From the NCBI RefSeq assembly GCF_024006985.1, contig NZ_JAMXIB010000005.1:186001-250000 (forward strand): a stretch of DNA of 64,000 nucleotides, written 5' to 3'. How positions within the stretch are numbered: the stretch's first letter is position 1; every line of letters begins with the position of its first letter. The position numbers were made by a program, and so were the translations under genes. This DNA comes from Robiginitalea marina. Its GTDB lineage: Bacteria > Bacteroidota > Bacteroidia > Flavobacteriales > Flavobacteriaceae. Positions 1 to 64,000 of the stretch are shown here, one piece after another. The notes below the pieces were generated by a model that did no database searches, was not told the origin of the DNA, and saw nothing but the letters and a program-made list of their open reading frames with translations.

Positions 1-2
1 AC

Positions 3-1241
3 CAGGAGGACCCCTTGCGCCACTACCGGGAGGAATTTCATTTCCCTCAGGTGAAGGGAAAAGACGTCATTTACTTTACCGGGAATTCCCTGGGACTACA
101 ACCTAAAAGCGCGCAGCGCTTTGTGGATGACATCATGAAGGACTGGCGGGAACTGGCTGTGGAGGGGCATTTTTACGCAGAGAAGCCCTGGTGGGACTAC
201 CACGAGAGGCTTGCCCCGGCCCTGGCCCGCATTGTCGGGGCCAGGATACGGGAAGTCTCGGTCATGAATACCCTGACCGTGAACCTCCACCTCCTGATGG
301 TCTCCTTTTACCGCCCCCATGGAAAGCGCTACAAAATCCTGTGCGAAGAAAAGGCCTTTCCCTCTGACCAGTATATGCTCCAGAGCCAGTTGAAGTTCCA
401 TGGGTACGACCCAGGGGAGGCGTTGATCGAAGTCCGTAAGCGCCCGGGGGAGCACCACTGGCGTACAGAGGACATCCTGCAGGCCATCGAATCGCATCGG
501 GGGGAACTGGCCCTGGTACTTATGGGAGGGGTGAACTATTACAACGGGCAGGTCCTCGATATGGCGGCAATTACAAAGGCCGGCAAGGCGGCTGGCGCCA
601 TGGTGGGGTGGGACCTCGCCCATGCCGCAGGGAACGTGCACCTGGCCCTGCACGACTGGGAAGTCGATTTCGCTTCATGGTGCAGTTATAAATATATGAA
701 CAGCGGGCCGGGGAATGCCTCCGGCATCTTTGTGCATGAAAAGCACCAGGCCGATCCGGATATCCCAAGGTTTGAGGGATGGTGGGGGACCAAAAGGGAA
801 ACCCGTTTTTTGATGCAACCGCGTTTTGACCCGATCGAATCCGCTGATGCCTGGCAGGTGAGCAACCCGCCCGTGCTTGCCCTGGCGCCCTACCTCGCCT
901 CCCTTGAACTATTTGAGCAGGCGGGGATGGATGCCCTGATCGCCAAGAGGGACCGGATTGTGGCCTACCTGGAATTCGTCCTCGGCGAGGTCGACCGGCA
1001 GGTGGAGAGCACGTTCGAGATCATCACCCCCCCCGGAGCCAGGGGGTGCCAACTATCGGTATTCCTACACGGGGAAGGCAGGCCCCTTTTCGACTACCTG
1101 ATGCAAAACGGGGTGATTACCGACTGGAGGGAGCCCAATGTGATCCGCCTGGCCCCGGCCCCTTTTTACTGTTCCTATACGGATATGTACCGCTTTGGGG
1201 AGATCCTGAAGCAGGGCATCCTGGAACGCACGGGGGCATAG
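3..1241 (+). CDS. kynU: Kynureninase (5' end outside window)
   Basis: PLP-dependent hydrolase that cleaves kynurenine or 3-hydroxykynurenine to (3-hydroxy)anthranilate and alanine. About 413 codons are visible. The frame is open to the window edge and reads QEDPLRHYREEF, which matches an internal position near the N terminus of kynureninases, so the true start lies to the left; the TTG at 15 is probably not the start. The PLP lysine is in SYKYMNSGPG (Lys codon 690-692), after the cofactor-binding GWDLAHAAGN segment. With the kynurenine 3-monooxygenase at 7024 it suggests tryptophan breakdown toward 3-hydroxyanthranilate, as in the eukaryote-like NAD route known in some Bacteroidetes. Family assignment is secure; the pathway endpoint is inferred. 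Confidence 0.95.
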   Translation, partial: QEDPLRHYREEFHFPQVKGKDVIYFTGNSLGLQPKSAQRFVDDIMKDWRELAVEGHFYAEKPWWDYHERLAPALARIVGARIREVSVMNTLTVNLHLLMVSFYRPHGKRYKILCEEKAFPSDQYMLQSQLKFHGYDPGEALIEVRKRPGEHHWRTEDILQAIESHRGELALVLMGGVNYYNGQVLDMAAITKAGKAAGAMVGWDLAHAAGNVHLALHDWEVDFASWCSYKYMNSGPGNASGIFVHEKHQADPDIPRFEGWWGTKRETRFLMQPRFDPIESADAWQVSNPPVLALAPYLASLELFEQAGMDALIAKRDRIVAYLEFVLGEVDRQVESTFEIITPPGARGCQLSVFLHGEGRPLFDYLMQNGVITDWREPNVIRLAPAPFYCSYTDMYRFGEILKQGILERTGA

Positions 1242-1280
1242 CGGGGATTTGCAATTTCTGGCCTATCTTGCGGCGCTTAA

Positions 1281-2447
1281 ATGGCACTCCCTGGTATGAA
1301 ATCCCTCAAGCTGATCCTTTCCAACCCCCGATACCTGGCCCCTGCCCTGGTTTTCGCGAGCCTTAACCTGTGGTTTGGCACATGGGCTATCTATATCCCC
1401 ACGGTCAAGGAACAGCTGGACATTGACAAGGCCAGGCTGGGTTTCGCCATTTTTTTCCTTTCCCTGGGGGTGTTTACCGTATTTCCTGTGGCCGCCCGCG
1501 TGGTGAACCGCCTGGGGGTGGGCCGTGCCACCTGGTTCGGGGTACTGGGCTGCAGCGCTTTTGCTTTGCTTCCCCTTATGGCCCCCAATTACTACCTGCT
1601 GATGGGCGCTCTTTTCCTTTTTGGCGCTGCCAATGGCATCCTTGACATCGCCATGAATACCCTGGTCACTGAAATCGAGAAGGAAGACGGGCAGAAGTTC
1701 ATGTCTGCCACCCATGGGTTTTTCAGCCTTGGGGGGGTGCTGGCCGGCCTCGGGAGTTTTCTGATCGGGCCCATTGGAAACCCGGCCCTGCATATGCTGG
1801 GCGTTGTTCTGGTGGTGTTCTGGGTGAATTTTCGCTACCGGAAATACTACCTCACCGTCAGGGCAGCCCCAATGGAACAGGAAGCCTTCAGCCTGAAACT
1901 GTTCAGGCCGCTCTTCCTGCTGGGGCTGGTATCTTTTATCGTAATGGGTGGAGAGGGGGCTATTGTCGACTGGAGCGGGCTGTACCTGAGGGAAATCAGC
2001 CAGGCCCCGGAGTACCTGATCGGGTCGGGTTTCCTGGCGTTTTCCGCTACCATGACCCTGGGCCGCTTCCTCGGGGACGGCATCAGCACCCGGATTGGGT
2101 CGGTCCGCATCGTTGGCCTGGGGAGCCTGATCGCCATTTGCGGCTACCTGGCGGTACTGAGTACTTTTACCTATATGGCCCTGCTGGGCTTTGCCCTGAT
2201 CGGGCTTGGGTTTTCGGTAATCATCCCTGAACTGTTTCGGATCGGGGGGAACATCAGGGGGGTCGATTCCGCCCAGGGAGTCGCCTTTATTGCCGGCACC
2301 GGGTACTCCGGTTTCCTGCTCGCACCCCCCGTGCTGGGATACCTCGGGGAGCATTTCCGGCTTACCACGACGTTTACCGTGCTCCTGTTGGGGGCGGTTT
2401 TCGTGTTTTTGGCAACGTTCCTGATCCGGGGCAGGGGGGGAGCTTAG
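1281..2447 (+). CDS. MFS transporter, YbjJ-like
   Basis: Predicted inner-membrane major facilitator protein of 388 aa with about 12 hydrophobic segments, the usual MFS size. The N-terminal half has the inter-helix stretch ARVVNRLGVGRAT, and the FGAANGILDIAMNTL segment resembles sugar/YbjJ-type MFS proteins. Start: ATG at 1281, with a second in-frame ATG at 1296 (MKSLK) that is equally plausible. It lies 39 nt after kynU on the same strand and may be co-transcribed, so a role in moving a kynurenine-pathway compound is possible but only by context. Its last 4 bases overlap the stop of the convergent lipoprotein gene. Substrate unknown. Confidence 0.85.
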   Translation: MALPGMKSLKLILSNPRYLAPALVFASLNLWFGTWAIYIPTVKEQLDIDKARLGFAIFFLSLGVFTVFPVAARVVNRLGVGRATWFGVLGCSAFALLPLMAPNYYLLMGALFLFGAANGILDIAMNTLVTEIEKEDGQKFMSATHGFFSLGGVLAGLGSFLIGPIGNPALHMLGVVLVVFWVNFRYRKYYLTVRAAPMEQEAFSLKLFRPLFLLGLVSFIVMGGEGAIVDWSGLYLREISQAPEYLIGSGFLAFSATMTLGRFLGDGISTRIGSVRIVGLGSLIAICGYLAVLSTFTYMALLGFALIGLGFSVIIPELFRIGGNIRGVDSAQGVAFIAGTGYSGFLLAPPVLGYLGEHFRLTTTFTVLLLGAVFVFLATFLIRGRGGA

Positions 2448-3124
2448 TCTACCGCAACCCCCGTAAAATAGAGTTTAAACGAGCCGTCGGCGTTCTGGTG
2501 CACGGTGGAGATCAATAACCCCCCATGTTCCTGGTAGCCTTCCCAGGTGGTGGCCAGGGAAGGTTCCGGCTGGTTGCCCCGCCGGTATACCCATTCGCGC
2601 ACCACGGAGTCTTTCCCGAAATAAAAGTCATAGGCGTCGCCGGGGGTATAACCGCCTTCCTGTCCGTAGGCAATGGTCAGTTTGGCCATGGATTCCCCGG
2701 AAATAGGCGCCCGGGCAGTATCCTGGTAGGTATGCGTAATGCTTCCCCGGTCCCAGACCCACTGATACGGGGCCAGTAGCCAGTATTTGTCGTTGATGAA
2801 ACCGGCATCGGCCTTTGCCGTGGCCGAGTCCACTTCCGAGCGCAGGTAGGTGAGGGTATCGCCTTCTGCGATGCGCGTCACCCGGTTTTCCCGTACCTCC
2901 CAGATCCATGATCGTTGGGTGGTGAGGGCACCGCCCCTCTCGACGTTGAAGCTAAACCGGATCCGGTTTACCCGGCTCCAGTTGTTGAAGCCGTGTTTTT
3001 CCGCCAGGGCCCCGAGCAGGTCTGCCGGGGGTTGGGGGTTAGTTTCCGTTATCGTGTCCGGGGAAGCTGCCTCCCTGCAAGAGGCAAAGGCCAGGAAGGC
3101 GAGGAAAAGGAATATGGGCCGCAT
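2444..3124 (-). CDS. Putative lipoprotein, unknown function
   Basis: 226 aa with a short signal peptide ending in lipobox AFASC (Cys16), so probably a lipid-anchored periplasmic or outer-membrane protein. The body is rich in aromatic residues and beta-type segments (SWIWEVRENRVTRI, YDFYFGKDSVVREW), compatible with a lipoprotein-carrier-like fold of the kind annotated as DUF6503-type proteins in Flavobacteria; I cannot confirm the family. A -7 element (3142-3149) sits just upstream. The gene is convergent with the MFS gene, sharing 4 bp at the stops. No catalytic motif seen. Confidence 0.8.
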   Translation of the reverse strand: MRPIFLFLAFLAFASCREAASPDTITETNPQPPADLLGALAEKHGFNNWSRVNRIRFSFNVERGGALTTQRSWIWEVRENRVTRIAEGDTLTYLRSEVDSATAKADAGFINDKYWLLAPYQWVWDRGSITHTYQDTARAPISGESMAKLTIAYGQEGGYTPGDAYDFYFGKDSVVREWVYRRGNQPEPSLATTWEGYQEHGGLLISTVHQNADGSFKLYFTGVAVD

Positions 3125-3141
3125 GGGTTTTCTTTTTTTTT

Positions 3142-3149
3142 CAAAGATA
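3142..3149 (-). promoter_or_regulatory. Bacteroidetes -7 element for the lipoprotein gene
   Basis: On the minus strand this reads TATCTTTG, a match to TAnnTTTG, 17 nt before the ATG at 3124. No good -33 TTG at the normal spacing was found, so confidence is moderate. Confidence 0.45.
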
Positions 3150-3223
3150 CATCTCTTTTTGCAGAGCGGTATTCGCCGGAATTTTAGGGGCCCGTCCGGG
3201 TATGCCTTGTCTGTAAAAATGTG

Positions 3224-3231
3224 TATTTTTG
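3224..3231 (+). promoter_or_regulatory. Bacteroidetes -7 element for clpP
   Basis: TATTTTTG matches TAnnTTTG and lies 21 nt before the ATG at 3253. A TTG at 3207-3209 gives a 14-nt spacer, shorter than the usual 17-23. It overlaps the TTG start at 3229, which argues against that longer N terminus. Confidence 0.5.
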
Positions 3232-3252
3232 ATCCCTAACCCATTACGCTCT

Positions 3253-3801
3253 ATGAGTTCAAAAAAAGGAAAAGTCCAGGAACTGATCGATGCCCGCCTG
3301 CTTGAGGAGCGGAAGGTGTTTCTCTGGGGTATGGTAGATGATGATTCTGCCAAGCACGTGATCGACCGCCTGTTGTACCTCGACATGCAGAATGACAAGG
3401 AAATCCAATTGCTCATTAACAGCCCCGGGGGGTATGTAACCTCCGGGTTCGCTATTTACGATACCATTACTTCCCTGAAAAGCCCGGTGTCTACCATCTG
3501 TACCGGCCTGGCAGCTTCCATGGGATCCATCCTGCTTTCGGTGGGCAAAAAAGGCCGGCGCTTTATCCAGCCCCACGCCCGGGTGATGATCCACCAGCCC
3601 AGCGGCGGGGCGCGGGGGCAGGCCACCAATATTGAAATCCAGGCGAGGGAAATCCTCAAAACCCGTGAGATCGGGGCCCGGATACTGGCCGAGAATTGCG
3701 GCCAGACCTTTGATAAGATTATGAAGGATTTTAACCGCGACTACTGGATGGATGCCCGTGAATCGGTCGACTACGGCATCGTGGACGACATCCTGCAATA
3801 A
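3253..3801 (+). CDS. clpP: ATP-dependent Clp protease proteolytic subunit
   Basis: Serine peptidase of the ClpP family, 182 aa, which forms the barrel-shaped proteolytic core that works with Clp ATPases. The catalytic triad is Ser89 (LAASMGS), His114 (VMIHQP) and Asp163 (NRDYW); the 25- and 49-residue spacings equal those of classical ClpP. Start chosen at ATG 3253 (MSSKKGK), because the upstream TTG at 3229 falls inside the -7 element. It stands alone, without clpX beside it; many Flavobacteria carry a second, stand-alone clpP, and this divergent N terminus without propeptide fits that class. Whether it pairs with a second ClpP is inference. Confidence 0.93.
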   Translation: MSSKKGKVQELIDARLLEERKVFLWGMVDDDSAKHVIDRLLYLDMQNDKEIQLLINSPGGYVTSGFAIYDTITSLKSPVSTICTGLAASMGSILLSVGKKGRRFIQPHARVMIHQPSGGARGQATNIEIQAREILKTREIGARILAENCGQTFDKIMKDFNRDYWMDARESVDYGIVDDILQ

Positions 3802-3896
3802 ATCCCTCCCCCTTAGCGACCCCTTATCCGACGGGGCTTAAAAGCCAGCGCACCCTGTGTTTTCCTCAGGAAGGGCCGTGTAAATGATGGGCTTCG

Positions 3897-5429
3897 TCAG
3901 AAGCGCTCCGGGTGGGCAATGATGTCGGCCGCCCGGGCTTTCAGGGCGGCCAGTTCCCCGTCTACTTTCTGATCGAGCAGGCGGTACATCATCCCCATCC
4001 GGGGGTTTTGGGACAGGGTTTCCCGCTTCTCATCGAGGAAATTCCAGTACAGGGCATTGAACGGACAGCCCGTGGGACCAGTTTTTTCCTGGGGGTCATA
4101 GGGGCACCCCTGGCAGTAATTCCCCATCTTCTGCAGGTAATTGGCTGAGCTCACATACGGTTTGGTAGCCACCAAACCGCCGTCGGCGAACTGGCTCATC
4201 CCACGGGTATTCGGAAGTTGTACCCATTCCACGGCATCGGCATAAATGCCCAGGTACCACCGGTCGACCTCATCGGGTTGCACCTGGGCCAAAAGGGCAA
4301 AATTCCCTGTAACCATCAGGCGCTGGATATGGTGGGCATACGCTTCCTCCAGGCTTTGGCCGATGGTGTGGCTCAGGCATTTCATCCGGGTTTGCCCGGT
4401 CCAGAAAAATTCAGGCAGGGGGTTTTGGTTGTTCAGGGCGTTCTTGTCCCGGTACCCCGGCATTTCCATCCAGTAGATCCCCCTCATGTATTCCCGCCAC
4501 CCGAGCACCTGCCGGATGAACCCTTCTGCCTGCGACAGGTGGATGCGGTCCCTGTGGGCCCTGAAATAGGCCTCCACGGTTTCCACCACCCGCCTCGGGG
4601 AGATGAGTTTGGCATTCAGGGCGAAGGAAAGGCGGGAATGGAACAGGAATTTTTCCCCGGAATGCATGGCATCCTGGTAATCCCCGAAATGGGGGAGGAG
4701 GTGCCGGCAAAAATAATCCAGCAGTTCCAGGGCCTCCCCCGGGGTGGTGGTCCATTGGAAGTGCGCGGGGTCAATAGTCCCAAGGGTCTTCACCCCCGCT
4801 TGCCGGATTTCAGCGACCAGGGGGCTGACGTCCTTATTCAGGGGCAGGCCCGGGGGGATGGCTGGCTTCCCCTTCCAGGCCTTGCGGTTCTCCCTGTCGA
4901 AATTCCACTGTCCCCCCAGGGGTTGGCCGCCCTCCATAAGGACCCCGTGTTTTTTTCGCATCCTTCGGTAAAAGGATTCCATGAGGTACTGTTTTTTGCC
5001 CCGGAAAAATTCCTTCAATTCCCCCCGTGAAGTATAGAAATGCGCGGTATCAAAAGCCTGGCAGGGGATGGCAAGGGAAGTACACAGGGCTTGCAGCTGT
5101 TGGTCCAGGCGGTACTCGTCGGGCAGCTGGTATTCAAACCTCCCGATATTTTCCTCTTCGGCCACCTGCCGGACCACCCCGGCAAGGCTCTGGGGATTGT
5201 CCGGGTCGCCGATCCTGAAATAGCGCACCTGGTACCCCTGCTGTTCCAGGGCACCGGCAAACGCGCGCATGGCGGCAAAGAAGGCCACTACCTTCTGGAT
5301 GTGGTGGACCACATAATCGGTTTCCTGCCGCAGTTCGGCCATCAGGTACACCACCCCTTCCCCGGGTTGCCGGAACCAGGGGTGTTCGGGGTTGAGCTGG
5401 TCGCCCAGGATTAGCCTGAGGGTTTTCAT
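3897..5429 (-). CDS. FeS-containing photolyase/cryptochrome-like protein (DPRP family)
   Basis: 510 aa flavoprotein of the deoxyribodipyrimidine photolyase-related family (Agrobacterium PhrB-type, FeS-BCP). It begins MKTLRLILGDQLN, the family's typical N terminus (antenna domain). C-terminal half binds FAD. The four cluster cysteines expected for a [4Fe-4S] centre are visible: one in MKCLSHTIG, two in YCQGCPYD and one in TGCPFNALYW. Known members repair (6-4) photoproducts or act in light sensing; repair is the likelier role here. It lies 3 nt downstream of the CRY-DASH gene on the same strand, in an apparent three-gene operon headed by a DUF2256 gene. Confidence 0.92.
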   Translation of the reverse strand: MKTLRLILGDQLNPEHPWFRQPGEGVVYLMAELRQETDYVVHHIQKVVAFFAAMRAFAGALEQQGYQVRYFRIGDPDNPQSLAGVVRQVAEEENIGRFEYQLPDEYRLDQQLQALCTSLAIPCQAFDTAHFYTSRGELKEFFRGKKQYLMESFYRRMRKKHGVLMEGGQPLGGQWNFDRENRKAWKGKPAIPPGLPLNKDVSPLVAEIRQAGVKTLGTIDPAHFQWTTTPGEALELLDYFCRHLLPHFGDYQDAMHSGEKFLFHSRLSFALNAKLISPRRVVETVEAYFRAHRDRIHLSQAEGFIRQVLGWREYMRGIYWMEMPGYRDKNALNNQNPLPEFFWTGQTRMKCLSHTIGQSLEEAYAHHIQRLMVTGNFALLAQVQPDEVDRWYLGIYADAVEWVQLPNTRGMSQFADGGLVATKPYVSSANYLQKMGNYCQGCPYDPQEKTGPTGCPFNALYWNFLDEKRETLSQNPRMGMMYRLLDQKVDGELAALKARAADIIAHPERF

Positions 5430-5432
5430 CGT

Positions 5433-6731
5433 TTAGAATAAGGCAGGTTGCAGCCAAAGGCGGCGGAAGGCCCCATTGGGGTCATACCGGCTCGCCTGCA
5501 GGGCCGTGTTAAAAGTCCGGTCACGGGGGTCGTTGCCGACCCCGCTGTTGTACATCCAGTTTCCCCAGTTGCTGTGGACATCGTAGTCCAGGAGCATGCT
5601 CTCAAAATAGGCAGCCCCGGCACGCCAGTCCTGCCCGAGGGCCTTCGCCCAGTAGCTGGCGGTATTCTGCCGGCCCCGGTTGCTCATCCATCCGGTATGC
5701 CGCAGTTCCGTCATATGCGCATTCACAAAGGCATCCGGGGTTTGCCCCAGGGTCCATGCCCGGAGCCATTGATCCGAGAGCCCGTGGCTTTCCCCCTGTT
5801 CCCTGATCCCGCCCGGGTGAAAAATCCGGTTGCCGTGCTTCAGGGAAATGAATTTGAAATAATCCCTCCAGATCAGTTCAAAGACCAGCCAGTAGGTGTC
5901 CTGGTTGCGGACAACCTCCTTTTCGTAGCGCTTCACCTGTTCGTATATCTGACGGGCCGACAGGGAACCGTTGGCCAGCCAGGGCGAAAACTTGGAGCTG
6001 TATTCGGTCCCCACCATCCCGTTCCGGGTCTTTTTGTAATAACTGAGGCGTTTGGTTTTCCAGAAGTACTGGTCCAGGCGCTCCCAGGCTGCCGTGGAGC
6101 CCCCCCTGAACGGAAAGGCTGACCTCGGGTCCCTTTCCGGGACCTCCAGCCCAAGGGCTTCAAGCCCGGGGAGGTCCGATTCGGGTTCCACCCAATGCGC
6201 ATCCGGCCTTTTTTGGGGGAGGGGCAGGCAGGGCCGCACCGCGGCCTCCTTTTCACAGGCTTTCCGGAAGGTGGTAAATACCTCCGGAACCCTCCCGAAA
6301 TCCGTATAAGGGGTATCTTCGGGGTGGAACAGGAACTGGTCGTAATGTTCCCGAAAAGCCACCCCCGGGGGTAGCGACCGGATTACCCGGGCGTTGATTC
6401 GGGCTTCATCGCGGGTCCATTCGCGCTGGGCATGTATTTCCGAAATACCAAAGCGGGTCACCAGGTCGGGGATTGCCTCTTCTGGCCGCCCCGGGCAAAT
6501 GAACAGGGGGATGTTCAACCCCCTGAGTTCGCGGGAAAGCGCTTCCACGGTTTCCCTGAGGAATGCTGCACGGAATTTTCCGGTCCGGGGAAAGCCATAG
6601 GGGTCCTTTTCGAAAAACCGGGGGTCGAAACAATACAGGGCCAGGACCCGTTCAGCCTTGCAGGCGTGTGTCAGGGAGGTGTTGTCGGCACACCTCAAAT
6701 CGTTGCGGAACCAGTGAAGGGCGGTTTTCAT
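5433..6731 (-). CDS. Cryptochrome DASH / ssDNA-type photolyase
   Basis: 432 aa flavoprotein of the DASH group. N-terminal photolyase alpha/beta domain begins MKTALHWFRNDLR. FAD domain carries WLVFELIWRDYFKF and GWMSNRGRQNTASYWAKALG, then the DASH-type YDVHSNWGNWMYNSGVGNDP. DASH enzymes repair cyclobutane dimers in single-stranded DNA with FAD and usually an MTHF antenna. Flanked 3 nt downstream by the FeS photolyase-like gene and 3 nt upstream by the DUF2256 gene, so the three are almost certainly one transcript for light-dependent repair or signalling. Confidence 0.95.
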   Translation of the reverse strand: MKTALHWFRNDLRCADNTSLTHACKAERVLALYCFDPRFFEKDPYGFPRTGKFRAAFLRETVEALSRELRGLNIPLFICPGRPEEAIPDLVTRFGISEIHAQREWTRDEARINARVIRSLPPGVAFREHYDQFLFHPEDTPYTDFGRVPEVFTTFRKACEKEAAVRPCLPLPQKRPDAHWVEPESDLPGLEALGLEVPERDPRSAFPFRGGSTAAWERLDQYFWKTKRLSYYKKTRNGMVGTEYSSKFSPWLANGSLSARQIYEQVKRYEKEVVRNQDTYWLVFELIWRDYFKFISLKHGNRIFHPGGIREQGESHGLSDQWLRAWTLGQTPDAFVNAHMTELRHTGWMSNRGRQNTASYWAKALGQDWRAGAAYFESMLLDYDVHSNWGNWMYNSGVGNDPRDRTFNTALQASRYDPNGAFRRLWLQPALF

Positions 6732-6734
6732 GAC

Positions 6735-6893
6735 TTATTGGCTCGCATGGACTTCCCGGGTGGAACGGCACTGCCGGCAGCGCTGGCTGCAATACCGGAC
6801 CTCCTCCCAGTTTTTCTCCCATTTTTTCCTCCAGGAAAAGGAGCGGTTGCAGACCGGGCATATTTTTTGCGGCAGGAAGGGTTTTTGATGCAT
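6735..6893 (-). CDS. DUF2256 zinc-binding-like small protein
   Basis: 52 aa basic protein with cysteines in ICPVCNRSF and YCSQRCRQC, the DUF2256 pattern (probable treble-clef/zinc-ribbon metal site). Start taken at ATG 6893 (MHQKPFLP); an upstream in-frame ATG would add a hydrophobic tail overlapping the promoter region. DUF2256 proteins are often found beside or fused to cryptochrome/photolyase genes, and here it is 3 nt ahead of the CRY-DASH gene. Function not established; a DNA- or RNA-contacting accessory factor for the photolyases is an inference from context. Confidence 0.85.
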
Positions 6894-6902
6894 ATTGTTT
6901 AA

Positions 6903-6910
6903 CAAAAATA
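6903..6910 (-). promoter_or_regulatory. -7 element for the photolyase operon
   Basis: Reads TATTTTTG on the minus strand (TAnnTTTG), 9 nt before the DUF2256 ATG at 6893, so the 5' leader would be nearly absent. No convincing -33 TTG at 17-23 nt. Confidence 0.4.
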
Positions 6911-7023
6911 TAAAAACAATAAACATTAAGGGTTAACGAATCCTTAAAAGCCCCACGGGGCCCATTTGGGCTGTGATTGCTCCTCAATTTACTACCTTTA
7001 TCCCCTTAACATTTTGGTATACG

Positions 7024-8379
7024 ATGAACCAAAGCCCCAAAAACATAGGTATCGTGGGTTCCGGCCTGGTGGGGGCCCTGCTGGCTATTTACCTGAGAAA
7101 GGCAGGCCACAGGGTAACCGTATTCGACCGGCGTCCCGATATCCGCACCGTGGAGTTCACGGGGAGGTCCATAAACCTGGCCATGAGCAACCGCGGCTGG
7201 AAGGCCCTCAGGGGCGCCGGAATAGAGGAAGAGGTCAGGCGTATTGCCATCCCCCTGTACCAGCGCGCCATGCACCTGGTTGGCAAACCCCTTTATTATC
7301 AGCCATATGGAAAAGATGGGGAAGCGATCTGGTCGATTTCCAGGGGCGTGCTCAACCGGAAAATGATCGACCTGGCCGAAGCGGCGGGGACTACCTTCCG
7401 CTTTGGGGAAAAAGTATGGGACGTGGACCTGCCCACCGCCCAGCTCTTTACCGGGGAAACGGAAAAAGGTACCTGGGACGCCTGGAAGTTCGACCACATT
7501 TTCGGCTGCGATGGCGCCTTTTCCCGTGTCCGGCACAAGATGCAGCGACGCAGCCGCTTCGATTACTCCCAGGAATTCATTGATGTGGGCTACAAGGAAC
7601 TCACCATCCGTCCCAACCCCGACGGCACCCATAAGCTCGACAAGAATTCCTTCCATATCTGGCCGCGCGGGTCCTTTATGTTCATCGCCATGCCCAACCT
7701 CGACGGGAGTTTTACCTGTACCCTTTTCCTGCCCTTTGAAGGGGAGGTTTCCTTTGAGGCCCTGAACACCCGGGAAGATACCCGGGCCTTTTTTTCCAGG
7801 CACTTTCCAACCGTGATGCCCGATATCGACAACCTCTGCGAGGATTTTGCCAAAAATCCCACCAGTGCCCTGGTTACGATCAAATGCTATCCGTGGACCT
7901 ATTGGGATAAAATTGCCCTGGTGGGGGATGCGGCCCACGCCGTGGTACCCTTCTTCGGACAGGGGATGAATGCCGGTTTTGAGGATATCTCGGTGCTCTA
8001 TTCGCTGATGGAAACCTATGGGGACGACTGGGAGGCCATCTTCAGGGCCTATGAGGCGCAGCGGAAGCCCGATGCTGACGCCATCGCCGAACTCAGTTAT
8101 CGCAACTTTGTGGAAATGAGTACAAAAACCGCGGATCCGTCGTTTTTGCTCCAGAAGCGGATCGAGAAACATTTTGCCGAGCAGCACCCGGGCCTGTGGA
8201 TCCCGGCCTATTCCCGGGTGACCTTTTCAGACCGCCCCTACCGGGAGGCGCTCGAAATCGGGGACCAGCAGGAAGCCATCATGAAAGAGATCATGCAAAT
8301 GCCCGATTTGGAGGCCCGATGGGACAGCCTTGAGGTCAGCAACCGCATGCTGGAACTGCTCAGGGAGTATGGGGAATAA
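7024..8379 (+). CDS. kmo: Kynurenine 3-monooxygenase
   Basis: FAD- and NADPH-dependent hydroxylase converting L-kynurenine to 3-hydroxykynurenine; 451 aa, the family length. FAD-binding GxGxxG is at the N terminus (GIVGSGLVGALLA), with the second flavin motif in LVGDAAHAVVPFFGQGMNAG. FTGRSINLAMSNRGW is typical of KMO. Start chosen at ATG 7024 (MNQSPKN), immediately before the flavin motif; the longer reading to 6973 adds an unrelated leader. Works with kynU at the window's left end, although the photolyase cluster separates them. Divergent from the DUF2256 gene. Confidence 0.96.
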   Translation: MNQSPKNIGIVGSGLVGALLAIYLRKAGHRVTVFDRRPDIRTVEFTGRSINLAMSNRGWKALRGAGIEEEVRRIAIPLYQRAMHLVGKPLYYQPYGKDGEAIWSISRGVLNRKMIDLAEAAGTTFRFGEKVWDVDLPTAQLFTGETEKGTWDAWKFDHIFGCDGAFSRVRHKMQRRSRFDYSQEFIDVGYKELTIRPNPDGTHKLDKNSFHIWPRGSFMFIAMPNLDGSFTCTLFLPFEGEVSFEALNTREDTRAFFSRHFPTVMPDIDNLCEDFAKNPTSALVTIKCYPWTYWDKIALVGDAAHAVVPFFGQGMNAGFEDISVLYSLMETYGDDWEAIFRAYEAQRKPDADAIAELSYRNFVEMSTKTADPSFLLQKRIEKHFAEQHPGLWIPAYSRVTFSDRPYREALEIGDQQEAIMKEIMQMPDLEARWDSLEVSNRMLELLREYGE

Positions 8380-8380
8380 A

Positions 8381-8403
8381 AAACCCGGCTGCAGGCCGGG
8401 TTT
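8381..8403. terminator. Bidirectional intrinsic terminator between kmo and the coiled-coil gene
   Basis: Perfect 9-bp stem (AAACCCGGC with GCCGGGTTT) and a 5-nt loop, starting one base after the kmo stop. T-rich sequence follows on both strands (TTTCTT on plus, TTTATT on minus), so it can serve kmo and the convergent gene ending at 8423. Confidence 0.85.
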
Positions 8404-8422
8404 CTTAAAGTTCCATTAGAGG

Positions 8423-9205
8423 CTATTTGAGCCCCCGGAAGAGGTCCTCCATTTTTTGTTGCTCCTCTTCGGCTAAAACGGGGTCAACCAGTATGCGTCC
8501 GCTGTGTTCATCGGTGATGATTTTCTTGCGGGAGGCTATTTCCACCTGTACCTGGGGTGGGATGGTGAAAAAGGAGCCCCCTGAGGCCCCGCGTTCCACG
8601 GCTACCACGGCCAGGCCGTTCTTCACCCGGTTGCGTATCCGCTTGTAGGCGGAAAGCAGCCGCTCTTCGATGATCTGTTCGAATTCCGCAGATTTCTCCA
8701 CCAGGGCCTTTTCTTCTTTTTCGGTTTCGGCCAGGATGGCATCCAGCTCCCCTTTTTTATGCTTCAGGTGGGTTTCCCGCTCCCCGAGTTGTTCCTTGGT
8801 AGAAGCGATCAGCTCTTTTTTCTGCTCAATCTGGGCCTTGTATTCCCGGATGTGCTTTTCGGCCAACTGTATTTCCAGTTCCTGATATTCGATTTCCTTG
8901 GCAAGGGAGTTGAATTCCCTGTTGTTGCGGACGTTTTTTTGCTGTTCGTTGTATTTTTTGATCAGGGTTTTGGCGTCCTCAATGGTATTTTTCTTCGCCG
9001 TGATTTCGTAGTTGATGGTCTCTACATCGGTTTTAAGCTTGTCTATCCGCGTTTTCAGCCCCTGAACGTCGTCTTCCAGATCTTCCACCTCCAGCGGCAA
9101 CTCCCCGCGGACATTGCGGATCTCGTCTACCCGCGAATCGATGAGTTGCAGGTCATAGAGGGCTCTGAGTTTTTCTTCTACAGTCACTTCGGTCTTTGCT
9201 GGCAT
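8423..9205 (-). CDS. Coiled-coil protein of the C4 zinc-ribbon (zf-RING_7) family, cysteines lost
   Basis: 260 aa. Residues about 10-175 form a long alpha-helical coiled coil (heptad-rich, highly charged), followed by a C-terminal domain that aligns by eye with the C4-type zinc ribbon of bacterial CT398/zf-RING_7 proteins (VERGASGGSFFTIPPQ ... DEHSGRILVDP). In usual members the positions here occupied by Ser, Ser, Asp and Ser are metal-binding cysteines; this protein contains no cysteine at all. Function of the family is not firmly known; roles in nucleic-acid binding or secretion have been proposed. It lies 2 nt after the Nif3 gene and is probably co-transcribed with it, a pairing common in bacteria. 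Confidence 0.88.
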   Translation of the reverse strand: MPAKTEVTVEEKLRALYDLQLIDSRVDEIRNVRGELPLEVEDLEDDVQGLKTRIDKLKTDVETINYEITAKKNTIEDAKTLIKKYNEQQKNVRNNREFNSLAKEIEYQELEIQLAEKHIREYKAQIEQKKELIASTKEQLGERETHLKHKKGELDAILAETEKEEKALVEKSAEFEQIIEERLLSAYKRIRNRVKNGLAVVAVERGASGGSFFTIPPQVQVEIASRKKIITDEHSGRILVDPVLAEEEQQKMEDLFRGLK

Positions 9206-9207
9206 AA

Positions 9208-10302
9208 CTAGAAATAGTTGATGGGGTTTGTTTTCGTCTCCGATAAAGAGATGGCAAAATTAGGAATTTTTTCGGTAAGATAATCGACCAGCAGGTTTTT
9301 TGTAAACTGCTCACTTTCATAGTGTCCGATGTCGGCAACCACCATCCGGTCTGCGGCCCGGAAGAAGTCGTGGTATTTGACGTCGCCTGTGAGCAGGATG
9401 TCGGCCCCGGCGGCCCGGGCTGCGTCAATGGCAAAGGCCCCGCTTCCACCTAACACCGCTACCTTTGAAACCAGCCTGTCGTGGAACCTGGAATGGCGGA
9501 TGCAAGGGGTCCCGAAACGCTCCCGCACCAGTTTTAGAAATTCCCCGGGGGTCATAGGCGATTCCAGTTCCCCGACCATCCCCATTCCCAGGTGCTGGTG
9601 GGCATTCGAAAGGGGGGTCACTTCATAGGCGGCTTCCTCATAAGGGTGGTGGGCAAAAAGGGCCTGCAGTACGGCCGGCTCCCGGTCGGCGGTAAAGGTG
9701 AGGTGCAACTGGGCTTCCGGTTCCAGGTGCAGTTTCCCCGGCTGGCCAACGGCGGGGTTGGCCTGCTCTGAGGGGAGAAAGCTGCCGGTCCCCTCCAGGG
9801 AAAAGCTGCAGTGGCTGTAATCCCCGATTTGTCCGGCACCGGCATCGAATAGCTTTTCGAGCAGGGCGTCTTTCTGGCCCCGGGGAACATAGGTGACCAG
9901 CTTTTTGATCATCCCCTGCTTTGGGATCAGGATACGGGTGCGTTGGAGCCCCAGGACCTCGCAGATCTTTCCGTTGACCCCCTGGCGGACGTTGTCAAGG
10001 GCGGTATGCATGCTGTACAGGGCCACCTGGTGCCTGATAGCCAGGGCTACGGTCCGTTCCACATAGGTGGCCCCGGTAAGCCTTTTCAGGCCCTTGAAAA
10101 GGATGGGGTGGAAACTGACAACAAGGTTGCAATTTTTTTCCACAGCCTCCTCCACCACGGCCTCCAGGGTATCGAGGGTTACCAGGATGCCGGTGACCTC
10201 CATATGAGGGTCCCCCACCAGGAGGCCCACATTGTCAAATTCTTCGGCAAAGGCCAGGGGTGCCCTTTCTTCCAGTATACTGGTGATCTCTTTTACGGTC
10301 AT
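9208..10302 (-). CDS. Nif3-like dinuclear metal-centre protein (GTP cyclohydrolase I type 2 homologue)
   Basis: 364 aa, the long YqfO-type form: an N-terminal Nif3 half with SFHPILFKGLKRL and SMHTALDNVRQGVN metal-site segments, an inserted PII/CutA-like domain around residues 125-235, and a C-terminal half with LLTGDVKYHDFF and VVADIGHYESEQF supplying the remaining metal ligands. The family forms hexameric toroids with two metals per subunit; the biochemical function is uncertain. First gene of a two-gene operon with the coiled-coil protein. A -7 element lies at 10328-10335. Confidence 0.93.
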   Translation of the reverse strand: MTVKEITSILEERAPLAFAEEFDNVGLLVGDPHMEVTGILVTLDTLEAVVEEAVEKNCNLVVSFHPILFKGLKRLTGATYVERTVALAIRHQVALYSMHTALDNVRQGVNGKICEVLGLQRTRILIPKQGMIKKLVTYVPRGQKDALLEKLFDAGAGQIGDYSHCSFSLEGTGSFLPSEQANPAVGQPGKLHLEPEAQLHLTFTADREPAVLQALFAHHPYEEAAYEVTPLSNAHQHLGMGMVGELESPMTPGEFLKLVRERFGTPCIRHSRFHDRLVSKVAVLGGSGAFAIDAARAAGADILLTGDVKYHDFFRAADRMVVADIGHYESEQFTKNLLVDYLTEKIPNFAISLSETKTNPINYF

Positions 10303-10327
10303 CCGGGTTTCAGCTTTTGGGTCCCCT

Positions 10328-10335
10328 CAAAGATA
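10328..10335 (-). promoter_or_regulatory. -7 element for the Nif3 operon
   Basis: Minus strand reads TATCTTTG, 25 nt before the Nif3 ATG. It lies inside the spacer of a weaker plus-strand candidate for lpxK (TTTG 10316-10319, TATTTTCG 10342-10349, one mismatch, 22-nt spacer), so the two divergent promoters probably interpenetrate. Confidence 0.45.
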
Positions 10336-10354
10336 ATTAACTATTTTCGCTCCG

Positions 10355-11347
10355 ATGAAGCTGCTCAGAAAACTTGCCTATCCCCTGTCCCTTTTGTACG
10401 GCGCTGTGGTTTTCCTGCGCAACAAGGCTTATGATTGGGGCTGGCTGGCTTCGCGCGGGTATGAGGTGCCCGTCTTGTGCATCGGGAACCTCAGCGTGGG
10501 GGGCAGCGGGAAGACCCCCATGGTGGAATGGGTGCTCCGGGAACTCCTGCCCGTGCGGCGGGTCGCCGTGTTGAGTCGGGGCTACAAACGCAAGTCCAGG
10601 GGGTTCCGGCTCGTGCTACACGGGAGTACTGCCGAACAGGCAGGGGACGAACCCCTGCAGATTGCCCGGAAGTTCCCGGGGGCTATTGTGGCGGTGGATG
10701 CCAACCGGCAGCGTGGGATCGAAACCCTAATGGCGCGCGAAAAACCCGAACTGATTATCCTCGATGACGGGTTCCAGCACCGGAAGGTGCGTCCTTTCCG
10801 GGCGGTGCTGCTTACGGCTTACGGGGAACTATACCCTGAAGAACCTTATTTGCCGACGGGCAACCTGCGCGACCACCGGTCTCAGGCCGACCGGGCCGAC
10901 CTGGTGGTGGTCACCAAATGCCCCGTCGACCTTTCGCAAGCCGAAAGGGCCCGCATTCGGGAAAAGCTCGGGTTACGGCCGGGGCAACAACTGGCCTTTG
11001 CCTCCCTCGGCTATGGGGACCCCATAGGGCCGGACGGGAAAACGGCAGACTGGTGGGGCTTCGGGGAGGAACCTTTCACTTTGGTTACCGGCATCGCCCG
11101 ACCCGAACCCCTGGTGGGTTTCCTCAAGGGAAAGGGGCTTTCTTTTGAACACTTCAGGTACCCCGACCACCATGCCTTTACCCCGGGGGACCTGCGCAAG
11201 CTCCGGGGCAGGGGTAGGCTGCTGACCACCGAGAAGGATGCGGTGCGGCTGGGGGGGCGCGTTGGGAACCTCTGGGTACTGCCCGTGAGGCACTCCTTTT
11301 CCCCTGCAGACCGGGAGGTCATGGAGGGGTTCCTGTCACAGTTTTAG
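10355..11347 (+). CDS. lpxK: Tetraacyldisaccharide 4'-kinase
   Basis: Lipid A pathway kinase that phosphorylates the 4' position of the tetraacyl-disaccharide-1-phosphate at the inner membrane. 330 aa. N-terminal hydrophobic anchor (LAYPLSLLYGAVVFLRN) is followed by the Walker A loop GNLSVGGSGKTPM and by LIILDDGFQHRKV, the LpxK-specific DDGFQHR motif. Single gene, convergent with the hybrid kinase and sharing 4 bp at the stops. Implies a conventional LPS-bearing outer membrane. Confidence 0.96.
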   Translation: MKLLRKLAYPLSLLYGAVVFLRNKAYDWGWLASRGYEVPVLCIGNLSVGGSGKTPMVEWVLRELLPVRRVAVLSRGYKRKSRGFRLVLHGSTAEQAGDEPLQIARKFPGAIVAVDANRQRGIETLMAREKPELIILDDGFQHRKVRPFRAVLLTAYGELYPEEPYLPTGNLRDHRSQADRADLVVVTKCPVDLSQAERARIREKLGLRPGQQLAFASLGYGDPIGPDGKTADWWGFGEEPFTLVTGIARPEPLVGFLKGKGLSFEHFRYPDHHAFTPGDLRKLRGRGRLLTTEKDAVRLGGRVGNLWVLPVRHSFSPADREVMEGFLSQF

Positions 11348-13560
11348 GAAAGGGATTTCCGCATTTTTGGGGCCACCATGTGCTCCCCGATCTTTTCGTA
11401 AAAGACGTCGGGCTTAAAGGGTTTGGTCACCACATCATTGCATCCTGCGGCATAGAAGGCTTCCAGGCTGTCGTCGAGGGAGATTGCCGTGAGCGCAATG
11501 ATGGGGGTATCCGGGTTGAACCGGCGGATTTCCTCCGTGGCCTCGACCCCGCTGATCCCCGGCATATGGATATCCATAAGGATGCCGTCATAGTCGTTGT
11601 TTCTGGCCAGATCGATAGCCTCGGTGCCATTGTTGGCAATATCGCAGCTGATGCCTTTTTTGTTCAGCATTTTCCGGGTAATGACCTGGTTGATCTTGTT
11701 GTCTTCCACCACCAGCAGGTGCAACCCGTCGTACTGGTAATCCTCGCGGGAAATTTCAAAGGGGATGTCATCGATCAGGTCGTCCCTGCATTTCATTTTC
11801 AGCTCAAAGAAAAATGAGCTGCCTTTTCCCAGTTCGCTTTCGAGCTGTATCTGGCTGCCGAAAAGCCCCAGCAGGCTCTTTACAATCGTAAGTCCCAGGC
11901 CTGTACCCCCGTATTCCCTGTTGATTTGTATGGAGCCCTGTTCAAAGCTGTCGAAGATGTTGGCCTGCCTGTCCTTTTCGATGCCTATGCCATTATCCCG
12001 GATTTCGAAATAGACATTGGCGGTGTCACCAGACTTCTCCAGCAGTTTGGCAATGATCACCACTTCCCCGTCCCGCGTAAATTTCAGGGCGTTGCCCACG
12101 AGGTTCATAAAGACCTGCGAAAGCTTTACCGGATCGCTCATCAGATGGGCAGGGATTTGCGGGTCATAGTCCAGGATCAGCTGGTTGTTCCGGTCGCGTG
12201 CCGATTGCTGCAGGGAATTGACCACATCGGTCAGGACCTTTTTCAGGTTAGTGTCCACCTCAAGGGGTTCCAGCTTGTCGGCGTCGATTTTGTTGATCTG
12301 CAGGATGTCGTTGATGAAATTCAGCAGGTAGTCGCCAGAGAATTTGAGGGCTTTCAGGTGCTCCAGCTGGTTGTTGCGGGGGTTTTCCTCCAGCAGCAGG
12401 TGGGTGAGCCCGGTGACCGCATAGAGGGGGGTGCGCAGTTCGTGGCTTACGGTGGAGAGGAAATTGGTCTTCGCCTCCATGGCCTGAACTGCGGCATCAC
12501 GGGCCAGCTGGAGTTCCCGGTTCTTGGTTTGCAACAGGTCATTGGTCCTGAGCTTGATCTGGTTGTTCCGGTAGAGGGAAACCGCCAGCAGGGAAATGAT
12601 GGTCAGGAAGGCCGAGGTCAGGATGGTGGCAATTTCGGAACGGTTCGCAGATTCGCTCACCTCCTTGAGGTCCGAACGCAGTTTGTCCACGGTATTGGAT
12701 AGCTGCTCCAGGACTTCTTTGCTGGCAGCCCTGTTCTCTGCCTCCAGTTTATCGCGGGTATAGAGGGAATCGCTCAGTTTCAGCAGGTTCTGAATGGGGG
12801 TGAGTGCCATCTCATACATCCCGCTTCTTTCATACAAATCGGCCATAAGGCGGTTGGCCTTCCTGAATTCCCCGGAGAATTCATTGGCCTGGGCAATCCG
12901 CAGGGCGATTTCCCCGTTCCTGATGGCATTTTCATTTTCCCCCCTTGCGGTATAAATCTCGGCCAGCTCAAGGTGGGCCTGGGTCCTTAAAAAATCCTTT
13001 TCGTACTCATCGTTGTTGTTAGTGAGCGCGTTGAACCGGGTAATCGCCTCATCCACCCAGTTGGTGCGCTGCTTGTAGATTTTGCCTTCGAGCAGCGTAA
13101 CCCGGTTTAACAGGTTCCGGTCATTGCTCAGCTTTTTTACTTCCCCGAGCAGTTCCAGGGCGAATTCGGGCAATCCTGCCAGGAATTGAAACTGGGCATA
13201 CAGGAAAAGGTGCGAGGCAGAGCCGTAATTGTAATCCAGGTTTTCCAGAAGGATGTCAGCACTGTCATAATGGGTTTCGGCTTCCTGGGGCTTGCCCATT
13301 TGCAGGTACACCTGGGCATACATGTGGTGGGTGTTGATGGTGTAGTGCACGTTTTCGTTCTGCTGGGCCCATTGTTCAGCCTTTCCAAGGGCCTCCAGGG
13401 CCCTGACCATCTTGTCCTGGTTTTTATAGGCGCGGGCACTGGACATCAGTGCCTTGAATTCCATGTCGTCAGCGGAGGGCTGGGCCATAAGCCGCCCTGC
13501 AGGGGCCATCAAAAGCAGCCCCAGCGCAAGCCAAAGGATATGTGCGAAGCGCCCTGTCAA
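11344..13560 (-). CDS. Hybrid sensor histidine kinase with periplasmic TPR domain
   Basis: 738 aa. Signal peptide (cut near MAQ, residue 27), an all-helical TPR-like sensor region to about residue 290, a short coiled coil, one membrane span (about 303-325), HisKA with phospho-acceptor His373 (TVSHELRTP), HATPase (NALKFTRDGEV and GIGIEKDRQA), and a C-terminal receiver with acceptor Asp663 (LMDIHMPG). No output domain, so signal must pass to an Hpt or regulator elsewhere. Start is TTG at 13560, overlapping the TGA of the GAPDH gene (TTGA); the next ATG (13509) would cut the signal peptide in half. Last gene of an apparent lipA-gap-kinase operon. Confidence 0.92.
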   Translation of the reverse strand: MTGRFAHILWLALGLLLMAPAGRLMAQPSADDMEFKALMSSARAYKNQDKMVRALEALGKAEQWAQQNENVHYTINTHHMYAQVYLQMGKPQEAETHYDSADILLENLDYNYGSASHLFLYAQFQFLAGLPEFALELLGEVKKLSNDRNLLNRVTLLEGKIYKQRTNWVDEAITRFNALTNNNDEYEKDFLRTQAHLELAEIYTARGENENAIRNGEIALRIAQANEFSGEFRKANRLMADLYERSGMYEMALTPIQNLLKLSDSLYTRDKLEAENRAASKEVLEQLSNTVDKLRSDLKEVSESANRSEIATILTSAFLTIISLLAVSLYRNNQIKLRTNDLLQTKNRELQLARDAAVQAMEAKTNFLSTVSHELRTPLYAVTGLTHLLLEENPRNNQLEHLKALKFSGDYLLNFINDILQINKIDADKLEPLEVDTNLKKVLTDVVNSLQQSARDRNNQLILDYDPQIPAHLMSDPVKLSQVFMNLVGNALKFTRDGEVVIIAKLLEKSGDTANVYFEIRDNGIGIEKDRQANIFDSFEQGSIQINREYGGTGLGLTIVKSLLGLFGSQIQLESELGKGSSFFFELKMKCRDDLIDDIPFEISREDYQYDGLHLLVVEDNKINQVITRKMLNKKGISCDIANNGTEAIDLARNNDYDGILMDIHMPGISGVEATEEIRRFNPDTPIIALTAISLDDSLEAFYAAGCNDVVTKPFKPDVFYEKIGEHMVAPKMRKSLS

Positions 13561-14567
13561 ATGTAGCCTTTATGCATGAGCCATTTCACCGTGTCGATGA
13601 TGCGGCTGCTGTAACCGGTTTCGTTATCGTACCACCCGATGACTTTCACCATGGTGCCGATCACCGAAGTCATCTGAGAATCAAACGTACAGGAGTACGA
13701 ACTATTGTTTATATCGATGGAAACTATGGGGTCTTCGGTGTAAAAAAGGATGTTCTTCATGGCCCCTGCGGCGTGTTGTTTAAAGGCCTCATTGATCTGC
13801 CCGATACTTACGGGGTTCCTCACGTTTGCGGTCAGGTCGGTCAGCGAGCCGTTCGGCACGGGCACCCTGATCCCGCAACCGCCGATTACCCCGGCCAGGT
13901 GGGGGAAGATGTGCGTGAGTGCCTTGGCTGCCCCCGTGGTGGTGGGGACAATGGACTGGGCAGCTGCCCGGCTCCGCCTCAGGTCGCGATGGGGACGGTC
14001 GTGCAGGCTTTGGTCCGAGGTGTACGAATGTACCGTGGTGATATACGCCTGTTCGATGCCGCAAAGGGAATCGAGGATCTGCACCATTGGGGCCGCGTTG
14101 TGGGTGGTGCAGGAGGCATTGCTGAAAATGCGGTCCTCAGCCCTCAGGCTTTCGTGGTTGATGCCGAATACCGCCATGGGAATGGAGTCTTCCTCCGGAG
14201 GGGCACTGAGCAGTACCCGCGGGGCCCCGGCCCGCAAATGCCCTTCCAGGGCCGCCCGGGTCTTCAGCCGCCCGGTAGCCTCCACAACCAGGTCGACTCC
14301 GGCTTCGGCCCACGGAATACGCTCCGGGTCGGGGTGTTGGGTGACCCTGCTGGTCTGCCGGCCCGCCCTGATCTGTCCGCGGCCCGCCTGCACCTCTGCC
14401 GGGAACACCCCGTGGATGCTGTCGTATTTGAGAAGGTGGGCCAGGGTATGGGCATCGGCCAGGTCGTTTACCAGGCCTACGTCAATGCCCTCCACCCCGT
14501 CAAGCAGTCGGTAGAGGGTCCGGCCGATACGGCCGAATCCGTTGATGCCAAGGGTAATTTTTTTCAT
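13557..14567 (-). CDS. gap: Glyceraldehyde-3-phosphate dehydrogenase
   Basis: 336 aa NAD(P)-dependent glycolytic/gluconeogenic enzyme. Rossmann motif INGFGRIGRTLYR at the N terminus, catalytic cysteine in SNASCTTHN, and the C-terminal WYDNETGYSSR. Phosphorylating GAPDH fold throughout. The position after the nucleotide-binding beta strand reads VNDLAD, giving Asp at the usual NAD-preferring site. It sits 26 nt downstream of lipA and overlaps the kinase start by 4 nt, so the three are probably one transcript. Flavobacteria often have more than one gap; which paralogue this is cannot be told from the window. Confidence 0.95.
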   Translation of the reverse strand: MKKITLGINGFGRIGRTLYRLLDGVEGIDVGLVNDLADAHTLAHLLKYDSIHGVFPAEVQAGRGQIRAGRQTSRVTQHPDPERIPWAEAGVDLVVEATGRLKTRAALEGHLRAGAPRVLLSAPPEEDSIPMAVFGINHESLRAEDRIFSNASCTTHNAAPMVQILDSLCGIEQAYITTVHSYTSDQSLHDRPHRDLRRSRAAAQSIVPTTTGAAKALTHIFPHLAGVIGGCGIRVPVPNGSLTDLTANVRNPVSIGQINEAFKQHAAGAMKNILFYTEDPIVSIDINNSSYSCTFDSQMTSVIGTMVKVIGWYDNETGYSSRIIDTVKWLMHKGYI

Positions 14568-14593
14568 GGCCGTGGCGTATGTGGGCTGCCGGC

Positions 14594-15469
14594 TTAGTCA
14601 ATATGCTTGTGCGCCTTGTAGGAGGAGCGGACCAGCGCCCCGCTTTCCACATGGCGAAAGCCCATGGCCAAACCGATTTCCCGGTATTTCCCGAACTGGT
14701 CGGGGGTGATGAAGGTTTTGACCGGCAGGTGTTTTTTGGAGGGTTGCAGGTATTGCCCGATGGTAACCACATCCACCCCTGCCCCCTTCAGGTCCTCCAG
14801 GGTTTGGATGACCTCGGCTACTTCTTCCCCCAACCCCAGCATAATGCCGGATTTGGTCCGCCGGGCCCCATGGTCTTTCAGGTACCTGAGCACGCCCAGG
14901 CTACGGTCATATTTGGCCTGAATACGCACCTCACGCGTGAGGCGCCTTACAGTTTCCATATTGTGGGAGATTACCTCCGGGGCCACCTCCAGTATTCGGT
15001 CCAGGTGCCTTTCCACCCCCTGGAAATCAGGGATCAGGGTCTCCAGGGTCGTTTCAGGGTTCATGCGCCGGATGGCCTTTACCGTTTCGCCCCACAGGAT
15101 GGAGCCCATGTCTTTCAGGTCATCCCTGTCCACTGAAGTGATGACGGCGTGCCGGATGCCCATGATCTTGATCGACCGGGCCACTTTTTCAGGTTCCGCC
15201 CAGTCCACTTCCTCAGGCCGTCCTGTTTTTACCCCGCAGAAGCCGCAGGAACGCGTGCAGACATTCCCCAGGATCATGAAGGTGGCGGTGCCTTCGCCCC
15301 AGCATTCCCCCATGTTGGGGCAGCTCCCCGAGGTACAGATGGTGTGCAGGTTATAGGTGTCTACCAGGTTGCGCAACTGGGTGTATTTCTTCCCGGTAGG
15401 CAGCTTGACGCGAAGCCATTTGGGTTTCCCTTTGGGAGGGATGACCGATTCCAGGGTGGAGGTGCTCAT
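14594..15469 (-). CDS. lipA: Lipoyl synthase
   Basis: Radical-SAM enzyme that inserts two sulfurs into protein-bound octanoate to make lipoate for 2-oxoacid dehydrogenases. 291 aa. Auxiliary cluster cysteines [12 protein letters not shown], radical-SAM triad CTRSCGFC, and the C-terminal RSSYKAH serine ligand are all present. Preceded by a -7 element at 15484-15491 and a terminator for the upstream sigma gene. Heads the likely lipA-gap-kinase operon. Confidence 0.97.
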
Positions 15470-15483
15470 AAAACAATTTTCAG

Positions 15484-15491
15484 CAAATATA
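15484..15491 (-). promoter_or_regulatory. -7 element for lipA
   Basis: Minus strand reads TATATTTG (TAnnTTTG), 14 nt before the lipA ATG. The -33 region would fall in the terminator hairpin of the upstream gene and shows no clear TTG. Confidence 0.45.
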
Positions 15492-15523
15492 CAAACAAAA
15501 ACCCGCCTGCAGTCCCGCAGGCG
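15492..15523 (-). terminator. Intrinsic terminator after the first ECF sigma gene
   Basis: Minus-strand hairpin, stem CGCCTGC/GCAGGCG (15504-15510 with 15517-15523), 6-nt loop, then GGTTTTTGTTTG. Lies 31 nt after the sigma stop. Confidence 0.75.
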
Positions 15524-15554
15524 TTGCAGGCTGCAGGGCAGGGTGGCGACGGGC

Positions 15555-16133
15555 TCATTCCCCTTTCCGGTCCCCGTCGATCAGGGAGGCGAGCAATTTT
15601 TTCGCCCGCAGGAGTTTTACCTTGACGTTGCCGATGGGTTCCTTCAATTCCCGGGCAATCTCCGCATAGCTCAATTCCCGAAAATAGCGCAGTTCAATTA
15701 CATCCCGGTACGGTTCCTTAAGGCTTTTGAGGTAGTGCAGCAGGGTTTTCAGGTTTTGTTCGGTGATCAGCCGGTCTTCGGCGCTGGGGGCGTCATCCAT
15801 CACCTCCCGTATCGCCTCCCCGGAGGAGTTTTCCGTCTGTTGCAACACGTTGCGCTTGCGCTTGCGCAACAGGTCCACGTGGAGGTTTTTAGAGATGGTG
15901 ATCAGCCAGGTATTGAACCCGAACCTGGGGTCGTAGGTGTCGATTTTGTCGAACGCGCGCGCAAAGGTCTGGATGGTGATATCTTCCGCGTCATTTTCGT
16001 TTTGTGTCCTTTTGAGCTGGTACCCGTAGACCTCAGGCCAGTAGCGGTCCAGGAGCTGGCTGAAGGCTTTCTGATTGCCTTCCTTGGCTCTTTGAATGAT
16101 TTGCGATATGTCGGTTTCCTGGGGTTGGGACAC
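15555..16133 (-). CDS. ECF-type RNA polymerase sigma factor
   Basis: 192 aa sigma-70 family protein: region 2 ([13 protein letters not shown]-like, with [14 protein letters not shown] as the core-binding/-10 helix) near residues 20-95 and region 4 ([21 protein letters not shown] equivalent, helix-turn-helix) near 130-185. Starts with GTG at 16133. No adjacent anti-sigma gene; the only upstream neighbour is the small Cys-rich protein gene 51 nt away. Regulon unknown. Confidence 0.9.
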
Positions 16134-16184
16134 AGGGGGGGCTTAAGGGGACTGCGTTGGATCAGGGAGGGGAGGGGCCATGGC

Positions 16185-16385
16185 TCAGGCCCCGGCGTCC
16201 TGATTGCAGTCTTGTTCTGAGGGCAATTTACCGCACATGCCGCAGGCGGCCCCGTCCTTGTTCAGGTGGGGGTTCTGGCTGGCACAGGTGCCGGCAAACC
16301 GGCCGTTTTTCTTCGCCCAGATTTTAATGGAGATCCCGGCAAAGGCCACGGCCATCAGCCCGATGGTAAGGAGCATCAGCTTCAT
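16185..16385 (-). CDS. Small membrane-anchored Cys-rich protein
   Basis: 66 aa: one N-terminal membrane helix (LMLLTIGLMAVAFAGISIKI), then a short hydrophilic tail with four cysteines (TCASQNP, ACGMCGK, DCNQ), resembling conserved flavobacterial 'membrane or secreted protein' entries. The CxxC and neighbouring Cys may bind metal or be redox-active. ATG at 16385 (MKLMLL) chosen because a full promoter (16401-16429) ends 15 nt upstream; a longer frame would start inside that promoter. Followed by the ECF sigma gene, possibly in one transcript. Function unknown. Confidence 0.75.
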   Translation of the reverse strand: MKLMLLTIGLMAVAFAGISIKIWAKKNGRFAGTCASQNPHLNKDGAACGMCGKLPSEQDCNQDAGA

Positions 16386-16400
16386 AGGGTTCAATTTGTG

Positions 16401-16429
16401 CAAAGGTATAAAAAAAGCCCCTATCACAA
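16401..16429 (-). promoter_or_regulatory. Promoter of the small Cys-rich protein gene
   Basis: Minus strand: TTG (16427-16429), 18-nt spacer, TACCTTTG (16401-16408), a full match to the Bacteroidetes consensus. The -33 TTG lies in the loop and stem of the terminator of the operon upstream. Confidence 0.6.
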
Positions 16430-16437
16430 GGGGCTTT
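16411..16437 (-). terminator. Intrinsic terminator after the anti-sigma gene
   Basis: Perfect 9-bp stem AAAGCCCCT/AGGGGCTTT (16414-16422 with 16429-16437), 6-nt loop, then TTTTTT on the minus strand. 19 nt past the anti-sigma stop. Confidence 0.85.
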
Positions 16438-16455
16438 CCTTTGCTATGGCAGCTG

Positions 16456-17214
16456 TCAGTAGTTGATGTTGGCCACGATATTCTGTACGGTGGGGGTCGA
16501 ATTCCCGCCCTGTGGTTCTATGGTGATGTACCCCAGCGCCTTTTCTCCGTAGGGCAGGGCCAAAAGCTGGTCCTTGTCCCTGAAGTCCTTCAGGATCCCC
16601 AGGTTGACCATCTCTCCGTTCACCTCGGCCCACATTTGGTAGCACTGGTCTTCAGGCAATTGGGGCAGGTTCCTGACGTTGATATACGACAACTTTTTCA
16701 CCGGGTTTACATAGGCGATGGCCTTGAGTTCCCTGGCCTTCTGGTTGCCATTGACCAGGAATTTCCGGGTTTGGGGGTTGTTCAGAACGATAAACTGGTT
16801 TCGCACGTCCTCGAGCTGCTGTTTCATGTCGGCTTCCAGGACCTGGATTTTGTTGTTCACCAAGGCATTTTCCTGCTGCAGGTTCTGGTTCTGGTTCCAG
16901 AAAAAGTAGGAAGCACCTGCAAAGAAGAGGGCTGCGAAACTGGCGGCAATGGCATACCGGCGAAACCTGCTCCGCCCGGCATGTTGTTGCTGAATGCTGC
17001 GGACAATGCGCTCGCGCAGTCCTTCAGGGGTCTTCCTGGAATACAGCCGGGCAAAGGTTTCCAGGTTTTCCTCCAGTTCCCTGTAGGCCTCCCTTACCTC
17101 CGGATACATGGCGATGTACCGCTCAACGCGCGCAGATTCCTCTGCGGTGGTGGTATCGAGCAGATACTTTTCAAGCAGGTCGCTTTCAAGGAAAAGGTGT
17201 ATTTTTTCTTTCAT
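16456..17214 (-). CDS. RskA-family anti-sigma factor
   Basis: 252 aa. Cytoplasmic N-terminal anti-sigma domain (about 1-95, ESDLLEKYLLDTTTAEES), one membrane span (AIAASFAALFFAGASYFFW), a coiled segment, and a C-terminal RskA periplasmic domain (LPEDQCYQMWAEVNGEMV, YITIEPQGG). Start is ATG 17214, giving an ATGA overlap with the sigma gene stop; the ATG four codons earlier is less likely. It should bind and hold the partner sigma factor inactive at the membrane until a periplasmic signal arrives. Ends at a strong terminator. Confidence 0.92.
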   Translation of the reverse strand: MKEKIHLFLESDLLEKYLLDTTTAEESARVERYIAMYPEVREAYRELEENLETFARLYSRKTPEGLRERIVRSIQQQHAGRSRFRRYAIAASFAALFFAGASYFFWNQNQNLQQENALVNNKIQVLEADMKQQLEDVRNQFIVLNNPQTRKFLVNGNQKARELKAIAYVNPVKKLSYINVRNLPQLPEDQCYQMWAEVNGEMVNLGILKDFRDKDQLLALPYGEKALGYITIEPQGGNSTPTVQNIVANINY

Positions 17215-17777
17215 GGCATTATGCATAAATAAACGAACAGGAGGGAGGCTGCCCCGTAGATTTTCTTCAGTTCCCTGAGCCCGATTTTAAGCCTGGATTT
17301 GATGGTGCCCAGGGGGATGCCCAGCTCTTCGCTGGCTTCCTGCTGGGTCATCCCCTCAAAAAAGAGGGCTTCCAGTACGGTCCGGTACCTGGGTTCAATC
17401 TTATCGAGTTGTTGCTTCATGTCCATCAACTCGGGCCGGAGGTCTTCCACACCTACGTTATATACGCCGGAAACATCCATTTGGATTTCACGCTCCGATT
17501 TATTGGACAGGCTGCGAACCTTGTCGATGGCCGTGTTGCGCGTAATCCGGAACAGCCAGGTAAAGAGGCGGGCTTTGGAAGCGTCGTAGGTGTGGGCTTT
17601 GTTCCAGATCTTTACAAAACTTTCCTGCAGTACATCCTGGGCGAGCTCCTCATCCCTCACCACCTTGAAAGCCACGCCATAGAGTGTGTCGCCGTAATGC
17701 TCGTAGAGCAGGGAAATGGCTTTGTCGTTGCCTTCCTGCAGCAATTCCACGATATGTTTTTCCAGCAGTGTGATCAT
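17211..17777 (-). CDS. ECF sigma factor partnered with RskA-type anti-sigma factor
   Basis: 188 aa SigK-like sigma-70 protein. Region 2 core-binding helix DEELAQDVLQESFVKIW and -10 recognition region near residues 25-95; region 4 helix-turn-helix with MTQQEASEELGIPLGTIKSR near 135-165. ATG at 17777. Translationally coupled to the anti-sigma gene by ATGA. No zinc-binding anti-sigma motif is present, consistent with membrane-regulated control. Target genes unknown. Confidence 0.94.
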   Translation of the reverse strand: MITLLEKHIVELLQEGNDKAISLLYEHYGDTLYGVAFKVVRDEELAQDVLQESFVKIWNKAHTYDASKARLFTWLFRITRNTAIDKVRSLSNKSEREIQMDVSGVYNVGVEDLRPELMDMKQQLDKIEPRYRTVLEALFFEGMTQQEASEELGIPLGTIKSRLKIGLRELKKIYGAASLLFVYLCIMP

Positions 17778-17930
17778 GGTTTCGGATCCTCGCTGGAAAT
17801 TTTCAGCGATCGGGCATCCAATTCGGGTTTACGGATCGTAAATAGAGAAACGCTAAGGTAAAAAATAGATTGTTACCCGGCGTCTTAAGCGTGGAATTCG
17901 TCTGCCACTGAGGCGGTTTTCAGAAAAAGA

Positions 17931-17997
17931 TTAGTTTGGTTAGTTTGGTTTGGAACAACCCCTGTGGGCCGCTTTTGGCCGCAGGGGTTTTTCTTTT
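17931..17997 (+). other. Orphan plus-strand terminator preceded by short direct repeats
   Basis: A GC-rich hairpin (CCCCTG arm at 17959-17964, CAGGGG arm at 17982-17987, with an inner GGCC/GGCC stem) is followed on the plus strand by TTTTTCTTTTTC, a classical terminator. Both flanking genes run on the minus strand, where the hairpin lacks a T-run. Just upstream is a direct repeat, TTAGTTTGG at 17931 and again at 17940. It may end a small plus-strand RNA; nothing else in the 244-nt gap looks like a gene. Confidence 0.5.
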
Positions 17998-18021
17998 TCT
18001 TCCAGCCCCGGGGCCCGGGGG

Positions 18022-19035
18022 TCAGATCACATTGACTTCGGGCTGCAGGGCTATGGAATACTCGCGCAGCACGGCCTTCCTGATGTCCAGGGAGAGCCCG
18101 AGGATTTCCTGCCCGCTGGCCCTGCCGTAGTTGACCAAAACCAGGGCCTGGTGTTCGTGTACCCCGGCATCCCCCTGCCGGAAACCCTTGAAGCCACACC
18201 TTTCGATCAGCCATCCGGCGGGGACTTTTACCTCCCCTCCGTCCTGGAGATACCCGGGGAGCTCCGGGAACTGCTTTTTGAGGTCGTCGTACAGGGTTTG
18301 CGGGATAACCGGGTTCTTGAAAAAACTCCCGCTGTTTCCCAGCTGCGCAGGGTCCGGTAATTTCCTTTGGCGGATGGCGATCACCGCCCGGGCAACATCC
18401 GGGGGCCCAGGGTTGGTTATCCCGGCAGCCTGAAGTTCCTTTTGGAGGTCGCCATAGGAAGTGTGCAACTGGTGTTCCTTTCGGGTGAGCCTGAAATCGA
18501 CGGAGACGATTATATATTTTCCTTTTCCCTCCCTTTTGAAAAAGGAATCCCGATACCCGAAACGGCAGGCCTCCCGGTCAAAGCGCCTGAGCTTGCCGCT
18601 GGCCATGTCAAGGGCCTCGCAGCTTTGAAAAACATCTTTGAGTTCCACCCCGTAAGCCCCGATGTTCTGGATGGGGGCAGTGCCGGCCTTGCCCGGGATG
18701 AGTGACAGGTTTTCCAGGCCTCCAAAACCCTGCCGGAGGGACCACATCACCAGTTCGTGCCAGTTTTCCCCGGCCATCACACGAAGGACCACCTCATTTC
18801 CCGCTTCCCTGACGATTTCCTTCCCGGGGATGTTGATATACAGGACCAGGGCTTTCAGCGGGCCGGTCAGCAGCAGGTTGCTGCCCCCGCCCAGGATAAA
18901 GGGGGGGGGGACCCCCTCCAGCGCCAGGGCCTCCCTGAGGGTGTCCACAGACCGGACTTCAACAAAGTGGCTGGCCTGCACATCGATGCCAAAGGTATTG
19001 TAGGGCTTTAGGGATACGTTTTTCCGGAGTTCCAT
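18022..19035 (-). CDS. murB: UDP-N-acetylmuramate dehydrogenase
   Basis: FAD enzyme reducing UDP-GlcNAc-enolpyruvate to UDP-MurNAc in peptidoglycan synthesis. 337 aa, long (type I, E. coli-like) form. Visible motifs: FILGGGSNLLLTG and GSFFKNPV with the catalytic serine, plus a C-terminal substrate-binding PAGWLIERCGFKG. ATG at 19035 overlaps the TGA of the aminotransferase gene by one base (TGATG), indicating coupled translation. Confidence 0.96.
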   Translation of the reverse strand: MELRKNVSLKPYNTFGIDVQASHFVEVRSVDTLREALALEGVPPPFILGGGSNLLLTGPLKALVLYINIPGKEIVREAGNEVVLRVMAGENWHELVMWSLRQGFGGLENLSLIPGKAGTAPIQNIGAYGVELKDVFQSCEALDMASGKLRRFDREACRFGYRDSFFKREGKGKYIIVSVDFRLTRKEHQLHTSYGDLQKELQAAGITNPGPPDVARAVIAIRQRKLPDPAQLGNSGSFFKNPVIPQTLYDDLKKQFPELPGYLQDGGEVKVPAGWLIERCGFKGFRQGDAGVHEHQALVLVNYGRASGQEILGLSLDIRKAVLREYSIALQPEVNVI

Positions 19036-20225
19036 CAACCCGGATATTTTTTGAGGGCTTCCCCGAGGATTCGCACCGCCTTTTTAAGCAGGTCCTGTTC
19101 CAGCACATAGGCAATGCGCACCTCCCGAGTGCCCAGGCCGGGGGTGGCGTAAAAGCCTGCGGCAGGGGCTACCATGACCGTCGCCCCTTCCCACTGGAAC
19201 TCCTCAAGCAACCACTGGGCAAAGTGGTCGGCATCCCCCACGGGGAGTTCCACCATGCAATAGAAGGCCCCCTGTGGTTTCGCTACCCGGACCCCGGGGA
19301 TCCTGGAAAGTTCCTCGAGCAGCAGGTCCCGGCGTGCCGAATATTCCCCGATGACCTCATCGAAGTACGCCTGTGGGGTTTCCAGGGCAGCTTCACTGGC
19401 AATCTGGGCCAGGGTGGGGGGCGAGAGGCGGGCCTGGGCGAATTTCAGGGCCGAATGAACCAGGTCAGGGTTCCGGCTGACGATGCAGCCGATCCGGGCC
19501 CCGCACATGCTGTACCGCTTCGATACGGAGTCGACCATAACGGCGTAAGGGTCCAAACCGGGTTCCTGTAAAATCGAATGGTGCTTTTTCCCATCGTAGG
19601 CGAACTCACGGTATACCTCATCGGCGACCAAAAACAGGTCGTGTTTCTTTACCAGGTCGGCGAGTTTGCGTATTTCCTCAGGGGTGTAGAGGTAGCCTGT
19701 GGGGTTCCCCGGGTTACACAGCAGGATGGCGCGGGTCCGCGGGGTGATATAACTTTCGAAGGTTTCGATGGGGGGCAGGGCAAAGTTGTCTTCCAGGGAG
19801 GAGGCTATGGGGACCACCTTGACCCCGTTGGCCATGGCAAAACCATTGTAGTTGGCATAGAACGGCTCCGGGATAATGATTTCGTCGCCCGGGTCTGCGA
19901 TGCATCCCATAACGAAGGAGAGGGCTTCAGAACCCCCGGTGGTCACCAGGATTTGTTCCGGGGTTACCGCGATGCCATGGGCCCCGTAATAGGCTGCCAG
20001 TTTGGTGCGGTAGCTCTCATTGCCCTCGCTCCGGCTGTATTCCAGCACTTCAAGGCGCAGGCTGCGGATGGCCTGCAGGGCCACTTCGGGCGTTTTGATG
20101 TCCGGTTGCCCGATGTTGAGGTGGATGACCTGGACGCCGCGTTTTTTGGCAGCTTCGGCGTAGGGCACCAGCTTCCGGATGGGGGAGGGTGGCATCGCCT
20201 GGCTTTTTTTCGAGAGGGAGGGCAT
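19035..20225 (-). CDS. Pyridoxal-phosphate aminotransferase, class I/II
   Basis: 396 aa fold-type I aminotransferase of the aspartate/tyrosine aminotransferase group. PLP lysine in VSKRYSMCGARIG (Lys), preceded by NPGNPTGYLY and VADEVYREF, with substrate arginine expected near ATPGLGTREVRIAY. Start taken at ATG 20225 (MPSLSKKSQ); the longer frame adds a non-homologous stretch. Co-transcribed with murB. Exact amino acid substrate cannot be read from sequence; aspartate or an aromatic amino acid are candidates. Confidence 0.92.
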   Translation of the reverse strand: MPSLSKKSQAMPPSPIRKLVPYAEAAKKRGVQVIHLNIGQPDIKTPEVALQAIRSLRLEVLEYSRSEGNESYRTKLAAYYGAHGIAVTPEQILVTTGGSEALSFVMGCIADPGDEIIIPEPFYANYNGFAMANGVKVVPIASSLEDNFALPPIETFESYITPRTRAILLCNPGNPTGYLYTPEEIRKLADLVKKHDLFLVADEVYREFAYDGKKHHSILQEPGLDPYAVMVDSVSKRYSMCGARIGCIVSRNPDLVHSALKFAQARLSPPTLAQIASEAALETPQAYFDEVIGEYSARRDLLLEELSRIPGVRVAKPQGAFYCMVELPVGDADHFAQWLLEEFQWEGATVMVAPAAGFYATPGLGTREVRIAYVLEQDLLKKAVRILGEALKKYPG

Positions 20226-20387
20226 GGACTTGCGGTTTATGGGGCAAAAATGAGAAATCATCCCGGAGAAAACAACAGAAATATGACCCATCCGGGCCCC
20301 GATTCCCCCTGGCCCTGGATTAAGGGAATGTTAAAAATCGGCCTCCCGGGATTTTTTTTGCTATCTTTTGGGTATACGCGTCACATT

Positions 20388-21734
20388 ATGAGAAGGTTGC
20401 AATGGAAAAAGTGGGCTGTGGCTGCCCTGTGGCTGGCAGGGGTATCCCCGATGTTTTCCCAGCACTATGCCCTGGGATCCGGGGAAACGAGCACCCGGAA
20501 AATTCGTTTTGAACTGATCAACAACCTTATGGTCATCCCGCTGGAGGTCAATGGGGCTTCCCTGAATTTTATCCTCGACACCGGGGTGAGCAAGCCGATC
20601 CTCTTCAACCTGGCCGACCAGGATTCCATAGAATTGAAAAATGTTTCCAAAATAACGATCAGGGGGTTGGGGGAAGGCCCGCCCATGGAGGCCCTGCGCT
20701 CATCGGGGAATACCTTCCGAATCAACCGGATGGTGAACCCGGGCCAGGAGCTCTATGTGGTCCTGGACCGGGAGATGAATTTTACCCCCAGCCTGGGGTT
20801 TCCGGTACATGGCATCATCGGGTACGACTTGTTCCGCGATTTTGTGGTGGAAATTAATTACAACCGCAAATTCCTCCGTTTCCACGCCCCCGAAGCCTAT
20901 CGCCACAAAGCCCGCAAGGGCGAGGCCACCTTTCCCCTCGAGGTGGAACAGCGCAAAGCCTTCCTCAGCGCTTATGTGGTCGTCGAGGGCCGTCAGGAAG
21001 TACCCGTAAAGCTCCTGATGGACTCGGGGAGCAGCGATGCCCTCTGGCTTTTCCCCGACCCCGAAAAGGGGTTGATGGTCCCGGAAAAGCACTACGAAGA
21101 GTACCTGGGCAAGGGCCTGAGCGGCATCATTTATGGCAAAAGGACGCAGATTGAACAGGTGCGGATCGGCGAATTTGTCCTTCACGATGCAAAGGCCGCA
21201 TTTCCCCACATGGAATCCTTCTGGCAGGCTGCCGACCTGGGAGACCGTAGCGGCAGCGCCGGGGGGGAACTCCTAAAACGCTTCAACATGGTGGTGAACT
21301 ACCCGGCCGGGGAGCTCACCCTCTCGCCCAATGCCTATTTCGACGAACCCTTCCAGTTCAACCTGGCAGGGATTGAGCTCGAACATGCAGGGGTACGCTA
21401 TATCGCCCAACGGATCTCGGATTCCCGCGGATTTGTGCGTGATGATACCGATACCTTCGGCAATGTCCAAATCATGGTTGGGAACCAGACCAAACTCAGC
21501 CTGGTGCCGGAAATCGTGGTGTCGGCCATCCGTGTGGGGAGCCCCGCGGAAGAAGTCGGCTTGCGGGAAGGGGACGTGGTTCTGGCCGTGAACGGCAGGC
21601 CCGTGCACCGGTATAAACTGCAGGAAGTCCTGCAAATGATCAATGACAGGAAGGGCAAACGCGTGCGGCTGCTGATCGAACGGTACAACCGCGACCTGAT
21701 GTTTTCCTTTGTGCTTCGGGAACTTTTCGAATAA
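20388..21734 (+). CDS. Retropepsin-like aspartyl protease with PDZ domain
   Basis: 448 aa exported protein: signal peptide (residues 1-24, cut after MFSQ), two retropepsin-like halves each with an active-site triad (Asp64-Thr-Gly in FILDTGVSK; Asp212-Ser-Gly in LLMDSGSSD), and a C-terminal PDZ domain from about residue 375 (VGSPAEEVGLREGDVVLAVNG). This two-site, single-chain pepsin-like layout with PDZ is common in Bacteroidetes; substrates are unknown. ATG at 20388 chosen because it starts the signal peptide; the frame is open upstream but that stretch overlaps the aminotransferase gene. Convergent with the DUF1573 gene. Confidence 0.9.
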   Translation: MRRLQWKKWAVAALWLAGVSPMFSQHYALGSGETSTRKIRFELINNLMVIPLEVNGASLNFILDTGVSKPILFNLADQDSIELKNVSKITIRGLGEGPPMEALRSSGNTFRINRMVNPGQELYVVLDREMNFTPSLGFPVHGIIGYDLFRDFVVEINYNRKFLRFHAPEAYRHKARKGEATFPLEVEQRKAFLSAYVVVEGRQEVPVKLLMDSGSSDALWLFPDPEKGLMVPEKHYEEYLGKGLSGIIYGKRTQIEQVRIGEFVLHDAKAAFPHMESFWQAADLGDRSGSAGGELLKRFNMVVNYPAGELTLSPNAYFDEPFQFNLAGIELEHAGVRYIAQRISDSRGFVRDDTDTFGNVQIMVGNQTKLSLVPEIVVSAIRVGSPAEEVGLREGDVVLAVNGRPVHRYKLQEVLQMINDRKGKRVRLLIERYNRDLMFSFVLRELFE

Positions 21735-21759
21735 AAAAATCCCCGGGAAACCGGGGATT
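21734..21759 (-). terminator. Intrinsic terminator after the DUF1573 gene
   Basis: Perfect 9-bp stem AATCCCCGG/CCGGGGATT (21738-21746 with 21751-21759) closed by a GAAA tetraloop. On the minus strand a run of seven T follows. It overlaps the end of the retropepsin gene by one base and could also stop that transcript. Confidence 0.8.
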
Positions 21760-21782
21760 AAAAAGTTTTGCTGCAGCGGGGC

Positions 21783-22175
21783 TTACTTTCCGTTGACAGC
21801 TTTTACATTTCCTTTGATCTTCAGGATTTTTGTCGGGGTATCCGCATTGGATAATACCGTTATGGCCTTGCGGATCGGGCCTGGCCGGCTGGTGTCGTAC
21901 TTGACCTGGATCTCGCCGCTCTCTCCCGGCTGTATGGGGCCCTCCGGTTTCTTGGGGATGGTACACCCGCAACTGGAGCTGACTTTGGTGATGATCAGCG
22001 GGGCGCTCCCGGTATTGGTGAATTCAAAAACCCGTACCCCGTCACTTCCTTTCTCAATCTCACCATAGTCCACGGTTTCTGTCTTGAATTCGATCTTTGC
22101 CACTTTTTCCTGGGCGGCAACCCCCAGGCTGAGCAAGCCCAAAAACAGAAGAACTGTCAATTTTTTCATAGTCAT
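21783..22175 (-). CDS. DUF1573 secreted protein
   Basis: 130 aa: signal peptide (cut near AAQ) then a single immunoglobulin-like DUF1573 domain with the typical FEFTNTGSAPLIITKVSSSC and CGCTIP motif. Two ATGs (22175, 22169) precede the signal peptide; either may be used. Full promoter at 22195-22226 and terminator immediately downstream, so it is a single-gene unit. DUF1573 proteins are abundant exported proteins of unknown role in Bacteroidetes. Confidence 0.9.
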   Translation of the reverse strand: MTMKKLTVLLFLGLLSLGVAAQEKVAKIEFKTETVDYGEIEKGSDGVRVFEFTNTGSAPLIITKVSSSCGCTIPKKPEGPIQPGESGEIQVKYDTSRPGPIRKAITVLSNADTPTKILKIKGNVKAVNGK

Positions 22176-22194
22176 TTCGATTTAGGGTGAACTT

Positions 22195-22226
22195 CAAATG
22201 TAGCCAAACCGGCAGGAACATCCAAA
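22195..22226 (-). promoter_or_regulatory. Promoter of the DUF1573 gene
   Basis: Minus strand: TTTG (22223-22226), 20-nt spacer, TACATTTG (22195-22202). Both elements match the Bacteroidetes consensus exactly. Divergent from and adjacent to the valS promoter. Confidence 0.75.
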
Positions 22227-22231
22227 ATTCT

Positions 22232-22261
22232 TTTGTTATCCTTTAACGATGCTTATTTTTG
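22232..22261 (+). promoter_or_regulatory. Promoter of valS
   Basis: TTTG (22232-22235), 18-nt spacer, TATTTTTG (22254-22261). Perfect consensus. The start site should lie near 22267, giving a leader of about 90 nt that contains a hairpin with a T-run. Confidence 0.75.
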
Positions 22262-22288
22262 TTTCGTATAAAAACACGCTTGTAAATT

Positions 22289-22307
22289 GGGGGTTTGCCC
22301 CCTTTTT
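22289..22307 (+). terminator. Terminator-like hairpin in the valS leader
   Basis: GGGGG, TTTG loop, CCCCC, TTTTT: a short all-GC stem followed directly by five T, 22 nt after the predicted start site and 52 nt before the valS ATG. Could be an attenuator; no leader peptide with Val codons was found inside the transcript. Confidence 0.45.
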
Positions 22308-22358
22308 AACATCTTTGCCTGCCGTTCCCCAACCTCTGTCAAAAACCGTACCAGGAAA

Positions 22359-24989
22359 ATGGAAATCCCTTCAAAATACGACCCGAAACGCGTTGAGCAG
22401 CACTGGTATACCTATTGGATGCAGCACCGGTTTTTTCATTCAACGCCCGACGGACGGGAGCCCTATACCATCGTTATCCCCCCGCCGAACGTCACGGGGG
22501 TGCTGCACATGGGCCACATGCTCAACAACACCCTCCAGGATGTGCTGATCCGCAGGGCGCGCATGCAGGGAAAAAATGCCTGTTGGGTACCGGGGACGGA
22601 CCATGCCTCCATCGCCACAGAAGCCAAAGTGGTGGCCAAATTAAAAGCGGAGGGGGTCCCAAAGGCCTCCCTTACCCGTGAAGCCTTCCTGGAGCACGCC
22701 TGGGCGTGGACCCGGGAATACGGGGGGGTCATCCTGGAACAATTAAAAAAACTGGGGTGCTCCTGCGACTGGGACCGCACCAAATTCACCATGGACCCCG
22801 ACATGGAGGCTTCCGTGATCCGCGTTTTTGTCGATCTCTACCGAAAGGGCCTGATTTACCGGGGGTACCGTATGGTGAACTGGGATCCTGAGGCCCGCAC
22901 CACCCTTTCCGATGAGGAGGTGATCTACGAGGAGCGGCAGGGGTTCCTGTACTACATCGGATATCCTATTGTAGGTTCCGACGACAGGGTAATCATCGCC
23001 ACCACCCGTCCGGAAACCCTGCTGGGCGATGTGGCCGTCTGCGTGCACCCCGGGGATGAGCGCTTTACCCACCTGCACGGGAAGCGGGTCAGGGTGCCCA
23101 TTTGTGACCGGGAAGTCCCCGTGATTGCGGACCCCTATGTAAGTATGGAATTCGGTACGGGGTGTTTGAAGATTACCCCCGCCCACGATGAAAATGATTA
23201 CCGGATAGGGCAACAGCACGACCTGGAAATCATCGATATTTTCAACCCCGACGCAACCCTGAACCACTACGGCCTGCATTATGAGGGGATGGACCGCTTT
23301 GAGGCCAGGAAGGCCATTGTGGGCGAACTGGAGCAGCAGGGCTACCTGATCAAAACCGAGCCGTATACCAATAAGGTGGGTACTTCGGAACGCACCGGGG
23401 CAGTGATCGAGCCGCGCCTTTCGGACCAGTGGTTTTTAAGCATGAAGGAGCTCGCCCAGCCCGCCATGGAGGCGGTGCTCAGCACCGGGGAAGTGCGCCT
23501 GGTTCCGTCCCGGTTCGAGAACACCTACCGGCACTGGATGGAAAACATCCGCGACTGGAATATCTCCCGGCAGTTGTGGTGGGGCCAGCGCATCCCCGCC
23601 TGGTACTACGGCCCCGGAAAGGAAGATTACGCCGTGGCAGATACCCCGGAAGGGGCCCTGGAGCTCGCGCGGCAGCAAAGCGGAAACCCCGGGCTGGAGG
23701 CGTCTGACCTCCGGCAGGATGAGGATGTACTGGATACCTGGTTTTCTTCCTGGCTCTGGCCGATCAGCGTTTTTGGAGGCATCCTGGAACCTGAAAATGA
23801 GGAAATCGAGTATTACTACCCGACCACCGACCTGGTGACCGGCCCGGACATCCTCTTTTTCTGGGTGGCCCGGATGATTATGGCAGGATACCATTTCAGG
23901 GGGGAGCGCCCTTTTGAAACGGTATACCTGACGGGGCTGGTGCGCGATAAACAGCGCAGGAAGATGTCCAAGTCGCTGGGAAATTCGCCTGACGCCCTTG
24001 GCCTGATCGAGCAGTATGGGGCTGACGGGGTTCGGGTGGGCCTGCTGCTGAGCGCGGCGGCAGGAAACGACCTGCTTTTCGACGAGGGACTTTGCCAGCA
24101 GGGTATGAACTTTGCCAACAAGGTTTGGAATGCCTTTCGCCTGGTGCAGGGGTGGCAGGTGGAAGACCGCCCGCAACCCGAGGAAGCGCTACTGGGTATC
24201 CGGTGGTATGAGGCCCGGTTCCAGGCAACCCTGGAGGAAATTGAGGACCATTACGCCAAATACCGGATTTCCGATGCCCTGATGGCCACCTACAAACTGG
24301 TATGGGACGATTTCTGTTCCTGGCTGCTGGAAATCGTAAAACCGCCCTTTGGGGAACCCATGGACCGCCGGACCTATGCCGCGGTGATTGGGCTGTTCGA
24401 AGGCAACCTGAAATTGCTGCACCCGTTTATGCCCTTCCTTACCGAAGAGGTATGGCAACATATCGAGAGCCGTAAACCCGAGGAGGCCCTGGTAGTGGCC
24501 CCCTGGCCTGAAAGGCAACCGTTTGAGGGCGCGCTGTTGGAGGGGTTTGAGTTTACGCGGGAAGTCATCTCCGGCATCCGCACCATCCGCAAGGAGAAAA
24601 ACATCCCTTTCCGGGAAGCGGTTTCCCTGCAGGTCCTGGACGAGGAAGGGGCAGACCGCAAGTGGGAGCTGTTGGTCCGCAAGCTTGCGAATGTGGACCA
24701 GGTTAGCCTTGAGGCTTCAGCCCCCGAAGGCGCCCTTTCGTTCAGGGTGCGCAGCAATGAGTATTTTATCCCCCTTGAAGGGGCCGTGGACCTGGAAGAG
24801 GAATTGCGCAAGATTCGGGAAGAACTCGAATACACCCGGGGATTCCTGGCCTCGGTGGAAAAAAAGCTCTCCAATTCCCGGTTTGTGGACAATGCTCCCG
24901 AGCAGGTAGTGGCCCTGGAGCGCAAAAAAGCCGCGGACGCCGCCGCAAAAATAGAGACCCTGGAAAAGAGCCTGGCCAAGCTGCAATAA
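22359..24989 (+). CDS. valS: Valine--tRNA ligase
   Basis: Class I aminoacyl-tRNA synthetase, 876 aa. HIGH-type motif in PPPNVTGVLHMGHM, CP1 editing domain (TTRPETLLGD), KMSKS in RRKMSKSLGNSP, anticodon-binding domain after about residue 600, and a C-terminal coiled-coil tRNA-binding arm ending in ETLEKSLAKLQ. Start at ATG 22359 (MEIPSKYDP), the usual bacterial beginning; the longer open frame runs back into the promoter. Own promoter and structured leader upstream. Confidence 0.98.
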   Translation: MEIPSKYDPKRVEQHWYTYWMQHRFFHSTPDGREPYTIVIPPPNVTGVLHMGHMLNNTLQDVLIRRARMQGKNACWVPGTDHASIATEAKVVAKLKAEGVPKASLTREAFLEHAWAWTREYGGVILEQLKKLGCSCDWDRTKFTMDPDMEASVIRVFVDLYRKGLIYRGYRMVNWDPEARTTLSDEEVIYEERQGFLYYIGYPIVGSDDRVIIATTRPETLLGDVAVCVHPGDERFTHLHGKRVRVPICDREVPVIADPYVSMEFGTGCLKITPAHDENDYRIGQQHDLEIIDIFNPDATLNHYGLHYEGMDRFEARKAIVGELEQQGYLIKTEPYTNKVGTSERTGAVIEPRLSDQWFLSMKELAQPAMEAVLSTGEVRLVPSRFENTYRHWMENIRDWNISRQLWWGQRIPAWYYGPGKEDYAVADTPEGALELARQQSGNPGLEASDLRQDEDVLDTWFSSWLWPISVFGGILEPENEEIEYYYPTTDLVTGPDILFFWVARMIMAGYHFRGERPFETVYLTGLVRDKQRRKMSKSLGNSPDALGLIEQYGADGVRVGLLLSAAAGNDLLFDEGLCQQGMNFANKVWNAFRLVQGWQVEDRPQPEEALLGIRWYEARFQATLEEIEDHYAKYRISDALMATYKLVWDDFCSWLLEIVKPPFGEPMDRRTYAAVIGLFEGNLKLLHPFMPFLTEEVWQHIESRKPEEALVVAPWPERQPFEGALLEGFEFTREVISGIRTIRKEKNIPFREAVSLQVLDEEGADRKWELLVRKLANVDQVSLEASAPEGALSFRVRSNEYFIPLEGAVDLEEELRKIREELEYTRGFLASVEKKLSNSRFVDNAPEQVVALERKKAADAAAKIETLEKSLAKLQ

Positions 24990-25002
24990 GGCACAGGCCC
25001 GT

Positions 25003-26157
25003 TTATTCCTCCGCTGGTTTGAAGGCGTCCCTTAAGTCGGGGTCGATAGGGATCCCTTTCCTGCCAAAACGATAGACGAGCCCCAGATTAAGGACGTAAT
25101 CGGCAAATGCGGCATCCCCGTTCCTGGGGGTTCCCGTCAGCAGCTCGGTTTCGAGGTCCGTCACGCTCTGGGGTCGCTCCCTCCGAACGGCCACGGGTAC
25201 ACTGAGGGTCAGGCCGAAGTTTCCCCTTAGGCAGGTGATGCCCGGGTCAATGGAAAGGACATTTCCGGGGCGACGGAAACCCCCGCTTCCCCCGATGAAG
25301 TCGCGCACCGGCACTGCATCGAAACGGGCGCCCAGGGATGCGGTAAACGCCTCTGACAGGACCCGTGTCAACCCCATCCTGAGGGAGTATTGATCCGGAA
25401 CCGACATGATGGCTTCATTTTCAAGCAGCGGGTTCAGCGTTTCCCTGAAGGTGCGGGTACCGTTGATTTCCCTGGGGTTCGAAAGATAAAAACCTCCCCC
25501 GTACATGAATAGTTTCGGCAGGAATTCCCAGTAGTACTGGAATTCAGCTGAAATCCCGAACCCGCCGTCACCGGGTTGAATGGACTGGTCTACCGGCCGG
25601 ACTTCCGGTCGGCCGTCGACACCCACGTTATAAAAGATGTCTGAAGCATTGAAGTTTCCGGTTGGCAATTTCATCCCCAGAGCGATTGCTATATTTCCTT
25701 TGGGTTGTTCCAAAGGGTCCAGTAACCAATACCCAACAGACCAACGGATATCGGCCAGACCACGGGAATACGTCGTGTTCCGCTCTTCCCGCCCATGTTC
25801 ATAAAGGGAAGAGCGGGTGTTAATCACGGTTGGGATTGCCAGGGTGGCAAACCATCGGTCACTGATCCCATAGGTTGCGGTAAAATCCCAGGCATGGGAA
25901 TGGTTAATGACTTCTGTTCCGTTGGAGACCCGGTCCGGTTCCTCCTCAGTTCCCCGGAAATGCCGGAACGATTTGAAGTAGCGGTAGTTCACCCCCAGCA
26001 TTAGCTCGCCTTCCCCGAGCAATCCGGATTGGGGAAACGCACCGGAACAACTCGAAAAATGGCGGATAACCACGCAACCCTGGCCCCGCATGGAGTGCCA
26101 GAACAGGAGCGGGATAAAGCCAATGGCCATTTTGAAAAAGGTTCTTTGTATTTTCAT
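25003..26157 (-). CDS. Predicted outer-membrane beta-barrel protein
   Basis: 384 aa with a signal peptide (cut after MRGQ) and repeated alternating aromatic/hydrophobic strands through to a terminal region (DYVLNLGLVYRFGRKG) consistent with a barrel. Segments such as IAIALGMKLPTGNF resemble the COG4313 'meta-pathway phenol degradation-like' or transporter barrels. Two cysteine pairs near the N terminus (GCVVIRHFSSC) are unusual. Divergent from a two-component system, so it may be its target, but that is context only. Substrate unknown. Confidence 0.75.
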   Translation of the reverse strand: MKIQRTFFKMAIGFIPLLFWHSMRGQGCVVIRHFSSCSGAFPQSGLLGEGELMLGVNYRYFKSFRHFRGTEEEPDRVSNGTEVINHSHAWDFTATYGISDRWFATLAIPTVINTRSSLYEHGREERNTTYSRGLADIRWSVGYWLLDPLEQPKGNIAIALGMKLPTGNFNASDIFYNVGVDGRPEVRPVDQSIQPGDGGFGISAEFQYYWEFLPKLFMYGGGFYLSNPREINGTRTFRETLNPLLENEAIMSVPDQYSLRMGLTRVLSEAFTASLGARFDAVPVRDFIGGSGGFRRPGNVLSIDPGITCLRGNFGLTLSVPVAVRRERPQSVTDLETELLTGTPRNGDAAFADYVLNLGLVYRFGRKGIPIDPDLRDAFKPAEE

Positions 26158-26182
26158 GTTTGGAATTGGAGTTTAAAAGGAA

Positions 26183-26204
26183 AAGCCAGCATTTCTACTG
26201 GCTT
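26183..26204 (-). promoter_or_regulatory. Hairpin in the leader of the outer-membrane protein gene
   Basis: Perfect 7-bp inverted repeat (AAGCCAG/CTGGCTT) with an 8-nt loop, followed on the minus strand by TTCCTTTT and, 26 nt later, by the ATG at 26157. It looks like a weak terminator or attenuator in the 5' leader. The rest of the 238-nt gap up to 26395 is AT-rich; I see no consensus promoter in it. Confidence 0.4.
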
Positions 26205-26395
26205 CCCTTATTTAACTAAACTTAACGCTACCTCTTGCGATTCGATAAAGCTGTACCTTTATCCTGATGCTAAAGTAAGGCAGGCATCCGTTCGCGGGGG
26301 TTATTGTAAAACAAATTGAATTAACAAAAAGTTAAAGGGCTTAAGGATCCGATAATAACGCTTAACTCAGGCGCTAAATTCCCGTTTATTGCAAC

Positions 26396-27682
26396 ATGGT
26401 TCTAAAGCGGATAGCATTCGTTTCCCTCCTGGTGGTATCCATTGCCGGGCTTGCCATGGTGCAGTACCGATACCTCAAAATTGGCCTGAACCTGGCGCGG
26501 GTACAATTCAGCCAAAAGATCGCCCAGGCGGGGGCGGAAATCAAAAGGGACCTGAGCGACCGCAACCAGCTCACCTACCTGCTGGCCAATGCCCTGGAAC
26601 AGGATACCAGCTTTTTCCGGACAGACCCGGCCCAGCTTACGGATGCCTCTCGGTATTTCCTGAAGGATTACCTGCGGGAGCGCCTGCTGGACCATCAATT
26701 GGACAGGGACTTCAGTTTTGCCCTCATGGCCCGGGACAGCAGCTATTACCTGCAATCGGCTGCAAGCCCACAGGGGGAGCCTGAGGGGGTGGTCTACCCC
26801 CTGGAATTGCAAGGCTACCTCCCGGAGCGATTGGGCAAACGGATGGTCCTTCAATTGGAATTCCAGAACCTGAACACGTATTTTTTGTCGCAGCTTAACG
26901 GGCTCATTTTGCCCAGCCTGCTATTTATGGCGGGCATTGTTGCCGTGGTGCTCTGGATCCTTCGCACCTATTACTGGCAGCGGCAGGTGATTACCACTAC
27001 CAACGAGTTCATCAACAACCTGACCCACGAGTTGCGCACCCCGGTTTTTTCCATCAGCCTGGCGGCCAAAATCCTGGAGGGCCGGGTAGGGGAGAAGGAA
27101 CGGGAGATGACCGCGACCATCCTGCAGCAAACCAGAAAGCTGTCGACCCATATCGACCAGGTCCTCGAGTTGGGGTCCCTGGAACACGCCAAAGCAGTGA
27201 TCCGAAGGGAGCCTGTGGACTTTATGCCCCACCTGGAACGGATATGCCGGGAGTTCGGGGTGCTTTGCCACCTGGAGGAACAACCCTTTTCCTATAGCCT
27301 GCCCGAAGGCTCAATCCCCTTGAATGCTTCGGTATTCCACCTGGAAAACGCCATCAACAACCTGCTGGACAATGCCCGAAAATATGGGGAAAAAACCCCG
27401 ATTCGGCTGGAGGCGTTCCTAAAGGGGAAGGCGCTGCACCTGCGAATCCGGAACGGGGGGACGCCCATCCCCGCGGAGGCCCTGCAGCAGATTTTCAAGA
27501 AATATTACCGCGTTCCCGGGGGCGACCGGCAAAAGGTGAGGGGCTACGGGCTGGGGCTGAGCTATGTCCGGATCATTGCTGAGCGGCACGGGGGTAACGT
27601 TACGGTCCGCAGCGATATGCAGGACGGGACCGTGGTGGACTTTATAGTACCTTTGAATACTGATGGAAACAAAACCGTATAA
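26396..27682 (+). CDS. Sensor histidine kinase
   Basis: 428 aa membrane kinase. Two membrane spans (residues about 6-24 and 166-192) enclose a roughly 140-residue periplasmic sensor region. HisKA acceptor His211 (NLTHELRTPVF), then HATPase with NAINNLLDNARKYG, RIRNGGTPIP and GYGLGLSYV. Overlaps the response regulator by 20 nt, a cognate pair. Layout resembles RprX-type kinases of Bacteroidetes. Signal unknown. Confidence 0.93.
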   Translation: MVLKRIAFVSLLVVSIAGLAMVQYRYLKIGLNLARVQFSQKIAQAGAEIKRDLSDRNQLTYLLANALEQDTSFFRTDPAQLTDASRYFLKDYLRERLLDHQLDRDFSFALMARDSSYYLQSAASPQGEPEGVVYPLELQGYLPERLGKRMVLQLEFQNLNTYFLSQLNGLILPSLLFMAGIVAVVLWILRTYYWQRQVITTTNEFINNLTHELRTPVFSISLAAKILEGRVGEKEREMTATILQQTRKLSTHIDQVLELGSLEHAKAVIRREPVDFMPHLERICREFGVLCHLEEQPFSYSLPEGSIPLNASVFHLENAINNLLDNARKYGEKTPIRLEAFLKGKALHLRIRNGGTPIPAEALQQIFKKYYRVPGGDRQKVRGYGLGLSYVRIIAERHGGNVTVRSDMQDGTVVDFIVPLNTDGNKTV

Positions 27683-28361
27683 AATACTTTTGGTAGAGGA
27701 TGATACCTCCCTGGGGTACCTGTTGACGGAATACCTCAGGATGAAGGGCATGGAAGTGCTTTGGGCAAAAACAACCGCCGAGGTACTCCCTTTGCTCGAG
27801 CAGAAGGTCTTTGACCTGCTCATCCTCGATGTGATGATGCCCGATACGGACGGCTTTACCCTGGGGGGGCAAATCCGTGAGCGCCATCCGTCCGTACCCT
27901 TCCTGTTCCTGACGGCCAGGTCCATGAAGATCGATGTGCTCAAGGGCTTTTCGGTGGGGGCCGTGGACTACCTGAAAAAGCCTATTGATGAAGAAGAACT
28001 GGTCGTGCGGATCGAAACCCTGCTCTCGCGCCTTTCCTCCAAGTCGGAACCGCCTTCCGACGGGCTGCAATCCCTCGGCCGATTTCAGTATGACCCCCAG
28101 AACCAGTGCCTCAGGCTGGATGGGGACGAGATCGCGCTTACCAGTCGCGAGAGCGAACTGTTGTCGTATCTCCTGCGCCACCGCAACCGCCTTTGTACCC
28201 ATGCCGATATCCTGAAGCGGATCTGGGGCCGGAATGATTATTTCAACCGAAAAAGCCTGAACGTCTTCGTTACCCGACTCCGGAAGCTCCTCGAAGCCGA
28301 CGACTCCCTTCGGATCGAGAACGTCCATGGGCAGGGTTTTATCCTCAGGGTGCCCGGTTAG
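27663..28361 (+). CDS. OmpR-family response regulator
   Basis: 232 aa: receiver domain with acceptor Asp56 (LLILDVMMP), Thr in FLFLTARS and Lys in DYLKKPID, then a winged-helix DNA-binding domain (LTSRESELLSYLLRHRN, NVFVTRLRKLLE). Starts within the kinase gene (20-nt overlap), so co-translated. Resembles RprY. Possible targets include the divergent outer-membrane protein gene or the LRR lipoprotein downstream. Confidence 0.94.
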   Translation: METKPYKILLVEDDTSLGYLLTEYLRMKGMEVLWAKTTAEVLPLLEQKVFDLLILDVMMPDTDGFTLGGQIRERHPSVPFLFLTARSMKIDVLKGFSVGAVDYLKKPIDEEELVVRIETLLSRLSSKSEPPSDGLQSLGRFQYDPQNQCLRLDGDEIALTSRESELLSYLLRHRNRLCTHADILKRIWGRNDYFNRKSLNVFVTRLRKLLEADDSLRIENVHGQGFILRVPG

Positions 28362-28439
28362 GCGCCCGCCCGCTCCCGAAACCGTGATTCCATGCCCTAT
28401 ATGAACCGGGAAAGTTTTGTATTTTTAAAATAAAAAAAA

Positions 28440-29093
28440 ATGAAAAGAAAATTCCTGGCCCTGCTGCAGGCGGGGCTCCTCCTGATGGCTTGCGATTCCG
28501 ATTCCGGTACGGATACAGACCCCAACATCCCGATCCCCGGGGCGCGAACCAGCATCCCGGATGCCAACTTTGAAGCCGCCCTGGTGGCCCTCGGCCTCGA
28601 TGATGAGGTGGACGGATCGGTCCTGACCTCCCGTATTGAGGGGGTCCAACGCCTGGATGTGGCAAACCAGGGCATCCAGGACCTTACGGGCATAGGTGGC
28701 TTCAAGGCCCTGATTGACCTGAGTGTCCGGGACAATGCGCTCACCGCACTGGATATCCGGTCCAATACGAATTTGCTTTTTGTCTGGGCCGAGAACAACC
28801 AACTGACCCGTTTGCAGATCGGGGTGAACCCGGGCATCGAAAAAATAGGGGCTTCCGGGAACCAACTTACCGGCCTGGACTTAGCGGATTATACTTCCCT
28901 GCAGCTGCTGGACCTGGCCAATAATCAGATCACTTCCATCGATGTTTCGACCCTTCCGCTTCCCTCCTTTAATGAATTCAGGATTGAGGGAAACCCGCTG
29001 ACCTGCATCCTGGTGAGCCCCCAGCAACTGGCCAGTATCCCCGCTTCGTGGTCGAAGGATGAATCGGATGAGTACAGCCTGGATTGTGAATAA
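28440..29093 (+). CDS. Leucine-rich-repeat lipoprotein
   Basis: 217 aa. Signal peptide with lipobox LLMAC (Cys18), an acidic linker (DSDSGTDTD), then several LRRs between residues about 60 and 180 (LTALDIRSNTNLLFVW, QLTRLQIGVNPGI, LQLLDLANNQITSI) and a Cys-containing cap (LTCILV, SLDCE). Probably a surface or periplasmic lipoprotein for protein-protein contact. 78 nt after the regulator gene; AT-rich upstream DNA (TATTTTTA at about 28419) may hold its own promoter. Confidence 0.82.
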   Translation: MKRKFLALLQAGLLLMACDSDSGTDTDPNIPIPGARTSIPDANFEAALVALGLDDEVDGSVLTSRIEGVQRLDVANQGIQDLTGIGGFKALIDLSVRDNALTALDIRSNTNLLFVWAENNQLTRLQIGVNPGIEKIGASGNQLTGLDLADYTSLQLLDLANNQITSIDVSTLPLPSFNEFRIEGNPLTCILVSPQQLASIPASWSKDESDEYSLDCE

Positions 29094-29217
29094 TCTCATG
29101 GACAGGGGGGTATCCCCCCACCCCCAAATACTAAATTAACGGAAATCCCTGCAGTTCCCTTGCAAGGTTAAAAAAGGGTTGTGCCCCGGGCCCCGTGGCA
29201 GAAAAGGCTGCTTTTAC

Positions 29218-29225
29218 TATTTTTG
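29218..29225 (+). promoter_or_regulatory. -7 element for the sterol-desaturase-family gene
   Basis: TATTTTTG, 17 nt before the ATG at 29243. It lies downstream of the GTG at 29195 and therefore decides for the ATG start. No -33 TTG at normal spacing. Confidence 0.45.
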
Positions 29226-29242
29226 AGAAATATTCCCGGAGA

Positions 29243-30511
29243 ATGGAAGCTTACGCAAATGCCCTTTTGTACGCCATCCCTTTTTTTATCGTGCTGATGC
29301 TGATAGAGATCGGTTATGGGCACCTGGTCCGAAATCAGAAATATAAGGTTATGGATACCGTGAGTTCCATCAGTTCGGGGCTTACCAATATCCTTAAGGA
29401 CTCCCTGGGACTGGGGGTGGTGCTGGTCAGCTACCCTTATTTGTTAGAGCACCTGGCCCTGACACAGATCAGGGCGACCTGGGGGGTATGGCTTACCGCC
29501 TTTGTGGCCATCGATTTTGCGGGGTACTGGAACCACCGCCTCAGCCACAGGGTGAATGTCTTCTGGAACCAGCATGTTATCCACCACAGCAGTGAGGAAT
29601 TCAACCTGGCCTGTGCCCTGCGGCAATCCATTTCCAACCTGGTGGGGTATTTTCCCCTGCTGCTGATTCCGGCCGCCCTGCTCGGGGTCCCCGAGAAGGT
29701 TGTGGCCATTTTGGCGCCCATCCACCTTTTTGCACAGTTTTGGTACCACACCCAACACATCGGTAAAATGGGCTGGCTGGAGTATGTGATTGTCACCCCC
29801 TCCCAGCACCGGGTACACCATGCGATCAACCCTGAGTATATCGATAAGAACCTGGGGCAGGTGCTTTGTGTTTGGGACCGCCTTTTCGGGACCTTCCAGG
29901 AGGAACTTGACGAGGTGCCACCCCAGTACGGGGTCCTCAAACCTGCGGCTACCTGGAACCCCATCCATATCAACTTCCAGCACCTGTGGGGTCTGATGCA
30001 GGATGCCTGGCGTACCCGGAGCGTTTGGGACAAGTTGCGCATCTGGGTGATGCCTACAGGGTGGAGGCCTGCGGACGTGGAGGCGAAATACCCCAGGGAA
30101 ATCATTTCGGATGTCTATCATTTTGAGCGGTACTGCCCCCCGGCTTCCCTGGGCATGAAGGCCTATGCGATATTCCAAATGACGGCTACCCTGGCCTTGT
30201 TGCTGTTCATGTTTTACAATTACGGGCAGATTGGCTTTGACGGGCTGCTCATGTTCGGGGTCTTTGTGTTTGCCGGGATCTACGGCTACACCACCCTGAT
30301 GGACGGAAAACCATATGCCGCCTGGATCGAATCCGGCAGGGCCCTTGCGGGCCTCGCCCTGTTGCTGGGTACAGGAGACTGGTTCGGCCTGGGCACCTAT
30401 TGGGCCCAGGGCCCCTGGTGGGTTGGGCTCTATTTCGCGATCACCCTTTTTGCGGGGATATATTTCCGGTACGTGGAGAAGGGCACCGAACAAAGCCCCC
30501 TGGCATACTAA
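29243..30511 (+). CDS. Sterol desaturase / fatty-acid hydroxylase superfamily membrane protein
   Basis: 422 aa multi-span membrane protein. The di-iron histidine clusters are present: HRLSHRVN, QHVIHHSSEE, and QHRVHHAINPEY with WYHTQHIG between. A further hydrophobic block follows residue 310. The N-terminal part matches the flavobacterial 'sterol desaturase family' proteins; the same fold includes alkylglycerol monooxygenase, which has a similar C-terminal extension, and that is a real alternative. Start chosen at ATG 29243 rather than GTG 29195. Lipid substrate unknown. Confidence 0.88.
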   Translation: MEAYANALLYAIPFFIVLMLIEIGYGHLVRNQKYKVMDTVSSISSGLTNILKDSLGLGVVLVSYPYLLEHLALTQIRATWGVWLTAFVAIDFAGYWNHRLSHRVNVFWNQHVIHHSSEEFNLACALRQSISNLVGYFPLLLIPAALLGVPEKVVAILAPIHLFAQFWYHTQHIGKMGWLEYVIVTPSQHRVHHAINPEYIDKNLGQVLCVWDRLFGTFQEELDEVPPQYGVLKPAATWNPIHINFQHLWGLMQDAWRTRSVWDKLRIWVMPTGWRPADVEAKYPREIISDVYHFERYCPPASLGMKAYAIFQMTATLALLLFMFYNYGQIGFDGLLMFGVFVFAGIYGYTTLMDGKPYAAWIESGRALAGLALLLGTGDWFGLGTYWAQGPWWVGLYFAITLFAGIYFRYVEKGTEQSPLAY

Positions 30512-30515
30512 GGGG

Positions 30516-30779
30516 TTAGGAGCGTTTTTTTACCTCCTTATTCACCAATTCGATGTATGCTTTCATCGCTTCCTCTGGCGCAATATCCCTGGCCTGTATC
30601 AGGGCATTGGCCTTGAAGGCATTGATGAGGGGCGTCTTGCTTCCCGGGTTGTTAAAATTCTGGTTGGCGATTTTAAAGTAGGCGTAAAGCTTCAGCAATA
30701 AGTCAGCGGGCAGCAGGCTGGTGTACCCGTTTATAAAGTCTACCGCTTCCCGGAATTCCTTTTGTAATTCGTTATCCAT
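30516..30779 (-). CDS. Acyl-CoA-binding protein
   Basis: 87 aa ACBP-fold protein (four-helix bundle) that binds medium/long acyl-CoA in the cytoplasm. Matches the family in LLKLYAYFKIANQN, PLINAFKANALIQA and EEAMKAYIELV, covering the acyl-CoA-contacting Lys/Tyr positions. Start taken at ATG 30779 (MDNELQ); overlaps the psd stop by 8 nt. Last gene of the RsfS-FtsH-LUD-CdsA-Psd run, all concerned with membrane lipid or membrane protein upkeep. Confidence 0.9.
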   Translation of the reverse strand: MDNELQKEFREAVDFINGYTSLLPADLLLKLYAYFKIANQNFNNPGSKTPLINAFKANALIQARDIAPEEAMKAYIELVNKEVKKRS

Positions 30780-31440
30780 CATCCTTTTGAGCAAGGGTGG
30801 CCACACAGGTCCTGGCCCCCACGACGCTTTGGTTGAGCTTTACGGTAACCTGGCAATCCAAAGGTAGCAACAAATCCAGACGGGAGCCAAATTTTATAAA
30901 GCCGGCATCCTCCCCTTGTTGCACGCTTTCGCCCACTTCGGCATAATTGACAATCCGGCGGGCCACTGCCCCCGCAATTTGCCGGTATCCAACCTTTCCG
31001 AACTTAGGGGTGTTGATGACCACGGTTGTCCGTTCGTTTTCCGTACTCGACTTCGGGTTCCAGGCCACCAGGTATTTTCCGGGATGGTATTTGGAATACA
31101 CTACCTGCCCACTGGCCGGGTACCGGGTCACATGTACATTTACCGGCGACATAAAGATCGACACCTGAATGCGCGGGGCCTTGAAGTATTCGGTTTCTTC
31201 GACTTCTTCTATGGCCACGACTTTTCCGTCAGCAGGGGCCAGGATTTCGTCGAAGGTCTTGGGGGCGACCCGACTCGGGTTCCGGAAGAACTGCAGGACC
31301 ATCACCAAAGCGCCAAACGCCAGCAGTTGTATCCCAACCCTGAGCCATTCCGCACCGACATAGAAATGCGCTATAAGGGCAATGACACTGCAAAGGAAAA
31401 AGGCAATCAGGATAATCTTTTGACCTTCTTTATGAAACAT
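30772..31440 (-). CDS. psd: Phosphatidylserine decarboxylase proenzyme (short, archaeal type)
   Basis: 222 aa. Makes phosphatidylethanolamine from phosphatidylserine at the inner membrane. Two N-terminal membrane spans, catalytic-fold segments ILAPADGKVV and MSPVNVHVTRYP, and the self-cleavage site KFGSRLDLLLP, whose Gly-Ser gives the pyruvoyl group. Overlaps cdsA by 11 nt, so PE synthesis genes are consecutive (CdsA makes CDP-DAG; the PS synthase is not in this window). Confidence 0.95.
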   Translation of the reverse strand: MFHKEGQKIILIAFFLCSVIALIAHFYVGAEWLRVGIQLLAFGALVMVLQFFRNPSRVAPKTFDEILAPADGKVVAIEEVEETEYFKAPRIQVSIFMSPVNVHVTRYPASGQVVYSKYHPGKYLVAWNPKSSTENERTTVVINTPKFGKVGYRQIAGAVARRIVNYAEVGESVQQGEDAGFIKFGSRLDLLLPLDCQVTVKLNQSVVGARTCVATLAQKDDG

Positions 31441-32233
31441 AGCTAAACAGGATTAGGGTAAGATAGGCAAAGGGGGCTGCAAAAACAAGGCTGTCGAGGC
31501 GGTCGAGCATACCCCCGTGGCCGGGCAGGATGGCGCCGCTGTCTTTGATGCCGGCAGCCCTTTTGAATTTGGACTCAATCAGGTCGCCCAGGCTGCCGCA
31601 AAGGACGAGTACCCCGGCGAGGATCATCCATTGCGGGATATCCAGTACCGGGGCATACCGCCCCAGGATCCAGGCGGCGCCCAGGGTAAACACCAGGCCT
31701 CCCAGGCTCCCTTCCACAGTCTTCTTTGGTGAGACAGCCGGGAAAAGTTTGGTGCGCCCAAGGGTTTTTCCGACCAGGTAGGCAAAGGAATCATTCACCC
31801 AGATCATCAGGAAGATGCCGATGATGAGGTATTTGGCAAACACGTCGTCCTTGTACGGAATCATGGTCAGGAAAATACAACCACCCCCGAGGTAGAAAAG
31901 CCCAATGAGATATTTTTGCAAGGGGGTAAACACCCGGGTCTTTTTGGTAAAGAGGTAAAGGATCAGGCCTGCGTCTACGACCAGGGTCAGGACCAGCAGC
32001 AACCGGATCAGGAGCGGGTCCCGCGTGAGGTAGATAAAAATCCACCAAAGCAGCAGATAGGCCGCAAAGATGTAGTATCCCTGCAAGCGGACCATCCTTT
32101 TATATTCGTAAAGGCAGGCCAGGCCGAAGACCATGAAGAGGAAATCGTAGGCATCGGAACTCAGGAAAACGGCTGACAGGAGCAAAAGCACATACAGAAC
32201 CCCGGTCAAAAGCCTCCTCAATACCTCCTTCAT
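31430..32233 (-). CDS. cdsA: Phosphatidate cytidylyltransferase
   Basis: 267 aa integral membrane enzyme making CDP-diacylglycerol. Seven or so hydrophobic helices, and the family signature around GGMLDRLDSLVFAAPFAYL near the C terminus, with SFKRAAGIKDSG-type loop (KFKRAAGIKDSGAILPGHGG). Two nt after the LUD protein gene, overlaps psd downstream. Confidence 0.96.
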   Translation of the reverse strand: MKEVLRRLLTGVLYVLLLLSAVFLSSDAYDFLFMVFGLACLYEYKRMVRLQGYYIFAAYLLLWWIFIYLTRDPLLIRLLLVLTLVVDAGLILYLFTKKTRVFTPLQKYLIGLFYLGGGCIFLTMIPYKDDVFAKYLIIGIFLMIWVNDSFAYLVGKTLGRTKLFPAVSPKKTVEGSLGGLVFTLGAAWILGRYAPVLDIPQWMILAGVLVLCGSLGDLIESKFKRAAGIKDSGAILPGHGGMLDRLDSLVFAAPFAYLTLILFSYVS

Positions 32234-32235
32234 GC

Positions 32236-32850
32236 CTAAAGGTCCTCGAGTAAAAGTAAATACAGGTGCTTGGAGCTGCTGCCATAGGTCCGGAAGTCCC
32301 TGGCATTTTCATCCGTTGGGTTAAAGTGCTTCAGGGTGGTGATGTTGGTCGGGATCTCCTTCCGGTATTTCTTTTTGATCATCTTCAACCCTTCCCCAAT
32401 CGATTCCACCAGTTGGCTGGTGGTGGCGAACACGATGATGTTTTCGGGCACCTCATGCAGTTTTTTCTCCAGTAACTGGTTCGAATTTACCAGGATCGAT
32501 CCGTCAACGGCCACCAGGTGTTCACAGGTGGTAAAAAAGACCTCTGCCTCGGAGGTGGATTGGGTGAACCGAAGGTCCTCCCCGGCAAAGCGCTGTTGCA
32601 ACAGCGGATTCAGGCTGAGGAAGGCCGCCTGTTGCCAGTGGTTCTCTTCAATGATGTTGCCCAGGCCTTCCAGGACCTCCTCAAAGGAAACGCAGTAGAT
32701 AAATTTTCCACCGTTCTTTTTGAACTGTATGGTAAATTTTTCATCCACGGGGATTTTCAGGTCGGGCATATGGGCACCCCGGGTCTGCACCGTTTCCCGG
32801 GTGTCCTTCTTTTTTTTGCCGCCTTTGAAAATTCTGTCAAAAAGCCCCAT
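32236..32850 (-). CDS. LUD-domain protein (LutC/YkgG-like)
   Basis: 204 aa soluble protein with a LUD fold: FFTTCEHLVAVDGSILVNSNQ, IIVFATTSQLVESIGEGL and the C-terminal TYGSSSKHLYLLLLEDL. The lutC-type lactate-utilisation partners (lutA, lutB) are absent; in Flavobacteria a stand-alone LUD gene next to ftsH and cdsA is usual, so the job here is probably different from lactate oxidation. N-terminal Lys-rich stretch (KGGKKKKDTR) unexplained. Confidence 0.88.
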   Translation of the reverse strand: MGLFDRIFKGGKKKKDTRETVQTRGAHMPDLKIPVDEKFTIQFKKNGGKFIYCVSFEEVLEGLGNIIEENHWQQAAFLSLNPLLQQRFAGEDLRFTQSTSEAEVFFTTCEHLVAVDGSILVNSNQLLEKKLHEVPENIIVFATTSQLVESIGEGLKMIKKKYRKEIPTNITTLKHFNPTDENARDFRTYGSSSKHLYLLLLEDL

Positions 32851-32918
32851 GCAGTGGTTAGATATCTCAGGTTTAGGTTAAAGGCGCCGGCAGGGAGGCT
32901 GGTTGCCCCCGGCCACCC

Positions 32919-34934
32919 CTATTTTTTTTCCTCAACAGCCTCTTCGGCCTCCTCGGGCGTCTCCCCGGCGGTACTTTCAGGGACCGTAATGGCCTTTTCC
33001 TGCCCCAGTTGGTCGAACTGTTTCTCAAAGGGGCGTTTGCCGAAAATGCGCTCCAGGTCCTCCTTAAAGATAACTTCTTTTTCCAACAACAGCTCTGCCA
33101 GTTCGGTAAGCTTGTCCTTGTTGGCTTCCAGGACTTCTATAGCCCTTACATATTGCTCTTCAATGAGTTTGGAGATCTCCATGTCTATCTTCCGCGCCGT
33201 CTCCTCGCTGTAGGGTTTGGTAAACCCGTATTCGTTCTGGCCGCTGGAATCGTAGAAGGTCACATTGCCAATTTCGTCGTTCAGCCCGTATATGGTTACC
33301 ATGGCCCTGGCCTGTTTGGTGATCTTTTCGAGGTCGCTCAGGGCCCCGGTGGAGATTTTGTTGAAGATGACCTTTTCCGCAGCCCTTCCGCCCAGGGTAG
33401 CGCACATCTCGTCCTTCATCTGTTCGGGCCGTACCAGGAGGCGTTCCTCCGGCAGGTACCAGGCCGCTCCCAGGGACTGGCCCCGGGGCACAATGGTTAC
33501 TTTGACCAGGGGCGCGGCGTGTTCGAGCATCCAGCTCACCGTGGCATGTCCGGCTTCGTGAAAGGCAATCGTCTTCTTTTCCTCCGGGGTAATGATTTTA
33601 TTCTTTTTTTCCAGGCCGCCTACGATGCGGTCCACGGCATCGAGGAAATCCTGCTTGGTCACTGCAGGGCGCTCCTTACGGGCAGCGATCAGGGCCGCCT
33701 CATTGCAGACGTTGGCGATATCGGCACCCGAAAACCCGGGGGTCTGACGGGCCAGGAAATCAAGGTCCAGGGTTTCGGCAGTTTTGATGGGCCTCAGGTG
33801 GACTTCGAAGATTTCCTTCCGCTCGCGGATGTCGGGCAGGTCCACATAGATCAGCCGGTCGAACCGGCCGGCACGCATCAGCGCCTTGTCCAGGACGTCG
33901 GCCCGGTTTGTGGCCGCCAAAACAATCACATTGGTGTTGGAGCCAAAACCGTCCATTTCAGTCAGCAGCTGGTTCAGGGTATTTTCCCGTTCGTCATTCG
34001 ACCCGGTAAAGTTGTTTTTGCCGCGCGCCCTGCCGATGGCATCGATCTCATCGATGAAAATGATGGCCGGCGATTTGTCCTTGGCCTGCTTGAACAGGTC
34101 GCGTACCCGGGAGGCCCCGACCCCGACGAACATCTCCACAAAATCAGATCCGGAAAGGGAGAAAAAGGGGACTTTCGCCTCCCCGGCCACTGCTTTGGCC
34201 AGGAGGGTTTTTCCGGTACCCGGGGGGCCCACCAGAAGGGCTCCCTTTGGAATCTTCCCTCCAAGGGAGGTATACTTATCAGGGTTTTTCAGGAACTCGA
34301 CAATTTCTTCCACCTCTTCCTTTGCCCCTTCCAGGCCGGCCACATCCTTGAAAGTGGTACGGGTATCGGTCTTTTCGTCGAAGAGCTTGGCTTTGGATTT
34401 GCCGATATTGAAGATTTGCCCGCCGGCCCCGCCTCCGGCCCCGCCAGACATCCGGCGCATGAGGTAGATCCAGATCCCGATGATCAGCACAAAGGGCAGC
34501 AGGGTGAGCAGCAACTCCATGAAAACATTCGACTCCGTGTCGTAATCCACCACGGTATCGAGGTTGTTCTCCTGTTTTATTTTCTTGATGTCATTTTCGA
34601 AATTCTGCAGGTCCCCGTAATCCAGGATATACTGGGGCAGGGTACCCGAGGTTATCGAAAAGGGCTGGTTGGCCACATCGCGGTGCACATCCTTGGACAG
34701 GGCTTCCTGGGTAAGGAAGACCTTTGCCTGCCGGGTGTTGGTGATGATGAGGATTTTTTCAATGTCCCCGTTTCTCAGGAATTCCTGGAGTTCGGAGGTA
34801 GTGGTCTTGTTGGTGGGGGAAAAGTTGTCGCTTCCAAGGAACTGGTAGCCGATCAGGAAGACGATGATCAGCCCGTAGATCCACCAGGAACTGAAGCGGG
34901 GTTTCCTCTGAGGGGTATTATTATCTTTTGCCAT
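32919..34934 (-). CDS. ftsH: ATP-dependent zinc metalloprotease FtsH
   Basis: 671 aa membrane-bound AAA+ protease. Membrane spans near residues 13-30 and 130-150 bracket a periplasmic domain; a Gly-rich linker ([11 protein letters not shown]) follows. Walker [11 protein letters not shown] near residue 240, Walker [33 protein letters not shown], and zinc site HEAGH near residue 458 with second acidic ligand downstream. Acidic C-terminal tail. Known to remove unassembled membrane proteins and LpxC. 10 nt after rsfS. Confidence 0.98.
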
Positions 34935-34944
34935 GTATTTTTTC

Positions 34945-35319
34945 CTAGTTAAAACTACTTTCTACCAGGGTGACCCGGGCATCACCCCAAAGTCCCTCTA
35001 TGTCGTAGAATTCCCTGGCCTGTTTCTGGAAAACGTGAACCACAACGTTCACGTAATCGATCAGAACCCATTCTGCATTATCTGACCCTTCTACGTGCCA
35101 GGGCTTGTCGTGAATAGCTTTGCTGACGGTTTTCTGGATGGAATTGACGATCGCTTTGACATGCGTGTTGGAAGTCCCGTTGCAAATGACGAAATAGTCG
35201 CAAACCGTGTTGTCTAAATCGCGTAAGTCAAGGATATTTATCTCTACTCCTTTTACTTCTTCAATTCCGTGTAAGATCAAGGAAATTAACTCATCTGCAC
35301 TAACTTTCCCTTTCTGCAT
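34945..35319 (-). CDS. rsfS: Ribosomal silencing factor RsfS (RsfA/YbeB)
   Basis: 124 aa protein that binds ribosomal protein uL14 and blocks 30S-50S joining in starvation. Conserved core CDYFVICNGTSNTHVKAI and DSDNAEWVLIDYVNVVVHVF-like strand (EGSDNAEWVLIDY). First gene of the long minus-strand operon with ftsH, divergent from birA. -7 element at 35340-35347. Confidence 0.96.
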   Translation of the reverse strand: MQKGKVSADELISLILHGIEEVKGVEINILDLRDLDNTVCDYFVICNGTSNTHVKAIVNSIQKTVSKAIHDKPWHVEGSDNAEWVLIDYVNVVVHVFQKQAREFYDIEGLWGDARVTLVESSFN

Positions 35320-35339
35320 CCAAATACGTTAAGTTTTTA

Positions 35340-35347
35340 CAAAGTTA
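35340..35347 (-). promoter_or_regulatory. -7 element for the rsfS-ftsH-cdsA-psd operon
   Basis: Minus strand reads TAACTTTG (TAnnTTTG), 20 nt before the rsfS ATG. Upstream DNA is a long A/T tract without a clear TTG. Confidence 0.5.
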
Positions 35348-35410
35348 TTATTTTTTTGTTTTTTGGGGTACCCATTTTAACATAAGCTTAATCCCCCAAA
35401 AAAGGCATGT

Positions 35411-36142
35411 ATGCAGTTGATCAAACTTAGTGCCACGGATTCCACCAACGCCTATTTGAAGCGCCTTCAGCGCAGGGAAACCCTGCCTGATTTTACCGTA
35501 GTGCAGGCCGCGTTGCAGACGGCCGGAAAGGGCCAGCGGGGCGCCCGGTGGGAAGGGGAGGCCGGTAAGAACTTAACATTCAGCGTATTGAAAAAATTTG
35601 ATGCCTTACCTGCGCGGACACATTTCGCCCTGAACATTGAGGTTTCCCTGGCGGTACTACGGGTGCTGCAATCGATGGGGATTCCCGACCTTAGCATCAA
35701 ATGGCCTAACGACATTCTGTCAGGCCACCATAAAATCTGTGGGATCCTGATCGAAAACCAGTTGAAGGGGGATGCGATCAGCCAGAGCATTATCGGTATC
35801 GGCCTGAATGTAAACCAGCTCGAATTCGGCGATTTGCCCCGGGCATCGTCCCTGAAGAAGATCACCGGCCGGGACTATGCCCTTGATGAACTGCTCGCCG
35901 CCCTCTTGCCGACGCTGGCCCGCCAACTGCCCCGGGCGGCGGAAGCCCCGTTTGAGGCTGTTTTACCCGATTATTATGCACACCTGTTCAAAAAAGACAA
36001 GCCGGCTACCTTCAGCCGGCCCGGGGGGGAACCTTTCCCCGCAATCATCAGGGGGGTGGAACCCGATGGAAAACTCCGGCTGGAAGTGGAAAGGGGCCAG
36101 TACGAAACCTTTGCCTTCAAGGAGCTGCAGCTCCACTATTGA
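35411..36142 (+). CDS. birA: Biotin--[acetyl-CoA-carboxylase] ligase
   Basis: 243 aa class I biotin ligase without the N-terminal DNA-binding domain, so it is an enzyme only and not a repressor. Biotin/ATP site motifs: TDSTN at the start, GRGxxGR-like KGQRGARWEGEAG, LSIKWPNDI and KICGILIE; C-terminal SH3-like cap from about residue 195. Divergent from rsfS, the standard neighbour in Flavobacteria; convergent with the SRPBCC gene. Confidence 0.95.
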   Translation: MQLIKLSATDSTNAYLKRLQRRETLPDFTVVQAALQTAGKGQRGARWEGEAGKNLTFSVLKKFDALPARTHFALNIEVSLAVLRVLQSMGIPDLSIKWPNDILSGHHKICGILIENQLKGDAISQSIIGIGLNVNQLEFGDLPRASSLKKITGRDYALDELLAALLPTLARQLPRAAEAPFEAVLPDYYAHLFKKDKPATFSRPGGEPFPAIIRGVEPDGKLRLEVERGQYETFAFKELQLHY

Positions 36143-36146
36143 GGGG

Positions 36147-36539
36147 CTACAGCGCGCCGAGGTTCTGGCTTAGGGTATTGAGGAAACTGGTGATGGGCCC
36201 CTTGACCATCATGGCCATCATGGCGTTGAAGGCCCCTTCAAAGCTGAGGGTCACTTCGGACCGGCCCGGCCCTGGTTCCCGGATGTCGGCTGTAAGGGTA
36301 AAGGGCAATTTATCGCTGGCAGCTCCCAGCACGACCTTTTCTACGGGGACTTGTTCCTTGCGTTTCAGGACGATTTCGGGCATGCCCTTAAGGGCGAACC
36401 GGAACGTGTCCGCATCCAGGACCTCAAAAGTCTGGATGTTTTCGGGCATCAGGCGTTCGAAATTCCTCAGGTCGGTCAGGAACGCATAAACCTCTTCACG
36501 GGGCTTGTCAATACTGCTTACAGGGGATTCTAAATACAT
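36147..36539 (-). CDS. SRPBCC-family protein
   Basis: 130 aa START/Bet v1-like fold: N-terminal SIDKPREEVYAFLTDLRNFERLMP is the typical opening helix-strand of the polyketide cyclase/SRPBCC superfamily, with beta strands following and a C-terminal amphipathic helix (MMVKGPITSFLNTLSQ). Binds some hydrophobic ligand, unknown. One nt after pyrE and therefore co-transcribed; this pairing is conserved in Flavobacteria without a known functional link. Confidence 0.88.
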   Translation of the reverse strand: MYLESPVSSIDKPREEVYAFLTDLRNFERLMPENIQTFEVLDADTFRFALKGMPEIVLKRKEQVPVEKVVLGAASDKLPFTLTADIREPGPGRSEVTLSFEGAFNAMMAMMVKGPITSFLNTLSQNLGAL

Positions 36540-36540
36540 A

Positions 36541-37182
36541 TCAGGGATTCCAGTCTTGTGGGTTGGCCCTCCAGGCTTTCAGGGTCTGGAGCTGTGATTC
36601 ATCGATATAGCCGGTTTCGGAGGCTTGTGTAATCAGGTGTTCGTAGTCGCTCAGGGTATGGAGGGGAAGGTCGCGCTCCCCGAACTTTTTGTCGGCCAGG
36701 GGGAAGCCATAGGTAAAGATGGCCAGCATGCCCTTCACCTGCAGCCCTGCTTCCTTAAGGGCGTTCACGGCGTTTAGGCTGCTCTGGCCGGTGCTGATCA
36801 GGTCCTCGATCACCACTGTGGTCTGCCCTGCTTCTGCCTTGCCTTCTATCTGATTCTTCCGGCCATGTGACTTCGGTTCCGGGCGTACATATACAAAGGG
36901 AAGGCCCAATTGCTCTGCCACAAGGACGCCAATCCCGATTGCCCCGGTGGCCACCCCGGCAATCAGGTCGGGTTTGCCGTATAATTCCTCTACCTGCCTG
37001 GCGAGTTGCTGCCTCACATAGTTGCGGATAGACGGATAGGAAAGCAAGATGCGGTTATCGCAATAAATGGGCGATTTCCAGCCCGAAGCCCAGGTAAACG
37101 GATTTTCTGGATTTAATTTAATTGCATTTATTTGCAGCAACAGCTCTGCTGTTTTCAAGGCTGTGTCTTTGTCTAAAACCAT
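36541..37182 (-). CDS. pyrE: Orotate phosphoribosyltransferase
   Basis: 213 aa type I phosphoribosyltransferase that makes OMP from orotate and PRPP in pyrimidine synthesis. PRPP motif VVIEDLISTGQSSLNA, GVATGAIGIGVLVAEQL, and the flexible-loop RPEPKSHGRKNQIEG. Start at ATG 37182 (MVLDKDTAL); the longer frame crosses into the divergent Nudix gene. Only 7 nt separate the two start codons. Confidence 0.96.
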   Translation of the reverse strand: MVLDKDTALKTAELLLQINAIKLNPENPFTWASGWKSPIYCDNRILLSYPSIRNYVRQQLARQVEELYGKPDLIAGVATGAIGIGVLVAEQLGLPFVYVRPEPKSHGRKNQIEGKAEAGQTTVVIEDLISTGQSSLNAVNALKEAGLQVKGMLAIFTYGFPLADKKFGERDLPLHTLSDYEHLITQASETGYIDESQLQTLKAWRANPQDWNP

Positions 37183-37189
37183 GCCGTAA

Positions 37190-37786
37190 ATGTATAAAGT
37201 TTTTGTCAATGAAAGGCCGCTCATCCTCACCGACAAGATTCTGGAGGCAGGAGAAGGGGAATACTTCAGGATCAAAAAGGACCAGGTCCTAAACGCCGTA
37301 GAGGCACTAATGAAGAAAAAGCTATCCAGGGCTTTTATTTACCATCCCAACCTGGAAGAGATCCTGAACAAATTCACCCGCGCAGTCCCCAGGGTGGTGG
37401 CCGCAGGCGGGGTAGTTACCAACAAGCAGGGCAAGGTCCTGTTTATCTACCGAAATGACAAATGGGACCTCCCCAAGGGGATTTGCAAAAAAAAGGAAGG
37501 CCTTGAAGCCTGTGCCCTAAGGGAAGTGGAAGAGGAAACCGGGGTAAAGGACCTCGAAATTGAAAACTTCCTCAGGACGACTTACCACGTCTTCAAGCGC
37601 AATGGCAAATACAAGCTGAAAGAAGTCCATTGGTTTGCCATGCGGACCGATTACCAGGGGGAATTGATCGGGGAGGAAAGCGAGGGCATTGTAAAGGTAA
37701 AATGGAAAGGCCCCGAAAAGATCAAAAAGGCCCTGGAAAATTCCTATATCAATATCCGGATCCTCTTTGAACCCCCGATCCTTTAA
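37190..37786 (+). CDS. Nudix hydrolase family protein
   Basis: 198 aa. Nudix box from Gly97 to Val119 (GICKKKE, then ALREVEEETGV) fits GX5EX7REUXEEXGU completely, so it should hydrolyse a nucleoside diphosphate-linked substrate with Mg2+. An N-terminal domain of about 65 residues (VFVNERPLILTDKI) precedes the Nudix fold, a flavobacterial feature of unknown role. Divergent from pyrE with start codons 7 nt apart. Substrate unknown. Confidence 0.93.
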   Translation: MYKVFVNERPLILTDKILEAGEGEYFRIKKDQVLNAVEALMKKKLSRAFIYHPNLEEILNKFTRAVPRVVAAGGVVTNKQGKVLFIYRNDKWDLPKGICKKKEGLEACALREVEEETGVKDLEIENFLRTTYHVFKRNGKYKLKEVHWFAMRTDYQGELIGEESEGIVKVKWKGPEKIKKALENSYINIRILFEPPIL

Positions 37787-37799
37787 CCTTTTATCCCAC

Positions 37800-39542
37800 T
37801 TATTCCAGCCGGCAGACCGGATAGGTTAAGTATGCCCCCTCGGAATTCGGGCTTCGTTCGTAGAGCCAGGTCAGCTGCCGGTAGGCGCTGGAGGCAAAAT
37901 CGGGCTCGGCTGCCTTTTTCTCGAGGAAAAGCCGGGCAAGGCTACTGTCAGATTCGAGCAATTTTGCGGCAATTTCTTCAAATACGTATGGGGAAAACCC
38001 CTCCTTGCGCTGCAAAACCGTATCGAAGAAATTCCAGTTGAAAAAGGAATCCACCCCTGCCGGTTCAAGGGTTTCCAGGAGGTACCGCACCCCCGGCTGG
38101 GCGGTTGGGATCAGCAGGTCCCCTGCCCGGAAACGGACCGTTTTCACGCTGGGGGTTACCCGGGTATTGTAATGCGGGTAATGTCCTTCATAGGGTTGCT
38201 GGAAGGTTTGGTAGTCGTCGATGCGGTATACGGTGACCTCCAGGGTGGTATCCTTGGGTAGGGGCTCGTAGCGGATCCCGTTCCGGTCCAGGCGTTCCCT
38301 GACCTGGCTCCAGGCCGCCGGAAGGAGGTAGGCGGTGGGCACCCGCACCGAGTCTGTAGGCTTAAAGTGGTTGAAATAACGGACCTGCAGGGAAACCGGG
38401 GTGTCCTGCTGGTATTTCAGCCGGGGTAAGCCGGTAACGGTACTTTGCAGGGTATCTGCCCGGAACCCCTTGAAATCGAGGGTTTCATATCGGGTGGAAT
38501 CCACGGTCCAGGCCAGGGGGTACCAGGATGCCGGGGGGTAGCCTTCCCCCAACCCTTCCCTCAATTCTTCAAGCACCTCCGCATGGGCCGAGGCGCCTTC
38601 CATCAGGCTCAGCATCAGGTGGTAGGTGCCTTCAACCCTCTGGGCGTAAGGCTTGAGCATATGGGTTTCTACCATAAGGCCCGGGGTATTCCACAAGGCA
38701 GCATAGCCAGTGGAATACCGGGGGGCATCCATGAACTGGGTGAACCCTCCGTCAGGGGGCCGGTTAAACACGTTGACATAGGGGGTAGTCTCCCACCCTT
38801 TTTCCCGAAGCGATGCTTCGAGCTGTGGGCGGAGTACTCCCTCGAGGAACTCCCCTGCCTTTCCGCCCAGCTTGTTGTGCTGGGTGAACAGGTGGGTCAG
38901 GGTATAGGCATAATCTGCCCCATTGCTGACATGGGTGTCGAGGAATACATGGGGCCGTACCATGCGGAAGATTTCTGCAAAGGACCTGGCGTTTCGGGTA
39001 TCCATTTTGATAAAATCCCGGTTCAGGTCGTAATTGCGGGCATTCCCCCGGAACCCATAGGATTCGGGGCCGTTCTGGTTTGCCCTCGTGGTGCCGTTGC
39101 GGTTCAGGGCACCTCCGATATTGTATACGGGGATTGCGGCGAGGACGAGGTTTTCGGGGGCCCTGACCACCCCGGCCGCCAGGTCCCGGAGCAGCATTGC
39201 GGTGGCGTCGATTCCATCGGGTTCCCCTGGGTGGATCCCATTGAGCACCAGCACAACCACCTTGTCTTTACCCAGCCGCTGGAAATTGAAATTCCGCTCT
39301 GCATTGAAGGTCACCAGGTGCAGGGGCAGGCCGCTGTCGGTTTCCCCAAGGGTTTGCAGGTGGATTTCCGGGAATTCCCGGGCGAGTTTCCGGTAGAATT
39401 CCATCAGGTTTTCATAGGTGGCCGTGGCCAGGCCGTTCCCTTCTTCATAGGGGGTTTTTACCTCTTCCTTCCGATCTTCAGGTGTTTTGGTGCAGCCAAA
39501 CAGTACCAGGGCTGACAGCAAGAGGGCCAATTGAATCTTCAT
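37800..39542 (-). CDS. M14-family metallocarboxypeptidase lipoprotein
   Basis: 580 aa. Signal peptide and lipobox LVLFGC (Cys17). Zinc ligands visible: His and Glu in GIHPGEPDG and a third His in FLDTHVSNG; catalytic Glu would follow in the VETHML region. Long C-terminal part after residue 350 is outside the peptidase core and carries further barrel/beta segments. Probably degrades peptides at the cell surface or periplasm. Follows the response regulator gene by 49 nt on the same strand, possibly one transcript. Confidence 0.9.
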   Translation of the reverse strand: MKIQLALLLSALVLFGCTKTPEDRKEEVKTPYEEGNGLATATYENLMEFYRKLAREFPEIHLQTLGETDSGLPLHLVTFNAERNFNFQRLGKDKVVVLVLNGIHPGEPDGIDATAMLLRDLAAGVVRAPENLVLAAIPVYNIGGALNRNGTTRANQNGPESYGFRGNARNYDLNRDFIKMDTRNARSFAEIFRMVRPHVFLDTHVSNGADYAYTLTHLFTQHNKLGGKAGEFLEGVLRPQLEASLREKGWETTPYVNVFNRPPDGGFTQFMDAPRYSTGYAALWNTPGLMVETHMLKPYAQRVEGTYHLMLSLMEGASAHAEVLEELREGLGEGYPPASWYPLAWTVDSTRYETLDFKGFRADTLQSTVTGLPRLKYQQDTPVSLQVRYFNHFKPTDSVRVPTAYLLPAAWSQVRERLDRNGIRYEPLPKDTTLEVTVYRIDDYQTFQQPYEGHYPHYNTRVTPSVKTVRFRAGDLLIPTAQPGVRYLLETLEPAGVDSFFNWNFFDTVLQRKEGFSPYVFEEIAAKLLESDSSLARLFLEKKAAEPDFASSAYRQLTWLYERSPNSEGAYLTYPVCRLE

Positions 39543-39591
39543 CGCATCCGGCAGCTTTCCGTTTTACCCTCCAAAGGTACCGAATAATCGG

Positions 39592-39999
39592 TTATCCAGC
39601 AGGGTGGGTTATTTCTTCAAGGTCGCAGCGGCGGATGGGTTTGTGCCGGAAATCAATCAGGTGGCGGGTTTTTTGTTTAAATTCCTGAAACAGGTTCAGG
39701 TCCTTCGGGTCAATCGAGGAGGTGACGATGTTGATGCGTACCGTTTCCCTGAGGGGAAGTGCGAGGAAGGCTTCCAGGAATTGCCATCCATCCATGATGG
39801 GCATGTTCAGGTCCAGGAAAATGATTTCAGGCTGTGCCTGGCCCTCCAGGAACCGTTGTTTGAGGCCTTCCAGGGCCTGTTTTCCATTTTCATAAGTGAG
39901 GATCTGGCTCCCCAGGTCCATCAGCCCCAGCATCTTCCGGATCCCATAGACGGTTATCGGATCGTCGTCAATTATCGCAATGGTATCAATCTTCTTCAT
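39592..39999 (-). CDS. Single-domain response regulator (CheY-like)
   Basis: 135 aa receiver domain: acidic pocket IIDDDP, acceptor Asp63 (FLDLNMPIMDG), Ser/Thr in IVTSSID and Lys in RHKPI. No output domain, so it acts by protein contact or phosphotransfer. Overlaps the kinase gene upstream by 14 nt; clearly its partner. Confidence 0.94.
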   Translation of the reverse strand: MKKIDTIAIIDDDPITVYGIRKMLGLMDLGSQILTYENGKQALEGLKQRFLEGQAQPEIIFLDLNMPIMDGWQFLEAFLALPLRETVRINIVTSSIDPKDLNLFQEFKQKTRHLIDFRHKPIRRCDLEEITHPAG

Positions 40000-41839
40000 G
40001 AAAGTAAATCTTAAAGGTGGATCCTTTCCCTTCCCGACTCATGACCCGTATTTTCCCGTTCATGGCCTCCATCTGGTTTTTGGTGAGGAACAGGCCGAGC
40101 CCCCGGGCATCGGGGTGTTCATGGAAGGTTTTGTGCATGCCGAAAAGTTTGTCCCCGTATTTCTCGAGGTCCATGCCGAGGCCGTTGTCTTCGATATTCA
40201 GGACCTGGTAGCCCGGAAGCCTTTCACAGGTCATTCGGATAACCGGGTCCCGGTCGGGATGGCGATATTTCACCGCATTGGACACCAGGTGGGTAAGGAT
40301 GCTTTCCAGGTACTGCGGCACCACCTTTACCGTGGTGTTTTCCGGGATTTCCCGGATCAGCAGGGCCTGGTTCCGGTTGAGGAACCCAGCCAGTTTTTTC
40401 TCCACTTCGTCCACTTTCCCCCCAAGGGATACCCGCTTTTTGCGGGAGTGGATGTGATTGGTGTTGATGGCGACCACCGTATTGAGGTTCTCCAGGGTTT
40501 CCTGCAGGCGGGAGGAGGCCTGTTGCAGCATTTCTGTGATTTTAGCCTTCTCCGAGGCATCGGTTTCCCCGACCAGGAAATCGAGCAGCATGGAAAAGTT
40601 GGCTGTATGGGATCGCAGGTTGTGGGAAACGATGTGGGCAAAATCCACCAGTTTTTTGTTTTGCCTTGAAGTGATATCGATCAGGCGCCTCAGTTCATCC
40701 TCTTTCTCCTTCAGGTGGGAGATATCCATCCCAATACCCATCAGGCCATATACTTTGTTGTCATGGTCGATCAGGGGGATCTTGGAGGTCAGCAGGGTGG
40801 CCATGGTCCCGTCAGGACGGACGGATACCGTTTCCTTCCCGATCAGGGAAGCCCGGTTGTTCATGACATATAGGTCTTCTTCGCGCGAAGTTTCCGCAAC
40901 TTCCCGTTCGTAGAGGTCGAAATCCGATTTTCCTATGAGCTCCGCGGCTGTCCGGGCCCCCAGGAACTGGCACTCTGCTTTGTTTACCAGCACCTTGCGC
41001 GACTCCAGATCCTTGATATACACATTTAGGGGTAGGTTGTCGACCAGCGTGCTCAGCAACAGTTCACTTTCCCGTATCTTCATCTCAGCCAGGGTGGCTT
41101 CGGTCACATCCTGGAAGGTTCCGATCAGGCCGATGCATGTGCCTTCCCGGAAAAGGGCTTTGCCGGCGGCAATTACCCAGATTTCCTTCCCGGCAGCGGT
41201 AATCAACTGCAGTTTTTCCCTCCAGGGCTGCCCGGTTTCCATAGCCCGGTAAACCGCCATCGAAATGGCATTGCGCGAGTATCCCTCTTTGTAGAAGTTG
41301 ATTGCGTCCTGTAAGCTAGGGGTGAAATCATCCCCCACGTCGTGGATTTTCCGGGTCATGGGGCTCCAGTGCAGGTAGTCCTCCCGGGTCAGGTATTCCC
41401 AGCTTCCAATCCGGGATACTTCAGAGGTGACCTCCAGCAATTGCTTCATTTTTTCGTATTCCAGTTCCATGCGGACTTCCCTGGTGGCTTCCCGGGTTTG
41501 CAGGATCACCCCGGCGATGTTCTCATGCCGGTCGAACCATGGGTACCCGTGCCATTCCAGGCAGGTATCCTTCGCAGGGCCGGGCTCGTGGCGTACTATT
41601 TCCCGTGCCCCGGGACTCCCGGAAAGGCAATCCCTCAGTTCACGCACAAGGGCTTTGGGTGCGTCGGGAAACAACTGCCGGAATGTCCTCCCGATCACTT
41701 CGGCACGGGACCAGCCGAAGGTGCTGACCCAGGAATCCGAGGCCAGTACCACCCGAAGCTCCCGGTCCAGAAAAGCGGTTGGAACCGGGAGTTGTTTGAT
41801 CAGGTATCCCTGTAGGTTTAGGTCGGTCTGCTGGCGCAT
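39986..41839 (-). CDS. PAS-domain sensor histidine kinase
   Basis: 617 aa soluble kinase without membrane spans. Three PAS domains in order: about 15-125 (PTAFLDRELRVVLAS, FRQLFPD), 140-250 with a PAC segment (IGTFQDVTEA), and 255-385 (YIKDLESRKVLVNKAECQFLG). Then HisKA_8-type H box with His406 (HIVSHNLRSHTANF) and HATPase (NAVKYRHPD, NGLGMD, GLGLFL). Start chosen at ATG 41839; promoter at 41949-41983 lies about 110 nt upstream. Pairs with the CheY-like regulator downstream. Signal probably cytoplasmic (redox, light or small molecule). Confidence 0.92.
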   Translation of the reverse strand: MRQQTDLNLQGYLIKQLPVPTAFLDRELRVVLASDSWVSTFGWSRAEVIGRTFRQLFPDAPKALVRELRDCLSGSPGAREIVRHEPGPAKDTCLEWHGYPWFDRHENIAGVILQTREATREVRMELEYEKMKQLLEVTSEVSRIGSWEYLTREDYLHWSPMTRKIHDVGDDFTPSLQDAINFYKEGYSRNAISMAVYRAMETGQPWREKLQLITAAGKEIWVIAAGKALFREGTCIGLIGTFQDVTEATLAEMKIRESELLLSTLVDNLPLNVYIKDLESRKVLVNKAECQFLGARTAAELIGKSDFDLYEREVAETSREEDLYVMNNRASLIGKETVSVRPDGTMATLLTSKIPLIDHDNKVYGLMGIGMDISHLKEKEDELRRLIDITSRQNKKLVDFAHIVSHNLRSHTANFSMLLDFLVGETDASEKAKITEMLQQASSRLQETLENLNTVVAINTNHIHSRKKRVSLGGKVDEVEKKLAGFLNRNQALLIREIPENTTVKVVPQYLESILTHLVSNAVKYRHPDRDPVIRMTCERLPGYQVLNIEDNGLGMDLEKYGDKLFGMHKTFHEHPDARGLGLFLTKNQMEAMNGKIRVMSREGKGSTFKIYFHEED

Positions 41840-41948
41840 TATGATGTATTTTCCTACCAAAGTATCGGAAAAAGGCATCAGCGAAGAAGGAATGTTGTGT
41901 ATGTCCGGAATGTGTGGGTGAGTACCCCGATTTGATCTGTTGTAGGAT

Positions 41949-41983
41949 CAAAATTATACAATAAATAAGAAAAAACCTACAAA
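41949..41983 (-). promoter_or_regulatory. Promoter of the PAS kinase gene
   Basis: Minus strand: TTTG (41980-41983), 23-nt spacer, TAATTTTG (41949-41956). A 7-bp inverted repeat, TTGTAGG (41940-41946) and CCTACAA (41976-41982), brackets the promoter. Predicted leader about 100 nt. Confidence 0.55.
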
Positions 41984-41992
41984 TACGTGGTG

Positions 41993-42445
41993 CTAAAAGC
42001 GCACGGTGTCCGGGACCAGGCAGGTGTAGTCGCCCCCGTTGCGAATCACATCTCGGACGATGGAAGAACTTATAAACGATTTTCCGGAAGAGGTAAGCAG
42101 GAATACCGTTTCGATCTCCGATAGTTTCCGGTTTGTGTGGGCAATCGCTTTCTCGAATTCGAAGTCGGCCGGGTTTCGCAGGCCCCTCAGGATAAACTCG
42201 GCCCCCACCTCGCGGCAAAAGTCCACGGTCAGTCCCTGGTAGGTTGCCACGCGTATGCGGGACTCCCCCCGGAACGCCTCTGTAATGAATTGCATCCGCT
42301 GCTCCAGGGGGAACATGTATTTTTTGTCGGCATTTTCCCCAATGGCGATAATCAATTCGTCGAAAAGGGATATCCCCCTCTGGATGATATCGTAATGCCC
42401 TAAGGTGATGGGGTCGAAGGACCCGGGGAAGATGGCCCGTTTCAT
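41993..42445 (-). CDS. coaD: Phosphopantetheine adenylyltransferase
   Basis: 150 aa nucleotidyltransferase of coenzyme A synthesis. GSFDPITLGHYDII contains the TxGH ATP site; ISSSIVRDVIRNGGD is the C-terminal ISSTxxR-type motif; LRNPADFEFEKAIAHTNRKL is typical. 24 nt downstream of ddl and presumably co-transcribed. Confidence 0.97.
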   Translation of the reverse strand: MKRAIFPGSFDPITLGHYDIIQRGISLFDELIIAIGENADKKYMFPLEQRMQFITEAFRGESRIRVATYQGLTVDFCREVGAEFILRGLRNPADFEFEKAIAHTNRKLSEIETVFLLTSSGKSFISSSIVRDVIRNGGDYTCLVPDTVRF

Positions 42446-42469
42446 CTGTGCGATAGCTTTGCCCCTAAA

Positions 42470-43453
42470 TTAGGGTTTTTTATCCAAAGCATCCCCGATG
42501 GCGCCCCCAAAGAGCTCCTGCAGGGAAATCCCTGCGGCCTGCGCCTGTTGGGGCAGGATGCTGGCTTCCGTGAGGCCCGGGGTGGTGTTCATTTCCAGGA
42601 AATGGGGGACGCCCTCCACCAGGATGAATTCACTCCTGCTAAACCCTTTCATTTTCAGGGTTTCATAGATAAAGCGCGCGGTTTTTTCCACGGTTTCCCG
42701 GGTTCGCGGATCCAGCCTGGCCGGTGTGATTTCCTGCGATTTGCCCAGGTATTTCGCCTCATAATCGAAAAATTCATTATCGGGGACGATTTCTGTAATG
42801 GGCAAAACCTTTACTTCACCTCCGAGGCGGATCACCCCTACCGAAACTTCGGTCCCCTTCAGGGCTGATTCGATGAGGACTTCATCATCTTCGCGAAAAG
42901 CGGCCTCCAGGGCCTGGTCCAGGCCATCGGGGTTTTTGACCAGGGTCACCCCGAAACTGCTCCCCGCCCGGTTGGCTTTGACAAAACAGGGGAGGCCCAC
43001 CCGCGCGAAGATCTCCTGTGGCCTGATTTCCTGTCCCCGGTCCAGCAGGTACGAGGTCGCACAATGCACCCCCCGGGGCTTGAGCACGCTCAACAGGTCG
43101 CGCTTGTTGAAGGTGAGGGCGGCCTGGTAAGACCCGCATGAGGTAAACGGGATGCCCAGCAGCTCAAAATAGGCGGCGAGGAGGCCGTCTTCCCCGGGGG
43201 TCCCGTGGATGGCATTGAAAACACAGTCGAAATGCAGGTGCTGCCCGTCTGGCCTTGCCGAGAAGTCATGTCGGTCTACCGGGTACTCCTGCCCGTTTTC
43301 CCCGAGTACGACCCATTTCCCGGGTTCTATAACCACCCGGTAGGGCTCATAGTGGTTTCGGTCGAGGGAATTGTAGACAGCGTTTCCGCTTTTAATCGAG
43401 ATAGGGTATTCACTGGAATACCCCCCCATGACGATGGCGATTTTTTTTCTCAT
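42470..43453 (-). CDS. ddl: D-alanine--D-alanine ligase
   Basis: 327 aa ATP-grasp enzyme making the D-Ala-D-Ala end of peptidoglycan. N-terminal VMGGYSSEYPISIKSG, central GTPGEDGLLAAYFELLGIPFTSCG, ATP loop VKANRAGSSFGVTLVKN, and C-terminal EMNTTPGLTEASILPQQAQAAG metal/ATP site. Start ATG 43453 (MRKKIAIV); 43456 also ATG. The position usually Tyr/Phe in the omega loop could not be judged by eye. First gene of a ddl-coaD unit, divergent from the PASTA gene. Confidence 0.96.
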   Translation of the reverse strand: MRKKIAIVMGGYSSEYPISIKSGNAVYNSLDRNHYEPYRVVIEPGKWVVLGENGQEYPVDRHDFSARPDGQHLHFDCVFNAIHGTPGEDGLLAAYFELLGIPFTSCGSYQAALTFNKRDLLSVLKPRGVHCATSYLLDRGQEIRPQEIFARVGLPCFVKANRAGSSFGVTLVKNPDGLDQALEAAFREDDEVLIESALKGTEVSVGVIRLGGEVKVLPITEIVPDNEFFDYEAKYLGKSQEITPARLDPRTRETVEKTARFIYETLKMKGFSRSEFILVEGVPHFLEMNTTPGLTEASILPQQAQAAGISLQELFGGAIGDALDKKP

Positions 43454-43524
43454 CATATGGCCTCCCCGGGCTTCAAAAAGGGGCGATAAACGCCCCAAAG
43501 TAACTAAAAAAGAAGTCCGTTTCC

Positions 43525-43532
43525 TATATTTG
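43525..43532 (+). promoter_or_regulatory. -7 element for the PASTA-rluD operon
   Basis: TATATTTG, 19 nt before the PASTA protein ATG. No TTG at the usual -33 position. Confidence 0.45.
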
Positions 43533-43551
43533 CCCGTATATTGAAGCAGGT

Positions 43552-44142
43552 ATGCGAAACTTCCTCAGATTTTTGGGTTCCAGGGTTTTCCTGATACAGG
43601 TGGGCCTGGCCCTTGGGGTCACGGCCCTGCTCGTTTTCGGGCTGATGCAATGGTTGAAAGGCTCCACGCACCATGGGGATTTCGTCCAGGTGCCCGACCT
43701 GTCCCGCCGTTCGGTTACCGAGGCCCGCGGGCTGCTCGAGAAGGCCGGATTGCGGTACCAGGTGGTGGACTCTGCCAATTACAACCCGGATTTCCCCAGG
43801 TTTTCGATCACCGAACAGGACCCCCCGGCCCTGAGCCAGGTCAAGCCCAACCGCAAGGTCTATGTAACGGTGAATCCTTCTGGCTATAAAAAGGTTACGG
43901 TACCTGAAATCATACAGGTGACCCGACGCAACGCGACGTCCATGCTTCGGGCCGTGGGCCTTGAAGTGGGTAGGGTAACCTATGTGGATGAACTGGGAAA
44001 GGATATGGTCTACCGGATCCGCTACCAGGGCAAGTTTATCAATCCGGGAGACCGGATTCCCAGGACTTCCCTCATCGAACTGGTTTGCGGGAACGGGACG
44101 GTGCCTGAAGAGGCCCGCATCAAAGCCCAGTCGGAAGAATGA
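43552..44142 (+). CDS. PASTA-domain membrane protein
   Basis: 196 aa: one N-terminal membrane span (LIQVGLALGVTALLVFGLMQWL), then three PASTA-like repeats, each with the pattern VPDL...A...L...GL (QVPDLSRRSVTEARGLLEKAGL, split here as VPDLSRRSVTEA; VPEIIQVTRRNATSMLRAVG; third shorter and lacking the tail). No kinase domain, unlike PknB. PASTA domains can bind peptidoglycan stems or beta-lactams; sits between ddl and rluD, a conserved flavobacterial order. Role uncertain. Confidence 0.9.
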   Translation: MRNFLRFLGSRVFLIQVGLALGVTALLVFGLMQWLKGSTHHGDFVQVPDLSRRSVTEARGLLEKAGLRYQVVDSANYNPDFPRFSITEQDPPALSQVKPNRKVYVTVNPSGYKKVTVPEIIQVTRRNATSMLRAVGLEVGRVTYVDELGKDMVYRIRYQGKFINPGDRIPRTSLIELVCGNGTVPEEARIKAQSEE

Positions 44143-45179
44143 TGGAAGAAGAACAGGGGAGGGAAGACCCCTTTGAAGAGGAGGAATTATTTGAGCATTA
44201 CAGCTTTACGGCCGATTCAGGGCAAAAGCCCCTCAGGATCGATAAATTCCTGATGAACCTTGTGCGCAATGCCACCCGGAACAAAATACAAAAGGCTGCC
44301 CGGGACGGCAACATCCGCGTAAATGACCAGGTCGTTAGGCAAAATTACCGGGTAAAACCCGGCGACACCATTCGGGTCCTTTTTGAGCACCCTCCCTACG
44401 AACACCTGATCCAGCCGGAAGACATCCCCCTGAATATCGTTTATGAAGACGACAGCCTCCTGGTAGTCGACAAACCCCCCGGCATGGTCGTGCACCCCGG
44501 CCATGGAAATTACACAGGCACCCTGATCAATGCCCTGGCCAACCACCTGGGTCAAATGCCGATGAATTCCGATAACCGCCCCGGGCTGGTACACCGCATC
44601 GACAAAGACACCTCCGGCCTGCTGGTCATCGCCAAGACCGAACAGGCCATGGTGCACCTGGCCCGGCAGTTTTTCGACCGGACCACCGAACGCGAATACC
44701 TTGCCCTGGTTTGGGGCAACCCGGAGGCCGAAGAGGGCACTATAGAGGGGGCAATCGGCCGCAACCCCAAAAACCGGCTCCAAATGCAGGTTTTTCCGGA
44801 AGGGGAACAGGGCAAACCCGCCAGGACGCATTACCGGGTCCTGGAGCGCTTCCGGTATGTTACCCTGGTTTCCTGTCGCCTCGAGACTGGCCGTACCCAC
44901 CAGATCCGGGTCCATATGAAATACATCGGCCACCCGCTGTTCAATGATGAGCGCTACGGGGGAGACCGTATCCTGAAAGGGACCACCTTCACCAAGTATA
45001 GGCAGTTCGTGGAAAATGCCTTTAAAATCCTGCCCCGACAGGCCCTGCATGCCCGGACCCTGGGCTTTACCCACCCGGCGACCGGGGAACGCCTCTTTTT
45101 TGAGGCAGCCATCCCGGAAGATATGGCCGCGTGCATCGAAAAATGGCGACATTACACCCAGCACCAGGCGGAGGAATGA
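44139..45179 (+). CDS. rluD: Ribosomal large subunit pseudouridine synthase RluD
   Basis: 346 aa RluA-family enzyme modifying 23S rRNA (positions 1911/1915/1917 in E. coli). N-terminal S4 domain (IDKFLMNLVRNATRNKIQKA) then the catalytic domain with HRIDKDTSGLLVIA (catalytic Asp) and LETGRTHQIRVHM. Overlaps the PASTA stop by 4 nt (ATGATG; start could also be 44142). An acidic N-terminal extension precedes the S4 domain. Confidence 0.95.
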   Translation: MMEEEQGREDPFEEEELFEHYSFTADSGQKPLRIDKFLMNLVRNATRNKIQKAARDGNIRVNDQVVRQNYRVKPGDTIRVLFEHPPYEHLIQPEDIPLNIVYEDDSLLVVDKPPGMVVHPGHGNYTGTLINALANHLGQMPMNSDNRPGLVHRIDKDTSGLLVIAKTEQAMVHLARQFFDRTTEREYLALVWGNPEAEEGTIEGAIGRNPKNRLQMQVFPEGEQGKPARTHYRVLERFRYVTLVSCRLETGRTHQIRVHMKYIGHPLFNDERYGGDRILKGTTFTKYRQFVENAFKILPRQALHARTLGFTHPATGERLFFEAAIPEDMAACIEKWRHYTQHQAEE

Positions 45180-45254
45180 TGCAGCAATAAGCGGTATCGA
45201 TACAGCAATTGGAAAGACTTTTCGCCCTGGGTGGGATAAAAGGCCGAAGCATTG

Positions 45255-45262
45255 TATTTTTG
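45255..45262 (+). promoter_or_regulatory. -7 element for yaaA
   Basis: TATTTTTG, 32 nt before the yaaA ATG at 45295; supports that start over a longer open frame that begins inside rluD. Confidence 0.45.
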
Positions 45263-45294
45263 AGGTAGGAAAACCAAATCGGAAGCATCTCCCC

Positions 45295-46056
45295 ATGAAA
45301 ATCGTCATTTCCCCGGCCAAATCCCTGGATTTCGAAAGCCCCCTGCCCACAGCGCGCTATTCCCAGCCCCTTTTCCTCGACAAGGCGGCTACCCTCAACA
45401 AAGTACTGGCCCGAAAGAAACCTGCGGCCCTTTCCGAACTCATGGGCATTTCCAGCCAGCTGGCCGAACTGAACTGGGAACGCAACCAGGAATTTTCCAC
45501 TCCCTTTACCCCCGAAAATGCACGGCCAGCGGTATTTGCCTTTAACGGGGACGTCTACCAGGGCCTGGACGCCTATACCCTGGAAGAAGCCCAGTGGGAT
45601 CCCCTGCAAGATTCCCTGCGCATCCTGTCGGGCCTTTATGGCCTGCTCAGGCCCCTGGACCTGATACAGCCCTACCGCCTGGAAATGGGTACCCGGCTTG
45701 CCGTGGGCAAAAAGAAAAACCTTTACGAGTTCTGGGGGCAAACGCTGACCGACCAGCTTAACTCGGAACTGGATGAAGGGGAGTTGTTCGTAAACCTGGC
45801 CAGCAACGAGTATTTCAGCGTATTGGATGAAAAAAAACTCAAAGTACCCGTAATCACCCCGGTATTCAAGGATTGGAGCCGCGATACGCTGAAGGTCATC
45901 AGTTTTTATGCGAAGAAGGCCCGGGGGGCCATGGTGCGGTATATCCTCGACCACGGGGTAAGGAACCTCGAAGAGTTAAAAGCCTTTGATGCCGATGGAT
46001 ACCAGTACAGCCGCGAGCACACCGTAAAGGCCAACCAGCCGGTTTTCATCCGGTAA
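45295..46056 (+). CDS. yaaA: Peroxide stress protein YaaA (DUF328)
   Basis: 253 aa. Family start MKIVISPAKSLDF, internal YQGLDAYTL and LRILSGLYGLLRPLD segments, C-terminal GYQYSREHT-like end. E. coli YaaA limits free iron during H2O2 stress; recent structures show a helix-hairpin-helix-type DNA-binding fold. Start at ATG 45295, downstream of its own -7 element. Stand-alone gene. Confidence 0.94.
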   Translation: MKIVISPAKSLDFESPLPTARYSQPLFLDKAATLNKVLARKKPAALSELMGISSQLAELNWERNQEFSTPFTPENARPAVFAFNGDVYQGLDAYTLEEAQWDPLQDSLRILSGLYGLLRPLDLIQPYRLEMGTRLAVGKKKNLYEFWGQTLTDQLNSELDEGELFVNLASNEYFSVLDEKKLKVPVITPVFKDWSRDTLKVISFYAKKARGAMVRYILDHGVRNLEELKAFDADGYQYSREHTVKANQPVFIR

Positions 46057-46080
46057 CAAAGCATGAACCGTCTGCCAGCG

Positions 46081-46102
46081 CCCGGGGGTACCCTTCCCCG
46101 GG
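46081..46102. terminator. GC-rich hairpin between yaaA and rpsTHX
   Basis: Perfect 7-bp stem CCCGGGG/CCCCGGG with an 8-nt loop, between two convergent genes. No T-run directly follows on either strand, so terminator activity is only possible. Confidence 0.35.
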
Positions 46103-46109
46103 AAGCGGG

Positions 46110-46238
46110 TCAGCTTTTTCCCTTAATATTTATTTTTTCCTCAACAGGGGTCCTTTTCCTGATTTTGCGGGGACGCCTCACTCCATAGGATTTATTGGCA
46201 ATTTTTCCCCTCTTGCTTTTTTTGTCTCCTTTGCCCAT
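46110..46238 (-). CDS. 30S ribosomal protein THX (bTHX)
   Basis: 42-residue very basic protein, start ATG at 46238, stop TGA at 46110-46112. It opens MGKGDKKSKRGKIANKSYG and continues VRRPRKIRKRTPVEEKINIK: the MGKGDKKTxxGKIxxGSYGxxRP pattern of the Thermus-type THX protein that Bacteroidetes annotate as 30S THX. It fills a pocket in the 30S head near 16S rRNA. Too short for most ORF callers. No consensus promoter found upstream; convergent with yaaA. Confidence 0.9.
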   Translation of the reverse strand: MGKGDKKSKRGKIANKSYGVRRPRKIRKRTPVEEKINIKGKS

Positions 46239-46539
46239 TATCTGATGGTTTTGACCCCTTAAGGTACAAAAAAAATCAGGGATGCCCAGGGGTTAGGGTT
46301 CCAGGTGAAATGGGCATTTGCCCCCGGGGGGTATTGCTGACCTACCTGTTTGGACCGCGGGGATGGGGGCGCGAAAGGGATGCCAGGCTTTTTTAATCCT
46401 GATTTTACGGTGCGGGGATATCGCATAATTTTACGCCGGGGATTTTGGGGGATTTCCCCTTTTTTGAGCACCGGGAGGTTTCCCCCGGCCTGGCGGGCAC
46501 CCGGAAAATGCTATTTTTACGGGCAAGTTCTGCCCTCCC
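46239..46539. other. Non-coding interval, about 300 nt
   Basis: Lies between the divergent THX and glycosylase genes. GC-rich, with several G and C runs and no convincing reading frame. A near-consensus -7 (TATTTTTA, 46512-46519) precedes the plus-strand gene by 20 nt. No full promoter for THX was recognised here. Confidence 0.5.
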
Positions 46540-47211
46540 ATGTTCATCCATCAGCACCCTTACCCGCCCTTTATTTTCCCAAAGGCCACCCGCCTTATTG
46601 TCGGCACGCTCCCACCGCCCCGCTTTAGCCAGGGGCTGCTCAGGCCGGGCGATGTGGATTTTTGCTACGGCAGCCGCGACGGGCTGCTCTGGCCCATCCT
46701 GGACCGCATTTTCGGGTTGGGCCTGGTGTATGAAACCACGCAGGAGGCCATTGCCCAGCGGAGGCAATTCCTCCGGGAACAAAAGATTGGCATCTGCGAC
46801 GTGGTGGAGCGCGCAACGCGGCAGCGGGTGGACGCCTCAGACCTTGGGATGCAACAAATCGAGTTGCGCGACCTTCCGGGCCTGCTCCGGAAGTACCCCA
46901 GGGTGGAGACCCTCCTTTTTACGGGGGGGAACAGTAAAAACGGGCCGGAATACCTGTTCCGAAGACTTTTGCGCACTGAAGGGCTGAAGCTCGAGCCTGT
47001 ATCCCATGAGGTTCCCCGGATCCACCGGTTCTATTTGCCGTGTGAAAGGGGAACGCTGCGGGAAATCACCACGGTTTCCCTTACGGCCCCGTCCGGTTCC
47101 GCGAATCGCGCCGTAGGCAGCCTGCCTGAATACAAAGCCCGCAAAGAAAAAGACCCGGGCCATACGGTCATGGATTTCAGGGTAGAGCAGTACAGGCAGT
47201 TTTTCCGGTGA
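46540..47211 (+). CDS. Uracil-DNA glycosylase superfamily protein
   Basis: 223 aa. N-terminal LIVGTLPPPR is the loop that in MUG/UDG-fold enzymes carries the catalytic or water-activating residue, followed by FCYGSRDGLLWPILDRIFG (substrate pocket) and VETLLFTGGNSKNGPEYLF. A C-terminal PSGSANRA corresponds to the DNA-intercalating loop region (SPSxxN). The GTLPPP motif differs from GxDPG of family 1-5 enzymes, so substrate and even activity are uncertain. Stand-alone. Confidence 0.8.
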   Translation: MFIHQHPYPPFIFPKATRLIVGTLPPPRFSQGLLRPGDVDFCYGSRDGLLWPILDRIFGLGLVYETTQEAIAQRRQFLREQKIGICDVVERATRQRVDASDLGMQQIELRDLPGLLRKYPRVETLLFTGGNSKNGPEYLFRRLLRTEGLKLEPVSHEVPRIHRFYLPCERGTLREITTVSLTAPSGSANRAVGSLPEYKARKEKDPGHTVMDFRVEQYRQFFR

Positions 47212-47347
47212 AGGCTGTTGGTTTTTTGCCCGTGTGCGCCTTAATTTGTTAAACCCGCTGCATCGCTTCCCAGAGACGGCGATATTCCTGAACTTAGGGG
47301 AAGTTTTGGGGCTTGCCCCACAAGACCAACATAATCATCAACCACCT

Positions 47348-49894
47348 ATGAGCCAGGTCGAACGACTAAAGGAATTCCAAAGATCGGTACGCAACAAGTT
47401 CAACGTCTACAACAGCCTGTTTTTGAGTCTCCCCTATACGGAGGGCGAGAATGTGGGGATCCTGATCCCCCTGTTGTTCCAAAAGGCCGACCGGGGCCTG
47501 AAATCGGGCCGGAACCCGAAGGAGATCCTCGACGCCTTTTTTGCCGATTTCACCCAGGCCGGGACGGAAAAGGAGCAGATCGACCTGATGTTCCGCATCA
47601 TCCAGTACGTGGAACGCCAGGTGGTGCTTTACGACAGCGTGGAAGATGCAGCCTTCCCCCGGCTGCACCTGCATACCGATTCCCTCTCGATCCGCGATTA
47701 TTTCCAGATCGCACGAAAGAACAACCGCTGGGACAAGGTTTCCAAAAAACTCGACACCTTCAGCGCGCGCATCGTCCTGACGGCCCACCCGACCCAGTTT
47801 TACACCCCGGCCGTGCTGGATATCATCGCCGAACTCCGGACGCTGATCCTGGAGAATAAGATCGACCAGATCGACCTCGCCCTGCAGCAACTGGGCCTGA
47901 CTTCCCTGATCAACCGCACCAAACCCACCCCCCTGGACGAGGCCCGGAACATCATCCATATGCTCCGGCATGTCTATTACCACGCCGTTGGCGATTTGTA
48001 TGAGCACATCCGGGGAAGCATCGGGAATGAAGCCTATAACAACCCGGACATTATCAAGCTGGGGTTCTGGCCCGGGGGCGACCGGGACGGGAACCCCTAT
48101 GTCACGGCCGACATCACCCGCGATGTGGCCGACGAGCTGCGGACCACCCTGATGAAGTGCTACTACAACGACCTGAAAGCCCTGCACCGAAAACTTTCTT
48201 TCCGGGGGGTCCAGGGCCCGTTGCAGCAGTTGATGGATAAGCTCTATGTCGCCATGTTCGATAAGCGCAAAACCCTCGCCTATGAGGAAATCCTCTCCCC
48301 CCTGCTCGAGATGCGGAAGACCCTGGTGGAACAGTACCATGGCCTGTACTTAAGGGAACTGGACCGGTTTACCGACCAGGTGCGCCTGTTCAGGACACAT
48401 TTTGCCACCCTCGATATCCGTCAGGACCACCGGGTGCACAAAAAAACGGTGGAGGACATCCTAAGGCGCCACGGGAAGGTACAGGAATCCCTTGACGAAC
48501 TGGCCCCCGAGGCCCTTACCGGGCTCCTGTTACGGGGCGATCTCCGGGCGGTGCCAGGCGAGTATGACGACCCTGTGGTGCGGGATACCCTGGTCAACAT
48601 TGCCCAACTGGGGGAACTGCAGGCCAAAAACGGAGAGGACGGCTGTAACCGTTATATCATCAGCAATTCCGAAGATGTGTACTCCGTATTGTTTGTCTAC
48701 GGCCTTTTCCGGTGGTGCGGCTGGCCGGGGGACGCAATTCCCTTTGACATCATCCCGCTCTTTGAAACGATGAAGGGGATGGAACGGGCCGAAGCCATCA
48801 TGCAGGCCCTTTTCGACCTGCCGGAATACCGGGCCCACCTGCAGGGAAGGGGCGGGGAGCAAACCATGATGCTGGGCTTTTCCGACGGCACCAAGGATGG
48901 CGGCTACCTGAAGGCAAACTGGTCTATTTTCAAAACCAAAGAGGCGCTCTCCAGGGTGTGCCGGAAAAATAAAATCCGGGCGATTTTCTTTGACGGGCGG
49001 GGCGGCCCCCCTGCGCGCGGGGGCGGCAAGACCCACCGGTTCTATGCCTCCCATACCCGGTCTATAGCGAATCACGAGATCCAGCTCACGATACAGGGGC
49101 AGACCATCACAAGTACCTATGGGACCCGCGAGCAATTCATGCACAATAGCGAGCAATTGCTTACGGCCGGTCTTTCCAATACCATTTTCGGGAAGGAAAA
49201 TGATATTTCGTCATCCTACCGCGACCTGATGGAACAACTTTCGCAAATCAGCTTTGAGAAATACGACGCCCTGAAACGGCACGACAAGTTCATCCCCTAC
49301 CTCGAGCATCGCAGTACCCTGAAATTCTACCAGAAGGCCAATATCGGAAGCCGGCCCGGCAAACGGGGTACCAAGGCAAAGCTGGAGCTTTCCGACCTGC
49401 GGGCCATTTCCTTTGTGGGGTCCTGGAGCCAGCTCAAGCAGAATGTCCCCGGGTATTTCGGCATCGGCACGGCCCTTGAAGCCCTGGCCAAACAGGGCCG
49501 CCTCTCCGACCTGAAACGGATGTACCGGGAAGTGCCTTTTTTCAAAACCCTGATGCTGAACAGCATGATGTCGCTCGCCAAGAGTTATTTTGAACTGACC
49601 AGTTATATGAAGGATGACCCGGAATTCGGGGATTTTTGGAAGATCCTCTACAGGGAATACCTCCTGTCGCGGAAGATGCTGTTGCAAATCTCGGGCTATA
49701 AGGTGCTTATGGAAGACGAAACCGTATCCCGGGAATCGGTCCGGATCCGGGAAAACATCGTGCTGCCCCTGCTGGTGATCCAGCAATACGCCCTGCAGAA
49801 AATCGCCCGGGGCAGCGAATTTGCCGGACTCTACGAAAAAATCGTGACCCGCTCCCTCTACGGGAACATCAATGCCAGCCGGAACTCTGCCTGA
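47348..49894 (+). CDS. ppc: Phosphoenolpyruvate carboxylase
   Basis: 848 aa anaplerotic enzyme, PEP + bicarbonate to oxaloacetate. Catalytic His in LTAHPTQFYTPA (near residue 145), GGDRDGNPYVTADITRDV, and the Gly-rich FDGRGGPPARGGGK with the mobile Arg. Sequence is the divergent form of Bacteroidetes/Chlamydiae rather than the E. coli type. ATG at 47348 chosen (MSQVERL); the upstream open frame lacks homology. 136-nt leader gap contains a GGGGCTTGCCCC hairpin just before the start. Confidence 0.96.
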   Translation: MSQVERLKEFQRSVRNKFNVYNSLFLSLPYTEGENVGILIPLLFQKADRGLKSGRNPKEILDAFFADFTQAGTEKEQIDLMFRIIQYVERQVVLYDSVEDAAFPRLHLHTDSLSIRDYFQIARKNNRWDKVSKKLDTFSARIVLTAHPTQFYTPAVLDIIAELRTLILENKIDQIDLALQQLGLTSLINRTKPTPLDEARNIIHMLRHVYYHAVGDLYEHIRGSIGNEAYNNPDIIKLGFWPGGDRDGNPYVTADITRDVADELRTTLMKCYYNDLKALHRKLSFRGVQGPLQQLMDKLYVAMFDKRKTLAYEEILSPLLEMRKTLVEQYHGLYLRELDRFTDQVRLFRTHFATLDIRQDHRVHKKTVEDILRRHGKVQESLDELAPEALTGLLLRGDLRAVPGEYDDPVVRDTLVNIAQLGELQAKNGEDGCNRYIISNSEDVYSVLFVYGLFRWCGWPGDAIPFDIIPLFETMKGMERAEAIMQALFDLPEYRAHLQGRGGEQTMMLGFSDGTKDGGYLKANWSIFKTKEALSRVCRKNKIRAIFFDGRGGPPARGGGKTHRFYASHTRSIANHEIQLTIQGQTITSTYGTREQFMHNSEQLLTAGLSNTIFGKENDISSSYRDLMEQLSQISFEKYDALKRHDKFIPYLEHRSTLKFYQKANIGSRPGKRGTKAKLELSDLRAISFVGSWSQLKQNVPGYFGIGTALEALAKQGRLSDLKRMYREVPFFKTLMLNSMMSLAKSYFELTSYMKDDPEFGDFWKILYREYLLSRKMLLQISGYKVLMEDETVSRESVRIRENIVLPLLVIQQYALQKIARGSEFAGLYEKIVTRSLYGNINASRNSA

Positions 49895-49960
49895 GCCCCT
49901 TGGCCGATTTTTTGTTGGGGCCGATTTCCGGCCTGAAGTATTGAGGCCTCCCTCCGGAGA

Positions 49961-51460
49961 CTACCCGCCCATGGGGGTCGTCAGGATGGCCTTAAGGGCA
50001 TTGAGGCCGTAGGCAACCTGCCCGAGTTCCAGGTTTTCATTCGGGCTGTGCTGGTTGTTGTCGGGGTTAACCAGCGGGAGGATAAAGGCCGGGATCTTCA
50101 GGGCATTGATGAATGGGGCGATGGGAACGGTGCCCCCCATGATCCGTATCTGTACCACAGGGGTTTCGAAGGTGCCGTTGAGGGTACGTACCAGGTGTTG
50201 CCCGAAGGGGTTGTCCAGGGGGGTTCGGAAGGCGTCGGTAACGCTGCCTTCTTCCACCGTGATCCACTTATCATAAGCGGCGCGCATTTCCGGGGTGGGG
50301 ATGGAATCCGCGATGCGGTACCCCTGTGCCTCGATATGTTTTCTCACCAGGTTTTTAAGCCGCGTCCCGTCGGTTTCGGGCACCAGCCTGAGGTCGAGTT
50401 CGGCCGTGGCCGTGGCCGGGACGATGGTCCGCGCCTCAGGGCCAATCCAGGCGGAACCCAGGCCGCGGATGTTCAGGGAGGGGTACTGGAGCGCTTCCTG
50501 GTAGAAGGCCCCCACCCGCTCTGGTTGCCTTATCTGGAGCATGGCATGTATCGCTGCCGGGTCGTCCGGGACGGCGCGCAGCACCTCCCGGTCCGACTCT
50601 GAAAGGGCAATGCCGTCGTAATAGCCGGGGATAACCACCTTCCCATCTTCGTCCTTCATACTGGCCAGCAGGGTGGCCAGCCTGAAGGCGGGGTTGGGGG
50701 CGTAGTTCCCGTAGTGACCGCTATGCTGGGGCCTTACGGGCCCGTAGGTGGTCAGGGTCATGCTGGTAATCCCCCGGCATCCGTACACCACGGTGGGCAG
50801 GCCGGAGACATGGACCGGGCCGTCGGAAATCAGGAGGTAATCGGCCTCCAGCAATTCCCGGTATTGCTGTACCGCTTTGGGCAGGGGTTTGCTGCTTTTT
50901 TCCTCTTCCCCGTCAAGGATCACCTTTATGTTGTAGGAGAGCTCTTTCCCCGTTTTGCGGAGCAGGTCGATGGTGTTGAGGAACATCACGATAGGGCCCT
51001 TATCGTCGGAGGTGGAACGCCCGTAAAGCCTCCAGTGGGCGGGGATGGAATCGTTCAGGGCCGAAAAGGGGAGGGTTTCCCAGCGCCCGTCCCGCGGGGC
51101 CTTCAGGACTGCCTTGTACGGATCTGGCTGGTCCCATTTGGAAGGGTCCACCGACTGGCCGTCGAAGTGCATGTAGAACAGCAGGGTGGGTTTTCCCTCC
51201 TTTAGGGGCAGGGCCGCAAAAAACAGGGGTTGGCCCTCGGTGGGGAGTACCGAGGTATTGAACCCCCTTTCGCTGAACTTCGCAGTGAGCCAGCGCAGGT
51301 TTCGCTCAATATCCGAGGACACCAGGGCATCGTTGGGCAGGGCCACGAACTCGACCAGTTCATCAATGGTGTGGCGCACCTGGGCGGTAAAAATGGCGTC
51401 CTCCTGGGCTTTGACCAGGGTGCCGGAAAACAGCAGGAAGAAAAAAAGGAAATTGCGCAT
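49961..51460 (-). CDS. Secreted M20-family metallopeptidase
   Basis: 499 aa with a signal peptide (cut near VKA-QED). M20 metal site: LLFYMHFDGQSVD (first His/Asp), STSDDKGPI (bridging Asp), GEEEKSSKPL (catalytic Glu and ligand), and the C-terminal RIMGGTVPIA. Central dimerisation/lid domain from about residue 230. Likely a periplasmic di- or tripeptidase. Single gene, 71 nt upstream of the trp operon tail. Confidence 0.92.
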   Translation of the reverse strand: MRNFLFFFLLFSGTLVKAQEDAIFTAQVRHTIDELVEFVALPNDALVSSDIERNLRWLTAKFSERGFNTSVLPTEGQPLFFAALPLKEGKPTLLFYMHFDGQSVDPSKWDQPDPYKAVLKAPRDGRWETLPFSALNDSIPAHWRLYGRSTSDDKGPIVMFLNTIDLLRKTGKELSYNIKVILDGEEEKSSKPLPKAVQQYRELLEADYLLISDGPVHVSGLPTVVYGCRGITSMTLTTYGPVRPQHSGHYGNYAPNPAFRLATLLASMKDEDGKVVIPGYYDGIALSESDREVLRAVPDDPAAIHAMLQIRQPERVGAFYQEALQYPSLNIRGLGSAWIGPEARTIVPATATAELDLRLVPETDGTRLKNLVRKHIEAQGYRIADSIPTPEMRAAYDKWITVEEGSVTDAFRTPLDNPFGQHLVRTLNGTFETPVVQIRIMGGTVPIAPFINALKIPAFILPLVNPDNNQHSPNENLELGQVAYGLNALKAILTTPMGG

Positions 51461-51532
51461 GGGCTGGCTTTTGTCGGCTAAAGCTAAAGAATTTCCCGCA
51501 TAAAACCGCTGTGGGGGAATGTCCTTTGCCCC

Positions 51533-51754
51533 TTAACGGCTGGCCCCGAGCTTCTTCCCCAGCAGGCGCAGCAGCAAGATCCAGGGCAGCCCGTGGAACG
51601 CCACATCGAACCAGTCCATAACCCCCATGCCCCGGGCCCCGCCCAGGATCCAGCGCAATTTGCCCCATAAGTGGGGTTCCGGGAAGTAGGGGGCCAGCCC
51701 CAGGGTGAGGCAGAGGAAAATCACGATCCTCCAGTCATCGATTACGGATTTCAT
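51533..51754 (-). CDS. Small membrane protein at the end of the trp operon
   Basis: 73 aa with two hydrophobic segments (IVIFLCLTLGLAPYF, LPWILLLRLLG) around a conserved-looking PEPHLWGKLRWILGGARGM and MDWFD stretch. Similar short proteins occur after trpA in other Flavobacteria. ATG at 51754 overlaps the trpA stop (ATGA), so it is translated with the operon. No known function; a link to tryptophan metabolism would be inference. Confidence 0.78.
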   Translation of the reverse strand: MKSVIDDWRIVIFLCLTLGLAPYFPEPHLWGKLRWILGGARGMGVMDWFDVAFHGLPWILLLRLLGKKLGASR

Positions 51755-52542
51755 GGGCGGATTTTTTTAATAAAGGATGGGATCGCTGCTACCCCGTGGG
51801 CGGAAAGCTCCCTGATGAAGGCCGAACCGATGATGGCCCCTTTTGCATGGGCGGTTGCCTGGCCAAAGGTATGGGCGTTGCTGATGCCAAACCCCACGAT
51901 CCTGGGGTTTTTGAGGTCCATGGCCGCAATGCGCCGGAAGTACTCCTGCTGGGCCGGGTCAAAACCTTCCCGGGCCCCGGTGGTACTGGCACTGCTGACC
52001 ATGTAGATAAAGGCATCCGAGGCGTCATCGATTTGCCGGATCCGCGCCTGGGAGGTTTGGGGGGTGATCAGGAAAATCATTTTCAGCCCGTACCGTTCCA
52101 GGATTTCGCGGTATTCCCGCTGGTAGATTTCCAGGGGGAGGTCGGGCAGGATCAGCCCGTCGATCCCCGTTTCGGCACATTGTTTACAGAAGGCTTCGAC
52201 CCCGTACTGCAACACGGGGTTGAAATAACCCATCAGGATCAGGGGCACGTGGATTTCCCTGCGTACCCCTTTGAGTTGTTCAAAAAGGCGGGCGGTCGTC
52301 ATGCCATTTTTCAGGGCAGCCGTGGAGCTTTCCTGTATGGTGGGGCCGTCGGCCAGGGGGTCGCTGAAGGGCAGGCCGATCTCGATCATGTCGACCCCGC
52401 TTTCCTGTAATCGGCGCAGGACGGGAAGCGTATCTTCCAGGGCCGGATACCCCGCCGTGAAATAAATGGATAGCAGGGGCCCTTCCTTGCCGAGGGCTCC
52501 TTTGATCCGGTCCGTGCCGCGGGTAGTGGTTTGGTTTGCCAT
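51751..52542 (-). CDS. trpA: Tryptophan synthase alpha chain
   Basis: 263 aa TIM barrel that splits indole-3-glycerol phosphate to indole. Catalytic Glu in MIEIGLPFSDPLADGPTIQ, second acidic residue in GLILPDLPLE, and loop VSSASTTGAREGF. Three nt after trpB; indole is channelled to the beta chain. Confidence 0.97.
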   Translation of the reverse strand: MANQTTTRGTDRIKGALGKEGPLLSIYFTAGYPALEDTLPVLRRLQESGVDMIEIGLPFSDPLADGPTIQESSTAALKNGMTTARLFEQLKGVRREIHVPLILMGYFNPVLQYGVEAFCKQCAETGIDGLILPDLPLEIYQREYREILERYGLKMIFLITPQTSQARIRQIDDASDAFIYMVSSASTTGAREGFDPAQQEYFRRIAAMDLKNPRIVGFGISNAHTFGQATAHAKGAIIGSAFIRELSAHGVAAIPSFIKKIRP

Positions 52543-52545
52543 GGC

Positions 52546-53730
52546 TTACAGGTTGAAATAGTCGATGTAGGTTTGTAAATCCTTGTCGCCCCGGCCCGAG
52601 AGGTTGATCACCACCACGTCCTGCGGGCCGAAGGGCCGCTTCTCCAGTACGGCAAAGGCGTGGGAGGTCTCAATAGCCGGGATGATTCCTTCCAGGGCGG
52701 CCAGGCGCCGCCCTGCTTCCATAGCCTCGGCATCGGTGATGGAGTGGAATTCCCCCCTTCCGGAAGCGTAGAGGTGGGCGTGCATGGGGCCAATTCCCGG
52801 ATAATCCAGCCCGGCCGAAATCGAATAGGGTTCGGTGATTTGCCCGTCAGCGGTCTGCATCAGCAGGGTTTTGCTCCCGTGGATGATCCCCACCCGGCCC
52901 AGGGCCGAGGTGGCCGCGCTTTCCCCGGTATGCACCCCTTTCCCGGCAGCCTCCACTGCGATAATCCCCACTTCTTCCCGGTCCAGGTAGTGGTAATATG
53001 CCCCGGCCGCATTGCTGCCGCCCCCCACACAGGCGATCAGGTAGTCGGGGGCATCCCGGCCTTCCTTTTCAAGCAGTTGTGCCCCGATTTCTTCCGAAAT
53101 GACGGCCTGGAACCGCGCCACCATGTCGGGGTAGGGATGGGGCCCCACTACCGAGCCAATGATGTAATGGGTGTCTTCGGGGTTGTTGATCCAGTCGCGG
53201 ATGGCTTCGTTGGTGGCATCCTTCAGGGTGCGGCTGCCCGACCGGGCGGGGCGCACCTCAGCCCCGAGGAGTTTCATCCGGGCCACGTTGGGGGCCTGGC
53301 GCGCTATGTCAACTTCCCCCATATAGACCACGCAGGGCAGGCCCATCAGCGCACAAACGGTAGCAGTGGCCACCCCGTGCTGCCCGGCTCCGGTTTCCGC
53401 GATGATCCGCTTTTTGCCCAGCCTGCGGGCCAGCAGGATCTGGCCAATGGTGTTATTCACCTTATGGGCCCCGGTATGGCAGAGATCTTCCCGTTTCAGG
53501 TAAATCCGGCACCCGAAGCGTTCCGACAGCCTGCCGGCAAAGTAAAGGGGGGTGGGCCGCCCCACGTAATCGCGGAGCAGGTGATGGAATTCCTCACTAA
53601 AACCGGGATCGGCCATAATCTCCAGATAGCAGTTTCTGAGTTCCTCCACATTGGGGTAAAGCATTTCAGGGATAAAGGCCCCCCCGAAGGCGCCGTAAAA
53701 CCCGTTTTCATCCACTTGGTACGTTTTCAT
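52546..53730 (-). CDS. trpB: Tryptophan synthase beta chain
   Basis: 394 aa PLP enzyme joining indole and serine. PLP lysine in [13 protein letters not shown], phosphate loop [12 protein letters not shown], and catalytic Glu in [14 protein letters not shown]. Start at ATG 53730 (MKTYQVDEN); overlaps trpF by 4 nt. Type 1 TrpB, as expected with a trpA partner. Confidence 0.97.
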
Positions 53731-54398
53731 AGCTTTTTTTTGTATTTCGTTGTTGTGTCCTCCCCGGGCCCGGAGGTCCAAAAAGGACTTTCCATAAAGG
53801 CCCTCAGGGTTTCGGGGTCCTTCTCCCCGGGCCGGATCTCAAAGCGGCTGTTCACGTCCACGGCATGGCAATAACGCCCAGCGGGGTGCCGCAGGAATTC
53901 CCCAAGTTTGGCGGTGTCAGACAATCCGATACCCCCGCTCAGGAAAAAAAGCTTTTCAAAGGGATACGCTTCCAGCAACCCCCAGTCAAAAGCCACCCCA
54001 TTGCCCCCGGGCAGGGGACCCCGGGTGTCGAAGAGGAAAAAATCGCAGCAGGGCAGGTAGGCCTCCAGGGGGGCGAAATCGAAGCCCGGCCCCAGGGCGA
54101 AAGCCTTGATCAGTTCCTTTTCCCCAAGCCTTAGCTTCAGGGTGTTGCAATATTCGGGCGATTCTTCCCCATGGAGCTGCACGGCATCCAGCTCCAGGGC
54201 AGCGGTCCGCTCCAGGAGGGTCGCCGGGGGTGCATCCACAAAAACCCCAACGCGCCGGATCCCTTCGGGCAGTTGTGGCAGGGAGGACGCCCCGAAATAC
54301 CGGGCACTGCCTTCCCAAAGGATAAAGCCCAGGTAGTCGGGTCCCAGGGCCGCCACCTGGGCCGTGTTGTGTTTCATGCCACAGACTTTCAGTTTCAC
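53727..54398 (-). CDS. trpF: Phosphoribosylanthranilate isomerase
   Basis: 223 aa TIM barrel. N-terminal [23 protein letters not shown] with the catalytic Cys (KVCG), [11 protein letters not shown] and a C-terminal [11 protein letters not shown] phosphate loop. Starts with GTG and overlaps the trpC stop (GTGA). A C-terminal tail after the barrel ([11 protein letters not shown]) is slightly longer than usual. Confidence 0.94.
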
Positions 54399-55180
54399 GG
54401 TTCCAGGGTTTTGACGAATTCAGCCAAAGCAGCCCCGGGGTCGGGCTGCTTCATAAACGATTCCCCCATCAGGAAGCCCTGGTAGCCGAGCTGCTGCAAT
54501 TCCCGAAGCTGGGCCGGGTGGCCCAGGCCACTTTCGGAAACCCTGCCCACTTCCGCGGGGATCAGGGAAATCAGCTCCCGGCTGGTGTCGAGGCTTACTT
54601 CAAAGGTCTTCAGGTTGCGGTTGTTCACCCCGATCAGGTCGGCGCCCCCTTCGAGGGATCGCTCGAGCTCTTCCCGGTCATGCACTTCGAGCAGTACTTC
54701 CATCCCCAGGGCGTGCGCTTCCCCGCAGAGTTCCCGGATTTGTCCCGGGTCGAGGACCGCCGCGATCAGCAGGATGGCATCTGCCCCATAAGCCCTGGCT
54801 TCCAGGACCTGATACGGGTTGATGATGAATTCCTTGCGCAGCAGCGGAAGCTCGGTACTGGCGCGGGCAAGGAGGAGATCGTCGAGGGACCCCCCGAAAT
54901 ATTTTCCGTCCGTCAGCACGGAAATGGCTGCAGCGCCACCCCGCTCGTACCCTTTTACCACGGTTTCCACGCTGCAGCCCTGGTTGATCACCGCCCGGGA
55001 AGGCGAACGCCGCTTGTGTTCCGCAATAATCCCCGATGGCCTCTGGCCGAGGGAGGCGACCAGGGAGCGCGGGTTGCGCTCCATCAACCGGCAGGCCTCC
55101 AGTTGCCCCGTCGGGACCACTGCCTTCCTGAGCGCCACCTCTGCCCTTTTGTCCCTGATGATTTGTTCCAGGATGTTCAT
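54395..55180 (-). CDS. trpC: Indole-3-glycerol phosphate synthase
   Basis: 261 aa TIM barrel. IIAEHKRRSPSRAVI holds the catalytic lysine and SPS loop, LLRKEFIINPYQV the second Lys/Glu, IGVNNRNLKTFEV and VSESGLGH follow. Start ATG 55180 (MNILEQIIRDK) after the trpD stop (10-nt gap); the frame stays open upstream only as a shadow of trpD. Confidence 0.97.
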   Translation of the reverse strand: MNILEQIIRDKRAEVALRKAVVPTGQLEACRLMERNPRSLVASLGQRPSGIIAEHKRRSPSRAVINQGCSVETVVKGYERGGAAAISVLTDGKYFGGSLDDLLLARASTELPLLRKEFIINPYQVLEARAYGADAILLIAAVLDPGQIRELCGEAHALGMEVLLEVHDREELERSLEGGADLIGVNNRNLKTFEVSLDTSRELISLIPAEVGRVSESGLGHPAQLRELQQLGYQGFLMGESFMKQPDPGAALAEFVKTLEP

Positions 55181-55190
55181 GGGTTGTTTT

Positions 55191-56192
55191 TTAAGGGTTG
55201 TCGGTACTGAGGGTTTGCAACTCCCGGAATGCCGCAAGGGCCCGGCCACTGGCCAGGGCTTCCCGGGCCCTGTCGGCCCCTTCCCTGGCCGGGCACCCCG
55301 TGGCGGTCGAAATGGCCATGCCTGCGTTGGCGCACACCACCGCCTGTTGAGCCTCTGTCCCCCTGCCCTGGAGTACCGAAAGGAAAATTCGGGCGGCTTC
55401 CTCCACGCTCTCCCCCCCGTAAATGGCAGCAGGTTCCAGGGCCTGCAGCCCGAAATCCTCCGGGTGCAGCACCGCCTCCAGGGAATTCCCGAAAACTTTG
55501 GTAGGCCCGGTGAGGGAGATTTCGTCGTACCCGTCCAGCCCGTGGAGGATGCTGTAGGTCTTGTCCGTATTCTGGTAGAGGTATCCGTACATGCGCGCCA
55601 GTTCCAGGTTAAAGACCCCAACCATTTGCAGCCTCGGAAAGGCAGGGTTCACCATGGGGCCCAGCATGTTGAAGAAGGTTTTCACCCCGAGCTCGCGCCG
55701 TATCGGGGCCACCTGTTTCATGGCCGGGTGGAAAAGGGGGGCGTGCAGGACGCAGATGCCGGCCCGGTCGAGGCAGCGTTTTAAAAAATCTGCCTCTGCG
55801 GAAAACCGGATTCCCAGGAACTCCAGTACATTGCTGCTGCCGCAGGCGGAAGAAACCCCGTAATTTCCGTGCTTGGCCACGGGCACGCCGGCCCCGGCAC
55901 AGACAAAGGAGGCAAGGGTGGAAATATTGAAGGTGTTTTTGCCATCCCCCCCGGTCCCGCAAAGGTCAATGGGGTCGAATTCCGAAAGGTCCACGGCGTG
56001 GCAGAGCTCCAGGAGGGCATCCCGGAAGCCTTCCAGTTCCCCGGTGGCCACGCTGCGCATCATATATACGGTCAGGAAGGCAGCCATCTCGCTGGGGTTA
56101 TAGCTCCCGGTAGCCATCCGGATCATGACCTGCCGGGACTCTTCCCGGCTGAGCAACTGGTGGCCGATCAGTTTGTTCAGGATATCTTTCAT
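55191..56192 (-). CDS. trpD: Anthranilate phosphoribosyltransferase
   Basis: 333 aa. PRPP-binding glycine loop CGTGGDGKNTFNIST, GNYGVSSACGSSNVLE and HAPLFHPAMKQVAPIRRELG (anthranilate tunnel). Overlaps trpG by 4 nt (ATGA). Not fused to trpG. Confidence 0.97.
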   Translation of the reverse strand: MKDILNKLIGHQLLSREESRQVMIRMATGSYNPSEMAAFLTVYMMRSVATGELEGFRDALLELCHAVDLSEFDPIDLCGTGGDGKNTFNISTLASFVCAGAGVPVAKHGNYGVSSACGSSNVLEFLGIRFSAEADFLKRCLDRAGICVLHAPLFHPAMKQVAPIRRELGVKTFFNMLGPMVNPAFPRLQMVGVFNLELARMYGYLYQNTDKTYSILHGLDGYDEISLTGPTKVFGNSLEAVLHPEDFGLQALEPAAIYGGESVEEAARIFLSVLQGRGTEAQQAVVCANAGMAISTATGCPAREGADRAREALASGRALAAFRELQTLSTDNP

Positions 56193-56758
56193 TCCGTTTC
56201 GTTTAGCCAGTTGGAAAGGATTTGTTTTCCCTGGGGGGTCAGTACTGATTCGGGATGGTACTGCACGGCATGCACATTGTAATCCCGGTGGCGGAGCGAC
56301 ATGACCTCCCCTTGCCTGTCACGGGCCGTAACCTCCAGGCAGGGGGGCAGATCGGGATGCACTACCCAGGAATGGTAACGACCCACCTCGATTTCTTCGG
56401 GCAGCCCGCGGTACAGGACCTCATCCCCTAAGAGCCGGATTTGGGTGGCCACCCCGTGGTAGACCTGTTGCAGGTTCACCAGGCGCCCACCGAAGACCTC
56501 GGCGATAGCCTGTTGGCCCAGGCAGACCCCGAAAATCCGTTTATCCGGGGCAAACTTCCTGATGATTTCCTTCAGCAGCCCGGCTTCATCTGGGATTCCC
56601 GGGCCGGGTGACAGTACAAGGTGGTCGAAGCCGGCCACCTCCTCCAGGCCGATCCGGTCATTCCGGCGGACGGTTACCCCAGCCCCCAGTTCCTCCAGAA
56701 GGTGGACCAGGTTGTACGTAAAACTGTCGTAATTGTCGATGACCAGGACCTTTTTCAT
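56189..56758 (-). CDS. trpG: Anthranilate synthase component II (glutamine amidotransferase)
   Basis: 189 aa class I glutaminase supplying ammonia to TrpE. Oxyanion loop LSPGPGIPDEAG, nucleophile Cys in FGVCLGQQAIAE, and His-Glu in HAVQYHPESVLT. May be shared with folate synthesis as PabA; no pabB in this window. 2 nt after trpE. Confidence 0.96.
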   Translation of the reverse strand: MKKVLVIDNYDSFTYNLVHLLEELGAGVTVRRNDRIGLEEVAGFDHLVLSPGPGIPDEAGLLKEIIRKFAPDKRIFGVCLGQQAIAEVFGGRLVNLQQVYHGVATQIRLLGDEVLYRGLPEEIEVGRYHSWVVHPDLPPCLEVTARDRQGEVMSLRHRDYNVHAVQYHPESVLTPQGKQILSNWLNETE

Positions 56759-56760
56759 GA

Positions 56761-58158
56761 TCAGAGGGATTCGGCGATTTCCAGGGCCTTGTTAAGGGCC
56801 CCCAATTTGTTGTAGGTCTCCTGCAATTCCGCTTCAGGGTCCGAGGCGGCTACCAGGCCGGCACCGGCCTGGTAGAATAGCCGGTGGTTTTTGCTCAGGA
56901 AGGTCCTGATCATGATGGCATGGTTGAAATCGCCGTCAAACGCCATGAAGCCAATGGCCCCCCCGTAATAGTTGCGGCTGGTTTTTTCGTATTGTTCGAT
57001 CAGCTGCATGGCCCGGTGCTTCGGGGCCCCGCTCAGGGTTCCCGCAGGGAAGGTGTCGGCCACCACTTTCATGGTGGGCACCCCTTCCTTGACCTGCCCG
57101 GTAACTTTGGAGACCAGGTGGATCACATGGGAGAAGTACTGCACTTCCCGGAAAGTTTCCACCTGCACCATGTTCCCGTTGCGGCTCAGGTCATTGCGAG
57201 CCAGGTCGACCAGCATGACGTGTTCGCTGTTTTCTTTCCGGTCGGCCGCGAGCCTTCGGGCCAGTTCGGCGTCTTCCTCATCGTTGCCGGTGCGCCGGAA
57301 GGTCCCGGCGATGGGATGGATTTCGGCCTTCCCTTTTTTGACAACCAGCTGGGCTTCCGGGGAGCTGCCGAAGATCCTGAAATCCCCGTAATCGAAATAG
57401 AACAGGTAGGGGGAGGGGTTGATCGACCGAAGGGCCCTGTAGACATTGAAATCGTCGCCCCTGAATTGCTGTGAAAACCGCCGTGAAAGGACCAGTTGGA
57501 AGACGTCCCCCCGGGCGCAGTGTTTTTTGGCCAGTTCCACCTGGGCGAGGAAATCGGCATCCTCCAGGTTAGACTCCCGGGCTCCCTCCCTTTGGAACCT
57601 GTAGGTGGCAAACGTCTGCACCGCAAGCAGCTGCTCCAGTTCGGTAAGGTTATCGAGCCCATCGTAGCTGTGGGAAAAGAGGTAGGCCTCATTTTTGAAG
57701 TGGTCGATGGCGATGACGTTTTGGTAGACTGCATAAATCAGGTCCGGGATCTCCGGGGAACCGGGCTTTTTTCCGATGGCAATGTCCTCGAAATAGCGTA
57801 CGGCATCATACGACAGGTATCCGAAGAGCCCGTTGTTGATGAATTTGAACCCGTGGTCCTCTACGCGGAAGTTCCCCGCAAAGCGGTCGATTTCCATGGC
57901 CAGGTCGGTCCCCGGCCCAAGGGCCCGGGTTTCGGACCGGCCGTCGGGAAAGGCTTCCACAAGGGTATCGCAATGCACTCGGATGGAGGCAATGGGGTTG
58001 CAGCAGATATAGGAAAAGGAATTGTCGTTGGCGTGGTAGTCGCTGCTCTCCAGCAAAATGCTGCCAGGGAACCGGTCGCGCACGCGCAGGTAGACGCTTA
58101 CCGGCGTGATGGTGTCGGCCAGGATTTTCTTATATCGGGTCCTAAGGGCGTAGCTCAT
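56761..58158 (-). CDS. trpE: Anthranilate synthase component I
   Basis: 465 aa chorismate-using enzyme, first of the pathway. N-terminal LLESSDYHANDNSFSYI contains the LLESxx Trp-feedback site; C-terminal chorismate-binding domain has HPIAGTFRRTGNDEEDA, ENSEHVMLVDLARNDL and AGAGLVAASDPEAELQET. ATG at 58158, directly after an attenuator, so expression is likely set by Trp supply. The order E-G-D-C-F-B-A gives a complete biosynthetic set with all joints within 11 nt. Confidence 0.97.
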   Translation of the reverse strand: MSYALRTRYKKILADTITPVSVYLRVRDRFPGSILLESSDYHANDNSFSYICCNPIASIRVHCDTLVEAFPDGRSETRALGPGTDLAMEIDRFAGNFRVEDHGFKFINNGLFGYLSYDAVRYFEDIAIGKKPGSPEIPDLIYAVYQNVIAIDHFKNEAYLFSHSYDGLDNLTELEQLLAVQTFATYRFQREGARESNLEDADFLAQVELAKKHCARGDVFQLVLSRRFSQQFRGDDFNVYRALRSINPSPYLFYFDYGDFRIFGSSPEAQLVVKKGKAEIHPIAGTFRRTGNDEEDAELARRLAADRKENSEHVMLVDLARNDLSRNGNMVQVETFREVQYFSHVIHLVSKVTGQVKEGVPTMKVVADTFPAGTLSGAPKHRAMQLIEQYEKTSRNYYGGAIGFMAFDGDFNHAIMIRTFLSKNHRLFYQAGAGLVAASDPEAELQETYNKLGALNKALEIAESL

Positions 58159-58170
58159 GGCTGTGGGTGT

Positions 58171-58208
58171 TAAATAAGAAAAGGCTTGTCGTGACAGACA
58201 AGCCTTTT
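58171..58208 (-). terminator. trp attenuator terminator
   Basis: Minus strand: 12-bp perfect stem AAAAGGCTTGTC/GACAAGCCTTTT (58197-58208 with 58179-58190), 6-nt loop, then CTTATTTA. It lies between the leader ORF and trpE, 20 nt before the trpE ATG. Its 5' arm and loop can alternatively pair with the leader ORF's stop-codon region. Confidence 0.88.
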
Positions 58209-58240
58209 ATATCAGATACAAACTGGGCTTAGGTCACGAC
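58188..58240 (-). promoter_or_regulatory. Antiterminator pairing region of the trp leader
   Basis: GTCGTGAC at 58233-58240 (over the leader stop codon) is complementary over 8 bp to GTCACGAC at 58188-58195 (terminator loop and 3' arm). AAGCC at 58226-58230 is complementary to GGCTT at 58200-58204 (terminator 5' arm). The two helices are collinear, separated by 2 and 4 nt, and exclude the terminator. A ribosome at the leader stop would cover both upstream strands; one stalled at the Trp codons would leave them free. Confidence 0.75.
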
Positions 58241-58290
58241 CGTAGGGGTCCTGAATTCCACCACCAGCTAGTATGGGTTGTTGTATTCAT
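58234..58290 (-). CDS. trpL: trp operon leader peptide with three Trp codons
   Basis: 18 codons, ATG at 58290, TGA at 58234-58236, reading MNTTTHTSWWWNSGPLRS. Three consecutive TGG codons (58258-58266) sit about 20 nt before the antiterminator strand. No ribosome-binding site precedes it; the -7 element ends 7 nt before the ATG, so the mRNA may be leaderless. Role: ribosome position reports charged tRNA-Trp. Its placement between promoter and terminator makes a chance ORF very unlikely. Confidence 0.85.
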   Translation of the reverse strand: MNTTTHTSWWWNSGPLRS

Positions 58291-58297
58291 TGCGGTC

Positions 58298-58328
58298 CAA
58301 ATATAGGAAGGAAAAAACCTCCGCGCAA
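58298..58328 (-). promoter_or_regulatory. Promoter of the trp operon
   Basis: Minus strand: TTG (58326-58328), 20-nt spacer, TATATTTG (58298-58305). Matches the Bacteroidetes consensus. The expected start site is at or within a few nt of the leader ATG at 58290. Confidence 0.75.
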
Positions 58329-58340
58329 CAACAGGGCATA

Positions 58341-58368
58341 AAAAAACACCGGGAATTCCCGGTGTTTT
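58341..58368 (-). terminator. Intrinsic terminator after the YceI gene
   Basis: 11-bp perfect stem AAAACACCGGG/CCCGGTGTTTT (58343-58353 with 58358-58368), AATT loop, T-rich flank on both strands. 18 nt past the YceI stop and just upstream of the trp promoter, insulating the two units. Confidence 0.88.
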
Positions 58369-58386
58369 CAAGACTGTGCAATCCTA

Positions 58387-58962
58387 CTAGAATTCGAGGT
58401 CCACTACAAGGTCGAACTCATCGTAGATGGTTTTGTCACCCAGGTTTTCAAAAAAGCTTCCCGACCCGTAACGCACATTGTACTGGGCGCGGTCCACCTT
58501 TACCGTGGCGGTTGCCTTGCTTCCGTACACGGAAACATCGAAGGTGATGGGCTTGGTGATTCCCTTGATGGTCAGGTCTCCGGTGACTTCGTAGGAGTTC
58601 TTGCCGGTAGCCTTCACACTGGTGAAGACCAGGGTAGAGGAGGGGTGCGATTCCACGGAGAAGAAATCATCGGATTTCAGGTGTCCTTCCAGTTTTTGGC
58701 GGGATTCCCCTTCCAGGTCGGTAGCAATCAGGGTGGTCATGTCCACCTCGAATTCCCCGCCGGTAAGCTGGCCTTCTTCGAAAAGCAGCGCCCCCGACTT
58801 CAGGGCCACGGTACCCGTGTGGGAACCGGTCACTTTGTAGGCTTTCCATGTTACGGTGCTTTCGCCGGCCTTTACTTCCTTCCTTTCCACCTCAACGGGT
58901 TCAGTAGCGGATACGCCGGAGGCCACAAGGGCAAATGCAATGGTAAAAATAGAACGTTTCAT
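58387..58962 (-). CDS. YceI-family periplasmic protein
   Basis: 191 aa, signal peptide (cut near VSA-TEP) and a YceI lipocalin-like barrel: KAYKVTGSHTGTVALKSG, GHLKSDDFFSVESHPSSTLVF and the C-terminal KTIYDEFDLVVDLEF. Known relatives bind polyisoprenoids or ubiquinone-like lipids. Start ATG 58962 (MKRSIF); the codon two triplets earlier is TTG. Third gene of the marR-nitroreductase-yceI unit, a common flavobacterial arrangement. Confidence 0.93.
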   Translation of the reverse strand: MKRSIFTIAFALVASGVSATEPVEVERKEVKAGESTVTWKAYKVTGSHTGTVALKSGALLFEEGQLTGGEFEVDMTTLIATDLEGESRQKLEGHLKSDDFFSVESHPSSTLVFTSVKATGKNSYEVTGDLTIKGITKPITFDVSVYGSKATATVKVDRAQYNVRYGSGSFFENLGDKTIYDEFDLVVDLEF

Positions 58963-59003
58963 AGTCAAATGGATTAAATTAAAAGTGTTAGGGTTATGGA
59001 TAA

Positions 59004-59651
59004 TTAAACAGATATGAACATCTCAGCGGCAGGCCGGCGCACCTTGCGGGCATGCTGGGTAGCGTCTTCCCCGGAACGGTAGCCCGCCGGGATGATCAGC
59101 GTGGCGGTCAGGCCCTTTTCCGGCAACCCGAGGATTTCGTCTACCTGTTGCGGGACGAAGCCTTCCATCGGGCAGGTGTCGATTTGAAGGAAGGCCGCTG
59201 CCGCAAGGAGGTTCCCAAGGGCAATGTAGGCCTGCCTGGCCGCCCATTCCGACTTCTCCTGCGCGGAAAGGCCCAGAAGTTTTGATTTCATGAAATCGCC
59301 ATAGCCGCTCAGGCCTTCCCTGGGGATTCCGCGCGAACCGGCAACTTCGTCCAGATAGGTGTCGATGAGTTCCCCCCCAAAATCGGTGGGGCTGGCCAGT
59401 ACAAACAGGTGGGAAGCCTGGGTTACCTGAGGCTGATTCCAGCAGGCGGGTTGGAGGCGGGCCCTGATTTCCGGGTCGCGCACCAACAACACCTTATAGG
59501 GCTGCAGGCCATAGGAAGAGGCGCTTAACCTAACGGCTTCCAACAGCTGCTCCACCTGGTCCTCAGACAGGGTCCGGCCAGCGTCAAATTTTTTGGTGGC
59601 GTACCGCCAGTTCAGTGCTTCGAGGTATTCGTTTACAACAGTCTTTATCAT
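59004..59651 (-). CDS. NAD(P)H-dependent nitroreductase family oxidoreductase
   Basis: 215 aa FMN enzyme of the NfsB/YfkO type. FMN phosphate-binding WRYATKKFDA at residues 14-23, ASSYGLQPYKVLLV (FMN/ substrate), and GNLLAAAAFLQIDTCPMEGF. C-terminal Arg-rich KVRRP. Reduces nitro compounds or quinones. Middle of the MarR-led unit, 8 nt after marR, so it is probably induced when MarR is relieved. Confidence 0.93.
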   Translation of the reverse strand: MIKTVVNEYLEALNWRYATKKFDAGRTLSEDQVEQLLEAVRLSASSYGLQPYKVLLVRDPEIRARLQPACWNQPQVTQASHLFVLASPTDFGGELIDTYLDEVAGSRGIPREGLSGYGDFMKSKLLGLSAQEKSEWAARQAYIALGNLLAAAAFLQIDTCPMEGFVPQQVDEILGLPEKGLTATLIIPAGYRSGEDATQHARKVRRPAAEMFISV

Positions 59652-59659
59652 AGTAAGGG

Positions 59660-60109
59660 TTAAAAAATAAGGTCCAACAGGTGGTTTAGTTCTTTCATTT
59701 GTCCCTCGTCCAGGGGTTTCAGCACTTCCCGTTCCACGGCATCCACGGCCCGGTCCATTTCTGTCAGGATTTCCTGTCCTTTTGGCGTAAGCCTGATTTC
59801 GACCTTCCGCCGGTTTTCCGGGCAGGTTTTCCGCTCGGCATAGTGCTTGGCGATTAGTTTGTCGACCAGCCGGGTGGTGTTGCTCATGCGGCTGACCATG
59901 CGTTCATTGATGGTGCTCAGGTTGGCAGGATTTCCTTTCTGCCCCCGGAGGATGCGCATTACGTTGAATTGCTGTAGGCTGATATCAAAAGGTTTCAGGG
60001 CTTGCGTCAGCTGGTCCTGGAGGTGGTTGTGCACCAGCACCAGGTGGATGATGGTGCGCCGTTCCAGGGGAAGCGGACCCCCGGTTTTTATATATGCCTC
60101 TACATTCAT
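59660..60109 (-). CDS. MarR-family transcriptional regulator
   Basis: 149 aa winged-helix repressor. LTQALKPFDISLQQFNVMRILRGQ helix pair, recognition region TINERMVSRMSNTTRLVDKLI and wing IRLTPKGQEIL. Likely autoregulates: two palindromes (60114-60128 and 60127-60142) cover the DNA between the -7 element and the ATG. Neighbours suggest control of nitroreductase and YceI in response to a phenolic or quinone-like compound. Confidence 0.94.
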   Translation of the reverse strand: MNVEAYIKTGGPLPLERRTIIHLVLVHNHLQDQLTQALKPFDISLQQFNVMRILRGQKGNPANLSTINERMVSRMSNTTRLVDKLIAKHYAERKTCPENRRKVEIRLTPKGQEILTEMDRAVDAVEREVLKPLDEGQMKELNHLLDLIF

Positions 60110-60113
60110 ACCA

Positions 60114-60142
60114 ATACAACTATTGTATATACAAATGTATAT
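60114..60142 (-). promoter_or_regulatory. Candidate MarR operator, two overlapping palindromes
   Basis: ATACAA-CTA-TTGTAT (60114-60128) and ATATACA-AA-TGTATAT (60127-60142), both perfect, adjoining and covering the transcription start and the -7 element. MarR proteins bind such AT-rich palindromes of 16-20 bp. Binding by this protein is inferred from position. Confidence 0.65.
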
Positions 60143-60163
60143 TATTTATAATTGCTTTTCCAA
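60132..60163 (-). promoter_or_regulatory. Promoter of the marR operon
   Basis: Minus strand: TTG (60161-60163), 21-nt spacer, TACATTTG (60132-60139). The -7 lies within the second palindrome, 22 nt before the marR ATG. Confidence 0.7.
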
Positions 60164-60303
60164 GGGCCCTGCCCCTAATTTTTTGTTAAATCGCTTTTGT
60201 TGCGCCCGAAATACCCAAAAGGGGGCCCCCAGGGGCCCGGGCAATCCCGGGAATGGATATAGGCCGGGGTCCCTGGCGGGTGTTACGGTAAGGCAGGATT
60301 GTG

Positions 60304-60311
60304 TATTTTTG
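60304..60311 (+). promoter_or_regulatory. -7 element for the rhodanese operon
   Basis: TATTTTTG, 17 nt before the rhodanese ATG at 60329. No -33 TTG at the right distance. Confidence 0.45.
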
Positions 60312-60328
60312 CCAAAACTGTTGTACCT

Positions 60329-60640
60329 ATGGCTGACCTGACACAAGAAGAATGGCGCTCCCGCCTGGAGCATGACGAAAACGCCGTCATCCTGGATGTG
60401 CGCACCAGCGAAGAGATGGAAGAGGGGTATATTCCCGGGGCCATCCACCTCGATATTTACCAGCCCCAGGAATTCCTGGAGGGCCTCGACGCCCTGGACA
60501 AATCGAAACACTACTACGTGTATTGCCGTTCGGGTAACCGGAGCGGGCAGGCCTGCGCCCTGATGACTTCCCGCGGGTTCTCCGCTGCCTTCAACCTCAT
60601 GGGGGGTATGATTGAATGGGAAGGGGATGTTACCTTCTAG
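60329..60640 (+). CDS. Rhodanese-like domain protein
   Basis: 103 aa single rhodanese domain; catalytic Cys66 in the loop CRSGNRSG, preceded by LDVRTSEEMEEGYIPGAIHLD. Probable cytoplasmic sulfur carrier or thiosulfate sulfurtransferase. Start ATG 60329; the longer frame begins in the promoter. Its end overlaps the PspC gene. Confidence 0.94.
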   Translation: MADLTQEEWRSRLEHDENAVILDVRTSEEMEEGYIPGAIHLDIYQPQEFLEGLDALDKSKHYYVYCRSGNRSGQACALMTSRGFSAAFNLMGGMIEWEGDVTF

Positions 60641-60917
60641 GCGTACAGGCACAGGTACAACCTGGCAGGACCCCGATAACTCCAGGTCCCTTAACCTGTT
60701 TTACCGCATCCTGTATTATTTCCAGAAACGGGGTTTTGAAGTATCCCGCCGGATTGCCGAGCGGCTTGGGATCCGTACCCGGGTGGTGCGGACCACTTTT
60801 ATCTACCTCACTTTCGTGACCCTTGGTTTCGGGTTTGCCCTTTACCTGTTCCTCGCATTCTGGCTGCGTATCAAAGACCTGATTTATACGAAGCGGACTT
60901 CCGTTTTTGACCTTTAG
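60627..60917 (+). CDS. PspC-domain membrane protein
   Basis: 96 aa, with a PspC-like core (YYFQKRGFEVSRRIAERLGI, then a hydrophobic span TTFIYLTFVTLGFGFALYLFL). Membrane-associated; PspC relatives sense envelope stress in E. coli but the single-domain flavobacterial form has no assigned role. ATG at 60627 follows GGGAAGGGG and overlaps the rhodanese end by 14 nt. 3 nt before the channel gene. Confidence 0.85.
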   Translation: MLPSRRTGTGTTWQDPDNSRSLNLFYRILYYFQKRGFEVSRRIAERLGIRTRVVRTTFIYLTFVTLGFGFALYLFLAFWLRIKDLIYTKRTSVFDL

Positions 60918-60920
60918 CCC

Positions 60921-61928
60921 ATGTTTCGCCTGTTCCGATCCAGATTCTACCTCGCGCTCTTCCTGATGGGCGCGGTCCTCATCATGGGGGTGCTCGGATA
61001 CCGGTATATTTCCGACTTCTCCTGGATCGATGCCCTGTACATGACCGTAATTACGGTAACTACAGTGGGTTTTCGCGAAATCCGCCCCCTGAGTGCCTCG
61101 GAGCAGCTCTTTACCATTGTACTGATCGCCTCAAGCGTCTTTATTTTTGCCTTTGCCCTTTCGGTGATTACCGAATACCTGCTCAGCAGGAACTCCATGG
61201 AACTATTAAAAAAGAAAAAAGTGAAACAGCAGATCGACCGATTGGATAACCACGTCATCGTTTGCGGGTTCGGGCGGAACGGGTCCCAGGCCGTGGCACG
61301 CCTGAAGGCCTACAAAAAACCCTTTGTTGTCATTGAAAAGGACCGGGATATTATTGAGAAACATAGGGATGACATCCTTTTCCTGGAAGGGGATACCGTG
61401 GAAGACGACATCCTCCTCGCCGCCGGGGTCCAAAGGGCCAGCAGCCTGATTGCCACCCTGCCCGATGATGCCGCCAACCTCTTTGTGGTGCTTTCGGCCC
61501 GGCAGCTCAACCCCGACCTCTTCATCATCAGCAGGGCCTCCCAGATCAGCTCACAGAAAAAATTACAGCTCGCCGGGGCCGATAAGGTCATTATGCCCGA
61601 TAAGATTGGCGGCGACCATATGGCGTCCCTGGTGGTCCTCCCCGACCTGATCACCTTTATGGATAAGCTATCCATGGAAGGGGAGCATACGACGAACCTC
61701 GAGGAAGTCCACATCGAAGACTTTACCAGTCAACTGGAATGCAATACCCTTCGCGACCTTGACCTGCGCCGCAAAACCGGGTGCACCATTATCGGATATG
61801 TTACCCCCGACGGCACCTATATCATTAACCCGGAGGCAGATATGCCCCTGCAACCCCGCAGCAAGGTTATCGTCCTGGGGAGGCCCGATCAGATCCGTAT
61901 ACTGAACGAAATGTTCCGGATCGGCTAG
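60921..61928 (+). CDS. Ion-channel/TrkA-N potassium channel-like protein
   Basis: 335 aa. Two membrane helices (8-28 and 66-88) flank a pore loop with filter TVGF (Thr48-Phe51), followed by Arg52 instead of Gly; then a cytoplasmic RCK unit: TrkA-N Rossmann (VIVCGFGRNGSQAVARLKAY) and a TrkA-C-like end (EADMPLQPRSKVIVLGRPDQ). Resembles prokaryotic MthK/Kch channels. A ligand-gated K+ channel is likely; the altered filter makes selectivity uncertain. In one unit with the rhodanese and PspC genes. Confidence 0.9.
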   Translation: MFRLFRSRFYLALFLMGAVLIMGVLGYRYISDFSWIDALYMTVITVTTVGFREIRPLSASEQLFTIVLIASSVFIFAFALSVITEYLLSRNSMELLKKKKVKQQIDRLDNHVIVCGFGRNGSQAVARLKAYKKPFVVIEKDRDIIEKHRDDILFLEGDTVEDDILLAAGVQRASSLIATLPDDAANLFVVLSARQLNPDLFIISRASQISSQKKLQLAGADKVIMPDKIGGDHMASLVVLPDLITFMDKLSMEGEHTTNLEEVHIEDFTSQLECNTLRDLDLRRKTGCTIIGYVTPDGTYIINPEADMPLQPRSKVIVLGRPDQIRILNEMFRIG

Positions 61929-62037
61929 CCCCCGGGGAACCATGATCGCGGGGCCCCACGGCAGGATCCCGGCGCGGGCAATTTTGTCCTGAAGGCACCG
62001 GCCATCTCCCCGGTCTGCTTTAAAGGGGTTAGAATTT

Positions 62038-62072
62038 GATGGGGTAATTTTTTTTTAGGATATTGCCCCATC
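62038..62072 (+). promoter_or_regulatory. Inverted repeat in the symporter leader
   Basis: GATGGGGTAA (62038-62047) and TTGCCCCATC (62063-62072) form a 10-bp hairpin with one G-T pair and a 15-nt T-rich loop, 35 nt before the symporter ATG. Could be an operator or leader structure. The rest of the 178-nt gap shows no consensus promoter. Confidence 0.4.
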
Positions 62073-62106
62073 CTAAGACCAGAACAATCTAACTCAAACC
62101 ACCCAT

Positions 62107-64000
62107 ATGAAGCATGCATTTGTCCTCCTGTTTAGTTTCCTGTGCCTGGCCACTGCCGCCCAGGAGCTGAAGGTCAGGGAAACCATCAGCAACCCTTCGC
62201 GTAATATCAACGATGGGGTGATCCATTTGGAGGTTTCCGGGGGAAGGCCCCCCTATACCTTTAAATGGAGCAACCAAAGCACCCCCTTAAGCTCCGGACG
62301 GGCGACCGGCCTTACCGAGGGAATCCCTTATACAGCAGTGATTACCGATGCCATGGGAAATACCGTGACCCGGGTAAACACGGTGCCCACAGAGGCCATC
62401 GCTGAGGTGTTCAACGGGGCCATGACCCCGGCGGTTGGGGCCCTGGGGGCTATCCTGTTCTGGGACCCTTTTGCGGCTTCCGGACTTTATGACCCCCAGG
62501 TGTATGCCGACCAGAAGCGGATTCCCATCCCGGGTTGGTCCCCTGAGGTGAAGGACCGGTTTGTGCTGAAAAAATGGATCCGTCCCGACGGGGCTGCCAT
62601 TAGCAAAGGCGACCCGATTGCCACCATTTCCCGTGACGGCGGGGCAGACCTGACCGTAACCGCCCTGGCCGGGGGTACCCTCCGGCACCTGGTCAAAGAA
62701 GGGGGAGTGGTCTACAATTCAGAAAATTTGGAACACGTCATTGAGCAGGGGGCCCATTACCTGGCAGATATTGTCTATGACGAGCCAATAGTCCTGACCC
62801 ACCCCAATGGGGACCCCATTTCCAACGGGATCCCCTTCATCGTGATCTGGCTGGTGCTCGGGGCCACCTTCTTTACCCTCCGGATGGGCTTTATCAACCT
62901 CCGGGGGTTCCGCCATTCCATAGACCTGGCCAAGGGGAAATACGACGACCCTGAAGCCCCCGGGCAGGTGACCCATTTCCAGGCCCTGGCCACGGCGGTT
63001 TCGGGGACGGTAGGGCTCGGGAACATCGCCGGGGTGGCTGTAGCCGTATCCCTTGGCGGGGCCGGGGCTACGTTCTGGATGATCGTTTGCGGCCTGCTCG
63101 GGATGTCCTCAAAATTTGTGGAATGTACCCTGGGGGTGAAATACCGCGACATCCTCCCTGACGGCAGGGTTTTCGGGGGGCCGATGAATTACCTGCGCTA
63201 TGGGTTGGAAAAGCGCAATATGAAGGGTCTCGGCAAGGTCCTTGCCGGGGTGTTTGCCGTTTTGTGTGTTGGGGCTTCCTTTGGGGGAGGCAATATGTTC
63301 CAGGCCAACCAGTCCTTTGAACAACTGGCCGGGCAGTTCCATGTGCTCCAGGGCAATGGGTTCTGGTTCGGGGTGGTTACCGCTATCCTGGTGGGGGTGG
63401 TAATTATCGGGGGGATCCGCAGCATTGCCAACGTTACCGGCCGCGTAGTGCCCCTGATGGCTTCCATTTACATCATCGCCGCCCTTGCTGTGATTATCAT
63501 GAACATCCAGAATATAGGACCCGCTTTTTCCGCAATCCTGGAAGGGGCTTTCAACCCGGGGGCGCTTAAGGGCGGCATCATCGGGGTACTGGTGGTCGGA
63601 TTCCAGCGCGCGGCCTTTTCCAATGAGGCCGGGGTGGGTTCCGCGGCTATTGCGCACAGTACGGCAAAAACCCACAACCCCCCTTCGGAAGGGTTTGTGG
63701 CCCTGCTGGAACCGTTTATCGATACGGTGGTCGTGTGTACCTTAACGGCCCTGGTGCTGATTTTTACCGGGATGCACGAAGTGGAAGGGATGGCCGGGGC
63801 ACAGTTAACCTCAGATGCCTTTGGAAGCGTTATCTCCTGGTTCCCCTATGTGCTTGGGGTTGCCGTTTTCCTGTTCGCCTTTTCCACCATGATTTCCTGG
63901 TCCTATTACGGCATGCGCGCCTGGACCTACCTCTTCGGCAAAAGCAGGCGTTCCGAAATGGTTTATAAAATGCTCTTCCTCATCTTTGTGGTCATCGGGG
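62107..64000 (+). CDS. Sodium:alanine symporter family protein with N-terminal extension (3' end outside window)
   Basis: 631 codons visible, open at the right edge. From about residue 235 it is an AGCS (AlsT/DagA) Na+/amino acid symporter: family motif [29 protein letters not shown], and [14 protein letters not shown]-type loop ([14 protein letters not shown]). Upstream is unusual: a signal peptide ([18 protein letters not shown]), an SprB-like repeat (residues about 20-85, [23 protein letters not shown]), a linker with a hydrophobic stretch, and a barrel-sandwich (lipoyl/biotinyl-like) domain (about 155-205) without a modifiable lysine. Start ATG 62107. Transport of alanine or glycine with Na+ is likely. 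Confidence 0.88.

Follow-up and report, generated by a model that had tools for sequence, protein, structure and literature searches.

A probable ribosome-mediated trp attenuator in Robiginitalea marina, orthologous to the Bacteroid-trp leaders

Known trp attenuators and the R. marina locus

The trp attenuator of E. coli, as described by Yanofsky, combines tandem Trp codons in the leader with an antiterminator and a terminator that compete with each other, and terminates by default when the leader is not translated. The leader preceding trpE in Robiginitalea marina, identified in a stretch of 64,000 nucleotides (the window), has the same tandem Trp codons, the same competition between antiterminator and terminator in predicted folds and, in the mechanism proposed below, the same default. 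In contrast to E. coli, the 5' strand of the R. marina antiterminator extends over the leader stop codon and finds its partner in the loop and 3' arm of the terminator, the spacing of the promoter box would leave hardly any 5' UTR, and no TrpR match is present in the genome.

For the Bacteroidetes, an element named Bacteroid-trp is listed in Table 1 of Weinberg et al., 2010 (PMC2864571), and is modeled in Rfam as RF01692. Bacteroid-trp is cited upstream of the trp operon in Flavobacterium psychrophilum (PMC6414381), and strong clues for leader-peptide attenuation have been reported upstream of amino-acid operons in the same organism (PMC9723704). The R. marina leader, from another genus, is similar on both counts; the antiterminator and the geometry of the stop codon were not found described for F. 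psychrophilum in the available parts of these two reports. The remark of the initial annotation that such an arrangement might not have been described for Flavobacteria fails for the element as such, given RF01692 and the three publications (PMC2864571, PMC6414381, PMC9723704). This kind of element has been known since 2010, and the R. marina element is real and largely ordinary. Three refinements were not found in the literature searched, namely the evidence for the antiterminator (which may be described in the supplement of PMC2864571), a leader stop codon that slides around it, and the near-leaderless spacing of the trp leader. With an antiterminator that is absent from the public model, the locus offers a clean and testable case of trp attenuation in the Flavobacteriaceae.

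The operon trpE-trpG-trpD-trpC-trpF-trpB-trpA occupies 51751-58158 on the minus strand, to which all features below also belong. Its genes were assigned from ORFs and their best NCBIfam matches; TrpG, TrpD, TrpC, TrpB and TrpA pass the curated NCBIfam cut-offs, and the matches of TrpE and TrpF fall short of theirs. Upstream of the trp unit, on the same strand, lies a YceI-like gene (Pfam match) that ends at 58387. Between the two, at 58341-58366, a terminator-like inverted repeat with a T run was seen by eye; it is absent from the output of the terminator scan that returned the trp leader terminator.

RF01692 matches 58310-58197 with 48.4 bits (E-value 5.2e-5 to 1.3e-4), 0.6 bits below its gathering score of 49. 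Among the loci of the same genus (L002-L010) only L010 passes the cut-off, with 52.8 bits, and L002-L009 miss it. More distant relatives score above it at the same locus (L043 72.0, L066 66.8 and L029 61.2 bits), and the window leader aligns with them end to end. Judged from these alignments, the window leader is a sub-threshold orthologue of the RF01692 members, though not itself a member by Rfam's rule. It shares with them the position before Bacteroidota trp genes, a leader ORF with Trp codons, a protector stem across these codons, and the terminator 5' arm; its RF01692 alignment flags eight positions as non-standard pairs. The structure line of RF01692 contains the protector stem only, without an antiterminator, and the model extends no further than the terminator 5' arm. 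In this the window differs, as it carries a predicted antiterminator outside the Rfam structure.

Across the class, RF01692 passes its cut-off in 14 of 296 genomes, and in 20 of 296 at an E-value up to 0.001 (strict filters); a search for trpE at an E-value up to 1e-80 was positive in 37 of 119 class genomes. A Trp leader was present in 26 of 33 class loci outside the family (see below), which, set against 14 of 296 genomes, suggests that the element is undercounted by the Rfam model, with the reservation that the two counts are not directly comparable. As its cut-off misses the window and eight of the nine other loci of the genus, the model may have to be reseeded.

Leader peptide and terminator

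The leader peptide ORF at 58234-58290 has 18 codons (MNTTTHTSWWWNSGPLRS*), with TGG TGG TGG at 58266-58258 and a TGA stop codon at 58236-58234, exactly where the initial annotation had placed an 18-codon ORF with three tandem Trp codons. It is followed by an intrinsic terminator at 58171-58208, likewise present as had been claimed and recovered both by the terminator scan and by folding, which consists of a 12-bp stem (58208-58197 with 58190-58179), a 6-nt loop TGTCAC and the T-rich tail CTTATTT. The segment 58171-58221 folds as the terminator at -17.9 kcal/mol, and none of 200 shuffles was as stable. The pattern GGCYTGTC-N(2-8)-CACGACARGCC has a single occurrence in the genome and is thus not a general terminator of R. 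marina. A leader ORF with tandem Trp codons before the trp genes, and a terminator between this ORF and the first gene, are what the mechanistic class of ribosome-mediated attenuators leads one to expect.

Conservation was assessed at three levels. The close set comprises the trpE loci of 10 genomes of the genus (R. marina included) and the best 80 of 518 related loci on species-representative contigs, and therefore represents the closest relatives; the two sources overlap, and the 90 loci yield 85 distinct leaders, the window included. The family survey covered 80 genomes with trpE in 76, R. marina among them, and the 75 others were counted. The third level consists of class loci outside the family.

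A tandem-Trp leader ORF is found at all 90 close trpE loci (the genus and the best 80 of 518). In the family survey, an ORF of 7-35 codons starting with ATG and containing WW is located upstream of trpE in 71 of 75 loci (shuffled mean 0.5), and a WWW leader in 63 of 75 (shuffled mean 0.0); in the alignment, few parts of the leader are as well conserved as the Trp run. For class loci outside the family, a WW or WxW leader is present in 26 of 33 (shuffled mean 1.25). Conservation of the Trp-codon ORF in relatives, put forward as a check in the initial annotation, is therefore observed (90/90 close and 71/75 family loci). The ORF test returned no leader for L190, L206, L226 and L234 among the 75 family loci, nor for L126, L129, L130, L131, L138, L149 and L152 among the 37 loci of the class survey; the upstream sequence of L131 and L138 amounts to only 24 and 163 nt, and L149 belongs to the same genome as L159, whose leader sits further up. 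In five class loci (L127, L134, L136, L125 and L140) a single residue separates the leader's Trp codons (WRW, WCW, WLW), so that they are not in tandem.

A terminator-like hairpin follows every leader found (90/90 close, 71/71 family and 30/30 class), in counts made without a shuffle control. Within the terminator stem, 8 of 12 pairs are invariant among 84 close sequences and 3 of 12 have changed on both sides.

Antiterminator, protector stem and predicted switch

The antiterminator 5' strand (58226-58240) is formed by GTCGTGAC at 58240-58233, which overlaps the leader stop codon, and AAGCC at 58230-58226. Its 3' strand (58188-58204) lies inside the terminator, with GGCTT at 58204-58200 and GTCACGAC at 58195-58188. 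GTCGTGAC is the reverse complement of GTCACGAC, and AAGCC that of GGCTT. The segment 58171-58240 folds as the antiterminator at -23.0 kcal/mol, a stability reached by none of 200 shuffles. Sequence and fold thereby bear out the earlier proposal that the leader stop region pairs with the terminator loop and 3' arm, and AAGCC with GGCTT, in two collinear helices.

A third helix, which the initial annotation did not mention, is formed by 58274-58264 and 58226-58216 and is the one modeled by Rfam. Fold and RF01692 alignment place its 5' arm at 58264-58274, reaching into the first Trp codon, and its 3' arm at 58216-58226. Complementarity of the two protector arms is weak, exceeding 95% of shuffles in only 19 of 84 close and 20 of 64 family sequences. 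As the close alignment misplaces the 3' arm in the window's genus (10 rows) relative to the rest, protector pairs were counted on the other 74 rows.

Folding of the window leader in different ribosome positions predicts a classical three-state attenuator logic. With a ribosome on the last Trp codon (58247-58171 free), the minimum-energy fold is the antiterminator, even at full length; with a ribosome at the stop codon (58223-58171 free) it is the terminator; and the naked leader folds into the protector stem plus the terminator. The mutually exclusive antiterminator expected of this class of attenuators is thus predicted for the window, and for most relatives only in a co-transcriptional model. 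At full-length equilibrium in the Trp-stalled state, the terminator loses its dominance in only 10 of 84 close, 1 of 67 family and 1 of 28 class sequences. Six of these ten flipping close sequences are loci of the window's genus, in which 6 of 10 loci flip (L025 standing for L008). A simple equilibrium switch was therefore rejected as the general model, with the terminator winning in the full-length RNA of most relatives, and was kept for the window and five further loci of its genus; in the other relatives the order of folding during transcription must matter.

Such an order was approximated with a state model, in which the RNA is visible from the Trp-stalled ribosome to 2 nt past the antiterminator helix and a helix is called at P>0.5. 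In the stalled state the antiterminator helix is predicted in all 84 close sequences and in 63 of 64 from the family, figures that are partly by construction because the helix was chosen as the best one; the informative contrast is that with the RNA without a ribosome, for which the helix is predicted in 27 of 84 close and 26 of 64 family sequences. Shuffling of the Trp-codon arm raises these ribosome-free counts to 64 of 84 close and 41 of 64 family sequences. In this model, the Trp-codon arm thus acts as a protector.

Together, these observations lead us to read the locus, with a probability of roughly 0.94, as an attenuator that controls transcription of the trp operon through the ribosome and is orthologous to the Bacteroid-trp leaders of Rfam. 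This agrees with the initial annotation, which had proposed an attenuator based on ribosome stalling, and is supported by the conservation of ORF and pairing and by the folds predicted for the window in the stalled and stop states. The leader and its switchable terminator probably turn on the trp genes only when tryptophan is short. Transcription would start just before the leader ATG. When charged tRNA-Trp is in supply, the ribosome would run to the TGA codon and cover the antiterminator 5' strand (58240-58226), allowing the terminator to form about 120 nt into the transcript. When tryptophan is scarce, the ribosome would stall on the three UGG codons and break the protector stem. The ribosome footprint extends about 12 nt beyond the A site, which would place the leading edge of the stalled ribosome at about 58247 and leave 58240 onward free. 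The leader-stop region could then pair with the terminator loop and 3' arm as these emerge, and with the antiterminator formed, RNA polymerase would read through into trpEGDCFBA. Without translation, the protector stem would form and termination would be the default.

Another reading retains the ribosome but gives it the protector stem as its only switch, as in the Rfam structure, so that CGTGA:TCACG would be a by-product of conservation and there would be no antiterminator. Besides the Rfam model, which contains the protector stem alone, the close set leaves room for it. The core CGTGA:TCACG pairs in all 84 distinct close sequences (the genus and the best 80 of 518), two of its five pairs being G-U in two sequences each, and the second helix is kept in 84.5% of cells in these sequences. 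The outer antiterminator pairs are less kept: pair 51-115 is found in 44 of 84 close sequences and pair 58-108 in 12 of 84, which include all 10 rows from the genus of the window. In a set that is nearly invariant in sequence, antiterminator covariation is consequently weak; its double changes do not exceed shuffles (121 of 500 reach the same level), and RNAalifold on the close alignment reports the terminator only and no antiterminator. Complementarity between the leader and the terminator loop plus 3' arm ranks in the top 5% against 100 dinucleotide shuffles in 73 of 84 close and 53 of 67 family sequences, the latter arguing against a by-product, but in only 8 of 28 class sequences, so that it is not demonstrated for most leaders outside the family. 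As the double changes in the close set are not significant, the case for the antiterminator rests on a word kept across reading frames and on changes in distant loci. CGTGA or a near form is part of the best leader-loop helix in 142 of the 151 distinct sequences from the close set and the family. The stop codon falls within this CGTGA-like word in 107 of the 142; in 17 it precedes the word by 6-12 nt, and in 18 it follows at 3-5 nt. All three reading frames are represented among the occurrences of the word (124, 16 and 2). Words and loops were picked after viewing the sequences, and these counts are descriptive and not a test. That the word is kept while the stop codon slides around it indicates that it is kept as RNA. 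Of the remaining sequences, L214, L230 and L232 have no helix of at least 5 pairs, and L220, L227, L228, L229, L231 and L233 have a helix without the word. In other families, word and loop are seen by eye to change together: L103, L105, L106 and L116 have CGTAA with a TTGC or TTAC loop, L111 has CGTGAG with TTAC through one G-U, and L107 combines CGTAA with CTGC in a poorer pairing; L210, from the same family as the window, has CGCAA with TTGC. The covarying antiterminator and terminator pairs for which the initial annotation had suggested looking are thus not seen as an excess of double changes in the close set, and do appear as joint changes of word and loop in distant loci. In view of the sliding stop codon, these joint changes (L103, L105, L106, L116, L111 and L210) and the complementarity within the family, we regard a switch without antiterminator as improbable.

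Other explanations dispense with the stalled ribosome. Control of trp genes by TRAP or TrpR is known in bacteria, and the terminator could be conditional with a TRAP- or TrpR-like protein, or free tryptophan, as the sensor, leaving the leader ORF incidental. No match to TrpR (PF01371) or TRAP (PF02081) was found in the R. marina genome in searches whose positive controls did match, and the locus shows no riboswitch match and no T-box match by covariance model up to an E-value of 10 in 701 bases around the leader. These alternatives therefore have no visible support, and an incidental ORF is at odds with a Trp run that ranks with the best conserved parts of the leader; we consider a sensor of this type very unlikely. 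That the terminator is constitutive, or the whole a decayed relic without regulation, is hardly credible for a leader that is conserved across family and class against shuffles. As a separate observation on an individual locus, the leader ORF of L090 ends six bases early with TGA and the TCGTGAG word is retained after the stop, a further instance of a stop codon that shifts relative to the antiterminator.

Promoter spacing and position of the leader

The initial annotation described a consensus promoter upstream of the leader. Its -7 box, TATATTTG at 58298-58305, stands as described, fits the phylum consensus TAnnTTTG and ends 7 nt before the leader ATG. The second element is present at 58326-58328 as TTG, a partial match to the TTTG of the phylum and weak alone, and is thus at most a possible -33 element; TTTG or TTG at about this spacing was also seen by eye in a number of relatives.

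In 86 of the 90 close loci (the genus and the best 80 of 518), the distance from the end of the -7 box to the leader ATG is 4-8 nt, where 1.4 of 90 would be expected by chance from the density of TAnnTTTG in the same upstream sequences, with duplicates included in the 90. Within the family, a gap of up to 8 nt is found in only 22 of 71 loci; it is 9-38 nt in 45, and for the other 4 no strict box was found within 50 nt. The name "-7" implies that transcription starts a few bases downstream of the box, and the clade's leader mRNA would then have almost no 5' UTR. The promoter spacing thus suggests that this mRNA is nearly leaderless in the clade around R. marina.

Leaderless mRNAs are a minority in the phylum: they amount to 5.5% in F. 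psychrophilum (PMC9723704), and for B. thetaiotaomicron about 3.7% of 5' UTRs have been published as shorter than 10 nt. In Sinorhizobium meliloti, trpL/rnTrpL is reported to be a trp attenuator RNA that begins directly with the leader ATG (PMC7298713). The R. marina leader is probably similar in being nearly leaderless; in contrast, S. meliloti belongs to another phylum, and its leaderlessness is reported as such, whereas for R. marina we infer it from promoter spacing. Combining both refinements, we lean towards a model in which the attenuator RNA of this clade starts on the leader ATG or only a few bases from it, with the ribosome destined to stall loading directly on the 5' end in a phylum without Shine-Dalgarno signals, and in which the antiterminator is an RNA word, TCGTGA, that is maintained in evolution while the position of the leader stop shifts between 12 nt upstream and 5 nt downstream of this word. 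If true, the near-leaderless start would be useful for studying initiation without Shine-Dalgarno signals.

The distance between leader and trpE varies among the loci. The leader lies within 400 nt of trpE in 84 of the close loci, and in the other 6 its stop codon is 433-447 nt upstream. In one of these, L034, an ORF of 94 aa with a GIY-YIG domain (PF01541, a search run on L034 only) is located at 1177-1461, between the trp leader terminator and trpE, and would by this position be under control of the attenuator; L030, L041, L042, L053 and L060, with leaders 433-447 nt upstream, have a stretch that by eye resembles that of L034. In L153 and L159, from other families of the class, the Trp leader is found about 1.3 kb upstream of trpE, which leaves room for another gene, and the attenuator may there head an operon of different gene order.
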